Assembly (NCBI RefSeq): GCF_026914265.1 | Contig: NC_069133.1 | Location: forward strand, 9,989,937-10,053,936 | Source: Mya arenaria | Lineage: Eukaryota; Mollusca; Bivalvia; Myida; Myidae | Length of the DNA stretch: 64,000 nt | Direction: 5' to 3' | In this document: piece after piece, positions 1 through 64,000 of the stretch | Numbering within the stretch: position 1 is the first letter of the stretch | Layout: every line of letters starts with the position of its first letter | Program-made: the position numbers and the translations under genes | The notes under the pieces: generated by a model | What the model saw: only the letters and a program-made list of their open reading frames with translations | Database searches by the model: none | Told to the model about the DNA's origin: nothing

Positions 1-611
1 CTTATTGAATTAAAAGTGTCATTTGCCAAATAAAACCAGCTGTTTCTTATGTAACCAACAAAACGATTTGTTGAGAAATAAGTAATATTACTTCTTCAAT
101 TGACCAATTCGGAAATGTAATCGTAAATTATTTGTAACGATCATTTATAAGAGCAAGTATTAATCTCCATTAATACCTCTGGAAATGAATATAATTTTCT
201 GTATGAAAGTGAATCACATAATTTCACTGACTGACCCACTGAGATGTTGAAGACAGCTGTTGGAAAACAGAGTTTTCATCTTCATGAGTGGTCAACATTA
301 TATTTTGTTCAATGAGAAGGCAGTATTTTTAAAGATTTCAATTACATTTATTTCAGTAAATCAGCAGCCAACTGTTATTGATTTTAATTAGGTGAAGCGG
401 TAGATATTAAAAGTGGCTGGCCAAGTTAGTTGGTAGTTTACACAATAAAATGTAGATCTCTAAAAAACTTAAAGATTGTTAGTATGTAGTTAAAAAAAAA
501 AATTGGTATGCAACTGTGTCGCTTCAAACTATTTATTGTTGTAAGTAAATACATACAATCTTTTACTATTACCGGGTACTTTAACTGATTTCCCGTATTT
601 CCCCTACTCAC

Positions 612-3600
612 CCACACCATCGAGAGGACGGGAACCAATATTGGAGAACAGGGTCTTCATCTTGGCAATGGCCGTTGAGGACTTCACTTCCAACAGGTTG
701 AGGCTCTCCTTGAGCATTGTAAACTGAAATATATGTGACCAACAAATTGTAATATACAGTTTTGACTTATGATTAAACATAATTTTTTTGGCCTTAAAAG
801 ATTGAAAAAATAGGTCCTTATACATCCTATTTCAGTTAAAATAAAAAGCAAATATAACAACTGTAATAACTGAATTATAATGCACTTTCGGTCATTTATT
901 TTACATATTAATAATCAGCAAGCTAATACCTTTCAAATGATACCAAATTTATAAGGGCCTTAGGGGTCAAAAGACATAAAAAAATTACAATAAGGTTAAG
1001 GCAATTATCAGAGAACTAGCTTATCAGTAAGTCAGATTCCTTGAATTATCTTTCAAAAGGCACCTGTTTTGTACATCTTGGAAACTTATAAAAATTATAA
1101 AAGTAAAACCTACTGAATGTTTGGTAAACCAAATTTTAAAATCTTAAATCAACTCACTTCTATTGTGTGAAACACTTTCCAGTATTTTTTTATAAAGAAA
1201 TATACTATACACACATGGAATCCATGATATAATAATAGTACACACCTCTTCCTGTATGATGACCAGACACGACCTATCCCTGGGCATGGTTTCCATGACA
1301 ACAGTGAGGGACTGGGATATGTGATGGATGAACCACACCGTTGGGTCAAAGTTCAAGGCCAGGTAGTGTAGATACACGATTTTACAGTACTGGTCACCCT
1401 GGGGGAGATACAAGCAAAAATAGAAAGGAAAGTGTTTATGAATACATTTCACTGCCTGCTGGGCTGTGTATACATGTAACACTGTCACTGTCACTGACCT
1501 CAAATGGTAACCTTGACAGCATAACTTTGACCTTCACTCTAGATTTTAGACACATTTTCCAAGGTTTTCACTTAAATTAATAGGTGTGATTATAAAGGCC
1601 AATTTCATGAAAGTATGAGTTCAGGGCCATGATTACGAACGATCTAAAGTCTGAGTTCAGACTCAAGTGGCAAAATTGCAAAGCTTTCAGTCTAGTTGAA
1701 AATTGATAATGAATTTTACTGAAATATACTATTTGAAATTGTAAATTTATAAACATATAATTCTGAAAAACAAATGAAATAAAGATGATTTTTTGTAGTT
1801 TAATAAATCTGCTTTCCTGAGACTTAGTCTGAACTCGAACTTGAGACTATTTGTACTCATGGACCCTGGTTTCCTTGTTAATGCTCGGTATATTGCAATA
1901 GTCGAAGAATAATTACATTTCCTTTTTTTTTTCCAATGTACCATGTATCATAAAATGGTAAAGCATAACTGATAATAAACCAAGTGAAACAGGCTTATTT
2001 TCTAAATTTAATAAGTATCTGTACTCAGTAGGGTTATTTGTGCTTTAATCAATGCCTGGAACTCTCTCTTTTTTCTCAGGATCCATGCTTATGAAATTTG
2101 CCAATTAACGCAATTTAAATGCACAATATTTCAAAATAAATCAGTAAAAAAGCCCAGAAATACATTTAAAAAAATGCATTAAACAATAAATTCTAACATT
2201 GCATTTAAGATTTCCGAGTATACACATTGAGTACAGTGTTGAAACATATAAAGGGAAACAACTAACCAATATATCCCAAAATGAAAGCATTCTGTTATAT
2301 TTCTTGTGTAGCAATCAATCCAAGCTTATAAGTAAAACAGTTCTACCTTAGTAGACATAGCCCATAGTGGTAAACTAAAAATATGAACAAAAAGCACCAC
2401 CGCTAGCGTTCATTTGTTTATATCAGTCAAATAAAGGGGCATTACTCAACACTTATTAAAGCTAGAGTCATGGGCCTTGCTTTAAATGTGCAAATCTGAC
2501 AACAAGTAGTGTCCAGGTTTATATAGCTTTATTTTTTCTTTAGTTATAGTCAATTGATGTTAAAGTGTTTGCACAATGATGACGACAACCTCGATAACAC
2601 CAAGGCTTAATATAATCACAATATATCAACTTGTTTGCTTCAAAAATCAGGTGAGGTAAAAATATCATAACATAATCGTCAGTAACTTACCACCCCATAT
2701 CTCAGTCCAAATTCCTTGAGAAGACGTACGGACGCGATTGACAGCGGAGAGGTAGGAGGCGGGGCAATGAGCTCGCTAACCTGGCGATACGGCGATTCGT
2801 AACTGATCAACTTCTCCATCAGCTTACAGTACTGGCCATGAAGAGACTGCATCTGGGTTATGTTATACTGATATATTTAATCAGCACAATGAGAAAAGCA
2901 ATTCAAAATATGAAATCATTTCAGACTTATTTATCATTATATTAATATATGTGTTATGTACTGTTCCAAAAACTTGTAATGTAAATATCTTAATCAAATA
3001 CTGGAGTAATGTATACATAAATCCAATCATATTCATAATTTATATTACAACAGTGCCACAGAGCAAACCCCATGCTCACCTGAAGGTTTTATCATTCAAA
3101 CAAGGAATATAACTTTACAATTATTAAATTAAATTTAAAATCTAGAATTATGAGCCATGTGTATTGCTTCCTAGTTTCAGTTGAATATCTTGAATTGTTT
3201 TTGAGTTAAGGCCAACGGAAACGTTTTTGCAAAATGACCTCCGTGATGACAATGCACCAAGGCTATCATAATTATATTTGATTAAATCATTTTCATTTAT
3301 TTTACCATGAAGGTAGCTTTAAACATAGTTTTTAATGCCTAACTGAATGTTATTCCAATGTTTAACCTTGGCTGTTTTATCAGCGGGAGTTGGAAGCCCA
3401 AAGTGCCAGAACTTGCTGAGCAGGTCGGAGATGTGTTGTCTTTCTTTCTTCTGCCATTGATCATACCCAATACGGTTCTGGAAGTTAAGAAGGCTATGTG
3501 TTAGTATAAAATTTCAAATGAGTACTGCAGGGGGAAAAAAATAAAAAAGTCAAAGCACATCTGTTGTTATTTCAGTCAAAAAGGTGCATACCTAAAAAAT

Positions 3601-6600
3601 TATTAGAGCCAGAGTTATGGGCCTTGCCTGATAATCAGTATAATAGTATAAAACACTAACCTAAAGCTGCTAAAGAAGCACAGAAATTGTACACCATCCA
3701 CTCCATTCAGTCCTTTTGCCAGTTATTTTTACAGTCCAATCAAAACACATGGATTCTAATCTTAAAATTAATACAACCCCAGGAAAGTTTCAGGGCTGTA
3801 AAATAATTTTTTGTTCTATATTCTTACTTAATCTGTGACACTCATTTATGACCTTACTAAATGCCTCTCATCCCCACATACAAAGTGCATCACATACCAG
3901 GAAGGTTTTCGGGCTGTAGAAGGGGTTTTGGTTGTTCTCCAGTGCTATCAGTTGCTGCACCAGCTCCTCCGCTAGAACCTGATATACAATAAAGCACTTA
4001 TCAATGTTTTGTCAACAGGGTTGGAGCAAATGGGCTCTGGAACTTCATAATCTTTTTCTTTGTTTTAGTATGCCATATTAACAACCTTACATACAATGTA
4101 GTACAACGCAATTTATATCCTGCAGTACATACAAAATGGAAATATATATCATTTTAACCATTGTTATGTATCATAAAATACTTATGTATATATAAAAAAG
4201 TTTTGAGTGATATCCCATGTTAAAAATGTATAGCAAACATGTTTTTATAGCACTTCATAATCTGTTTGATTCCAGACAGGCAGGCTGTGACAGAATCAGT
4301 AAGGTCATCAACAACAGTACAGACATGGTCTAATTTAAAAAAAAAAGTAAATGTCTTTAACAAACCTGGCCCCTTTTTTATCAAATACAAGGAATTTTGA
4401 CCAATGATCCTTGAGTGTGACCTTAACCTTTCACCTATAATACCGGGGTCTTGCACTCAGCACGCATATTCTTGTGTTGAACACTTGTAAGTTATTTTAA
4501 AAACCCCTAATGCATGGCCAAGTTACAGCCAGAAAAAGTGAACACTGGATTACCAAACACACTCATGCACACATGCACTGACGCACATACACAGAATTTG
4601 TCAGACAAATAGCTTATTCATGGGTCAAGCACCTTATTTATACATACCTTCTGAGGAGACTTTTTGTCAATGTGGGCTATCACAATTTTCTCATAGTGGT
4701 TGAATTTCTCCTGAGTAAGTCTGAAGGCCCGCCGCAGAAGTTCACAGAGCGTTTCTGTGGGAACAAGGGCGGAGTCTTCCTGTTCCTGATCCTCCACCCC
4801 GCTGTCATGCATGGATAACGGTGACAGACTGGTTACATGTTGCAGCGATAGACTGGTTTCCTTCCTGAGAAAGATAGAGAATCCCAGCTTTTGAGTATAA
4901 AAGTTGAAGCAAAATATTTAATAAGAAATAATAAAAATAAAAAATGTTCATTATTTGATAATAAACATAGTATGAAAGAACATGTATATTATAAACACAT
5001 GTATTAAAAGATAAAGGACCAAAAAATGTTGTTTTTGAAGCACCACTTTCGATAACTAATGTCCCCCCTTACACAAGAGCTTAGGTGATGAAAGGTAATA
5101 TTGAAGGTGTTAATATAATTAACATAATTAAGTGTTTTAAGGTAGTGTCTGGACAAATGCATAATAAAATAATGAACAAGGGGAATAAAATGCCCCAGAG
5201 TTATAAGTCTTGTAGGGTGCACAACTTCACATTGCCATTTATCTATGTAATTTTTTAAGGAGGTGAATGGGGCCAAAATTCAGCACAAAATCAATAGAAG
5301 GACAGCCCTGGCTTGGAACTGTGATGCAATCATTTATGTCTGATTGCTAAACTCCAATTGAATAAATGCTACATCATTTGACCAATAGTAAACAAAGTTC
5401 AGAGTATAGGCTGTTCCTTTTCCTAATGTGAATCAGGGTTTTGCAAATTTATGCCCGAGTCTTCATACTGCATCAACAAATGGAAAAATAAACTAACATG
5501 TCAACTAACTAACATGTCAAAACCTTTCATTGACAAATGATATTGACCAATATAAGCTGAAGCAAAGACATTTTATTTCAAATGGTTTTCAAGTTATGAT
5601 CAATACAAAATTACTTTTTCAAACATTCAAACAACTTCAAAAAGGGTTTCAGAGATAAGGAAAAAAAATCATTTTAAACACAACACCAACAAGTACAAAT
5701 AATAACAACACCAAAGCTGGTACAATACCTCAATTTCTTCTTTTAAAACAAATACAAGCTTGTTAGGTAAATAAATAGATGTACCTTTTTGCCATGATGC
5801 CTTTAAGCCCACCTATGTGGGTGTGGCTGGGGGCAGGGATGGGTGTGACCCCTGATGGGGGTTCAGGTGCCCCCAGGACAGGAAACGCTGCACACTTCAA
5901 GGCATTCTTAAACACCTGCAGATTAAGACAACACACCAATGTCCTTAAACAATGCATATAAATAAAAACAACACATAGATCTCATGTAAACACATACTAT
6001 AGAGCAGACAACAAAGGAAAACTTTTATTAATATATTTGAAATTGAAAGACAAATGATAATTAAAGTACTGGCAACAAAAAAGTGGTAAAAAATCATATT
6101 ATGAAATTTTTATTTTAAGGTTTATATTACATGTAAAGCCTTACTGGTACATGTGTATGTCAAAAGTATAAATGAACAGTAAAAAAACATGTTTGAACTA
6201 GTCCATCAAGACCTACTTTCTGTCAGTGGTGCACCTTGTTTCTGTTAGCGGTGCACCTTATTTCTGTCAGCAGTGCCCCTACTTTCAATCAGCAGTGCAC
6301 CTACTTTCTGTCACCAGTGCACCTACTTTCTGTCACCAGTGCACCTTCTTTCTGTCACCAGTGCACCTACTTTCTGTCACCAGTGCACCTTCTTTCTGTC
6401 ACCAGTGCACCTATTTTCTGTCACAAGTGCAACTACAATCTGTCACCAGTGCACCTCACCAGTGCACCTACTTTCTGTCACCAGTGCACCTACTTTCTGT
6501 CATCAGTGCACCTACTTTCTGTCATCAATGCACCTACTTTCTGTCAGCTATGCACCTACTTTCTGTCATCAGTGCACCTACTTTCTGTCACCAGTGCACC

Positions 6601-9600
6601 TTCTTTCTGTCACCAGTGCACCTATTTTCTGTCACAAGTGCAACTACAATCTGTCACCAGTGCACCTACTTTCTGTCATCAGTGCACCTACTTTCTGTCA
6701 TCAATGCACCTACTTTCTGTCAGCTATGCACCTACTTTCTGTCATAAGTGCACCTACTTTCTGTCACCAGTGCACCTACTTTCTGTCACCAGTGCACCTA
6801 CTTTCTGTCACAAGTGCAACTACAATCTGTCACCAGTGCACCTACTTTCTGTCATCAGTGCACCTACTTTCTGTCATCAGTGCACCTACTTTCTGTCAGC
6901 TATGCACCTACTTTCTGTCATAAGTGCACCTACTTTCTGTCACCAGTGTACCTACTTTGGGTCAACAGTGCACCTTCTTTCTGTGACCAGTGCACCTAGT
7001 TTCTGTCACCAGTGCACCTACTTTCTGTCACCAGTGCACCTACTTTCTGTCACCAGTGCACCTACTTTCTGTCACCAGTGCACCTACTTTCTGTCACCAG
7101 TGCACCTACTTTCTGTCACCAGTGCACCTACTTTCTGTCACCAGTGCACCTACTTTCTGTCACCAGTGCACCTACTTTCTGTCACCAGTGCACCTACTTT
7201 CTGTCACCAGTGCACCTTCTTTGTGTTACCAGTGCACCTACTTTCTGTCACCATTGCACCTTCTTTGTGTTATCAGTGCACCTACTTTCTGTCATCAGTG
7301 CACCTACTTTCTGTAAGCAGTGCACCTTCTTTCTGTCACCAGTGCACCTATTTTCTGTCACAAGTGCAACTACAATCTGTCACCAGTGCACCTACTTTCT
7401 GTCATCAGTGCACCTACTTTCTGTCATCAGTGCACCTACTTTCTGTCAGCTATGCATCTACTTTCTGTCATAAGTGCACCTAATTTCTGTCACCAGTGCA
7501 CCTTCTTTCTGTCATCAGTGCACCTACTTTCTGCCAACAGTGCACCTACTTTCTGCCAACAGTGCACCTTCATTCCAGCATCAGGGTATCACTCACCTGG
7601 AACTCTACTGCATCCAAGCCGATGACAGATTCATTCTGAGCCAGGTCAGCCTTCCCCATCGCCCCCTCCTCAATACCACTGTCACGGCCATCATTGCGAA
7701 CCTGGAAATGCACTCATACACATAACATACATAGTGTAGAGAAACAGCAAATAGAAAATAAACATACATATATTTGTCTCTAACTGAAAGAGCAAAAGAA
7801 CAGGCCTATCCAAAAAACTAAAACAATTATAACATGAATTTAAGTCAATAATTAATCACTCCATGTATCTCTTATGCAGTGAACTATCACAAGTTTTAGA
7901 TCTGCTTGAATGTATTCACAGGAAAAAAACAATTGAGTGTCCCAGATTTAAGCACACAGTACTTCCCTGTTGAGGGCTGATGCACGTCTTTAAGAACAAG
8001 AGCACCTAGTAGCAAACACCACACACTCGTCTGTTGTTGTTTTTTGTCAAAATAGGGGCACAACTGGGTAATTATTAATATCAGAGTTATGGGCTATCAG
8101 GCAACATTCATATCAGGTTTTATTTGAAATATCTTGTTTGTTTTTTATCCACGGCCAAAGTGCAAGATTTTGCATTTTTCTTTTGTCAAAAATGGGAATA
8201 ATTCAACAAGTATTTTAGTCAGAAATAGGGGCCTTGTTACACAAACCAGTATTGTCACTGGCAACATGTGTTCCAAGTTCTTCCTGTCTTTAAGTTATGG
8301 GCACAGTTAAGGATTTTGCACAATGCTGACGATGATGATGATGATGACAACGACAAACTAGTTTGAAAAATGATCAGCTAATAAAGCGTCCTCAGAAAAA
8401 AAGCATACATGTGATAATTTCTTGGGTCGATTCCGGGACACCCATCGTAATGTCAACGCACACTAGGGGGGTCCGGGGGCATGCCCCCCGGAAATTTTTT
8501 TAAATGGGGAACGTCTGTGGTGCATTCTATAGCATATCTGGGGCTATTTTAGTCGTTTTTAACGTCGGGAAAATGTACCTATTTTGACTGCCAAGACGTA
8601 TTTTTTACTTGACATGGTTGTTTTTTTTTCTGCATTTTCTTGAAAAAAATAAAACCACCAGATATTTTCCCAGGCTTTAAATGAAGTGCTAACCAGGAGG
8701 ATATGCAGTCTACTTTCGGTTTCATCAAAACAGGAAATAAACAACTATACGGGCACCTGTTTTCCCGCGCTTTTGAGAACATGCGTTACAAAATATTTAT
8801 TTTTTCATCACATTTAAAACGTTTGCAATTTATGACACACAATATTTTTCAGACGATAAAGAAGATTTTCCAGTCGATGAGCTTTTTTCCGTTTGGAGAT
8901 GCATATAATTTTGATAGAGACGTGTCAACAATCGGCTATATAAAGCGATCACGTGACTTACCATGGTCACGTGATTAAAGCACTCTATATAACCACCTGT
9001 AAACCCCATATCGTCAGTTTTATTTCGGCGTAAAAATACACACGATAGTTCGGAAAAAAGGTCAAAACACTAAAATTCCTTATGGACGCATATGTTGTTA
9101 AAAGTATAACGACGTATCGACTTTGAAATTTGAAAGGAATATGGGATGTTTTCCGTGTTTTAATTTTGTTTTTTTACTCATTTTGTCACTTTCTTTGAAC
9201 TTACCTTCATGCTCGTTTGTTGGTAAAATGTGTGAAAAATATCAATTCATCAATTAAAAGCTATCATTCATAAGACCAAACAAATCCATATGAAAACAAT
9301 GAATTTGTATACAAGAACCCTTCCCCACTCGTTAAGCACAACAATAGGCCGATAGATCAATTATCGGGTGATTGACGATGACCTCGACGACACACGTACC
9401 AATTAACGGATTAGTGTCAACATGTCCTGTGTTTTACGACCAGTGTCCCGGACAGGCAAAATAGCTGACTTACATTGGTAAAATTAAGATAATCGATTCC
9501 GATTCCGAGATTTATTTTTTTTTTTGGTTTTTTTTTTATGACTCCGGGACAAACATGCACCCTCCGTGACTCCGTGACAGAGATACGATTTCCGGGACAA

Positions 9601-10958
9601 TCCCGGACGTCCGGGACGTTATCACATGTATGAAAAAAGTAAGTATGAAGAGCAAAATTAATAACTGGAGCCTTCTCTGAGTTCATCAAGAATCGTCTGT
9701 AATCTTTTAAGCCATATGGGTCTTGTAATATTTGATTTTTCACAAGTAACAAGTGTACTAAGATTCATAAGCATAGCTTAAACATTCAGTTTTGTCATGG
9801 CCAAGGTAAATGATTTTTCATGCTGCCTTAACCTTAACGGTTTTCTTTGATAAACTGACAAGCCAGAAATATATATAAATGCAAAATCTTTACCAGTCTG
9901 ACATTGGCAAACCGCTGCTTGCAGGCAGCCAGGAGCAGACAACATTTTCTCTGCCTGAAACAATATAATATTTACATTAAATATGTATTGATAAAATGCA
10001 TGTATAAAATAAGGTCGTAATTAGGCAATATATATGAGTTTGTCTCCTGATTTAAGATTTTCTCTGAGTCACAGTTTGCTGGAACAAAACAACAGAAGCA
10101 TAGGATTCAAAACCTTTAATATATAAGTATAATGTCGAAACCCCCTTCCCTCCTTGCATACGGTAACATCCTTCATTTTCTACCCAAATCAGGCGTATAC
10201 AAATAATACTTAACTATTTTGAGAGTTTACAGACTGATTAATGCAAAATTTTGTGTTTCTCTGTACCATATACCACCCCTTTGAGTCTGGAGTACTCCTT
10301 AAAAAGCCTGAATACTGCATAGCAAATAGAGGAGTTTCAGACTGGAGTATCAAAGTACAAATTATTCATGTTTGAGTTTCCAACAGATGGGTGAAACTTT
10401 AGTACTTACTCAAATCTCATGAAATATTCATGAATCTGTTTTCTAGAATTTCCATGCCTGTAATGATAGAAAAAAACAGGAATTTTATTTTTTATTTTTT
10501 ATACCCAAAACTTGTTCGATGAATGTATAACAAATAAAAGTTTTAAACATGAATTACTCATCTTTTTTAATCTTTTATATATGTGAACCTAACATCATCA
10601 AACTTCGCTTTTTGTATTTAATTTATTTTATTTTCCCATAACTTCATACTTAAAAGGTCATGGGACTGTGCAGGCGTACATGTACATTTAGCACTGCATA
10701 CTACTCAAGACATGAAATACAAATGTCTATAACAATACCATAGATCTTATAGTTTTGAATATAGAACTTGTTTTTGATCAGCAGGACTGATATATGATAC
10801 TGACTGTAGAATGTTAAAGCCAACATCTGATTGGTTAAACTGAAAGCTCTCTTCTCTCTCATTGGTTGCCCCAGCCTGGACCCAGACCTGTGCCTCAGTT
10901 TCTGTAGCTGCCTGCAGGATGGCCTCAGGGGACAGGTTTACCCCCTCTGACATTGTGT
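612..10958 (-). CDS. Unidentified multi-exon gene (ten exons, 3' end not in window)
   Basis: Ten exons read on the minus strand, all GT-AG and all in phase: 10805-10958, 9894-9954, 7597-7701, 5785-5915, 4648-4864, 3898-3978, 3367-3477, 2691-2852, 1246-1398 and 612-723. They join into about 427 codons from the ATG at 10953-10951 (MSEGVNLSPEAILQ...). That ATG may be internal, because the exon opens behind an acceptor and the frame is open across it. The first donor is unusual (GTCAGT); the others are ordinary. The last exon ends either at donor GTGAGT (606-611) or at an in-frame TAG four codons on, so the gene probably continues left of the window. The product looks soluble and helical, with an acidic linker (DSGVEDQEQEDSA) and blocks such as LLSKFWHFGLPTPADK, VSELIAPPPTSPLS and EFGLRYGV. 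I do not recognise the family and assign no function. Exon structure is well supported; identity is not. Confidence 0.8.
1624..1867. mobile_element. TIR element, relative of the one at 37059-37314
   Basis: The left end (gggccatgattacgaac, then agtctgagttcagact) is mirrored near 1825-1867 by agtctgaactcgaacttgag and tactcatggaccctgg. The arms diverge but pair over about 40 bp. It lies in an intron of the unidentified gene. The same ends occur at 37059-37314, where one end has been amplified into a satellite. No coding capacity. Confidence 0.65.
2405..2645. repeat. Dispersed mollusc-type repeat ('tatgggccttgc ... gacaacctcgataac')
   Basis: The order of motifs is: an unspliced 'gggcattactcaac' block, 'attaaagctagagtcatgggccttgc', then 'gcacaatgatgacgacaacc' and 'caccaaggctt'. 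The same order recurs in shorter or diverged form at 3160-3290, 3557-3640 and 8010-8366, all inside introns of the same gene. I see no coding potential or terminal repeats. It is probably a retroposon tail or an old non-autonomous family. Confidence 0.6.
3160..3290. repeat. Second fragment of the dispersed repeat
   Basis: Shares 'ttgagttaaggccaacgg', 'tttttgcaaaatgac' and 'caccaaggctatcataat' with the copy at 2405-2645. It occupies most of the intron between exons 2691-2852 and 3367-3477. Another small piece lies at 3557-3640. Confidence 0.5.
6211..7575. repeat. 22-bp minisatellite, about 61 copies
   Basis: Unit CACCAGTGCACCTACTTTCT followed by GT, repeated with few changes. Because 22 is not divisible by three and the unit lacks stops, all three plus-strand frames stay open; the 415-residue and shorter reading frames here are products of the repeat, not genes. 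A marked variant (cacaagtgcaactacaatct) recurs at 6422, 6633, 6809 and 7359. The 6633-6809 step is exactly eight units, so there is some higher-order structure. The array fills the intron 5916-7596 and ends about 20 bp from the donor at 7591-7596. Confidence 0.97.
8010..8366. repeat. Diverged copies of the dispersed 'gggcacaactgggtaatt' repeat
   Basis: Two successive 'tttttgtcaaaatagggg / tcaaaaatgggaataattcaac' openings are followed by 'agttatgggc' and 'ttttgcacaatgctgacgatg', the last running into a short (GAT)n stretch. The motif order is that of 2405-2645. It lies in the intron 7702-9893. Confidence 0.5.
8404..9632. mobile_element. Possible 1.2-kb inserted element with 14-bp inverted ends
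   Basis: The 14-mer catacatgtgataa(8404-8417) has a perfect reverse complement at 9619-9632. Just inside both ends are 'ccggg' runs (gattccgggacac; ggacaatcccggacgtccgg). The interior carries 'ggtccgggggcatgcccccc' (about 8469), a motif also present at 24140 next to a hAT-like end. Part of the outer match may be target-site duplication (acatgt). No long frame, so it would be non-autonomous or a composite of old insertions. Confidence 0.45.
8936..8992. promoter_or_regulatory. Imperfect palindrome with two CACGTG E-boxes between two TATA-like sites
   Basis: TATATAAA at 8937-8944, CACGTG at 8950-8955, CACGTG at 8968-8973 and TATATAA at 8986-8992 are arranged nearly symmetrically around ccatgg. 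The form fits a bidirectional promoter or the centre of a palindromic insertion. It lies inside the possible element 8404-9632. No adjoining reading frame supports a transcript. Confidence 0.35.
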
Positions 10959-11606
10959 CTGTAAGTAACAAGATCTTTTATACAGAGATGTTAGGTATCA
11001 GGGAGGTCTTTTGAAGTTTGATAAACCCAAGCCCTGTTGAATACTGTACAGTTAGTATACATGTACATCATAACATGTATTCCATTATCTTTAATGACAT
11101 GTACACATGCATCACCAAGGCACGGCTGTACTACTTGCACTTTATGTGCAATTGTCAGGTTATGGCAAGTGTCCCAAGGCCGGTACAATAATGGGAAACA
11201 ACAATATTACATGCTCTTTATACTTATAAAGAGATCCTTTTCTTAATACTGCATCAGAATAAACATCTACATTGTTTTCAACTTAGTACTCATGCTTGAC
11301 TATTGTGCAACATTCGATGTGTGAGACCAACAAAAGGCAAAAGAAGTAAAGATTTTATGAACTTTTTTGTAACTTGTCTGACAGAGTCATTAAATACAGT
11401 TAATTTCATCAAGCTTGAGAAGCCATGGTGTAGAACCACTGCATCAGTTTCCTTCCCATGTTTTTAATATGTGGAATCCTTGCCACAGGATGTTGTTAAG
11501 GCTTAATATGAAAATGTTGAAAACTGAAAGATCCTGTTAGATCTTCTTTGATCAGCATACTCAGAAAAGACAATATGATTTATAACAATTAAATAAGTGG
11601 TGTTAA
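10959..11606. other. Non-coding stretch upstream of exon 10805-10958
   Basis: Probably intron or 5' flank of the unidentified gene. Small opposing frames at 10991-11246 have no motif and no splice support. Nothing further seen. Confidence 0.5.
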
Positions 11607-11914
11607 TGCACTGGTCAGTCAATTGTAACCACGCCCCCCCCCCCCAGGTCCGGGGTATACGGGGGATGTGGGCAGTGTTTTTACCTTCCAGGTGGCCCTG
11701 CAGTGCCAGGTGAATGCGGTGGTTTTGTCTTGGCGCCAAAAATAGCGGGGAATGGGCCTTACCTAGGGTCCCTGGGGTGCTGGGGCATTTGGCGGTGATT
11801 TTACCTGCAGTTCGTCCTTGCAGGAAGGGGATTTTGACCGGGCTTGGTCAAAGTCCCCACTATTTCCCATACCTGGTGGGGGGGGGGGGGCCGTGGTTAC
11901 AATTGACTGGTGCA
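11607..11914. mobile_element. CACGCCCC-type TIR element, copy 1
   Basis: Left end tgcactggtcagtcaattgtaaccacgcc, right end ccgtggttacaattgactggtgca: terminal inverted repeats of about 24 bp, with a small duplication in the left arm. The interior ('aggtggccctgcagtgccaggtgaatgcggtggttttgtctt') matches copies at 28281-28547 and 54225-54523. Short frames inside (for example MRWFCL...) are shared by the copies only because the DNA is. Non-autonomous. Confidence 0.88.
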
Positions 11915-12260
11915 TAAGAGACAGCATGACCAAACAAACACATGTATGATTTCACCAAACTTAAACATCAAATGCAAAAAAAAAATGTTCTCTACATATC
12001 CTCCGGGAAACTTAAGACTTAGGTGTTCTTACTACAGAACCCCAAAGATTCTACAGATATACTCCTACAGACATTACTTATAATAACATAATACAAGTGA
12101 TTAGTCTGTTGCCTGTTGGTTATATATTGAAATTTTGAAACACATATTAAAATAGAAAGTATAAGATGTTAAACAGATGCTATGTGATCTTTATATATTT
12201 CTTTTACAAAATATAATACAAAATTTGGATGACAAGAAACATACACTATAAATACAACGT

Positions 12261-12308
12261 TTAATCCCCAGGAACAATCTGATTCCGGGTTGTGCTGGCG
12301 TCCGCCAT
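12261..12308 (-). promoter_or_regulatory. Candidate transcription start / ATGGCGG element on the minus strand
   Basis: On the minus strand 'caaaATGGCGGACGCC' has the ATGGCGG form typical of YY1-type start-site elements, opening a 15-codon frame that ends at TAA. No donor of the phase needed to join exon 10805-10958 is seen in that frame, so if this is the start of that gene the exon is non-coding or incomplete. It could equally be unrelated. Confidence 0.25.
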
Positions 12309-12719
12309 TTTGATCGTTATCACATGACCATGGACTTTGGTACATAAAAATCGGAACGGAAAAAAACTATGGGGATTGATCAAAATGAAATACGACGAAA
12401 TACGACTTACTATCAAAAGTATCAAAAATATCATTTGCGTGTTTCATTTACTTTCAAAGCAGACAAAGCGACATTTTATAAACATGAGAATTACACTTAT
12501 TGCCAATATATGTGTTTAATAATTTTATTATGACGTGCGGGGTGCTGCCCAGCGACATGCTACATGTATTCGTCGTTTATATCAGGGACCAATGACAATA
12601 ATCCTACTCCCAATTTATATTGAGCCCGTGTAAATTGTTTCAATATACATGCATGTTTACATACTTTTCCAAATACACCTTAAAATAATCAAGTGCGACA
12701 CGATGAATACTGCGACGAT

Positions 12720-13170
12720 TTATGACGATGAATAAAATGACGATTTTTGTCAGACATGACCCGTCGGAGTACAACTTGAAGAGTTTTTGAGGTATTGACT
12801 TCAATCTTCATATATAGATAGCTCTCATTGATGAGAAGTGCAGTGCACAGGAACCATAACGAAGGCTGTTGTATTTTTTTAGCTATTGATCTTTATAATC
12901 TACATACTTATTTTTTGCCTGTAGCTTAACTTGAAAAGTATTTGAGGTATTTACTTCAAATTTTATAGTGACAGATATATCTCACTAAGGAAAAGTTCAG
13001 TGCACGTGCACCAAATATCTGGGTGCAGTATGATTTTAATTATTGTCCATTGTTTTATTTTAATCTCTTTTTGTTGGGCAAAGTTTTACTGCTTTTAATT
13101 AGTCAGGGCATTTGCTCTTGTTGTATTATTTGTTATTTCCCGCCATAACCTTGATATATGTTTTTGTTTA
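12720..13170. repeat. Dispersed repeat with two related units
   Basis: 'aacttgaagagtttttgaggtattgacttcaa' (about 12772) returns as 'aacttgaaaagtatttgaggtatttacttcaaa' (about 12929). The blocks after each also correspond (gtgcagtgcacaggaacc / ttcagtgcacgtgcacc). A third piece (tttttgaggtattgacttcaa) follows the SINE at about 13427, so the SINE landed in this family. Confidence 0.5.
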
Positions 13171-13410
13171 GGTTGTCCGGTTAGCGCAGTGGTTAGCGCA
13201 CTCGTTTCTCACCTAGGCGACCCGGGTTCGATTCCCGGCCTGGGCGCATGTGAGTTTGGTTTGTGGTCACCAAGCTGGACAAGTGGGTTTCGTCCGGGGG
13301 TCTGGTTTCCCCCACAACACAAGACCACACTCTCGCATAACATTGTGCCAACGAGAGTGAATAATATAATGTTGTTAAAACTTGTTTCACAATCGTTGTA
13401 AATGAATATG
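13171..13410 (+). mobile_element. tRNA-derived SINE, copy 1
   Basis: The head is tRNA-like, with an A-box region 'tagcgcagtggttagcgc' and a B box 'gggttcgattcccgg'. A conserved body follows (tggtcaccaagctggacaag; cacaacacaagaccacactc; ccaacgagagtga) and an AT-rich tail. A near-identical copy is at 62763-63005 and a worn one at 43131-43345. The acceptor stem does not close and the shared 170-bp body rules out a working tRNA gene. Internal pol III promoter expected from the family. Confidence 0.9.
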
Positions 13411-14442
13411 TTTAAACTATATATGTTTTTGAGGTATTGACTTCAATTGTACAAAAGAAACATTATTTTGTGTTTGGTCAACTCAACTAGAAACTTTGTT
13501 ATGTTTTTAAAAGCTAAAAAGAAAACTGAATGCTTTATTTCCCTGATGTTATAGTCCTTATTTCTATCTAGTAGGTCCATTAACTTAATTGATGCCTTCT
13601 CATCGACCGTGATGGGGCATTCAATGATCAAAACATCACTCCCAGTGATACTTCTTATTACAGGAAGGTGGTGTAGTGGGGGTATTAACCACATCCAGTG
13701 ATAGCTCTAGCTCTCAACGGCAGGTTTTTCAACCTTCCTTAACTGAGATCGGATAAAAAAAACACCTGAACAATTGGTCATAATAATCTGATAATATGAT
13801 GCATTCTTTTCAATCTGTGGATCAATTCATTTTATCCGTAGCTTAGAAATTAAATTCTCTCCGAGGCGGCGGGATTAAAATCCATGGGATCGAAGGTGTC
13901 CGAGGCTTCAAAAATTCTTTGGAAAAGAATACGGCCAAGTTTATTTCCGGATGGCGATCTTACTGGGCTTGTGTTGTCCCATATATGCATCCACCGCACT
14001 CCCGCTTTGGGGAAAACGTGCAAGAAATAAACGTACTGGATATAAGCGGCTAGTGAATTGATAACATTGAGAGGGATTTTGAAATATTTTATTCCCCATT
14101 CAGATGGCAGCTGATAAAGAACTTAAATAGAAGATCATGATTTCCGTTTGTGAATGTAAGCAATTATGTACATGCACATGTATTATTCATATCATGCTCT
14201 TCAACAATGCATACCAAAATGTAAAACTATATATATCGTCAAGACATCACGACAGAAAATTGAGAGAAATGAATGTATTTAATGTATTAAAACAAAATAA
14301 ATAAAAAGAACACATATGGTTGGACCAGCCAAAACAAAATAAATAATTGTGCAACAATGACTGTATGAGCTGGATAGGTAAGTTTGGCAAGCAAACTGCA
14401 TTTACTACATTAAATGAAATAAATATAATAAATACAGGCGTA

Positions 14443-14634
14443 CAGTCGAAACCCGTTGGCTCGAATTCGCTTTAACTCGATTTTCTCGTTGGCTCGAATA
14501 TGCTTCGCTCGTATTCCTCGCTGACTTGAATAAGATGTAAAGAACCGATTTCTTTATACTGAAGGTCGAATTTTCCGAGGCTCGAGGTATTTTCGCCGGT
14601 CCCTGGCGGAGTTCGAGCGAACGGGGTTCGACTG
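14443..14634. mobile_element. Short Tc1/mariner (Tigger-like) TIR element
   Basis: Ends CAGTCGAAACCCGTTGGCTC and its approximate complement (ttcgagcgaacggggttcgactg), flanked on both sides by TA, the Tc1/mariner target duplication. 192 bp, no coding capacity. It lies downstream of the stop codon proposed at 15031 and may be in that gene's 3' UTR or flank. Confidence 0.85.
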
Positions 14635-15030
14635 TACATATTACAATACATTACAAAAAGCAACAAAGGTGCATTGATACGGCTTGAATTTCAAAATGAC
14701 AAATGACAAAATGCCTAATGATCATTATTCTTACTACTTCGCTTGATTTTTTATCAATCCGGACTACGAGCGACACGTTGGCAATAGCATTGCTTATCTA
14801 TTGAAGAGTCCTTCTTAACTCTGTTCTTTTCTTGAAGACTGATTCAAATGACGATGTCCGCTTCCGAGTCCCGAGTTGCAGATCCACGGACGTAATGCCT
14901 TGTATGGTGATGCTCGGTGATTCTAAGGCGTAGTTATGGCGTGGTGGACCCACTTGTTATGGCGAGTTGTGCTATTGTTCAGAATGTCTATCACAAATGT
15001 TGCAGAATTCACGTTACGAACTGCGTCACG

Positions 15031-16050
15031 CTACTCTTTTTCCGGTGAAGAAAACTGGTTCTGAAAAACACAAAACGTAAAAATGTTCATTTTTCTCAAT
15101 ATTTAAAGAACAAGTTAAAAGTATGCATATAGTCAGGGAATGTGAATTATTTTACTCATAACAATTTAAATCAAGAGTTGGGCACTGTTGACTTGACTTT
15201 AAAAAAATTGACCACAGCATATCGTATTTTATTGGAAAACTTCTTTTCTTCACTTTGATACATTTATATCATATTTTACGTATTCATATTATATTTGGCA
15301 ACGTTTTAAAAGCCCAGTCAATCAATCAAACAAGTTAGGTAAAAGCAATTAAGTTTTTCCTGGCGTCCATGGATTGTTATCCTATGAAGTCATTATCATT
15401 TATTCAGTCCTACGGCCGTCAATCTCAAGAATGCCATTGTGAATTATGGGGGAGACTTACGTTAATTCTAAAATAAATATTCATAAATAGTACCAACGCT
15501 TTATTTCAATGCTCTGATAAGTGGACTTTATTATCACAAATCTTTAAACCCCGACACCCACGCGAAATAGCGATACATCAAGCTTCTTTGATAAATTGTT
15601 TATAATGTGAATCAACAGACAAATATGGGCGTTGATGTTTGCTATTCAAATATTATTAGTGGACTGAAATAGATCCATCGCTATATTTCACCTAAATATT
15701 ACTTTAAAGTCAAATTGCAATACACTTACTGAACTAAAAGTAAGACAATTGGTAAACTCGACGTCATACACCAATACATCATACTAGTAATTCTAACAGT
15801 TATGGTTAACCTATAAATCTAGCAATTTTAAACAGCACTCGTAATTGGTATTCATTTATGTATTTGATGCATGATGATGATGATTATGATGATAATGATG
15901 ATGATGATGTTGGTGGTGGTGGTGGTAGTGGTGGTGGTGGTGGTGGTGGTGATGGTGATGAGGATGATGATGATGATGATGCAGCTGCTGCAGCTTCTGC
16001 TGTTGCTGCTGCTGATGATGATTGTGGTGGTAGTGGTGGTGATGATGTTG

Positions 16051-16128
<78 letters not shown>

Positions 16129-19100
16129 ATGATGATGTTAATACTGCTGCTGCTGATGTTGATGGTAATTTTGATGAAAAACAACATTTTTTTAATAACA
16201 GTTATAACAGAGTTAAGTTACTTGTTTAAATTTTGCGCTCTCCTTTGAGCACGCACAGGTTTTTGAACTCTCTCACGGGTATATAGCTTCTCTTTAAGGG
16301 ACCCACTCAAAGCAATTTTCAGTGAAACTTCCATATAAGGTAACACATCATTCACTACCATAACCCGTCTTTCAAAGAACATTAAACATAAGAAAAATCT
16401 GCCGCGTTTACTCTCTTCTTTTCTTGTTTTTTATAACTTACTATTTGAATTCTCATTTGGTTCATGTTTTTGCACTCAGCACTTAAATAACATAAAAGTA
16501 TATGAATTCACAAAACGAAAGTCGACGCATATAAATTTAAGTACTACAACTATATGTTGCATGCTATGATGATATCTATGTTTTGATTTAAACACATCAA
16601 GTTGATTGAGAGACATATTATTTTCTAGGATACAAATTTCACTTTAAAAAATCATCACAAAAAAAGTTTACTTAATATTTAGACGATCGAGGGAAAAAAG
16701 TTTATGTATCCAATTTAAAATTCTGGTTAATTTTTATTTCATGTAGAAATATGTTTCTTTTTAACATATATGGATTTAATTTATAATCACACATGGATAA
16801 TTTACTTTTTCATTTCATTATTTGATGATAATGGTGGTGGCTGGCTTATGCCATTTCCTATAAGTCGAAAATGCATCACGTGTGTGGATAAGAGTGCGCC
16901 GCATTTTTGCCTAGCATTTTCGCATCGCTTCTTAGCACATTTTCGCCCCGGCAATTTTGCCTCTAAACTGGACGCATTTTTGCCCCCGCCCCACCCCCAC
17001 CCAGCGCATTTTCACAATGCATCATTTACATTCTAACGCTGCGAAAATGCGTAAAAAAAACGAAATGGCAGAAATAAGCCACGGTCGTTTTACATCAAAT
17101 TCACTATTTCATCTGTAATTGCTTGGAAGCACATTTAAATTAAAAAACAACAACTGCAGATTAAATCAAGTTTTACTAAAATGAAAAGTTGCAAGATATG
17201 AATCATCTCTGCCAATGCAAACCTAGAATTATTGGTGTGTGAAATAACGCATATAAACAATGATCATTTTAAAAGATATGTTTTACTATGTAGTAATTTC
17301 TTTAACCGTATTATATTATTCTAAAAAGGACACCAATGCATATTTCTTTTCATGGACACTTTTGTTTTTACTTTTGCATAAAAGAATGGGGAAAAATGTA
17401 AAAAAAAATCCACCAAAAACATTTCCAGGCAAGTCTCCCATCTAATTGCTGTACTATCGAGTACCGTTACGCGTTTTGGGTACTTGCATTTATACATATT
17501 TTTCACAAAAGAATTGTTTCAGTTTTGATTAAACTCATGCATGTGACGAGAAATTAAATAAATCAAATGACAACGTATTTTTTTAAATTTCTATCAGTGA
17601 AACCTGTTTTCAAAATGCACGTGTATGCAGAAGAATCACTTCCGGTGCCCTAAACCATAAACATTGTTAAAAAACGTATCGTCAAACATCACCTTAAAAT
17701 AATGTTCAAGCAGTAAACATTTTTGGGCAATTCTTTCATTTCCGTGCATCGTTTCTTTTTGAGGTGAATATTTTAAATTTGATGCGTTTTTTTCTTCTTC
17801 TAAACATGAATGAAACCCGAACCATGATCATATTTACCAAGAGAGTAGCAATTTATGTGAAATGTTATTATTTCAAACTCATTTGCTTCATACGAAAACA
17901 TGACATAATTTCAGGGCTGGCTACGTTGATATTTAATGAAAAAAAAATAAAAATAAAAAATAAACTCCGAAAAGCAACCCTTTTTTGATACTATTTTTTG
18001 CCATCTGCTTGTAAAAAGACCCGTTACGTTTGTTTTCATAAGTTGATCTTTTTGCTGGTCTTAAAGAAAGATTTGTAATTTCGACTGAAAATAAACTCCT
18101 TTTGATGCATTTAACATATTTGTCTTTTTTTCTTGTTAAAGAGAAATTAATAAAAAAAAATGTCGTTAAAACAGTGACTTATTTTTTATATGATTAATGG
18201 CTCAAAATATAGGTTTACACACAATAGATGCATTTTTAAAATTTATTTTAAAGTTAATAATTATTATGTTTAATACATTTGACTTTAATGATCAAAAACG
18301 CATATAGTTTGTGTACAGTTAAAAAGTAGCCTTTATAAATTGGATTTTTTCAATTAATAGCTACATGACATTAAATTTCCTAGTTAAAAGTGCGCCAAAA
18401 TAGCGCTAATATTTCTTAAATTACAACTGATATGCCTTTTTATAAACATAAAAATGCATTACATAAAAAACAACAACGTTATTTCATCTATCAAGTCACT
18501 ATCTTCAGTGTAACAGATATTGTGCATTTTAAACATTGTTGGGGTCCTAGATTTTACGTCGCAACAAATATGTAAATATTATTAATCAGTACTTTATCAT
18601 TAAAATTCATTGAAATGACATTACCAAATAATAATTAAGTTTGATAAAGCAATCAGATTATTTGTTGCATGAAATCTGTTGCACCTTTCATGATGTTTTT
18701 TAAATGACTAGATTTACTGTTTAATTGTTGCCTTTATGACCGTCATAAATACATTACCCTATCATTGCAGAAATAGCGAGGCATTGAAATGAAAGAAATA
18801 ATACAATTTTATTTTTCTAGGTTGGACAATTTCAAACACATGTATACTCAATTTAATACAGAAACTGTTTCAGCAACTTCACCTTCAACTACAATTTCTG
18901 ATAAAAAAAAACAAAAACACAACGGAAACGACCAGATTATGCTTAAGTAAATAAACAAATGCTGTCTATAAATTGAAGTATTTCTGATATATCTGAAGAG
19001 GTCGCTAATAATTTGAAGAACAATCAATTTATTCTGGATTATTACGTAAATAAATAAACGCTTTAGAATACTTTGAACGTTTAAATAATTTAGCTTTAAC

Positions 19101-20620
19101 AACATAGCAATTTAATATTCTTTGTTTTAGTCGAGGTCTGTAAATAAATTGCGATGTACACATATATAAAATGTTTATTTATTATCAAACAAGTATACAT
19201 GCACGTACACGCACTTTCGAATAACATGCAACTGGAGACATCATTGCCATCAGTTTGTCCTTTATCGAGTTATGACTTATTTGCCGAAATATGTTAAGAA
19301 GCCAAGGTTATAACTCAGTACATTGCGAGTGCATCGGTGGTTACTCAATGACGTTCACTTAGTGTACTAGAAATGTAGGACAGTTTGCTTTTGGCTACTT
19401 TCATTCATGTAAGATATTCGCAAACAATGATTGTCATGATATAGAACGGCATTCATGAATATTTGAATACCTTTATCATAACCCTCAATGTCATTGCATC
19501 ATTCGTGATCATTTAAGGTTATCAGGTTCATAGCTCGTGATAGGCATCACGACCACAGTAGTTATTATTTATTTAAGTTTATGCATAATATAATTCATCA
19601 AATATGTAAAAAAAAAATGTATCCCTTCCAGTATTACCTCCATGAACGCCTTTGTTCAAAGGGTTTTAATTTTTAACGTTTTTACAGCTATGCGATTGAC
19701 ATTCTACAGCCTATTGAGTAATTCCATTATATCCCTAGCCCACATTGCAACTGATGGTGGTGCCATACCAAATTTGTTTATGTTTAGTGTCAACCCTATG
19801 TACGAATACCTACCCTGAAAAATTGAACCCCCGAAAAAACCCGAATACTAAATGAATTCCATCCTATGCAGAATATACCATGCATCCTTAGTCCATTCTG
19901 TAACATTCTCATTTGTTAAAAAGATTTTCACTTCAAAAAGAGTACAAATAAAACTTTATCATGGAAAACACTCAGAATGCATGATGTTTTTATATTAAAT
20001 TCTAAGAATTCTAGCACAAAGAACGAAGCATGTTGTTAACACTTCTGTAGTATGGATTCTAGTGAAACGAATTTTAAAATATTCGTTGATCATATAAAAT
20101 AGTGTGCGTTTTTTCATTCCGCGGACGCTAAACATAGAAACAATATGCTATGGCCTGGATGACAAGTTGAACCGATATGCTATGGCCTGGATGACAAGTT
20201 GAACTCTGTTGCGACTAATTCATAATATAAAAAAAACTATCTTCTATATAAATTTCCTATATAAATTGTTTTGAGCATTTAAAATACCTCAATTTTCGCC
20301 ATAACAAGTTGTCGTCTGCGGAAACGTTTAGATCGGAATGGTGTCTCGCCGTGGTGGTGCCGATGTCGATGCCTCCTCCCGTCCCCGTGAGGTCGCTGAG
20401 CGCCGTCCATGTCATCTGCTGTAAACGCCCTCATATTGTCGCGACCACCGTCGGCAAAACAGCCAACGTAACAAAAGATGTCTACAAAACAACAGGACGT
20501 ATACGACGTACGATCGTCCATGAACGCCGCCACATTCCTGTGTCCGTTGTTATGACGTCGTGATGCCAGCGTCGCATTCAGCAGATGGAACGTGCAAATT
20601 ATGGTCAAAAGCTTGTTCAT
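15031..20620 (-). CDS. Putative small secreted, basic precursor protein (two exons)
   Basis: Proposed minus-strand model. Exon 1 CDS 20288-20620 starts at ATG 20620-20618 with A at -3 and ends at donor GAG|GTATTT. A 5.2-kb intron follows. The acceptor gtgtttttcag leads into 15031-15060, which adds nine codons in phase and then TAG, giving 120 residues. The N terminus MNKLLTIICTFHLLNATLAS looks like a classical signal peptide cleaved near residue 19. Then come a Cys cluster (SCCFVDIFCYVGC), an Arg/His-rich run (GDGRRHRHRHHHGE) and basic sites (RSKRFRRRQL) fitting proprotein-convertase cleavage. A TATA box lies about 130 bp upstream. I do not recognise the family; a neuropeptide-like or defence peptide precursor are options. 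The upstream in-frame Met at 20713 lies almost at the expected start of transcription and gives no signal peptide. The second exon is the weaker part of the model. Confidence 0.45.
15867..16163. repeat. Compound triplet microsatellite (GAT/GGT/GCT)n
   Basis: Successive blocks of GAT, GGT, GAT, mixed GCT, GGT, then GCT about 20 times and GAT about 9 times. Every block has the form GNT, so one ancestral triplet track seems to have been remodelled by substitution at the middle base and re-expansion. The long frames on both strands (homopolymeric D, G, A, L, S, I and T runs) are products of the repeat. It lies inside the intron of the proposed secreted-peptide gene. Confidence 0.97.
16895..17085. 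repeat. Degenerate 'gcatttttgccccg' repeat with 'gaaatggcagaaat' tail
   Basis: Imperfect units of about 20-25 bp (gcatttttgcctagcatttt; gcacattttcgccccggc; gcatttttgcccccgcc), followed by 'cgaaatggcagaaataagccac'. The same module plus tail occurs at 23130-23345 and 23760-23860, so this is a dispersed family with an internal short-period array. Confidence 0.65.
17090..20140. other. AT-rich DNA, no feature recognised
   Basis: Intron of the proposed secreted-peptide gene. Frames of 60-85 residues on either strand are AT-rich, with no motif or credible splice support. No TIRs or arrays stood out. Confidence 0.55.
20143..20204. repeat. Exact 30-bp direct duplication
   Basis: atatgctatggcctggatga plus caagttgaac occurs at 20143-20172 and again at 20175-20204, two bases apart. 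It is a single recent tandem duplication just downstream of the exon-1 donor of the minus-strand secreted-peptide gene. Confidence 0.95.
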
Positions 20621-20747
20621 TATTTTAACGGGACGGTTTGTACTGATCGCAAAGGTCGGCTTCAAATACTGATGTAATTTTACTACTAATACTAGTGTTT
20701 TATCGTCCAACAAATCACTTTGTGTTGAAAAAATCTCGATTCTTCTG

Positions 20748-20754
20748 TTTTATA
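20748..20754 (-). promoter_or_regulatory. TATA box for the putative secreted-peptide gene
   Basis: On the minus strand TATAAAA, in the context cTATAAAAcag, lies 128 bp before the proposed ATG. This predicts a start of transcription near 20720 and a 5' UTR of about 100 nt. Confidence 0.5.
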
Positions 20755-20755
20755 G

Positions 20756-21734
20756 TAAGATAGAGTACGCCCGTTTATTTGTAGAATTATTTAACAAATA
20801 AAGAGGTTCCCAACTTAACCACAACTATTCATAAACTGTCCGCAAACCGATCTTGAACTATACTACAGATGCCAATCCAATGTTGGATGAAGGAACCAAT
20901 TAAATAGTGTAACAAGATAAGTCACTGCGAAAATGACGCGATTTCTAAATATAAAGTTTGTCCAATGTGCGAAATTCAACGATCTAAATGTTCTATTAAC
21001 TATTAAATCTAAAACGAAGATAAACAAATTATAAATAAACGATGTCATGAGATGTTACAATGTAATGACTAAACTCCAAAATTAATTCCGAATTTTGAAC
21101 CTAACTAGGGATGCCCACTTCAAGCGTGGAACTTTTATACCAACCGGTGATGAAAGCTCTCTTTGGTCAATTTGCTACCTCAAAGTTTGCGTGGGAGAAA
21201 AGTAAACATATAAAAATAGCAGCTGGTTCGACCGACCTTAAAAATCGCGGCTTTAATCCCCAATGCAATATACAATGCCGTTTTTGTAAAATTATCGAAG
21301 ATTTAATGGAATAATTGCTATTTAAAATTTGCAGTAGACAATTTCCCGTGTTTTTTTTTTAATTTATTGATGACTTTGGGGTAGGACCGGGTTGGGCAGG
21401 CGGGGGACAATGCTCCACCAATATTTTGTCGTTCACAAACAATTGGCCCACCCATGAATATGCATTTGTAATGTTGATCTCGCGATGAATTATTTATGCA
21501 AACAAATATGTTTTTGTCACATAAAGCTCAGCGCTTGATGCCGTAATAGGTGTTATTTGACAATCACTCGGGTTTATTTCTGCTACCAATGTTTGTGTGG
21601 TTGCTACGCGCCAGGGTTGGGACACATTCCAAAATTGTAACCGCAAAAAGGTAATTATGTTGCAAAATGCTTATATATCCCATGACAGCACACGACAGGA
21701 CGCTGATAGTGAACTGATTAGCATGGAACGCCAA
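20756..21734. other. Non-coding flank
   Basis: Upstream side of the secreted-peptide gene. A 67-residue plus-strand frame at 21111 has no recognisable feature and no support. No repeats of note. Confidence 0.5.
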
Positions 21735-22360
21735 ATTTATTTGAAGAACTCCTCAAATAATTAGCGACCTCTTCAAATGATTTTTGAAGAGCTCTACAAA
21801 TCAATTCAATAACTCTTTATTTGAAGAGGTCTCTATTAATTCGTTACTATCGCTTAATATACTAGTATAATATAGTGATTGCGGACAACCATTCAATTTT
21901 GCTCTCCTTATTTGAATTAGAGAGCTCTTCAAATGAGTTCTTTAAATCAATTTAATAACTCTTTAACTCTAATTATTTGTTGATATCGTTTATATATTTA
22001 ATAATTGCTAAAAATAATTCATTTTTTGCTCTCCCTTTTTGAATTCGAGAGCTCCTCTAATCAATTGAAGATAGGTCTTATTCTATTAATGAGCTCTTTA
22101 CTTCAGTTGTCGAGAGCATTATTTTTTCAGCTGAATTTGGAACAAAAAAAACTAATAATGATTTGAATATACAACTAATTGAAACAGAGATGTATATAAA
22201 TCAATTGAAGATAGCTCTAATTGAATATATAATATGTATTGAAAATTTTTAATTGAATTGTAGAACTTATTCAATTGATGCTAACTTAAATTCGATTGGA
22301 GCTCTCTTCATTGAATTGAAGAGGTCTATAATTATTTGAAGAGCATTTTATTTTTATGAT
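21735..22360. repeat. Degenerate AT-rich repeats of 'tttgaagagctcttcaaat' type
   Basis: More than ten scattered variants of gaagag(g/c)tct, agagctcttcaaat, tcaattgaagat and gagctctttaat, in both orientations. The core GAGCTC is often flanked by complementary AAG/CTT and TTTGAA/TTCAAA arms, so many copies could form small cruciforms. The period is irregular. No open frame. Confidence 0.6.
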
Positions 22361-22431
22361 TTTATGTAGATTTGGTGTTCTAAAGAGTCTCTAGAATTTT
22401 CACAAGCATAACGTACTATCGTCACTTCATA

Positions 22432-22470
22432 AACACACGCACGCACGCTCGCACGCACGCACGCACGCTC
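22432..22470. repeat. (ACGC)n microsatellite
   Basis: cacgcacgctcgcacgcacg and continuation, about ten four-base units with two substitutions. It abuts the TTAA element that begins at 22492. Confidence 0.95.
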
Positions 22471-22491
22471 TGGTGTATACAGATTTCAGCT

Positions 22492-22850
22492 TTAAAGCTG
22501 CACTCTCACAGATATACCGTTTTTACGACTTTTTTGTTTTTGTCCTGGAAAGAGCAAATTTTTGCGTAATATCTGCAAACTAATGATAAAAGATTGCTGA
22601 CAAAAGATCAGATCGCAGATTTTCATATTTTCGTTCGATAATTAATGTTTTATGGCTTAAACCGTTACTAACGATTTAAGAAAATGCATAAAACAACAAT
22701 TTTTTAACTTAGATATAAAAATCTGCGATCTATTTTTGTCAGCAGTCTTTTAAAACTGGTGTTCATGCATATTCGCAAAAATTTGCTCATTCCAAGACGA
22801 AAATAAAAAAAAGCTGTCAAAACGTTCAATCTGTGAGAGTGCAGCTTTAA
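22492..22850. mobile_element. TTAA-flanked foldback TIR element, copy A
   Basis: Begins TTAAAGCTGCACTCTCACAG and ends ctgtgagagtgcagctTTAA. The two halves are largely complementary throughout: gcaaatttttgcg, agattgctgacaaaagatc and cagatcgcagattttc all have mirror partners. TTAA on both sides fits piggyBac-type targeting. Copies at 23375-23736 and 25424-25787. No transposase. Confidence 0.93.
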
Positions 22851-23129
22851 AGGCAAAATAAGCTTGAACACATTACAATATGAAAATACATGTGATTCGG
22901 CAACGTCAGTGGCTTTACGCAGCGCTACATAGACCCAGATATGGCGGGAAAGCATCCGGCAAACTTGGAGCTCTGCTTTCTTTGGCAACAGAACAAAATC
23001 ATAAAAAAAAACATTTGCACATATGCATTCGTTATACTTAACAAAACTTCGATCTAAACCCCTTACACATTAGGGTTTGAAATGCCTTATTTTAATAAAT
23101 TTATTATATAGAAACATCGATGTATTCAT

Positions 23130-23345
23130 CCCTACCCGCCACATCGCGTACTTTTGTCCCGCCGCTTAGCGTATGTTCGTCCCGTCACATGGTGTATTTT
23201 CGCCCCGCCCCGTTACTAAGCAAATATATTCGCTCTGGCTACTTTCGCCGGGCCTCATAAGATATTTTCACCCCACCATGCAAGTGGCGAAGTTTAGCCC
23301 CGCCATTTGGCGTATTTTCGCCCCGTTATGAAATGGCAGAAATTG
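23130..23345. repeat. Degenerate 'ggcgtattttcgccccgcc' short-period repeat, copy 2
   Basis: About eight imperfect units such as cgtacttttgtcccgccgc, cgtatgttcgtcccgtcaca and tggcgtattttcgccccgtt, closing with gaaatggcagaaattggctac. Same module and tail as 16895-17085. A third, shorter piece is at 23760-23860 (ggccacatggcgtattttta ... gaaattgtagaaattcgcca). Confidence 0.65.
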
Positions 23346-23374
23346 GCTACATTTTTTGGTTTACTGATGGAAGC

Positions 23375-23736
23375 TTAAAGCTGCACTCTCACAGATTGAA
23401 CGTTTTGTCAACTTTTTTTAAAAAAATTGTCTTGGAACGAGCGAAATTTTGCGAAAATCCATGGAAACCAGTTATATAAGACTGCTGACAAAAAAAATAC
23501 ATCGCAGATTTTTATTTTTTAGTTCAAAAATTAATATTTTATGCATTTTTCTTAAACCGTTAGTAACGGTTTAAGCCATAAAACATCAATTTTCGAACGG
23601 AAATATGCAAATCTGCGAACTGATCTTTTGTCAGCAATCTTTTATCATTGGTTTGCGAATATTTGCGCAAAAATTTGATCTTTGAGAAACATTTTTTTTT
23701 GGTAAAAATGGTATATCTGTGAGAGTGCAGCTTTAA
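23375..23736. mobile_element. TTAA-flanked foldback TIR element, copy B
   Basis: Same family as 22492-22850. TTAAAGCTGCACTCTCACAG at the left and gagagtgcagcttTAA at the right, with the interior again nearly self-complementary. It sits directly after the tail of the short-period repeat. Confidence 0.93.
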
Positions 23737-23759
23737 TCATTTGCGCACTCCTACCAGAG

Positions 23760-23860
23760 CACGCCGGGTCATTATTCCGTATCTTCGTCCGGCCACATGG
23801 CGTATTTTTATATATTTTCGCAAAAATACGAAATTGTAGAAATTCGCCACCATTCGAACT
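23760..23860. repeat. Degenerate 'ggcgtattttcgcc' repeat, copy 3
   Basis: Contains cgtatcttcgtccggccaca, tggcgtatttttatatattt and gaaattgtagaaattcgcca, the order seen in the other two copies. It lies immediately after element 23375-23736, so that element probably split one longer copy into the pieces 23130-23345 and 23760-23860. Confidence 0.5.
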
Positions 23861-24096
23861 TGTGTTTTACGGTCATTGTTTACACAAAAACACGCGCATT
23901 CTACTAAAATGGGTGACATTAAATGCGGTAATCCAGCATTTATTGATTAGTATGTGGTTTATACGTTTTTATCTCTGACTCAGTGTCGCATGGGCCCTCA
24001 CATTGTGTCACAAAACAGGGTTAATATTTGAATGCTTGACTAATGGGCTTATCCCTTTAATTTTCATTCTTTTAGTAATCATCGTTCGTATAAAGG

Positions 24097-24190
24097 CAGG
24101 GCCGTAGCTAGCCTTCTATTCATGTGAATTCATAATTGTGCTAGGGGGGTCCGGGGCATGCCCCCTCGGAAAATTTTGAAAACAATGGTA
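24097..24190 (+). mobile_element. hAT-like terminal fragment
   Basis: CAGGGCCGTAGCTAGCC resembles hAT terminal inverted repeats. It is followed by 'ctaggggggtccggggcatg', a motif also seen at about 8463. No matching right end was found, so this is a fragment or its partner has decayed. The 117-residue frame that follows (24229-24582) has no recognisable feature. Confidence 0.45.
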
Positions 24191-25423
24191 TATTCAGAAT
24201 AATATCATTTTCGTGCCGTAATTCATCTTTGTTAAAATCGATTTATTTTACACTTTTTATTTTCAAACACCAGCAACTGAAAAACATTTATCTTAAAGGT
24301 ATTTTGTGTTTTTTTATAGCCTCAAATAATCAGTTTTCAAGAGCGTTATTAACCGTTTTAGCGAAATGGAGCAGTTTAAATTCTCAATATGCGTTAATAA
24401 TAGAGCGCTTCTTTGAACTAAACACGAAATTATTTTATTCGATGTCCGCTCTTATAAACTGCGAACGAGTCGTTTTCAGCTCAAGGACAGGATATAATAA
24501 AATATTGCCGAATCATCACCAATCAGCGTTTGTTTTAACTGATAGTACATATATAGCCTTGTTTACCAACAATATTTTTTAAAGGTCAATGACGTCATAG
24601 CGATTTCAAAAATGCAATTTATTATATCCTTTATATGACCTTCATTTGATCTCGTACCGACACTGTCTGAGTAACGATATCCGTTTGAAATTTATAATTT
24701 AATAAAATAGCAATTTTAGGGTGATTTAAAACATTCACATTTTCCAGTTAAGCATTAAAGCGCTATTGTGGATTAGGTTGTTTGAGTTTTGCTATTAAAT
24801 AACGGCTGCAGATTAACCGTATTTCTAATATATTTGACTGCAAGATTACCAGCCTCCCACGCAATAACAACCAAAAAATTTATGTGCCCATTTATGGACT
24901 TATTGCTAGCCAGATGCATGGTGGAATTTCCATGGATTTTAATCTAGAGTTCATAAAATGTGGCCCGATGTCGTTAACACTCTTTGATCATGCGCCGCTG
25001 GTGCATTATATCAGAGTTATCATGATAAATGTCACCTTTTGCCGTTTTCTTAAATCTTCTAATTCAAAACATGCAATTGATTCATATTCTTCTCAATGAG
25101 TTTAGAGGATTGTTCCGATATTGCTCATGTCATCATGATTTGAAGCGTTTCCACACCTATACCACTTTCTCATAAGAGCAGGGCAGTGTGACGGCTGTTT
25201 TAGCGAACGTTAAATTTTCCTCTAAATCAATTATATCTTATGGTTGAAATCGTTTTTGTTTACTGACAAGGCACGGCTATTTAAATCCAACTCAGTAAGA
25301 CCTCCAAATTAATAATAAGCTACATTACAAGGGCAAGTCCAGGTTGGCGTCAGAGGGGGCGCACTTTGGGAGAGAAACTAAGCAAATACGCCATCTCCCC
25401 AAAGTATATGAATTAAATTATTA

Positions 25424-25787
25424 TTAAAACTGCACTCTCACAGAGTGAACGTTTGACAACTTTTTTTTTATTTTTGTCTTGGAACGAGTCATTTTTTTGC
25501 GAAAATCCATGGAAACCAGTCATATAAGACTTCTGACAAAAATTCAGATCGCAGATTTTTATATACAAGTTCAAAACTTGATGTTTTATGCATTTTTCTT
25601 TAACCGTTAGTAACGGTTTAAGCCATAAAACATTAATTTTCGAACGGAAATGTGAAACTCTACGATCTGATTTTTTTCAGCAAGCTTAAATCATTGGTTT
25701 GCAGATATTCACGCAAAAAATTGCCCATTCCAAAACCAAACATAAAAATGTTGTAAAAATGGTAAATCTGTGAGAGTGCAGCTTTAA
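25424..25787. mobile_element. TTAA-flanked foldback TIR element, copy C
   Basis: Left end TTAAAACTGCACTCTCACAG, right end ctgtgagagtgcagcttTAA. Interior matches copies A and B (gttttatgcatttttcttta, accgttagtaacggtttaag). The three copies fall within 3.3 kb. Confidence 0.93.
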
Positions 25788-26391
25788 GGGGCTTTGAGTT
25801 TCCCCCTTGGAAGATTAATTTACTTTAGAGTGAAAGAGTACTTAAACTGCATGTTTTTCATATTGTTTCGCGGATAAAACAGTATTATATTTAGAACGGA
25901 CGTGCGTAAGGTCGGGCCCCGTCTTTACACTTTAATGGCCTTTAAGTATTGAATGAGCAAGCACTTATTTCAGAAAGACAAAAATATGCCATATACCACC
26001 CGAAGCGTCCCAGCTTTCCAATGAATGGTGTTCGCAGTGTCTTAAACAACCACAAAAGTACCACTCCTGGGATTTTATAAAAAAGAAAGAAAAAAGAAGA
26101 AGCTATCCCAATATTTAGGGAAGAGCAGACCCGTTCCCTTGCGGCCACAAATAGTGTGTAATAGTATTAATAAAAGTGACGTATACCGCAAACATGTGCA
26201 ATATTATTGGTGCTTAGTTCATATTATTATGAAATGATTTATTGCAATACAAATAAAATGAAATATTTTATTAAAGACAATTTACAAGTCATGTCAGGGT
26301 GAACAACGCACGTTTGTGGACAATCAGAAAAGGACCGAGCCTACAAGTCGAAAGTGTTTCAAAATCGCTACAAAAGTTTCGCACGAATCGT

Positions 26392-26733
26392 TCGGAACTC
26401 CTCGGCCATTTTTATCGAAAACAACCTCGGATGTATATGCATATGGACGGTTTACAATGTCAGAAATCGGAACACTTTAACTACGCTGCAAGTAGATCGC
26501 GTAGTATATCAATTTAGCAGTTAAACTTAATGACTTAACTGTTGGGAATCTTCATGATGTTTGCAATAAAACACTTCACTGGCAGTCAATTTAAACTTAG
26601 ATCTACAAATACAAGCTAAAACGCTACATTTAATTAATAATAATTATTCAAAATTTTACGAACTGCTTACAACAACTGATGTACTGGCATGCATCCAAAT
26701 TTGTTTTAGATTGAAATGGCCGAGGAGTTCCGA
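26392..26733. repeat. 20-bp perfect inverted repeat about 340 bp apart
   Basis: TCGGAACTCCTCGGCCATTT at 26392-26411 and its exact complement at 26714-26733. Outward of each arm there is weaker matching (aaagtttcgcacgaatcgt against gtgctttccgcaaagtttt). It could be an old TIR element or an inverted duplication. A 72-residue frame overlapping the left arm is not credible. Confidence 0.55.
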
Positions 26734-27469
26734 ATGCACACGAATATTACACGTCGGTGCTTTCCGCAAAGTTTTAAACTGAGATCAGTTTATCACTTTT
26801 GGGAGGGCCCTCGAGGTTGTTAAGTTTGGTCGAAAGCTGTCACGACTGGACCTCCTCTCAACAAAATCTGATTTATGCTCAAATGTTGTCTAATAACGCT
26901 TTTTAGCATAAAGTTTAACTGTTAAATTATCCTAAAGTGGTGTATGAGTCCTTATTGGCGTGGGGTTTTAATGACAGTTTTCTATTTTTTTCATTGACTT
27001 TACCGGCGTGGGTTCACTTCCTACTCAAATCAGAATATTGTTTTATAAAATTTTTTCTGCAATATCGGTATCAAAGAGCAAAATAGTTGTTTAAGTGTAG
27101 TATAGTGTATTATTTAAGTGTTTTCAGTTGCATTACCGGGAAAAATACTGGTGCCAAAACATGAGCGAGTCCCTTTCGTCAAGACTGGTTGACAGACGGG
27201 CGACGAAAATACAGCTATTTCAATTTCAATAGCTTACCCGATCGCATAGCTCTAAGGTAGGCCAAATGTTCTTATATTTAACATGATTGATGTAATTTTG
27301 TTGTTGTTTTTTTAAATCGCGGCATGCATGTGAGACTGCTTGTAAAGTAATAGTAATATTGGAAGCGACCAGTTTAATATTGTTGTTTTGATAGAAGTGT
27401 TTTCAATCCCTCGGCTCTGATACTAGTATAAACTCCTAAGAAATGTGGTAGACTGCAAAATCTACATAA
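26734..27469. other. Non-coding DNA with a possible donor after a short ATG frame
   Basis: On the plus strand an ATG at about 27161 opens 23 codons (MSESLSSRLVDRRATK...) and then a stop. A donor-like CTCTAAG|GTAGGC follows at about 27257. This is compatible with a non-coding first exon but has no other support. Confidence 0.2.
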
Positions 27470-27611
27470 ATTTGGATGTGACTTCGTTAGTTCCACAGAA
27501 ATTTTGTAGTGACTACTTTACGTTGACAACAATTTGGTAGTGACTACTTTACGTTGACAACAATTTGGTAGTGACTTCGCAAAGTCGACTGGAATTTGGT
27601 AGTGACTTAGA
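27470..27611. repeat. Short tandem repeat, unit about 31 bp
   Basis: tttggtagtgactactttac plus gttgacaacaa occurs twice in full and about twice in degraded form (ttttgtagtgacta...; tttggtagtgacttcgcaaag). Non-coding. Confidence 0.8.
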
Positions 27612-28280
27612 AATTCAGCGACACATCTCGTAGCAAGGGCACAAAACCATTGTCGAACGCGACAGTACTTACGGCTGAACGCTTTATATAATAAACCATT
27701 TAGAGTTTACATACTATGTTCTAATGGACTTAGATAATAACGTGTTTTCAGCATGCATGTAGCCAAATTATGACGTCAGAACTGATTCTTAAGGTTTTAG
27801 CGTGGTCATTTTTGAACCGATGAGTAATTTTATTGACTAGAATTCTAGGTATAAGTCACAATATTCCTTCAATACAATTTTACAGAGAAAAAGAATTCAT
27901 GCTGCAAATTACGTCAAATTACCTTGTTTGCGAGATCATAATTTCAAATTCATGTTCTAATAAAACCGTTACATTTTCTTTTTACAAATGACTGGTTCTT
28001 TTTTATTATTTGCAAACTGCAAGTCCTCTTCAGTGTAAGGTGACAAAGTGACCTAGTTTATAATATGATCTATGGGCAAATTCAAATTACGTAGTACAAT
28101 ACAGATGACACAAATATTGACTGTTAATGAGCATTTTATTCGATCCTATAAAAATATATGTTGTTTTATTTGGATTAGATTTAGTGACATGGTTTACCAT
28201 GTCTCAAAATTAAATTTAAACTCTTCCAGCAATGGATAATACTTAAACAAATATATTAATTATGAATAGGGCTGATGTTA

Positions 28281-28547
28281 TGCACCAGTCAAGTGTAACC
28301 ACGCCCCGCCCCCAAGTCCTGGGGGAAAGCCGGGGAAATGGGCCGTGTTTTTACCTTTCAGGTGGCCCCGCAGTGCCGGGTGAATGCGGTGGTTTTGTCT
28401 TCGCTTTAAATATAGAGGGGAATGGGCCTTACCTATGGTCCCTGGGGTGCGGGGGCATTTGGCGAGGATTTTACCATCTGTTCGTCCCCGCAGGGCGGGA
28501 ATTTTAGCCGGGCCTGGGGGGGGGCGTGGTTACAATTGACTGGTGCA
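28281..28547. mobile_element. CACGCCCC-type TIR element, copy 2
   Basis: tgcaccagtcaagtgtaacc at the left, ggttacaattgactggtgca at the right. The interior matches 11607-11914 and 54225-54523. The best-preserved ends of the three. The frame MNRADVMHQ... here is shared DNA, not a gene. Confidence 0.92.
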
Positions 28548-28846
28548 GTATCTGCCGCCACCCTCTAGCATCGTTCACGTTTGGCCTCGCTGCCGTCATC
28601 CTACAATCACGTTCAGTTTAAAGCCAGCACGCAATGGCTTTATGGCCAAACCAAATCATTACTGGATTGACTGCCGAGCGAGATACATCTACATTTTACC
28701 ATGCATGAAAGAAAATAGCTACCTATAGGTCAATGGCCCTGTTTAAATGAAGATTGTGAGGCTTAGGACCGATTATTTTCAGCGTAGCCTCGTTTTGGGC
28801 GTAAAATGCTCTTTAGTAAAAATATGAAAATAATATTTATCGCAGA

Positions 28847-29011
28847 GATTATGTCCGTATATTTACGGGTGCACTCTCAGATTATGTCCGTATATTTACG
28901 GGTGCACTCTCAGATTATGTCCGTATATTTACGGGTGCACTCTCAGATTATGTCCGTATATTTACGGGTGCACTCTCAGATTATGTCCGTATATTTACGG
29001 GTGCACTCTCA
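28847..29011. repeat. 33-bp tandem repeat, five identical copies
   Basis: Unit gattatgtccgtatatttac plus gggtgcactctca, exactly five times. As 33 is divisible by three, one frame reads an 11-residue unit (MSVYLRVHSQI) five times; there is no splice or promoter support for coding. Each unit contains ccgta/tacgg arms that could form a hairpin. The identity of all five copies suggests recent expansion. Confidence 0.97.
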
Positions 29012-30189
29012 GCGTAGGATTGACGACTGAGATATCTTAATGAAACTGGAAAGAGAATGGCTCTACCACAGGAGGAAGGTTGACATCCCCCACCAGAGGT
29101 AGAGGCCGTGAAGGGAGGGACAGCCATGACCCCTAGTGAAGACGACTATTTTAGGGAGGGTCCATGATAACCGAAAGCACAAGCTAGAGAGATATCTGAC
29201 CCCATGATGCTGTCGAAGGACCAGAAAGAGGACGCCGTGTAGTGGATATAGGCAAACTTATGACACTATGTCTGGGTCATAACTAGAGCAATACATTGAA
29301 CACACTTTTCGCGACTGAACTTGAACTTGAAGTTGGTTCAAATATATAATGTTATATGTGTAGATATGGTCAGATTTGAAAAATACAGGCACATAACTCC
29401 AATATGAAAGTTGCGAGGTAGGGCCCCGATCTGGTTGTTGATCGAACTCAATTGAGAGTTTATGCTAATAAACACCGTAACCAGGTTGATATGATATTGA
29501 ATAATGAATGCTTTAGTTCGAGAGTGGACATTGAGGCGTGATGTTTCCAAGAGATGCGGACGGACAGGTAAACCGACCACATGATCCCTATATAGTTGCC
29601 ATGCTTCGCATGAAAATAAAAAGAGGTGGAATCCAGAGTATTTACCAGTGAAAATATTAAAACAAGAAGGAATACTCAAATAATCTGTAAAGATAAAATA
29701 ACGTATTTGTTTGTGCACAGGCGATCTGAACTAAACATTTATAATAATAATAACATGTGTGTCTCATTGAAGGCCGAAAGAGTGAAGTGAGTGCACAAGT
29801 CTAGGTAGCATGGGAAATAATATCATGCACTTTTCTTTACCTCGGACCATAGACATGTACATACCACTTTATCCTGATAATTCATGAACATGTCAAACAT
29901 GAATGTATTAAAATTATGACCTCCACAAAATCGGTACTTTAAAAACATTATAAAAGTAATGTTCCACACATCTTAAGAATGATTATTTTTGGACCGTGGT
30001 TAACGGCATGAATAACCTATGATATCTGAACATATAATCGCCTTTCATTAAGTACAATATGCATGACCATCCATGGGACAACAACAGCCCCAACTGTCAC
30101 ACAATTCGCCCGTCCTAGTTTTAGGACACCAACTATGATGATAAGTGGTAGTATTTTAAGCCAAACTTAGTGGACACTGTAAAGACAGT
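29012..30189. other. Non-coding DNA, nothing recognised
   Basis: GC content rises briefly at 29040-29240 (cagaaagaggacgccgtgta), but no frame or repeat stands out. The 126-residue minus-strand frame at 29338-29718 is AT-rich, with no motif. Confidence 0.4.
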
Positions 30190-31915
30190 TTATATTCCGT
30201 CAACAGACATTTTGTGATTTTTGGAAAAATGCTTAAGTAATTGTTCGAACAAGATCGATTTTAAATAGGTAATTTCCATATTCAAACGGCGATTCTCTCG
30301 AATGACTAAAGCAATGTGACTGATTATCGAGCTTTTCCGAGATATTATTTCCAGGCATATTTCTGACAGAATTTGGTGATGATTGGTCAAATATTTTTAA
30401 AGTTATTGATCGGACAAGGCCAATGTTGGTTAATTTCTATATTTAAAGGGTGATAACTCTTGAATGACTTAAGCAATATGGCTGGTAATCTATTTTGTTT
30501 GAGATAATATGCCCATTCACATTCTGATCAAATTTAGTGATGATTGATCATTATGACCTTGAGCTTTTGATCTAATAACCCCAAAATCAATAGGAGCTAT
30601 TTTTTGGTCACGCCCAATTTCTATGCCAAGTTTAAGGACCGTCGGTGCAGGCATTGTCACAAGTTACCACTCGGACAAGATTTTCGCGTCCAAGGTCATG
30701 TTGACCTTGACCTTTGGACCAAATCACCACAAATTCAAAAGGGATCACATACACCATCCATGTCAAGTTTGAGGATCATAGGCCTATGTGTTGTCTAGTT
30801 ATTACTCGGACAAGTATCTGCATTGAAGGCCACTGTGACTCAGACCCGATGACCACAAATTAATAGATTCATCTAATGGTCACACCCAGAATCTTCATGT
30901 CAAGTTAGAGGGTCATTTGTAAAAGCATTGTCAAATTATAATTATTGGGCAAGCTTTTCGCATTAAAAGTCCTTTGACCTGAACATCAATAGGGGTCATT
31001 TACTGGTCGCGCCCAACCTTCATGACAAATTTGAGGGCCATTGGCGCAGGCAATGTTTATATACCACACGTCAAGATTTTTACATTTAAGGTCACTGTGA
31101 CCCTGACCTGATGACCTCAGTATCAATAGGGGTCATTCACTGGTCCGGCCCTGTCTCCATGTCAAGTTTTGGGCTCGTAGGTCGAGACATTGTCAAGTTA
31201 ACACTTGGACAAGCTTTTAGCATTTTAAGTCACAGTGACCTTGACCTTTGAGACGATGACCTAAAAATATCCATACTCCAAGTCAAGTTTGAGGACCATA
31301 GGTCCAGGCATTGTTTAGTTATCACTTGGACAAGCTTTGGTCTATCAACCTACCGACAGACTGTCCAACAGACATTTGCAGAGCAATATACCCCCGAAGA
31401 TGATCTGACAAGACCGATTTCAGTTAATTTCAATATTAAAGGGTGATAACTCTCGTGTGACTAGTGTGTGATATGGCTGTTTATCTAACTTTTTCGAGAT
31501 ATTATGCCGATACTTGTTCTGACCAAATTTGGTGATGATTGGCCAAAGGCTTCTGACGTTGTTGAGCAAACAAGATCAAGTTTAGGTAGTTTCCATAATT
31601 TAGGGTCAGTAACTCTTGAGTGACTACAGCGATATGGCGGGTTATTGACCTTGTCGAGATAATATTCCCATACATATTCTAACTAAATTTGAGAATGATT
31701 GGACGGACAAAGGCTTCAAAAGTTATTGATTTGACAGGTTTGATTTGAGTTAATTTCTACAATTAAAAGGCTATATTTATCAGTGACAAGAGCAATATGG
31801 CTGCATGGTTATCAGCCTTGTCCAAGATATTATAAAAATACACATTCTGACCAAGTTTGGTGATAATTGGACAAATGCTTCAGAAGCTATTGAGCGGACA
31901 ACATACTGGACACTG
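30190..31915. repeat. Two interleaved families of about 150-170-bp tandem units
   Basis: Family 1 (30190-30600 and 31400-31915) repeats 'gggtgataactct(c/t)gaatgac', 'gatattatgcc', 'ttctgaccaaatttggtgat'. Family 2 (30600-31400) repeats 'ggtcactgtgaccttgacct', 'aatcaataggggtcatt', 'atgtcaagtttgaggaccat', 'ttgtcaagttatcactcgga'. Family 2 also forms 44925-46090. Both arrays share the closing 'gacaagctttggtcta ... gcaatataccccc'. No coding. Confidence 0.8.
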
Positions 31916-32389
31916 CCCATTTGCCAGCCTATAGGCTGCAGTTAAAATGTTGTTTTTTTTTAAAACGGCCATTTAATCATACTAGAGACAAACAAATTCA
32001 CCTTCACTTTTACTTCACTTTTCAAAGGTTATTAAGTATACCATACATATGGTTTAAGGTGTACAATATAACATTTAACAACATTTCTACTCAGATACAA
32101 CATAAAATTTAGTTTAAAAACATGGTCATGTGCTATACACAACACTCAAACTATTTACAAATATCACTGGTAGTAGTGGATGCACTCCAATTTTATATGA
32201 AAAGGCAGAAATTGTAATACAATGTGCTGGTCAAAATTAAATGGTTGTAGCACTATCAAACACAAGTTGGAAACATTCATAACATGGAAAGATATAGGCA
32301 GGTTTTAGATATAAATTTTAAAGAAAATTTCAAGAAATTAAAAAACCAGCAATTGAAAACCAAAAATATTCCAGATGTGGTCTGGACAA

Positions 32390-32945
32390 ATTCCAACTTT
32401 CAAAAACAATTAGATAGGGGGAGTTTCTAATACAAATTCAGGGCAGGATTATGGTTTTTGGGTTATGCACTTCCTCTTTTTGCCATCTATCTGCATCCAT
32501 CTGCATAATTTTATGAAGTTTCATTAAAATACGTATTTTTCAAGATATGACCCGGACAAGTACCCAGTTTTGAAAAATATCAGGGTAAGGGGATATAACT
32601 AAAATTTAAAAAATATGCAAGGCAGGAGTACTGTTCTTGTGCACCGCAGTTTCTCTTATTATTATATTTAAAATTTCATTAACTGGTAGTATTTTTAAAG
32701 ATATGGCAGACAAGCACCAATAATGAAAACATGGTTAAGGGCAGATAACTTTATAATATACATGATAGGATTATGGTTCTTGTGCACTGTATTTCCTCTC
32801 ATTACCATTTATCTTATTTCCAAGTTTTATTTCAATCCCATCAGTATTTTGGAAGTTAATTTCTGGACAGGGGTGTGACAGATGGTAGGACTACTGATGG
32901 ACAGAAGGACTGACAAAGTGGCAACTATATGCTCTCCCTTTGGGT
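32390..32945. repeat. Tandem units of about 170 bp ('gcaggattatggtttttg')
   Basis: Three diverged units carry 'ggcag(g)a(t/g)tatggttcttgtgca', 'tttcctctcattaccatttatctt', 'aagttttatttcaatccc', then 'ggcagataact'. The block ends in 'ggaaggactgacaaagtggc', resembling the ends of the neighbouring 30-32 kb repeats. Non-coding. Confidence 0.6.
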
Positions 32946-33461
32946 ATCATAAACAGTATTGACGAAAAATTAATACATTAATACTAGTATTGCACATTTC
33001 CCAAAACATAATATAATACAACAACACTGAATTTCATACAACACGTACAAAGTGGAATTTCATCCGCAGAATCTATAAATATCACATGTGATATGAATAA
33101 AATGTATTTCCTTAATCACATACAAAATGGAATTTCATCCATGGCAACTTTATATAAAACATGTTTTACAACGACATTGAAAATCCTGCAAAATATTCAA
33201 AATCATCATCATATTTAAAAGAATGCATCATATTACCAATTATCAGATTACTATGGTCAATTGCTCTGCGGTTCCTTATCCAATCCAGGTTTGTACTAAA
33301 ATAGGGGTAAAATTTTAATGGGTATAATCCATATAATCCTAATAACTCGGTTCAGCAAAATTGGGAAACGGGCCTTTGAGAATAAAAATAACTTGTAATA
33401 TTCATTTCAAATTGCATCATTAACAAACAAAGAATAAAATGATGAATATACTATGTACATT

Positions 33462-33722
33462 ACAATACAGCTGTTTTCAATCATTGGAATACAATACAGC
33501 TGTTTTCAATCATTGGAATACAATACAGCTGTTTTCAATCATTGGAATACAATACAGCTGTTTTCAATCATTGGAAAACAATACAGCTGTTTTCAATCAT
33601 TGGAATACAATTCAGCTGTTTTCAATCATTGGAATACAATACAGCTGTTTTCAATCATTGGAAAACAATACAGCTGTTTTCAATCATTGGAATACAATTC
33701 AGCTGTTTTCAATCATTGGAAT
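33462..33722. repeat. 29-bp minisatellite, nine copies
   Basis: Unit aatacagctgttttcaatca plus ttggaatac, with only two alternative bases. Since 29 is not divisible by three, all three plus-strand frames cycle through the same 29 residues (QLFSIIG, CFQSLE, AVFNHW); the frames of 93-110 residues here are therefore artefacts. Confidence 0.97.
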
Positions 33723-34577
33723 GTGTACAGATGATTGAATCTAACATGTCAAATAGCACCATCATGATTACCACAAAATTATTATCGCAGTCTGTTCAAC
33801 ACAGGCATAATCTGGAAGTACATGTACTCTCACATACCAAATCACTAGCACCAGTCAGCAGTGACTTCCCTTAGAATACGTAGCATAAGAATTTATGTCT
33901 TTGGCACAGAAAACACTTCATAGCATCATCGCCATGTTTACATTGCAACTCCGAATTCATATTGGCAACATTTGGTATTTAACTTTGTTCAATTTTTGAG
34001 TTATTTTACCTACTTTTGTAGGTTTACCAAACAGCAACTGACATTCTTATTTAAACAGATTTGTGAACCAAGCCCTTAAGTCATTTATTCTGATTAACCC
34101 TACTAACAGTTTTTGGCAAAAGAAAGCTTTTTATGTCTGACATATATTTTTAAATATGTGTTAACGATACAGCTGTTCTTCAAACTTTCAATGATGTAAT
34201 ATCATTTTACATTTCATTTTGTTCACATCTCACGTGAGATTTTTTTATGCATGACACAATGAATTGTGATGTTGTTTAGTAAAGTTTCTTTTTTGTGTTT
34301 GACATGTTTGTTCACTGTTTTATTTGATGTTAATTAATATGTGTTTCATTGTTTTGTTATGTCACATGCATATTATATGCCTTGATGAATAAAACTTGAA
34401 CTTGAACTTGTGAAAAAGACCCTATAAGGCTATTATAAATGAAAGTATTTTTGTATATTTTCCATATCAATCGGAGCCCTGCAAAGAATGCCAACCCTTG
34501 TCTGTTTTTTCTTTGTCAACAGCCAACCTGAGTAATTTCAATTTGTAAATGGAGGTAATAAGATTGTAGATAAACAG

Positions 34578-37500
34578 TTATCTCCCCTGCCCCTGTGGAG
34601 GGTACTGGACAGGCAAGGAGTATTCACTGTAGTCCCTGAAGTAGTCCATGGCTCTAACCTTGTAGTAACCAGTCACCAGGCTGTCTGGTGGCACTCCTAG
34701 AAAAAAACACACATAGTGCATACATGTTATATAAGTATAGGGAATCATACTTAAAAAAATACATTCCATCAAAATAGGTTATACAAACTGGGTTATGGGC
34801 TAAATCAAACTAAAACTCATCATCTAATATAATACAAGCCAAACTAGGGGAATAGGTATTCCAGGGGGGAGGACCACCAAACCCCTCTATTACATTAAAA
34901 CATTTTTGGGGGTTACGCCAGCAAGAACCACCATCTCTAGACTAAGGTCAAATTCTTTTTATACATTTTATCAATCAAGATTTGGATTTATGCCTTCATC
35001 AAGATAATTGAATCTTGAAACATTTAATCTGCACTCTGTAACAATGCGGATATCAATATAAATAAATGTTTTCAGAGAAGAGTCCCATACCTTGTTTAGG
35101 CTGTGGTGTGTACACGAGTGAGTTAGACATGCCAAGGTTGTAGCCCGGCTCAAGGGTCGTGAAGCGGGAACCATCAGGGGAAAATGCCACCTCATAGTTT
35201 AAAATACACCTGCAGAAAGTGAAACACAAAAGTAGGTTAAACAAAGTAGGTATGATAAAAACAATAAACATCAGAGCCAGAAATACTTAACCTAGAGATC
35301 AAGGACAATTGGTTATCTTTTTCTGTAATTTAATCAACCGAAGACTGTCTAATTCATTTTATTTATGGAACTCTCATTACTGGAATTTCTTCAGAGAATC
35401 AAATAAGTTGCCTGTCGGGACTGTCAGGAACCTCCAAAAATGTTTTAAATAAAGATCTACAAGACCATGTCCTTTGACCAAAAATCAACCATGAATGATG
35501 CACATACACCAAGACCAAGTTGTTCAAAACAAATTATTGATCAGAAGTGTAAGTGCCAATTATTTCACTACTAAATATCATCTTGACCTTTCACAAAAAA
35601 AATCAATAAGGCTCACTGTGCAATGACCAATATGTAAACCAAGTTTGAAGACTCGAAACAAATTGGATCAAAATAATTTGATAGCAAACAATAGAATTTA
35701 GTGTGACATGGACGATGACAGGGCAAGACAAAGTTATCCCTAAGTCTGCCATGCTTTGCAGGCGACACAAGAATCAGAATTTAACAGACATAAAGCAAAC
35801 ATAGACTTACCTAGAGTTCAGGCATTTGTCCGACCATGTGATTAAGATCTGGCCACTCGTGATGTTTCTTATATTAACATTATTGGGCTGAAACAAAAAC
35901 AAATTTGCAATTACTTGTACATTGCATGCACATAATACTATTACAGTTTGTTCATACTATATATACAGAAACTATTCCTACACAACTAAAAAAATATAAG
36001 TCCATTCCGTAAGATTGGTTGCTGTCTTTTTTTCTAAATGCCATATTACTCTTTACTTCAAAATTTATATTACTTGTAATAAGTATAATAGTAACAATGT
36101 GAGTTCATGGGGCCATTATTACCAACAATCTCAGGTCTGAGTTCATGGGGCCATGATTACCAACAATCTCAGGTCTGAGTTCATGGGGCCATTATTACCA
36201 ACAATCTCAGGTCTGAGTTCATGGGGCCATTATTACCAACAATCTCAGGTCTGAGTTCATGGGGCCATGATTACCAACAATCTCAGGTCTGAGTTCATGG
36301 GGCCATGATTACCAACAATCTCAGGTCTGAGTTCATGGGGCCATTATTACCAACAATCTCAGGTCTGAGTTCATGGGGCCATGATTACCAACAATCTCAA
36401 GTCTGAGTTCATGGGGCCATGATTACCAACAATCTCAGGTCTGAGTTCATGGGGCCATGATTACCAACAATCTCAGGTCTGAGTTCATGGGGCCATTATT
36501 ACCAACAATCTCAGGTCTGAGTTCATGGGGCCATTATTACCAACAATCTCAGGTCTGAGTTCATGGGGCCATTATTACCAACAATCTCAGGTCTGAGTTC
36601 ATGGGGCCATGATTACCAACAATCTCAGGTCTGAGTTCATGGGGCCATGATTACCAACAATCTCAGGTCTGAGTTCATGGGGCCATGATTACCAACAATC
36701 TCAGGTCTGAGTTCATGGGGCCATGATTACCAACAATCTCAGGTCTGAGTTCATGGGGCCATGATTACCAACAATCTCAGGTCTGAGTTCATGGGGCCAT
36801 GATTACCAACAATCTCAAGTCTGAGTTCATGGGGCCATGATTACCAACAATCTCAAGTCTGAGTTCATGGGGCCATTATTACCAACAATCTCAAGTCTGA
36901 GTTCATGGGGCCATGATTACCAACAATCTCAGGTCTGAGTTCATGGGGCCATGATTACCAACAATCTCAAGTCTGAGTTCATGGGGCCATGATTACCAAC
37001 AATCTCAAGTCTGAGTTCATGGGGCCATGATTACCAACAATCTCAGGTCTGAGTTCATGGGGCCATGATTACCAACAATCTCAGGTCTGAGTTCAGACTT
37101 ACGTGGCAGAACAACATACCCCTATATCTTCATCTCATTGGAGCTTACCTCCTACTTAGGTACTGATGATAAAAGTTGCTGATTGTTTTAGTTACTATTT
37201 GAAATAGAGACTTATGTTTGAGAAAGAAATGGAATAGAGAAGAGGTTGTGAAATTTGATAAAAGTGCTGTTCGAGTCTAGACTCAGACTTGAGACTGTTC
37301 GTAATCACTGCCCCTGGGACTGCGAAAATTATTTCAATTTAAGTAAGTGAGTGAGAACCCTAAATCTGACCATTAAAACATGTATGCATACCTGGTCAGG
37401 AGGAAGTGAAGCCCTGGAGCAGACATGTACCAGTATCACAGCCGGTTCTTCCAGGAAAAATTTGCCTATGTACTGGTACCCAGCCTTCACCGAGGTGCTA

Positions 37501-40500
37501 AACCGGGGCAAAATGCTCTGGAATCAGAACAAATACATGATTTAGAAGCTGACTACAAAACTATTGTTTGTGGTCACTAATGAAAACACAAAATAGGACA
37601 AAATATTGTAACATAACATCTGGTCAGGCTGTAAATATTTGAAATGGTCAGCTTGTACGGATGGGCCATTATTCAATTTGTTATATAATCTCAACATACC
37701 AATGACCATGTACTGTTTAGAAAGATTTAATCTTATCAGGTCCAAACAAACTTGAGTTAGTTCGTATTTTTGAATATCTCTGCTTGCTTTATAAATAGGA
37801 ACTAGGACTCCACTGAACCAAATGATTACGGTAAGTAGATTCACTTACTCCCAAATAAGACTTACCACAATTAAAATAATTGATTAAATATATCAAAACA
37901 GATGAATAAATGTCGAAAACAATGGTTTTCATTCAGGATACCAAGTTTAATTTAAAAGAAAGATGCAGAAAACACGGTATTTCAACCAATTATGGTACAA
38001 TAGTATATCGCAGTAAATCTTTTAGCATTCACCAATCATATATTTTTTGCGTTTTCAGCTATTAAAAACACGGTTACAATCTTGTTATTAGTAATTAATA
38101 TTTTCCATAAATGCATTATTTAGTAAGTAGTTTAAGGGTTATCACTCATAATTTATGTTTTTTAAAACATGTGTATGTATTGATTTTGAATAAGAGTGTC
38201 ACTTTAATATCCACATGTCTTATCAAACTTTCCACGATTAAAACACCACCTACTGTATCAACTCTCATCTGTTTCTGTAGGTCTAGGTTGGGGTAGGAAG
38301 GTTTTCCAGCGTTTTCCCAGATCCTATATGGGTTTCCCACAGTATTGTCCAGCCACCAGCCTGTCATGTACAATTCTGCAATAGAATGGTTTGAAATTCA
38401 TTGAATCATACATGTTCATGTCATACTGCAAGAACTAATATGCAGTTTTATAATTGGATATCTCTCCTTGGAAGTCCACCAGTATATCAGGAATCAATAT
38501 TATGAAAACACTTACTAATTCCTCAATCTGAACCTGATTTTTTTTACACATAACGAAATGGTGTAACTTTATATCTTATAAGTTTTACTCCTTTAATAGC
38601 GCATTCTCGCACAGACTATCTGAATAAGCATCATTGTTCAATACTCTTTAAAAAATTAAGAAAAGAGCAAATACTTTACTTGAGTAATAATACATTATAA
38701 ATTGGACTAAAAGTAAGGAGTAAAATTTCTACATTAAAATTATTTTCTTGAGAATACAGACCAAATGTTTGTATCAACATAATCTATCAGAGAATGTGCT
38801 AGACATATACAATTGTGAATCATTCTTTGTGTATAATTTGCGGTAAAATGAGTTGAGACTGAGACTGAATAATGACTCAAGTACTTATGAGATAATGACA
38901 CTAGAGAATGGGGAAATACTGCTTTAAGGCAAGTCCCACTATGAACTCCACCAATTCAAATATTTTGGTATCGACACAAGCAATTGCCTGTCAAATGCAT
39001 TAAAATTCACTATGAATTAATTGAACCAATATAGTCAAAGAAGAGGCAATGATAACTATCTAAAAATAAATGGGACCTAATGTCAATATCCAATATCAAT
39101 TTCAATCTGATTTTAACATCAAACATCGAACTTACCCTCTGAGGCCCATTCAGGGGGGTTGATATCCATGTACAGGTAAGCATATGTGTTGAACAGTTGA
39201 GGCCCCGTGTCATTACTAACATAGAACAGCACAGTACTCTGCCAACTGCAAAGAAAATAATGTCATTTTTCCTGTTACTTTCTCATAATGTACATACCAG
39301 GTGAGTTTACATATTTGTTTTCTTATGTTAAAAGAATGTTGATGGAAAATTTGGACATTTTTCGACCAAATATATGTGTTTTACACCTATCATAATTTCT
39401 CAGATATGATCAATGCTTCAATTCCAAGTCCAGGATGACTGCATAAGGTTAATGTGTAGCCCCATTAAGATATATTTGGTAGCTCAAGCTCAAAAGAGGG
39501 ACAAGCAAACAAATAACATAAATGTCACACATTCACGCTTATAATACTAGATAGTTTTTAGAAAGGATTTGCTTCTTAATATATACACCTGCTATCTATG
39601 CAGGAAATTATTTCAAATTGGTATTGTGTGGCTAAACTTTTATCGAAGAATGCATTAAGTTTCTGTTTACATATGATGTTTTAATAATGTGGTATGCAGG
39701 CAGTGTTTTTTCTTCACCAAAACAGTTCTTTTATGTGTCATGTTCTCATTTTCAAGACTTTAAATAAAAGAAAATGATCTTCATTATACTCATGAGAAGC
39801 TATATTTTGTTTCTTAAAAGTTAGTTTAAGAAAGTAACTTCAGTAAATGAAATAATTAAGACACTTAGACTTCAAGATATTTTGTGAAATTGAGGCTAGC
39901 TTTAATCAAAATATATTGAAGTGATACTCATGACTTTGTTGATCTAATATTATCATTATTATTACACAGTAGAAAATAGTTTGTGTGTCCTATAGGATGT
40001 GGTCTATAACCCTGTGACTAGTTTAGTTAGATGAGTATAATGAAAATCACTTTCTTTACGTCTTGAAAATGAGAACAAGACACATTTTGGCCAAGACAAA
40101 AAAAATGGGATTTAATAACTTGATTTTGTTACAAAGGACTTTAAAGACACTTCATGAAAATGGAACCAGATCTCATATGGCTACATCTATCCATATACTG
40201 GTAACCTTATTGTAAATATGAGACAAGTTCTGAATAATAAATAGTCCCACCCACCTGTCAGCTGTTCCATTTATGCGGGGCGAGTGTGTGCTTGCTAAAA
40301 CACCAAAATTGGCCTCTAGGTCTGGGCTTGAGCTGTTAGCTAAAATACAATATTTATGCATAATTTGAGGGGAGAACAAGTAACTGAGTTTGTCAAAAAA
40401 AATTCAAAAATTTATCTTTCATTAGAATTTACCCTCAGGAGCTATGTATAATCGGGGCAGCTAATTTTGACGTTTAACGTTTTTCGCCAACAAAAAATTC

Positions 40501-43500
40501 AAACAAATCTATGTAATTTCTTGAACTTAAATGTTACATTTAAATGTACATATTAAGATGAAAGTAAAAGAAAAGTAATGCATGTACATTCGAAATGGTT
40601 TATGAAGACAGGAAGAAATTCTTACACGTAACAGTTGCCTGGACTTCAGTTTCTCCAAGGAGAGACAGGAAACCCATCACCGAGTAGACTGGTTTCCTAA
40701 AGAAGTGTGTATGGGGTGGACTAGTTGTGTTTATCTGGAACCGTGCCAACAATGTTCGCTGGGTGAACTGGTGAGGGTACCAGCTGAGGAACGCGTTATC
40801 ATTACTAAGGAGATGGTAGTTCTTAATTTTGGGATTCTTGTTGGAGATGAAGGCTTTTTGGTGCTGAACAATTACCTGCAATGGATCTTCTATCATCAAT
40901 TACAAGTAAAATCATTAAGACCTACATATATGTATTAAGGTCGATTTCAATAAAGATCTTAAATGATTTTCGTCATGTATATTAGGAATTATCTTTGTGT
41001 TTTTCATTATTTTCCTACATATTTGGGTGAACTGAACTTTAGCAGGATTAAAAAAAACACCTAGTAAGAAGTTGAAGAAATAAAGAAAATCTTTTCTTTT
41101 AACAATTATAAGCATATACCAATTTAAGAATATTGATTTATAACTAAAATCCTTTAATGAAACAGGCCCCTGGACTGTAATAAAACTTGATATGTGATAA
41201 AAGATTAAATATGAATTTTACAAAATTCAGTAGCATTCCAAAGAGCGTAAACAATAAGGTAACTAACATAAACTTGTTTATGTTTTCTTGGTTATCATAT
41301 CATACCTTAGCAACCATAGACGCGTAAGTAGAGTCTGCCCTCCATTCCTCATCCCGGGACCAACCAACAAGAGGGTCGGCCTCGCTGAAAGTTAACATCA
41401 GCTTACAGATACGTATCACCTGAAGATCATGCAACATCTTGATTTTGTTGAGCTGTTACTTAAGAAATAAGTTTATTGTAACTTTGAATGTCATAGGTTA
41501 CTGAAACTCACTGAATTGAAAACTATAAATATATAAATCAAATCAAAATGTCATATGCAATACACCATTGCACTAGCCTGCAAAATGAAGTGAAGGTAAG
41601 ATGAATATGTGTAGTGAACAATAATGGCTATTTAAATTTTCTAGTTCTGCCATTACAATTTAATGAGGGATATATCTTCTTTGTAGTTAACTCAAAATCT
41701 TTCATAAAAAGCCACAATCAAAAAAAGTGTGTATGGAATTTCCCTTCCCCCATTAAGATGTGTTGGTTGGTAGGTAGATAGGTTTTGTCTTTTTACTTCC
41801 TAACCCCTTAAATATGTATGAAAAATGAAAGAAAAATTATATGAACACAGGAGAGGAAAAAAATCTTATTTCTGTGAATTGGTCAGGAAATGCCAAAATA
41901 CTATTTATTGTGGACTAACCAACCAATTTATATCTTCCAAACAAAGGAAGTTCTGATAGGTAGGGGATGAGAAGAAGTTAATTTTCATTCAACCAATTTC
42001 AATTCTATGGGCGAACAGCGAAAGAACCAGGGCTCCAATTCGATACAGATCCTACGACTGAAGATAGTAAACATCCAGGCATTTCTCAGTTTTTGGCTTT
42101 TACCGCATTTCAATAAATAAAGAATGTATGGGGCAGAATGGTTTTTCTATTAATGAAATGTGGTTTATTTTCATAAGGACATTTATTGCATAGATTCTGC
42201 TCATAAATCAACAAGTGTCCTTGAGCACTCTTAAGCAGTGTTTAGTTTACGACTAATGTAACCGGGCAATCGATATGTAAAAAGCGCACTTATTCTGTCT
42301 CACTCAAGAGCTAGCTTTTATAGCAACGCAGTGTCCGCCTGCAGAACGTGAGGTTGTGGGTTCGTACCCCATCAGGTGCACATAGCAATTTGTGCAGTAT
42401 GTTACATTTGGCGCCCAATGTGGGGCCTGTGTTGCACGATATGCCTCAAGGTCATTGCAAATTGGCCCTTGTCTCCGAAATTCGAGGATGAATTTCAATA
42501 TAGAGGGGGAATGTATAACCGGGTATTCGATATGTATATAGTGGCACTTATACTGTCTCGCTATAGTGACACGGTAGTGTGTCCGCCTCTTGAGAAGTTC
42601 AATATAGAGGGGGAATGTGTAACCGGGTGTTCGATATGTATATAGTGGCACTTATACCGTCTCGCTATAGTGACACGGTAGAGTGTCCGCCTGTAGAGTT
42701 AGAGGTCATGGGTTTGAACCCAAACAGGTGCACATAGCAATTTTTGCAGTATGTTACACTATCATATCTCATTAAAACAGGGCCTATGTCCTTAGCCTTC
42801 ATTTGTTCACCATACCTGCATGTATTTCTTACTGACTTACATGTAACAGATTTGAATGTTAATTCTTACTCATTATAGAAGGGTTTGTCTGCCAGGGTCG
42901 GGTACTTAGTGGCTATTTGTGACATCAGCGTAATCTCATCATCCATAATCTTCTTTGAAAATCCACTGCCCTGATAGAAATAAAGTAGCATGAGTTCTCA
43001 ATTTGTGTCTATAATCAGAAGCACACGTAGGAAATGCTACAAAAAAGAAGAGTATGATGTTTTATGAATCTATTGTTCATTGTGTTATCCTCACATAGAT
43101 ATAATATATAAATTTAGGATTTTTTCTAAGGTGTTCTGGTAAGCGCAGGGGTGAGCTGCTTCTCAACAGGGTCTTCCAGGTTAAAATCCCGGCCTTTAAG
43201 TTTGATAAATGGTCACCAAGCTGGACAAGTGGGTTTCCTCAGGGTGTTTTGATTGAACCAATAACAAAGACCACAATCTTATGTAACTTGCCTATGAGCA
43301 TTGTAAATATATTGTTACAATAACTTGTTTCACAGTCTGAATAAACTTTTCTTTCTTGTTTACCTTTCTATGGAAGGACAGGAAATCAATCCTGACGCCA
43401 GTTTCCCCAGTGAAGAAGTTGGTTCCCAGCACTACATGGTCGAGCAGGGCATCGGAGTAGTCTGTCCTCCGGCACCCATCCCCCGGTCCACCAAGGATCA

Positions 43501-46500
43501 GGGACTCCGAAGCCGCCTTCAGTCCCTCTGAGCAGGCATCATAATAGTTTAGAAAACCTGTAAATTGTAATAAATCCTGTTTGATGAGCATTTATTGTTT
43601 AAACTTAAGGCAAATGCTGCTATTTTATACCTTTATAATAGTTCTATAACACTGACTACAAATAAAGCCGATTTTAAAGGGACTGTACACCAGATTGGCA
43701 CCAAAAAAAGTTTTTTTCTGTAACGAATCTCAGGACAATTATTTAATAAAATGTTTTACTCTTTGATATCATAATTGTAAAAAAAATAACCAAAAAGCAA
43801 AGAAAATTGAGCGAAGACTGGGTTCGAACCGGTGTCGCCAAAATTGCAGTCCAGTTTTGTATCCACTGTGCTACAAAGGCTTACCCTGAACAGTTGGAAT
43901 ATTTAAGCTATATACCTAACTTGGTCATATCACGTGATAACATCGAGTAGCCAATCACACATAAGGAATGAATTCTACTAGGTAGACATACCTAGTAATC
44001 TTTTTAATGGGAAAATATGAAAAAACTGCAAAAATAAATTAATTGTAAACTATGTGGTACTTCACTTAGTAAGTTTCAATGCATTGTTAACATCGATACC
44101 AAGTCTATGTCAGTTTTCGACAATTTTCTTTCTTTTCGCTATTTCATCATACGGAGTACAGCCCCTTTAAAGTGCATCCCCTTTATCAGAAGTATAAATA
44201 ATCGGAAGTGAGATATTCAGGAACAAAAAATAAAAAAAATTAACATATAGAATTACTTCTAATTACATGTCATTAAATCTAACACGGACAAGAAACAAAT
44301 CATAATCAGGAATGTTACAAACAACTTACCTTGTACAGTCATGTTGACATTATCAAAGTCATGGCAGTCTGGCTCATTCCAGGTTTCAAAGTTCCACTCA
44401 GACACAAACCCTGCACCATACTCATCTGAAAGTGACATACATGCATGTTAGGATAATCAATATCCTTAACATGAACTAAATAGTGACTGGAAATCATACC
44501 TTATTGCATGTTCTATTACAACTTCCTACAAAAGTTAAATGAAGCTGGACAAATTTAATTTAAGCAGCATTATAATACAGTTAAAAAAGACCCCTTTGAT
44601 TTTGGGGGAATTTTATTCCTAATCCTGTGCATTCTAAATTGGGGAGAATTCAGATTGTAGGAAAATGGAAAATCATGCCAAATATAGATGTTTTAACTCT
44701 GTTTTGGGTCTGTTTAAATAAAAAAAAAATAAGTGTTATATTATTTAAAAAAAAACCCTATCATTTTTAATGTTTAATTCTAAATATATTCATGTTGATC
44801 ATATGTTTGTTTAACTTTAACTTATAATATCATTTAACGTGAAGCATGTATATTTTAAGTTACTTTAATAAATATTTTGAATCTTGAATCTTGATAAGAT
44901 CTTGTTAACAAGAGATGTTTGTCAAACATTATGCCTCCCTGAGCGCCATGTTGTCAGGATTATATGGACAATTGAATGAAATATGCATGGACCGAAATGA
45001 CAGCTGGTTTGTCACTGACATTGGATGCCGTTGAGGGAGTTTTAAGATTATGACCATTCAAAGTGTGAGGAAAGAGTGTGTTATGACCATGACGTTTAAC
45101 CTCAAAATCCATCATCAGCTGGTCACAAAAAATCTAAATGTCAAGTTTGAGGGCCATGGATGCAGGCATTGACAAGTTATCACACAGACAATATTTTTTC
45201 GTTCAAGGTCACTGTGACCGTGACCTTTGACCCGATAAACCCTAAAATCATAAGGGGTCATCTACAGATTAGATGCAACATCTAAAGTGTGACCTTGACC
45301 TTTGGCCCGATGACCCCCAAAAAACAATAGGGGTCCTTTACTGGTCAGGCCCAACGTCCAAGTCAAGTATGGGGGCCATGGGCGCAGGCATTGTCGAGTA
45401 ATCACTCTGACAACCTTTTACCATTCAAGGTCACTGTGAACTTGACCTTTGGCCGAATGACCCTTAAAAACAATAGGGGTCGTCTACTGGTCAGGCCCAA
45501 CCTCCATGTCAAGTATGAGGGCTAAGGGTGCAGGCATTGTCGAGTTATCACACCGACAACCTTTTACCATTCAAGATCACTTGACCTTGACCTTTGGCCC
45601 GATGACCCCTAAAAACAATAGGGGTCATCTACTGGTCAGGCCCAACAGACATGTCAAGTATGAGGGCTATGGGTGCAGGCATTGTCGAGTTATCACACGA
45701 ACAACATTTTACCATTCAAGATCACTGTTACCTTTACCTTTTGCCCAATGACCCCCAAAAACAATAGGGGTCATCTACTGGTCAGGCCCAACTTCCATAT
45801 CGAGTTTGATGACCATAGGTCTAGGCATTGTTGAGTTATCACTCGGGCAAGCTTTAAAATTATTTTACCATTAAAGGTCACTGTGACCTTGACCTTTGAC
45901 CCGGTGAGCCCTAAAATCAATAGGGGTCATCTACTGGTCAGGCCCAACCTTCATGTCAAGTTTGATGACCATGTATCCAGGAATTGTTGAGTTATCACTC
46001 GGACAAGCTTTGGTCTACCGACGGACCGACTGACCTACCGACCGAAATGTGCAAAGCAATATACCCCTCTTCTTTGAAGGGGGCATAATAATATAGAATA
46101 TATCCCCACATATGATCATAGCTCTCTATACCAAGCATACCAATATATCGTGAAGCCACCTGAGTCACTAGGTCTTTCCAGAGGTACACAGTTTCTTTAT
46201 CCTCAAAGTTTCTGAACAATCCCGATGGGTTCCCCATCAGCTCAAATCCTGGCTTCAGTCCGTTATTGTACAGCAGGTCGATCACATTGTCCAATAAAGT
46301 AAAGTTATAGACAGGAGCCTTGAATGGCTCATGGCTGTAAAAAAAACCACATTTATTTATACTAAATTGTATGTTAAAGACAGTTATCAACATTATTATA
46401 TATCACAGAACCATTCAATTGCGCAATAACCTAATGTAATGAATGAATGTGAGACAATTTTTTAAGTTTTAATAATTCCATTCCCTTCTATTTCACTTTA

Positions 46501-47234
46501 AAAAGTAAAAAGTTTTAATATAAGTGATGCCAATACAACTGGATATGGATAAACCTGTAGCCAGTTTTTTTCAACACATTCTTTCATATTTTTTTTAATA
46601 CAAGCTCATTTTTAATGCTTGCTAATCATCTGATTACATTGATTTAAATATTTTCCCAGTTTAAAACACTATATGTCCAATAACAATGGAATATTCATCT
46701 ACCTGATAACTGTAACGATGTCCAGCAGCCAATGTATGCGGACCTGCTCGATACCTGATCTAGGGATGGCTCCGATCATAGCCAGGTTGTAGGACATGTC
46801 TCCACCAAGGTCAAAACCACTCGCTGATTCATGGGGGAGTGGAGGGCTGAAATAGTTTGAATTAATATTTTAAATTAAAAAAATCTAAAAAAAGTGATTT
46901 GAGGATAAAATGCATACCTGTAGTTTAACTAATGAAATGATTGCAGTTACTCATAATAATGGATTATTTGTTTGGCCACGGAAGTGTTCCTTTCAATGTG
47001 GAAGTGTATATGGAATAGTGTAAAAGTATTAATAATAAAATTAGGCACAAATTGAACATAACATTGAGCAAAAGCTTATGATTTCTATAATTACCAGAAG
47101 CCAGTTGATTTCCAAAAGTGTTTCAGTGGTCCAACAGGGCTTGATGTGTTCACAACAACCTCAATTGCTGATGATTGATAAAACATAAGCAGTAAAGGGA
47201 TGATTGTGAATGGTGCCTTCATCCCTGTAACCAT
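34578..47234 (-). CDS. IDUA: Alpha-L-iduronidase (GH39), complete 15-exon gene
   Basis: Lysosomal hydrolase that removes terminal iduronate from dermatan and heparan sulfate. Fifteen minus-strand exons, all GT-AG and in phase: 47095-47234, 46703-46846, 46141-46334, 44330-44425, 43364-43557, 42870-42970, 41306-41384, 40626-40875, 40255-40339, 39136-39245, 38254-38375, 37392-37517, 35811-35887, 35091-35209, 34578-34696. The sum is 1,956 nt, or 651 residues; human IDUA has 653. A signal peptide ([19 protein letters not shown]) follows the first Met; an acceptor lies right before that ATG, so a 5' UTR exon is likely. Landmarks: [30 protein letters not shown] with acid/base Glu177, [22 protein letters not shown] with nucleophile Glu291, [25 protein letters not shown] and a C-terminal domain ending [15 protein letters not shown]. 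Eight or so N-glycosylation sequons (NTS, NFT, NMT, NTT, NSS, NGT, NDT, NIT). No key residue is missing. Introns hold a satellite, a SINE and several elements. Confidence 0.96.
36101..37058. repeat. 38-bp satellite, about 25 copies, in an IDUA intron
   Basis: Unit gagttcatggggccatgatt plus accaacaatctcaggtct, varying mainly at two positions (ccatg/ccatt; cagg/caag). It fills most of the intron 35888-37391. The unit equals the terminal repeat of the TIR element that follows directly (37059-37314) plus a tcat spacer. Confidence 0.97.
37059..37314. mobile_element. TIR element fused to the 38-bp satellite
   Basis: Left end ggggccatgattaccaacaa then tctgagttcagactta; right end, complemented, ggggcagtgattacgaacag then tctgagtctagactcg. 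The arms match over about 40 bp. It is related to 1624-1867. The unique interior (37107-37265) separates the arms. No coding. Confidence 0.8.
42257..42758 (+). mobile_element. Miniature LTR-retrotransposon-like unit (TRIM-like) with tRNA-like LTR
   Basis: Terminal repeat 1 at 42257-42406 (tgtaaccggg ... gttaca). Two bases later comes TGGCGCCCAATGTGGGGC (42409-42426), one base off the lysine-tRNA-type primer binding site known from some retroviruses. A 70-bp interior ends in the purine tract aatatagagggggaa (42497-42511). A truncated repeat follows (42512-42600), a second purine tract (42601-42615), and a final repeat ending gttaca at 42758. No protein frame, so any mobility would need another element's enzymes. 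The terminal repeats contain a tRNA-like block with a B box (gggtttgaaccc). It lies in IDUA intron 6. Target duplication is not clear. Confidence 0.75.
43131..43345 (+). mobile_element. tRNA-derived SINE, worn copy
   Basis: tggtaagcgcaggggtgagc (A-box region), 'aggttaaaatcccggcc' (B-box region), tggtcaccaagctggacaag, 'acaaagaccacaatctta' and 'ataacttgtttcacagtctg' align in order with 13171-13410 and 62763-63005. In IDUA intron 5. The tRNA head has decayed. Confidence 0.8.
43678..44166. mobile_element. TTAA-flanked TIR element with internal tRNA-like module, copy 1
   Basis: Ends AGGGACTGTACACC and, complemented, AGGGGCTGTACTCC, with TTAA on both sides. On the minus strand the interior holds 'taagcctttgtagcacagtgg' and 'gacaccggttcgaaccca', spaced like A and B boxes of a tRNA gene. 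The same module is at the same place in 54937-56009, in opposite orientation. In IDUA intron 4. Confidence 0.88.
44925..46090. repeat. About 150-bp tandem units with 'ggtcactgtgacc' palindromes, in IDUA intron 3
   Basis: Five or more units, starting near 45200, 45425, 45572, 45716 and 45870, carry ggtcactgtgacc or decayed forms, then tgacctttg(a/g)cc, 'aacaataggggtcatctact', 'ggtcaggcccaac', and 'ttgtcgagttatcac'. The block opens with gtcaaacattatgcctccct and closes with ttctttgaagggggcataat, whose terminal parts are inverted (attatgcctccc / gggggcataat), so the whole may be one element. Same family as 30600-31400. Confidence 0.8.
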
Positions 47235-47409
47235 CTGAAACGGCAAAGCATACATGTACAAGATTATCTACTTTATTTCTTATAATTTTAAGAGCTTAAT
47301 TACTTCAACATCAAACACAATATCAATGCTTGAAGGTTTGAAGGGCAAACTTGTTGCACCATAAATCATTTAAATTTTAATAGTGTAACTATTCCAGCTT
47401 ATTCATTAA

Positions 47410-47653
47410 AGGCCTAGTTTAAGCCTTCTATAAGTGACCCCCCCCCCCTCAAACCGAGTATTTGTACACAACCTCTGTTAATTGATCTTAATCTATTTGC
47501 CCAATTGTCTTATTGTTAAAGATCTCCAATCTGAGTATCCATCCTGCTGTGCAAATTGGGATGTTTTATTTTAAAAATGGACCCTAAATGGCCCTGAGCC
47601 AATAAAAGAATACATACTAGGATTATCATGCCAAACATTCCTAAAACTAGGTT
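47410..47653. mobile_element. TTAA TIR element (AGGCCTAGTTTAAG family), copy 1
   Basis: Left TTAA then AGGCCTAGTTTAAGCCTTCT; the right end (ctaaaactaggtt) is worn. Interior matches 58182-58476 (acacaacctctg; tggaccctaaatggccct; ttatcatgcc). It lies 180 bp upstream of the IDUA start codon, in its 5' flank or first intron. Confidence 0.85.
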
Positions 47654-48830
47654 CAATGACACTTGTCTGCATTTCAGTTCTCATGTTGGTAATGTTGTGT
47701 TAACATTTGGCATTGCCATTGTTTTGTGCTCATCGGTGCCATCTTCCAAAATTCCTTTCTGTTCCCACCATGCTTCTGAATACCTCAATTGTTGTTTCTT
47801 ATGCCTTATTTGACATGGTTGGCCAGCATTTGACCCCAAGACTTTTAAAAAAGGAGTCCACTGGAATCCTTAATTCCAAAATCAATGAGTCCAGCATAAA
47901 TTTAAGGAGTTCAGAATAAAAATAAGACTTTTACAGGTTATTGGTCTATTTACTGAGCACAAAGGAGTTGATATTGTTTTTTTCCTTGGGAAATAATGTC
48001 ATTAATGGCCTCCTCCTCCGTGCTATCCAACAGCCTCTCTGATGGCCATTTCTTTAAAGGTCTCTTCCTCCATCTTAACTGTCATCACCTCTGGAATCAC
48101 CTCACTTGTCTTTCCATAATTTAACTGCTTAAATGTATTTAAATGTAGAATGTTCTTGTCCGAGAATTTATTTGTTCATTTTTACAAAAAAACAAACAAT
48201 GTTTTTTGTTTTACAAGTGGTTTTAACATTGATTTGTGTCAGTTGTGCTCCTGGCATACACAACATGTTTATAACAGATTAAACTTTAATAGAATTCATT
48301 GAATGGACATTTATTTCTTTGTAATGGATTGCTTTAATAGAACTATTTATGTTTGTTTCTAAAGCGAGCATACTGTTGAAAAATAATCATAAGATGAGGT
48401 TTAAAAATGGATGGTTAGGTATTATGGTTAAGGTTTTAGCAAATAGCTTCTTGATGGGTTTCATAGATTGTATTACCATATAATGAGCATTAAACGATAA
48501 CTGATTACCAGTCTGTGATGTTATTTGCTCTTTAAAGCCTCTGAATGATAATGATTTGACAAGTTCGTCATTTCTGATACTTTTAGGCTTTGTAAACGAT
48601 TTGTTCATATTGGAATTTTAGGAGTCTTATTGGCACATTATATAGATGAAGTAATAGGTGCCATAGCATAGTAAATTGTGCATTTGTTGAGTTTCTGTTC
48701 CCCATGAATTATCACATAATATTATTAAACTTATTTATTTTACAATGATTGTGAAAAGCATTATCACTGTTATTTTTACCAACATGGTGCTGAATTTCAT
48801 CCCCATTATGGTATTTCCTATGCTGAAACA
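47654..48830. other. Non-coding flank between IDUA and a mariner-like element
   Basis: No frame over 75 residues with a recognisable motif, and no array or TIR. The IDUA promoter and 5' UTR exon probably lie somewhere in 47240-50500, but I could not place them. Confidence 0.4.
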
Positions 48831-48832
48831 TA

Positions 48833-49626
48833 CTGGGCAGTTGCCTAATTCCGGATTTGCCTAAATATTCGGAAATCGTTTAAAAAGCGTTTCGGCGACC
48901 ATGATCAATGTAGAATGCTCACAGTCTATGCAACTGACCCTCTATAGCAACAGAAACAACACAAAAGTGCAGCTATTCGAGTATAACCCCAAAATAAATA
49001 CCTCTAAACTTTCGCTAACCTAAATTTTTATGTCAATATTTAGACAAGTGGGGGATGACGTCACACAGCGCGAGCTTTTATATTGAGGTTCGACAGGGTT
49101 ATCTTTAAACACTAGACCTACTATACGATGTTTATGACTTAGCGTCAATCACGAAATACAATGCCAATTACCATATAAAGTAGATAAATTGACGATGTCA
49201 TTGTTTTGTGTTGTGCAGCATTTGATATGAAAACGAAGCAAAAATGAAGCAGATTCGTACTTTAATTTTTTTTTGCAAATTCGGACAAATTAGTAGTTCG
49301 GATACGCCAAAAATACACATACAAATACTTTAGAGAAGTATAAAATTTATATACATGTTAAACATTTAATACATGATGTTCATTAAAGTAGCATTTAAAT
49401 ATTTGTATATTGACTTGATAATGTTTACTTTGCTCTTTGAAAAAATCCGACTTTCGTACTGAATATTATATAATAATTAATTGTTTTTTTTCTTTTATTC
49501 TTTTTCCATTTTGGTTGATACAGGACCCAACATTTTTCTATTAAAAGTTCATTCACTTATGTTCAGCAATTATGACAATATTTGAAGAAAATTTCAAAAT
49601 TGATCCGGAATTAGGCAACTGCCCAG
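48833..49626. mobile_element. 794-bp Tc1/mariner-like TIR element
   Basis: Perfect 24-bp inverted ends (CTGGGCAGTTGCCTAATTCC then GGAT), with TA directly outside both (48831-48832, 49627-49628). The interior is AT-rich, without a transposase frame. The perfect ends suggest relatively recent activity driven by an enzyme elsewhere. Confidence 0.92.
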
Positions 49627-50500
49627 TATACTTTTTTCCCCAGATATGAAAATACAATTCAATTTTTTGTCTTTTTATTTATTTATGATAAATAAGATGG
49701 ACTTCCAGAGAGATTCAGTGTATTTTTCAAAATTAGTTTGATGAAAGAATTGTTTGTCCATTTTTAAAAGCATTCTTCTACATTTCTTTGCTAATTCCAA
49801 ATTTTAGTAAAATAACATTCTCTTCCCATTCAAAACGGCGCTTTGCCTTTTTCTAAATGGTGAGAAAATATTTTTTATCAGATATTAGATATTTTATTCA
49901 AACACAGCTGTAAGAATCTTTATTTATATTCAATCCATTTAGGGCTTGGCAAGAAGTCTAAATGGTCTTAAAACATAACAAAATTAAATAAAAGTTTTAC
50001 CTTAAAAACTTAAAATCAATTACTTGAAAATCAGGAGAAACTGAAAGAAACCGTCAACATAAATGCGTAACCAAAGAAGTGGATTGCTTTTTATTCACTG
50101 ACATTCAAATGACAATGGGAATCTAAGTCATATCTTAAACATGAAATCAGAACAACATATGATCAGAAATGGCAAATATGACAACAAGGGAGATAACACA
50201 TCAGTTGTTCAAACTTTTTTTAGTCAAAACGTCCTCTGGCATATTGGTGAACCGTTAAAATAATATTCTTACAACAATTATTTTCTTTAGGTTTGACAGT
50301 ACGATATGATTCAGCAGGCTGTCAATTACATTCTGATGAAGTTATAAGAGCTTTTACAATTAAGGTATCTTTAAATGTACAACTATATTATTTTGGGATG
50401 CCTGGTGACCATGTATCTGCTGAAATGATTCCATGCGTACACGGGAATAGTGATATGTAAATACATACAAAGTTTTAGACTTATCCGCTAGAATTAGAAT
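49627..50500. other. Non-coding AT-rich DNA
   Basis: No gene or repeat recognised. Short poly(T) runs and a 'caagggagataacac' phrase common in mollusc repeats occur at about 50188. Confidence 0.4.
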
Positions 50501-51004
50501 CAGTGTGTGTATACCACGTGATAAATTACGCCATACATATTATGTCAGATGGCAACATTTTGCATCGAATTAAGACTTTAAAGAAAGATAACTTTTCCTT
50601 TTCTTCACCATTTTAAATAAAACAAAGGCGGCAGTCTATGCAAATAAAGGAGCCCCGTCTTCGTTTAATTACCGCTGTTTGATTAGGTGGTGAGTCTCCA
50701 CAAACACTTCGACAAACATGTTTGACAAATAATGATTTGACAATGCTCCATCAGACGGCGGTTTTGTTAAAAGGTTTGTCGTCGAAGTGTAACGTTTTAA
50801 GGAATTAAACTCTCAATCATATACTTTTGTAAAAGATCGAAGGCGAGGCTCTGTAAGCTGCACAGACTGTGCCATCTTTCATTTCAAAATTATGTAAAAT
50901 ATATAAGATATCTTTGATTAAAGGATTCATTCGAGGCGAAATCAACATATTGCCTTCCGACGTAGCATTTATGACGCCATTTATCACGTGGTGTACACAC
51001 ACTG
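50501..51004. mobile_element. 504-bp TIR element with long terminal repeats
   Basis: Left end CAGTGTGTGTATACCACGTG then ataaattacgccata; the right end, complemented, CAGTGTGTGTACACCACGTG then ataaatggcgtcata. The arms match over nearly 60 bp with about ten differences. Each arm holds a CACGTG E-box. No clear target duplication and no transposase. It lies 550 bp upstream of the GT92 gene. Confidence 0.85.
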
Positions 51005-51552
51005 ATAATGCTAGCTATGACAGGTTGTCTTGTAGATGTAGATCTAATGCTTATTTTTTTCAATAACGTTACTAATACAGCTCTAATTTGAACTTCTAAT
51101 GAGTCTAGTTGTGCAAAACATGTATATTACGTGTTCCCAGACACCTAGATATTACCGTGAAGGTAATTATATGAAGTAAGTTTTTCTTATCATGTATCTA
51201 TAAACACTTTGAAGGGAAAATTTTAACTGAAAGACATAAAAGTACTATTATGTTCTTTTTTAATTAAAAGAATGAATTCGGCGGCCAGTGTTACCTTACG
51301 GGTCAATGTGTCCCGCCGATACCATGTACAACACGTGCGTTCTTGAAGCAACCGAAAAATATGGAATCATTTCCTGTAGAAATTTTGATTCTTTGTAACA
51401 TATTTTATTATGGGAGGTACTGAATAATTAATGAAAGCCGTTAAATAAAACTGTCTGGTATCGCAACCGAACCATATGCGCTAATTAGGGAAAACAATGC
51501 GATCTGAAATCGATACCTCTGTCTATTTTCTTCCACCCTTAATATATTTCTT

Positions 51553-53148
51553 ATGGCACAACTTAAGTCTGTTTGGTTAGCGTTATATGATATAAAACGG
51601 CGAATAAGAACTGAAAAGGTTGATTTAAACGGGTTTCTTACGCCTGGAATAATGAAAAGGCTCCTGAAAACGCGTTTAATGAATATGCAAGTAAAGACAG
51701 TTTTACTGCTATGTTTGGCCTGTAGTGTAGGAATAGTTCTTGCTTACGAGTGGATTCCAATGTGGAAAATGGATACTCATAACGATGGCGTCATGGCAAG
51801 AAACGTTTCTGTTACTCCAGAACCGGAAATTACGGATTATAATCTACACTGGCGTCATAAAGATGGCGTGTTTGTAAAACGGGTAAAAAGTGTCGTTGAA
51901 CAGAAACACGCGCATGACGATGTGGTGTCGTCCCTTGATGTGGACACAATGGACTGTGACGGAAGGAAGTCCGGTGGCGCACGAGGGGAAGAATTCACGG
52001 AGATCGGACCGGAAGTGTTTGTGTATTCGGTATTTTTCGACGATCGACCTCGACAGAGGTTTATCAGAATGATAGCTACTTACAAGTACGGAAAAGATCG
52101 AGATGTTTTAAATCGATTCTATTGTCTTTTTGAGAACGACGTTACATATAATTCCACATCTTACATATCAACTAACATTTCGTTTTATGAAATGTGTGAA
52201 AATCACCGAAAACCGTTCGGCGGGTGGATATTGTCGTGCCCTGTTCCACAGGAGTTGAAGTCCATCCCGTTATTCATACGTGTTTACCAGGGAGGCCTAA
52301 AGGTAAATGGAATAGCCCCATCAATCAAATTATGTGTTAAATCATACGCTAAAAACGTCGAGACAAGAAAACTCAGCTTTGGCGTGTGCGTCCCTCCAAT
52401 ATTCGGCGACGTTCGACCCAAAGACGTCATTGAATTCATTGAGCTTAACCGCCTACTAGGTGCTGAAAAAATTCTAATTTATTACGAGGTTTCAGACCAC
52501 TCTGTGTCATCTAGTGTCTTACGGGTGTTACGTTATTACCAGTCCATGAACGTGGTGCATCTAATGACGTGGGGTCTGCCGTTTGACGACAAAAACGTTT
52601 GGTACCATGGCCAATCGCTGGCGATTAACGATTGTCTGTACAGACACATGAATGACTTTCACCATATTGCCTTCATCGATTTAGACGAAATAATAGTGCC
52701 AAAAGGAGACAGTCAAACATGGAACGACGTTATGACAAATCTTAAAACTACTTATGGTAAAAAATTCACAGACGCGAGCGCATTTAGTTTCAAAACAGCG
52801 TTTTTCTCGCCAGAATTCTCTAGACACGTGTACTCAAACGAACTCGGCACAGTCGTACGCACAAACCGGACTCTGCATTTCAGCTACAGACGTCACAAGC
52901 TCATTGTCCGCCCCGAACGGATATTTGAGCTGGGAATCCATCATGTGTCCCGTTCGTGGCCAGACGACATTCAGCACGAGAATCTCGTGGTACCAAAGGA
53001 GATTGCGTTTATTCACCATTACCGCGCATGCGTGCAAGAATTCGGGATACACTGCAACATGCGCTTACAAGATTTTGGTTTGGCAAACCTTTATGGAACA
53101 CAGTTAAATTACAACGTGTTGAAAATAATGAGTAGCATCCCTAATTAA
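51553..53148 (+). CDS. GT92 (DUF23) family glycosyltransferase, intronless
   Basis: Uninterrupted frame of 531 codons. Type II membrane layout: short basic cytosolic tail, one membrane anchor at about residues 47-66 (VKTVLLLCLACSVGIVLAYE), a variable stem, then a catalytic domain from about 275. Family marks: CVPPIFGDVRPKDVIEFIEL, LGAEKILIYYEV, GQSLAINDCLYRH (residues 353-365) and HIAFIDLDEIIVP with the DxD-type metal/sugar-nucleotide motif Asp376-Asp378. Known members (for example nematode GALT-1) add galactose, so a Golgi beta-galactosyltransferase is likely; the acceptor cannot be read from sequence. Sequons at Asn84, Asn200, Asn208 and Asn438. The Met at 51553 has poor context; Met34 (51652) has A at -3, keeps the anchor and may be the true start. 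AATAAA overlaps the end just after the TAA. Confidence 0.93.
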   Translation: MAQLKSVWLALYDIKRRIRTEKVDLNGFLTPGIMKRLLKTRLMNMQVKTVLLLCLACSVGIVLAYEWIPMWKMDTHNDGVMARNVSVTPEPEITDYNLHWRHKDGVFVKRVKSVVEQKHAHDDVVSSLDVDTMDCDGRKSGGARGEEFTEIGPEVFVYSVFFDDRPRQRFIRMIATYKYGKDRDVLNRFYCLFENDVTYNSTSYISTNISFYEMCENHRKPFGGWILSCPVPQELKSIPLFIRVYQGGLKVNGIAPSIKLCVKSYAKNVETRKLSFGVCVPPIFGDVRPKDVIEFIELNRLLGAEKILIYYEVSDHSVSSSVLRVLRYYQSMNVVHLMTWGLPFDDKNVWYHGQSLAINDCLYRHMNDFHHIAFIDLDEIIVPKGDSQTWNDVMTNLKTTYGKKFTDASAFSFKTAFFSPEFSRHVYSNELGTVVRTNRTLHFSYRRHKLIVRPERIFELGIHHVSRSWPDDIQHENLVVPKEIAFIHHYRACVQEFGIHCNMRLQDFGLANLYGTQLNYNVLKIMSSIPN

Positions 53149-53444
53149 ATAAATTGAGCATGATGTGTTCCGGCGTATACGTGTGGTATTTGTGGTTTAA
53201 TGGCAAATTAAATGGGATTAATCACATTATTTACTTTATGTTAAGGGCTCATTCAAGCAATCGCATTGCACTCACTAGCGGATTTAAAATCGTCCAAGTT
53301 TACTTTTTATGTCAATATAGGAGGAAAAAAATAAAATACGCCCATAATGCATCATTTCCGACTACATTTTTTTTTAAATGTCTTGTTTGAGTAACCCCAA
53401 ATCCACATGCAAACAGTTTATGCCATATACTTTCGGTACAGAGA
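53149..53444. other. 3' flank of the GT92 gene
   Basis: An aaataaatt poly(A)-type signal at about 53147-53155 is very close to the stop. A 78-residue frame starting at 53154 lacks any motif. Nothing else seen. Confidence 0.4.
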
Positions 53445-53516
53445 CAGGGGTGCATGTAAAAAGGTTGCGCCTCTAGTTTACGCCCCCTCTAACGTCAATT
53501 CCTGGATCCGCCCCTG
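53445..53516. mobile_element. Short hAT-like terminal remnant
   Basis: caggggtgcatgt at the left and, complemented, CAGGGGCGGATCCAGGAATT at the right. The latter is a typical hAT end. Only about 72 bp lie between, and no 8-bp target duplication is evident. Confidence 0.55.
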
Positions 53517-54224
53517 GCAATTATTGTATAATACAATTTCACCGTTTATGCCAACATTACATTCAGGTTCTTACATACTTATAACATATACATGTACAAA
53601 CATGATCATTAAAACGGATATTTCCATTGGAGCAATTATTTAAAATGCAAACATTTCAGTTAAACAAGTACAAAAAGAAATATAAATTGAAAGAGAATAA
53701 TAATAACAAAACAATCAATATAGGAAGCACTCAATTCACAATTTTTTGTCAATAAAGAATATCTATTGATTTTACACGCTGAACTTCAACTTAAACACAT
53801 AATCACGGGCCAAGGTCCGTGACATTGTTAGTACTAAAATATTTGGAAGTGGCAAAGTTCATAAATATGTTTTCCAGAAAAGAATATATCTTTAGATGTT
53901 GATACAAATTGAATCATGCGGAATCCACATTTATTTGCACTATAGTTTTTGAATAGAAACGTATTGGAGAAATTAATTAACACGGGCTTTGCGTAGCTAT
54001 TTCCTACGGAATTCCGTTAGGGCCATCCCCTGTGATTGCGTTGATCTGAAACGCGATACTCGATAGTACGATGATGAAAACGCGAAATCATCCGTATTAA
54101 CATTTTTATTTCGGTGATTTTAATAATGGCTGACCAGTAAACAACAACCGATACTTAGATATTTGGTATATACTTGATGCAGGGCAAATGGCTGTTTATT
54201 TATTGTTTACCATCTTTCTCATTA

Positions 54225-54523
54225 TGCTCCAGTCAATTGTAATCACGCCCCCAGGTCCGGTGGTATACCGGGGAAAGGGGCCGTGTTTTTACCTTCCAGG
54301 TGGCCCCACAGTGCCGAGTGAATGCGGTGGTTTTGTCTTCGCCCTAAATTCAGCGGGGAATGGGTCTTACTTAGGGTCTCTGGGGTGCGAGGACATTTTG
54401 CGGGGAGTTTACCATCAGTTCGTCCCCACATGACGGATATTTTACCCGGGCTTGGCTGGACCGAAAATCAAAGCCCCCGCTATTCCCCGGACCTGGGGGC
54501 CGTGGTTACAATTGATTGGTGCA
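54225..54523. mobile_element. CACGCCCC-type TIR element, copy 3
   Basis: tgctccagtcaattgtaatc at the left, ggttacaattgattggtgca at the right; the interior matches 11607-11914 and 28281-28547. Immediately downstream, 54540-54880 has two weak B-box-like phrases (tagattagattcccgg; ggtcgatccacggac) that may be a decayed SINE. Confidence 0.9.
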
Positions 54524-54936
54524 TTAGTGATAAAGTACATTTGTTTCACTTGCAATCTCGGGGTCCTAGATTAGATTCCCGGACTGGCCACATACTTTTC
54601 TGAGCATGACATACATGACGCCGAACATGGGCCCGTGGCTAGCTCCAAGCTCATGACTGGGACTGAGAATTATGTTAGTCGTGAGACCCGCAATAAACGA
54701 ATTCTAGCACACATTGGGTGTGTATCACGAGGGTGACTCGCACAGTTCAGACAGTTTATGAGCTCTCCGAGCCCATTATCTCAGTACTCAGGGCCTGACT
54801 CGTCAGCACGGGGTCAGACGGTCGATCCACGGACTAGCCGCATACATTTCAAAGCCTGTGGCACTAAGAATGAACAGAACATTGAAGAATATACTTTTTA
54901 AAGGTGATACATCCTACCCATATTACTTAAATTTAA

Positions 54937-56009
54937 AGGGGCCGCACTCCGTATGATGAAATAGCGAGAAAAAAAGAAAATTGTCGAAAACTGACATAAA
55001 CTTGGTATCGATGTGTACAATGCATTTAAACTTACTAACTGAAGTACCACACAGTTTACAATTAATTTATTTTTCGCAGTTCTTTTCCTATTAAAAAGAT
55101 TATAAGTATCTTCCATGGCCGAGAGTGTAAGATATGTTCATTCCGACCCGAGCGTAGGGTGTTTTGCGGAAACGAGGTTTATTGAGTTTCCGCAAAACAC
55201 CCTGCGCGAGGGTCGGGATGAACCTATCATACACGAGCGGCTATGGTAGATGCTTTTTCTCCCACCTCAGTTAAACAAAATTAATTAAAAATGTATTTTT
55301 TGCTGGAATTCTTTTGTGCTTAGCGAAAATAATTGCGTATGGATATGCGATAGCATGTGGTTGTCATGGATATACGCGCAGTGATCCAGTTAATGTTAAT
55401 AGTCAAATCGGTCTTTTTAAATAGTTCTAAGGAGAATGAAGCATTATTTTTTGAATGGTGCCTGAAAACTGTTTTATGGTGACATCTGAAGTGAGAAATA
55501 ATAAATTAGCGTTCTAAATATTACCATAAGACAAGATTTCCTTGATGCTACTGACGACAGTCTTCAACAAGGGAGGTAATTACAATGTGGTAAAAGGAGT
55601 TCCATACGGACATTTTATCTTCGCCCGTGGGCAAGATAAGAATATCTAGCATGGTTAAATTATTGGATCTACTTATCTGAGATGGGAGAAAGGTATGTCT
55701 ACTTAAAAGAATTCATTCCTTATGCGTGATTGGCTAGTCGATGTTATCACATGATATTACCAAGTTAGGTCTATAGCTTAAATATTCCATCCGGTTAGGG
55801 TAAGCCTCCGTAGTACAGTGGGTACAACACTGGCTTGCAATATTGGAGACACCGGTTTGAACCCGGTGACAGACTCGATTTTTTTTTTAACATTTTGGTA
55901 TTTTTTACAATTATAATATCAAAGACAAAAACATTTTATTAAATGATTGTCCAGAGATTCGTTACAGAAAAAAAAAACTTTTTTGGTGCCAATCTGGTGT
56001 ATAGTCCCT
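54937..56009. mobile_element. TTAA TIR element with tRNA-like module, copy 2, split by an insertion
   Basis: Reverse orientation relative to 43678-44166: TTAA, AGGGGCCGCACTCCGTATGA at the left; ggtgtatagtccct, TTAA at the right. Outer parts align with copy 1 (cttggtatcgatgt; agaattcattcctta; catcacatga region; ttggtgccaatctggtgta). The tRNA-like module reads taagcctccgtagtacagtg ... gacaccggtttgaacccggt at about 55800-55870. About 590 bp absent from copy 1 are inserted at 55107-55692. Confidence 0.88.
55107..55252. mobile_element. Nested hairpin element
   Basis: Two arms of about 67 bp: tatcttccatggccgagagt ... gtgttttgcggaaac, and gtttccgcaaaacaccctgc ... gcggctatggtagatg, separated by a 12-bp loop (55175-55186 approximately). 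Inserted in 54937-56009. Directly beyond it a second pair, tttctcccacctcag (55255) and ctgagatgggagaaa (about 55677), encloses the rest of the inserted block, so two insertions may be nested here. Confidence 0.8.
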
Positions 56010-56621
56010 TTAAAACAAAATATAAGATATGGTATCGCTATTGATAAGACCATAGATTGGTACCCGGAGTGTTTCTTTCTAACCGATGTTATATTATTCT
56101 GTAGGAAGGTTTTCCAGTTTCGATAATTCGAGAATAACGTATAAGACTCTTTTCATTTAACTTCAATCGATGTATAAAGTTACTCATAAAATTTAAGTCG
56201 ACTTATTAATTAGCACATACAATAATTGTTCTTCACAGCATTTGTAAATGAATATTGTAAAGAGGCCTATCATATTTAAATTATTTCAGCCATGTGATCA
56301 TAGTAAATTTGAACGGTTGGATAGGAATCAGAATTTCTCTTGTTACCAAGTCTGCATTAAGAAACTATCCATTTATGCTGTTTTAAAAATGCTGGCCCCA
56401 GTTGCTTGGCAACATAAGTCAAATAATAGCCATTTTCTCCTTCATATCTTATTCTTAGAAAAAATATGTTTCAGGACCATAAATGTCCTTTAGTGCAATG
56501 AAGTGGAATGCCTCGTTATGTTTCTATCACCATGATGCATACCAACGTTGACCTCCTTGTCATCCAACGGTAGAACTCTCTAATGGCAATATTATTATTC
56601 GTCAATACATCGTTAAACAAT

Positions 56622-58181
56622 GAAGAGTATATTATACAAGGTATACATATACAGAAATGTGATCCTTAAATTATGTTGAAGAGTATATAATACAAGGTAT
56701 ACCTATACAGAAATGTGATCCTTAAATTATGTTGAAGAGTATACAATACAAGGTATACCCATTCAGAAATGTGATCCTTAAATTATGTTGAAGAGTATAC
56801 AATACAAGGTATACCCATACAGAAATGTGATCCTTAAATTATGTTGAAGAGTATACAATACAAGGTATACCCATACAGAAATGTGATCCTTAAATTATGT
56901 TGAAGAGAATACTATACAAGGTATACCCATTCAGAAATGTGGTCCTTAAATTATGTTGAAGAGTATACAATACAAGGTATACCCATTCAGAAATGTGGTC
57001 CTTAAATTATGTTGAAGAGTATACTATACAAGGTATACCCATTCAGAAATGTGATCCTTAAATTATGTTGAAGAGAATACTATACAAGGTATACCTATTC
57101 AGAAATGTGATCCTTAAATTATGTTGAAGAGTATACAATACAAGGTATACCCATTCAGAAATGTGGTCCTTAAATTATGTTGAAGAGTATACAATACAAG
57201 GTATACCCATACAGAAATGTGATCCTTAAATTATGTTGAAGAGAATACTATACAAGGTATACCCATACAGAAATGTGATCCTTAAATTATGTTGAAGAGT
57301 ATACAATACAAGGTATACCCATTCAGAAATGTAATCCTTAAATTATGTTGAAGAGTATACAATACAAGGTATACCCATTCAGAAATGTGATCCTTAAATT
57401 ATGTTGAAGAGAATACTATACAAGGTATACCCATACAGAAATGTGATCCTTAAATTATGTTGAAGAGTATACTATACAAGGTATACCTATACAGAAATGT
57501 GATCCTTAAATTATGTTGAAGAGTATACAATACAAGGTATACCCATACAGAAATGTGGTCCTTAAATTATGTTGAAGAGTATACAATACAAGGTATACCC
57601 ATTCAGAAATGTGATCCTTAAATTATGTTGAAGAGTATACAATACAAGGTATACCCATTCAGAAATGTGATCCTTAAATTATGTTGAAGAGTATACTATA
57701 CAAGGTAAACCTATACAGAAATGTGGTCCTTAAATTATGTTGAAGAGTATACAATACAAGGTATACCCATACAGAAATGTGGTCCTTAAATTATGTTGAA
57801 GAGTATACTATACAAGGTATACCCATTCAGAAATGTGATCCTTTAATTATGTTGAAGAGTATACTATACAAGGTATACCCATTCAGAAATGTGATCCTTA
57901 AATTATGTTGAAGAGTATACTATACAAGGTATACCTATACAGAAATGTGATCCTTAAATTATGTTGAAGAGTATACTATACAAGGTATACCTATACAGAA
58001 ATGTGATCCTTTAATTATGTTAAAGAGTATACTATACAAGGTATACCCATACAGAAATGTGGTCCTTAAATTATGTTGAAGAGTATACAATACAAGGTTT
58101 ACCCATTCAGAAATGTGGTCCTTTAATTATGTTGAAGAGTATACAATACAAGGTTTACCCATTCAGAAATGTGGTCCTTAA
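56622..58181. repeat. 56-bp satellite, about 28 copies
   Basis: Unit gaagagtatacaatacaagg plus tatacccatacagaaatgtg plus atccttaaattatgtt, with a small set of recurring variants (ctatac/caatac; gtgatcc/gtggtcc; gagaata). One and a half further units follow the TTAA element at 58477-58552. Non-coding. Confidence 0.97.
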
Positions 58182-58476
58182 AGGCCTAGTTTAAGCCTTC
58201 TATAAGTGCCCCCCCCCCCCCCCTCCCCAAATCGGTGTTTAGTACACAACCTCTGTGTATTGATCTGAATCTACTTGCCTTGATCCCTCTTATCAGGTCT
58301 CAAATCTGAGTATCCTGCAGGGCAGTTTTGGAGGTTTCATTATAATATTGGACCCTAAATGGCCCTAAGGCAATAAACCAATATACAGGAAATTGGCCCC
58401 TACTGTGACACCAGTGCAATTAGCAGAAGATGCACAGCAGGGGGTTATCATGCCTAACATTCCTTAAACTAGGCCT
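58182..58476. mobile_element. TTAA TIR element (AGGCCTAGTTTAAG family), copy 2, inside the satellite
   Basis: Perfect 14-bp ends AGGCCTAGTTTAAG / CTTAAACTAGGCCT, with TTAA at 58178-58181 and 58477-58480. The intact satellite unit reads ccTTAAattatg, so the duplication of exactly TTAA is visible. Interior matches 47410-47653. No transposase. Confidence 0.95.
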
Positions 58477-58552
58477 TTAAATTATGTTGAAGAGTATACT
58501 ATACAAGGGATACCCATACAAAAATGTGATCCTTAAATCATATTGAAGAGCA

Positions 58553-59134
58553 TACTTAAGCTATAATTATAGCGAGTAATAATCAGTCACAGCAATGATA
58601 AGTGATAGGAAAGCCCATGACTAAGGGTTTTTTTTGTGTCAAAAATGTGTCATGATTATTTGCACACGTCATTGGTGAGTGCATAGGTTATTTGCCAATG
58701 AGATTTTAATGAAAAAGCCCCCGCGATGTCTGGATCCTGCTAAATCTTTTACAATGCATCGATCAGAGGATATTGGTGTGATTCTTTAATTTACATCTCT
58801 GTGGAGTGCTTGCAGATATATTCTATGCTATAAGAGTGTCGCCGTTATATAACCAGGAGAAAGCCGCAGGCGGAGCGCATAAGTAATTTTATAGAGAAGT
58901 TAAAGACATAAATCGCTAGGAGACGTCTGTATACTTATTATCATGCCACAAATTCAGGACAATGACGGAAATATCATTTCATTCCACTGCATTTTCATGC
59001 TCAGCGAGGTTCATAACGAAGATGTGATAATGCGCTCTTGACGGTATCAACAGTATTAGATACGTGATACATATTAAAAATCACTTGAGTAAAATATGTC
59101 ATAAATCTTATCATTCGACTGTGCAAACAAGGAC
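58553..59134. other. Non-coding DNA upstream of the P450 gene
   Basis: No repeat or frame of note. It presumably includes the P450 promoter; 'catttcattccactgc' and 'acgtgatac' phrases have no assigned role. Confidence 0.4.
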
Positions 59135-59140
59135 TATATA
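59135..59140 (+). promoter_or_regulatory. TATA box of the P450 gene
   Basis: TATATA in the context ggacTATATAggtttaaagg, about 145 bp before the ATG at 59281. Transcription would begin near 59165 and leave a 5' UTR of about 115 nt. Confidence 0.5.
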
Positions 59141-59280
59141 GGTTTAAAGGCTACATTTAAAGGAAGTTGTTTAAAGAGCAGTCAAAACATTTTGACGATG
59201 TATTGAAACTATTCTTATTGAAAAAAATGTGTGAATTGCATTGATCGGGAAATTATTGGTAGTTGTTCCTCAAAGAAAAC

Positions 59281-60786
59281 ATGGACGTCATATACATATT
59301 ACCAACGGACGGATGTACATACGTTCTGGTTGTTTTACTGCTGATATTAATAACGATACTCTATCCCCGACGACGAAAAGGGGTTCCTGACGGTCCAATA
59401 TTGTTCCCGGTGCTGGGAAATTTACCATCGTTAGCAAGCAAAGATCCCCTGAAGAGTTTCACGGACTTATGGAAAAAATACGGGGACGTGTACGGAATTT
59501 ACATCGGTGGGGAACTGACGGTATTTATCAACGGGTATGACGCCATACATGACGCATTGGTTAAAAGGGGAAATGTATTCTCGAAACGGCCGCGAGGGGA
59601 TTTTCATCAAATCACGTTCAAAGACCCGGGGATAGTTTTTGCAAACGGCGCAATATGGAAACAACACCGCCAGTTTTCCCAGGCGGCTCTGAACGAGTTC
59701 GGATATGGATGGACAGAGAAAACTTTAGAAGAACGCATTAATGATGAGTTGTATCATTTCCTTAACACCATCGAGTCGTATGACGAACCCTTTGATATTA
59801 GTGGACTCATGACCTTAAGCGTTGCCAATGTGATCGCGGGTATTCTTTTCGGAAAGCGTTGCGAGTACACCGACGAGCGGTTTGTGGCTTGTATCCACAG
59901 CGTGGGAGAGGCCGCAAAGCTATTTAGCCACTCTAGCGTCCTCATGAGCGTCTTCCCCTGGCTGATTTACATTCCTGGGGATTTCCTGGGCCTCGGAAAG
60001 ATCGAGAAAATCAGAGAAAAACCGAAGCAGTTTCTACAACATGTATTTTCATGGCATTCCGAATTTTGTAAAGGCAAGGAAACACGTGACATATTGGGGC
60101 TGTACAGGCAGGAGATAGACAAAGGATGCAATGGTCAGTCTTCTTTGTTCAACGAAACAACAATGCGAGCTTTAATGGGCGAATTATTAAGCGCCGGTTC
60201 CGAAACTACAGCCACGTGTATCATTTGGATCATATTATACCTCATATTAAACCCGGACTTGCAGACGCGACTTCAAAACAACATCGACGAGGTAGTAGGA
60301 ATGGACCGTCGGCCGTCCTTGAATGACCGCCAGCACCTGCCGTTGGTGGAAGCGGTCATTCTGGAGGGGTTGCGGATTAGACCGATCGCACCGCTCTCTG
60401 TGCCGCACGCCGTCCACGAGGACGTCAACTTTAGGGGGTACCTGATCCCAGCGGAAACCACTGTGCTAGTCAACCTTCACTCCGTACTTAAGGATCCGCA
60501 GACATTTCCGGAGCCAGACGTGTTCAACCCGGAGAGATTTTTAGACGAGACTGGACACGTAATCATTCCGAAACAGTTCATACCGTTTTCAACAGGTCGC
60601 CGCTCTTGTCTAGGGGAGTCTTTAGCTCGAATGGAATTGTTCCTTTGTGTGACGTCACTCTTGCAAAGGTTCACTATGACGTCACCGTTAGGTTCTCCAC
60701 CTCCGAGCACGGAAGGCGTTCTTGGCATGACATTCTGTCCCAAACCTTTCAAAATGGTTGCGATCCCAAGAACATGTGATAAATAG
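59281..60786 (+). CDS. Cytochrome P450, CYP2-like, intronless
   Basis: Heme-thiolate monooxygenase of 501 residues, normal length for a microsomal P450. The frame extends 18 nt further 5', but only to a TTG; the true start is ATG 59281 (A at -3). Layout: membrane anchor about residues 13-29 (TYVLVVLLLILITILYP), basic stop RRRKG, proline hinge PDGPILFPVLGN, C-helix WKQHR 126-130, I-helix AGSETT 305-310, ExxR Glu362-Arg365, NPERF 416-420, and heme loop FSTGRRSCLG 436-445 with ligand Cys443. All essential residues are present. It acts on the cytosolic face of the ER with NADPH-P450 reductase; substrate (xenobiotic, fatty acid or steroid) cannot be told. CYP2-clan genes usually have introns, so the single exon suggests a retrocopy or an intronless lineage. 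Its own TATA box and poly(A) signal argue that it works. Confidence 0.95.
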   Translation: MDVIYILPTDGCTYVLVVLLLILITILYPRRRKGVPDGPILFPVLGNLPSLASKDPLKSFTDLWKKYGDVYGIYIGGELTVFINGYDAIHDALVKRGNVFSKRPRGDFHQITFKDPGIVFANGAIWKQHRQFSQAALNEFGYGWTEKTLEERINDELYHFLNTIESYDEPFDISGLMTLSVANVIAGILFGKRCEYTDERFVACIHSVGEAAKLFSHSSVLMSVFPWLIYIPGDFLGLGKIEKIREKPKQFLQHVFSWHSEFCKGKETRDILGLYRQEIDKGCNGQSSLFNETTMRALMGELLSAGSETTATCIIWIILYLILNPDLQTRLQNNIDEVVGMDRRPSLNDRQHLPLVEAVILEGLRIRPIAPLSVPHAVHEDVNFRGYLIPAETTVLVNLHSVLKDPQTFPEPDVFNPERFLDETGHVIIPKQFIPFSTGRRSCLGESLARMELFLCVTSLLQRFTMTSPLGSPPPSTEGVLGMTFCPKPFKMVAIPRTCDK

Positions 60787-60878
60787 CTTCTTAACCAAAG
60801 TAAATGTGGTTTATCCTTTAAAACAGTATACTGTCTGTCTGATAACATTTGTACTGTAAAAAAGCAACAACAAAATGT

Positions 60879-60884
60879 AATAAA
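60879..60884 (+). terminator. Poly(A) signal of the P450 gene
   Basis: AATAAA, 93 bp after the stop codon, within aaaatgtAATAAAgtatt. It predicts a short 3' UTR of about 110 nt. Confidence 0.65.
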
Positions 60885-60949
60885 GTATTAAAAACCCAAT
60901 CTTACATTTTGTATTACTTATGTAAAAACTCATTATTATTACGCACTTC

Positions 60950-61850
60950 CAAGTAAAAGTTTGATGACTTGAGGTAAAATCTTAATGATTAAGAATGGGC
61001 GGAGTGAGCTAATTGTCAACGCAAATTCTGACACAGGGAATGTATATTGAATTAGTGGCAGTAGGCAGACCTTTAAACACCCGCGAAGATTCTTAATGAT
61101 TAAGCTTAGTTTATACTTAATGATTGCATGCGTATCTGCCATTTCATTGGCCGAATATTTGGATTTTATTTGTATTCTAAATGTTGTTAGAAAACAACTT
61201 ACAGTTTCAGCCAATGAAATAGCAAATAAGCAGTCATTAAATACTAGGCTTAATCATTAAGAAGTTTAACTTTCGTGGGTGTTAAAAGAACATCTAATTA
61301 TTTAAAATACAAAGAATCCCACTATAAGAAGAAAACACTAAATAATTACCCCACGCATGCACTTAAAACTCAAGGGTGTTTACTTTTGTGCAGGAAATCA
61401 TTGCCGCACCCCAGTGAAACATTATATTCGGCAAGCATTCCAGATACCATTTTAATTCATTAAAATGAATATTGTTTACCACAATTTAACCATTTTGTTG
61501 TTTCAAAAAAACGTTATGAGAATAACTTTGGAATGGGTGGGGTGTTTTCATATAAACATTTGTATGGCTTTTTTTATATTGATCTTGACTGAAATACGTA
61601 CAATTCTTGAATGTTATGTAATAGTTAGATGACATTAATTTAGAGCTTATTTATTAAGAATGGGCGGTGTGAACGTAACAAATGAGCTCTTCTTAATCAT
61701 TAAGATTTTATCTCAGGTTATCTAAGTGACATAGAATACAAACTCATTGGCAAGCACATTGTCAACGCAAAATCTGATGCTGGGAGTGTGTATCGGATGA
61801 GTGGAAGTGGGCGGACATTTAAACATCCGCGAAAGTTAAAAAATCCTAAT
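60950..61850. repeat. Two copies of a 'gtcaacgcaaattctgac ... catccgcgaa' repeat
   Basis: 61015-61095 (gtcaacgcaaattctgacac; gtggcagtaggcagac; tttaaacacccgcgaaga) corresponds to 61757-61845 (gtcaacgcaaaatctgatgc; gtggaagtgggcggac; tttaaacatccgcgaaag). Both are preceded by 'ttaagaatgggcgg(a/t)gtga'. The hairpin 61092-61261 separates them. A 'caactcaagtcaagtcaagt' phrase follows at about 61855. Non-coding. Confidence 0.65.
61092..61261. mobile_element. 170-bp foldback element
   Basis: CTTAATGATTAAGC at 61092 and its counterpart GCTTAATCATTAAG ending at 61261; further inside, catttcattggcc and ggc/gccaatgaaat also pair, leaving a loop of about 50 bp. Small palindromic insertion in the repeat 60950-61850. 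No coding. Confidence 0.7.
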
Positions 61851-61861
61851 GAGTCAACTCA

Positions 61862-62762
61862 AGTCAAGTCAAGTAATATTTATTTATAAAGACGGGTTTA
61901 CAACATACAGAACACAAGCTCTGAAGAGCTTTTAAAGCCGATTTGATTAACCCAGAAATTAAGGATTGCCTATATGGAATTTCATTGGCTGCAAATGTGG
62001 GTTGTATTCTTTATACACTTTATTATCTATGTACCCATGGGGCATTTTGCAAAAAGAAATTCGCTGGCAATGCATTTTTCTTGCATGTTGTGTTTAACTT
62101 TTCAGCAGTAAAATAAATAACATCTGGATATGATATAAGCTGATAAGAAAATTGTTTCATGTAAACAACGAGATGAAATTTCTTGTCGGGGATCCTATTC
62201 TAGTTTTAAGGTACATCTGTCAGGTTGATAATATTAGGTGAAATACATAGAAAAATAGCCGGTGGACGTTCCTGGACCCGACATTATCGTTAAAGTCCTC
62301 AATAGACAATGCAAGAAATGTACAGTGAACTAACCAGAAAGTATCCGATCCTGTAGAATGCACTTTAATATGACATCAAATATTTTTATTTATTTTTCTA
62401 AAAAACCAAGGCACAGGATTATATATTTAGTATGAAAAAACATATTAGAAAAAAATCTTACAATGCAAAAGCAATACCAATACATCATTAACTAAATAAG
62501 AACTGGCCGCGGTCATGGGGTCGTTTGTTAATTGGATTAATTTCAAAATAAATAATATACCATGGGTCGTGAAATGCTGTGTGGGGTTCCTTTGGTTGGA
62601 CTTCAGCCTCGATCGTACTAATATGAACGACCTGGGACGGTTGACCTCTAGTTTTCCTATCTGTAATATATCGTTTAAATGATTCTCATGTTACTGATTC
62701 CAATGTCTTGATGTAGGAACAATTAAATACAAATAATCGTAATTGTTCCCCAAATCGTTTTT
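61862..62762. other. Non-coding DNA before the third SINE
   Basis: 'caagtcaagtaatatttatttataaa' at the start is a phrase seen in many invertebrate repeats. Otherwise no frame or array was recognised. Confidence 0.4.
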
Positions 62763-63005
62763 GGTTGTCCGATAAGCGCAGTGGTTAGCGCACTCGGTTC
62801 TCACCTAGGCGACCCGGGTTCGATTCCCGGCTCGGGCGCATGTGAGTTTGGTTGGTGGTCACCAAGCCGGACAATTAGGTTTCCTCCGGGTTCTCCGGTT
62901 TTCCCCACAACACAAGACTACACTCTCGCGTAAAATCGTGCCAACGAGAGTGATTAATATAATGTTGTAATAACTTGTTTCACAGTCGTTGTAAAATAAA
63001 TATGT
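62763..63005 (+). mobile_element. tRNA-derived SINE, copy 2
   Basis: ggttgtccgataagcgcagt, 'gggttcgattcccggctc', tggtggtcaccaagccggac, cacaacacaagactacactc, ccaacgagagtgattaatat and 'gtttcacagtcgttgtaaaa' align along the full length with 13171-13410. Good A and B boxes. AT-rich tail aaataaatatgtttaaact. Confidence 0.92.
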
Positions 63006-63900
63006 TTAAACTAAATCTTTTAGAGCGATCATGGCAAACAGTGTCGTGGTTATGTAACAGCAGTTGATATATCATAATCCGCAGTTAAGCGTATAACTAC
63101 TTTGAGTAAGTTGCGAATGGAAACATGTGTTTTACATTAGTTTCAGTTTTAGTTTATTGACAATATCAGCAAATACACGCCTTTAGCAAAATACAAACAT
63201 CATGAAATAAACAAAGATTGCCACACTAATATAAGTAACAAAGAACAGAATTTTCTGACGAAATGAAAATATATACAGCTACACAAAATAAGTAAATGTC
63301 ACACACAATGCAATAAATAAACTGTAATTATTAAAAAAGCAATGACAATCAATTCGATTAGACGTAGGTTCCTCGATTTGATAGAAATTTTGAGAGAATC
63401 CTAACAGTTTGACTGTCAGTACTAACAAATATAACTGTCGGTTTGAATAATGCGGCGCTAGAAACAAAACGAACAATGACTAATAATTGACTAAAGGTTT
63501 TCTAAATGTCATTTTAAAAGACAACAATTTAAATTTTGGATCACTAGCGGGCAGCTTAGGAAATAAACAATATATATTTTTTTTTAATTTACCCATTTTT
63601 TCGTGGATAGGTGGGGTAAATATTTTAATACAATATAAAGAGCACCCCCCCCCCCCCAGCACCCCCCCCGCCCAAATAAATCAAATAAGTACGCGCAGTA
63701 GGTACCAATCATTGAGTTCGCAGCTTGACCTGGGGGAAGACCACTGTATCACATTTAGAAAATATATTTCGATGCAAGGGCAGTCAGATTTTAACAAACA
63801 GTAACGTAGGGTACCAGTCTAGGTGTCCGTGTGATGTGAGACGATTTGTCTAACACGATTAGTATAGTACAATAGGGTAGTGGCCAAAATGTAAACAAAT
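63006..63900. other. Non-coding DNA with a poly(C) tract
   Basis: A run of C at about 63646-63670 (cccccccccccccagcaccc) is the only marked feature. Opposing frames at 63480-63804 cross it and are not credible. Confidence 0.4.
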
Positions 63901-63981
63901 ATGGCGGGTGTGTTAAAATATCAAGATAAGGTATTTCATGATTTGAGTGAATTTATTGATCCTTGCAACATTACTGTTTAG
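63901..63981 (+). other. Candidate first exon at window edge (ATGGCGGG start)
   Basis: ATGGCGGGTGTG opens 26 codons (MAGVLKYQDKVFHDLSEF...) to TAG at 63979-63981. A donor-like GATAAG|GTATTT at 63931 would make a 10-codon first exon. The ATGGCGG context is typical of metazoan start sites. The rest of any gene lies beyond the window, so this stays weak. Confidence 0.25.
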
Positions 63982-64000
63982 GTCAACGAAAGTGAGAAAG

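Follow-up and report, generated by a model that had tools for sequence, protein, structure and literature searches.

The window, that is the whole 64-kb stretch of Mya arenaria DNA analysed here, contains a P450 (CYP2-like) frame of 507 aa in one piece (59263-60786), with heterodont clam relatives at 60-70%; the closest named relatives in other species are found in Dreissena (67%), Mactra (62%) and Mercenaria (61%). The CYP2-like protein P0030 is labelled as belonging to a Candidatus Thiodiazotropha MAG, and is probably a contamination of this MAG by its clam host. Long minisatellites of 22, 38 and 56 bp are located at 6211-7569, 36100-37095 and 56621-58182; the repeats of the 22-bp one leave 428 codons in an open frame. 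A SINE-like repeat with a tRNA-like head is present in three related copies, at 13167-13422, 62759-63016 and 43120-43337, and ARAGORN matches are found only in the first two (at 13175 and 62767). Another repeat, present in two copies (85%) with strong box A/B matches at 43672-43993 (minus strand) and 55691-56015 (plus strand), is perhaps a different tRNA-like SINE.

About 360 bp upstream of the SINE-like copy 43120-43337 lies a miniature LTR element (TRIM), whose features are the following:

42253-42256, no strand: left target-site duplication (TSD), CTAA
42257-42758: decayed TRIM as a whole, in the order LTR, PBS, non-coding interior, purine tract, truncated repeat, purine tract, LTR
42257-42406, plus strand: 5' LTR (LTR1), TGTAAC...GTTACA, 150 bp, minus 5 bases in the box A region
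42321-42331, plus strand: box A-like site of LTR1, damaged; the A+B pair has 3 mismatches
42359-42369, plus strand: box B-like site of LTR1 (coordinates read off the sequence)
42407-42513, plus strand: internal domain, 107 bp, non-coding
42409-42426, plus strand: primer-binding site (PBS), complementary to a tRNA-Lys type 3' end at 17/18 positions
42477-42496, plus strand: palindrome, GAAATTCG-AGGA-CGAATTTC-like, upstream of the purine tract; its 19-nt core is common to the second Helenus family (see below)
42500-42513, plus strand: first polypurine tract (PPT), at the position found in other genome copies
42514-42588, plus strand: truncated LTR copy, first 75 bases, from a local 104-bp tandem duplication
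42604-42617, plus strand: second polypurine tract, duplicated
42618-42758, plus strand: 3' LTR (LTR3), 141 bp, with a 15-nt deletion immediately upstream of box A
42668-42678, plus strand: box A-like site of LTR3; the A+B pair has 2 mismatches
42711-42721, plus strand: box B-like site of LTR3 (coordinates read off the sequence)
42759-42762, no strand: right TSD, CTAT

The first-pass annotation had described two terminal repeats at this place, a primer site two bases past the first, a purine tract ahead of each later repeat and almost no interior, without proteins. All these features are present. In pairwise alignment, LTR1 and LTR3 share 114 of the 133 bases that align, the alignment having 25 gap columns, and reach a score of 166 whereas the maximum among 478 random window pairs is 64.5. 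The PBS matches 17 of the 18 bases of the complement of what we take to be the 3' end of animal tRNA-Lys(CTT), and the two TSDs agree at 3 of 4 bases. This confirms that the stretch is a decayed TRIM and that the initial observation was real.

The third, truncated repeat had been attributed to recombination between copies. Arrays of the form LTR(n)-internal(n-1), described for Cassandra and biv-TRIM, would be a parallel, and tandem forms do exist in the clam (L128 and the family-2 triples, see below). This attribution is contradicted by the 15-nt deletion that repeats 2 and 3 have in common: its junction is absent from all 62 LTRs of 31 other genome copies, 61 of which retain the deleted stretch (with up to 3 substitutions). 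The deletion being private to the window copy, the third repeat results from a later local duplication inside this copy. Furthermore, repeat 2 and its purine tract form one half of the 104-bp tandem duplication, so that recombination between separate copies appears very improbable.

The repeats had also been said to hold a block spaced like a tRNA gene, and the box A/B pairs of the window copy do exceed chance: among 2000 Markov sequences, 0.05% equal the pair of LTR3 and 0.95% that of LTR1. Pairs with 3 mismatches also occur elsewhere in the window, where the SINE-like repeats score better. No intact tRNA is found in the window copy by ARAGORN, and the Rfam tRNA model gives 17.2 bits for a cut-off of 29.

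Family 1 and its probable primers in the clam genome

A genome search scored 40 of 563 candidate places (75 matches), including the window's own locus. Allowing up to 2 substitutions in the end motifs, 31 of these 40 places carry a complete LTR-interior-LTR structure; the other nine are incomplete under this definition and include the window copy, because its extra repeat lies outside the model. The complete copies consist of two LTRs of about 154 bp around a non-coding interior (107 bp in 29 of the 31), with a PBS two bases past the 5' LTR and a purine tract ahead of the 3' LTR.

The TSDs of the complete copies agree at all four positions in 22 cases, at three in 6 and at one in 3, for 0.12 perfect 4-bp duplications expected by chance. 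Three pairs with identical 5' flanks are likely segmental duplicates, L024 and L030 have a 3' flank in common, and perfect TSDs are found in 19 of 27 copies after removal of one member of each pair. An LTR-only search (40 of 758 candidates scored, 44 matches) led to 16 single-LTR sites. Ten of them lack an interior and five of these ten, flanked by perfect 4-bp TSDs, are solo LTRs; the other six include fragments and hybrids. In this set, L126 and L127 have damaged PBS regions. Within copies, the LTRs share 85.8-100% identity, two copies being at 100% (156/156 and 154/154). Some insertions thus have identical LTRs, which shows that family 1 jumped recently. Copies that never had paired repeats, or that had variable tails of the SINE type, would have spoken against a TRIM; the genome copies examined do include paired repeats and show no such tails.

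The promoter boxes of family 1 are better kept than its cloverleaf, which is degenerate: 39 of the 62 LTRs retain the box B core GGTTCGAAC without a mismatch (21/31 at the 5' end, 18/31 at the 3' end) while tRNA detection fails. This core is exact in 9 of 10 genome LTRs displayed side by side and in neither of the two window LTRs. The tRNA folding sought on the advice of the first-pass annotation falls below the thresholds: ARAGORN predicts no tRNA across the 40 places, and Rfam at E up to 1 detects one in only 1 of 20 copies tested, at 27.5 bits, under the cut-off of 29. A functional tRNA gene in family 1 is thereby ruled out.

The PBSs of the 31 complete copies belong to three types, AACGAGGGAC (17 copies), AACGTGGGGC (8 copies) and AACAAGGGAC (6 copies), to one of which 21 copies correspond exactly. 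With few variants, the first ten bases are common to all types, which diverge after that. A pattern for the T-arm and acceptor end of a tRNA, built from the PBS variants and left free at the positions separating the types, has 93 exact matches in the genome, and none when reversed. By hand count, 48 of them are complementary to PBSs of the first type, 37 to those of the second and 5 to those of the third, while 3 have other sequences. Two chromosomes carry 78 of these 93 tRNA-type 3' ends, mostly in regular arrays, with a spacing of about 1.25 kb on C2 and, for many of those at C6:74371538-74390759 and C6:77041741-77057973 (genome G000), of about 705 bp. One site of the first type in the C6 arrays, 82 bases without a 5' end, reads by eye as tRNA-Lys(TTT) with a short insert where tRNA introns usually lie; ARAGORN makes no call on this partial sequence. 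The second type corresponds to what is presumably animal tRNA-Lys(CTT).

The three PBS variants are therefore complementary to three candidate tRNA 3'-end types of the clam genome. As the PBS is recopied from the primer tRNA at every cycle of retrotransposition, family 1 has probably used all three types of primer. On a tree of 28 copies (the near-duplicates L013, L032 and L035 being dropped, L024 and L030 both kept), the PBS types need at least 9 changes, and a single origin is seen in none of 200 bootstrap trees; this tree is weak, with 2 of 25 branches well supported. Values as low for the three types together are found in 17 of 200 shuffles. One PBS type is clustered on the tree: it needs 6 changes, and 9 of 500 shuffles give a value as low as this. 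These distributions suggest a repeated change of primer within family 1.

A second family and hybrid insertions

The insertion L134, flanked by TTAC/TTAC, begins with a 5' LTR unrelated to family 1 (1715-1856, 142 bp, TGTCAC...GTGACA); after it come TT, a PBS and then sequence of family 1, both in the interior (94.4%) and in the 3' LTR (98.7%). A search with this 142-bp LTR (40 of 536 candidates scored) lists 41 matches that are 98-100% identical, 39 of which span exactly 142 bases; six pairs at 272 bp and two triples are found among them. One copy, L136, has two identical 142-bp LTRs, a 130-bp interior and the TSD AAAA/AAAA. ARAGORN identifies a tRNA-Ser(TGA) in both of its LTRs, which reach 47.2 bits in Rfam. 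These LTRs belong to a second, younger family (family 2). Its two triples (G000 C5:5781109-5781798 and C6:10921873-10922558) are nearly identical tandem LTR(3)-interior(2) structures with 272-bp spacing. At C17:1614691-1710411, pairs of family-2 LTRs about 1,320 bp apart recur every ~31 kb, in a segmental array that perhaps belongs to a longer element or consists of nested copies.

Comparison of one copy per family indicates that the interiors have in common their 21 initial bases, which comprise spacer and PBS, as well as the 19-nt palindrome that precedes the PPT, the rest being at chance level. The LTRs of the same copies have no match longer than 13 bases, and a tRNA-like stretch of 48 bases is 73-75% identical between families when aligned in the loci. 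Genome-wide, 91 sites have the palindrome and none has its reversed form; copies of both families are among these sites, and the palindrome resembles a motif located near the PPT of plant chromoviruses. Judging from titles and the beginnings of abstracts, a literature text search on its core returned no apparently related paper.

The reverse mix is found in L132, where a family-1 LTR and a PBS precede positions 3-101 of a family-2 interior (94.9%), with a Med18-like gene downstream. Its 3' LTR was not found at the locus; a further tRNA-headed repeat (706-745) lies behind the hybrid element. Normally, reverse transcription copies the two LTRs of an insertion from one template. If two RNAs were co-packaged, the plus-strand strong-stop DNA of one family could jump onto the minus strand of the other; this intermolecular transfer, by pairing at the PBS, would produce LTR(A)-PBS-interior(B)-LTR(B) between TSDs. 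The TSD-flanked insertion L134 and the fragment L132 suggest, on thin evidence, that LTRs were exchanged in this way at the PBS in the course of reverse transcription. The alternative for a hybrid of the L134 type is gene conversion after insertion. By extension, and as a tentative idea to which we give somewhat less than even credence, small pol III-type TRIMs may swap whole LTRs via the PBS, so that tRNA-type promoters would spread between TRIM lineages in this way and not only by insertion of SINEs into LTRs, the PBS being rewritten by the priming molecule of tRNA-Lys type.

Other odd insertions could also reflect reverse transcription. L131 consists of an LTR, two bases, the 18-nt PBS and the first 30 LTR bases in inverted orientation, between AGTG/AGTG; it could be a plus-strand strong-stop DNA that made a fold-back copy of its own start and was then integrated. 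In L128, two LTRs are linked by the dinucleotide TT, which otherwise separates LTR from PBS; a two-LTR junction would be expected to look like this. In L133 (855-900) and L135 (around 1930-1960, read on the reverse strand), a family-1 LTR and interior abut other sequence, either at the purine tract or immediately upstream of the PBS; neither a second LTR nor a TSD could be made out convincingly at these loci, which are perhaps further LTR exchanges.

Classification, proposed life cycle and meaning

The genome copies, with their paired LTRs, PBS, purine tract, 4-bp TSDs and solo LTRs, support the initial proposal that this is an animal TRIM whose LTR contains a promoter block of tRNA type. Elements of this kind are already known: they were described by Kojima in 2024 as Helenus, from other animals, fungi and a plant (PMC10886601), and no other paper on Helenus TRIM retrotransposons was found in the literature from 2023 on. 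Helenus elements are TRIMs with a tRNA-derived LTR block carrying box A and box B, a PBS and a PPT; their animal families have 4-bp TSDs, those of bivalves use tRNA-Lys among other primers, and the total length of Helenus elements is 311-1263 bp (PMC10886601). The Mya element shows each of the Helenus traits that were compared, an assignment made by description: a tRNA-derived sequence with box A/B in the LTR (tRNA-grade in family 2, sub-threshold as a tRNA in family 1), a 4-bp TSD in family 1 and in one family-2 copy, and a PBS complementary to a tRNA 3' end, tRNA-Lys included. However, the bivalves in the text and Table 1 of the Helenus paper all belong to Pteriomorphia (PMC10886601) whereas Mya is a heterodont; in the available text of that paper, the word "Heterodonta" does not occur and "mya" is an abbreviation for million years. 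The same text reports a change of primer between families but, as far as it goes, neither within-family primer variation on three tRNA types, nor LTR hybrids of two families, nor a shared palindrome before the PPT.

Other TRIMs are comparable in part. Cassandra, from plants, has a pol III promoter inside its LTR and forms tandem arrays (PMC7215508). However, its block is derived from 5S rRNA and its transcription is demonstrated, whereas that of the Mya element is predicted. Ajax, from nemerteans, is an animal TRIM with a small-RNA-gene block in its LTR, but this block is 5S-derived and the TSD has 5 bp. biv-TRIM (PMC6934838) is a TRIM of bivalves, heterodonts included, with solo and tandem forms, but with repeats of 202-218 bp, an inner domain of 77-80 bp, no clear PBS and another purine tract. 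Identity with biv-TRIM was rejected since, besides these different lengths, its conserved inner 14-mer has no match (up to 3 mismatches) in 42257-42758.

Considered as a whole, the stretch is very probably a Helenus-type TRIM copy of Mya arenaria that is old and dead, and the cycle of such elements would depend on pol III and on a helper acting in trans. Box A and box B of the 5' LTR would recruit pol III and give a short RNA extending into the 3' LTR. Acting in trans, a Gypsy-type element would provide Gag, reverse transcriptase and integrase; the synthesis would be primed by one of the three tRNA-Lys type tRNAs, and the integrase would generate the 4-bp duplication.

The weakest step is the end of the transcript. 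Directly before box A, with one base between in most rows, TTTT is found in both LTRs of 27 of the 31 copies; in the 3' LTR, it could end the transcript and leave a minimal terminal repeat, comparable to the short R of Cassandra. For Cassandra, PMC10886601 reports transcripts that are initiated in the block of the 5' LTR and terminated in that of the 3' LTR, so that a repeat of 18 bp is left. L016 and L034 keep TTTT in one LTR. Against a minimal R, L010 and L023 have TTTC in both LTRs (which are identical in L023), and the sole TTTT of family 2 lies past the tRNA-like block, not before it, which would cut the transcript short or require read-through; this idea is thus not general. In yeast, T4 terminates pol III transcription weakly, according to PMC9278858. 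A hairpin that would reinforce it was sought before TTTT, where folding is no better than in shuffles. The depletion of TTTT elsewhere in family 1 is not significant (0.65 expected per copy, present in 3 of 31 copies).

As for the helper, the LTR retrotransposon Steamer is present in the same host, with a 5-bp TSD (PMC10663159). The TSD of the present families being of 4 bp, Steamer is an unlikely source of integrase. A search for an autonomous partner found none: in L130, L131 and L132, three stretches behind family-1 LTRs, ten of the longer frames (at least about 100 aa; the longer ones for L130) contain no retroelement domain in Pfam, only Med18 being found, in L132. Both palindrome sites checked for an autonomous partner turned out to be family-1 copies again. 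LTR, PBS and tRNA strings had no match in viral and prokaryote contigs, which carries little weight as host-type DNA lies outside that set.

Two other readings have to be weighed against this Helenus-type, pol III-dependent one. The element could be a conventional TRIM transcribed by pol II, whose tRNA-like block would be a relic or a passenger such as a SINE insertion. The lack of tRNA-grade folding in family 1 and the TATA-like strings read by eye upstream of the block are in favour of this possibility, but it has to face box A/B pairs that exceed chance in the window copy, the absence of any canonical poly(A) signal (AATAAA or ATTAAA) from the 62 LTRs of family 1 and, in the unrelated LTRs of family 2, an intact tRNA-like block at a similar position. 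Transcription by pol II is thus rather unlikely. That a tRNA-derived SINE was mistaken for an LTR element has practically no probability left: the tRNA-like block, the short length, the hundreds of candidate places and the SINE-like repeats nearby in the window would suit a SINE, but such an origin is rejected because the copies have paired LTRs with TG...CA ends, a PBS, a purine tract, TSDs of a fixed 4 bp, solo forms and no variable 3' tail.

The Helenus-type TRIMs of Mya arenaria extend the tRNA-type TRIMs to a heterodont bivalve, which implies that their origin in bivalves is older than Pteriomorphia or that there were several origins or moves. The hybrid and strong-stop-like insertions seem to preserve individual steps of reverse transcription, like fossils. 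Furthermore, the clam harbours two families with recent insertions, one of them represented by near-identical copies, and as the species is extant and open to sampling, the use of pol III, the identity of the helper and the choice of primer become testable.
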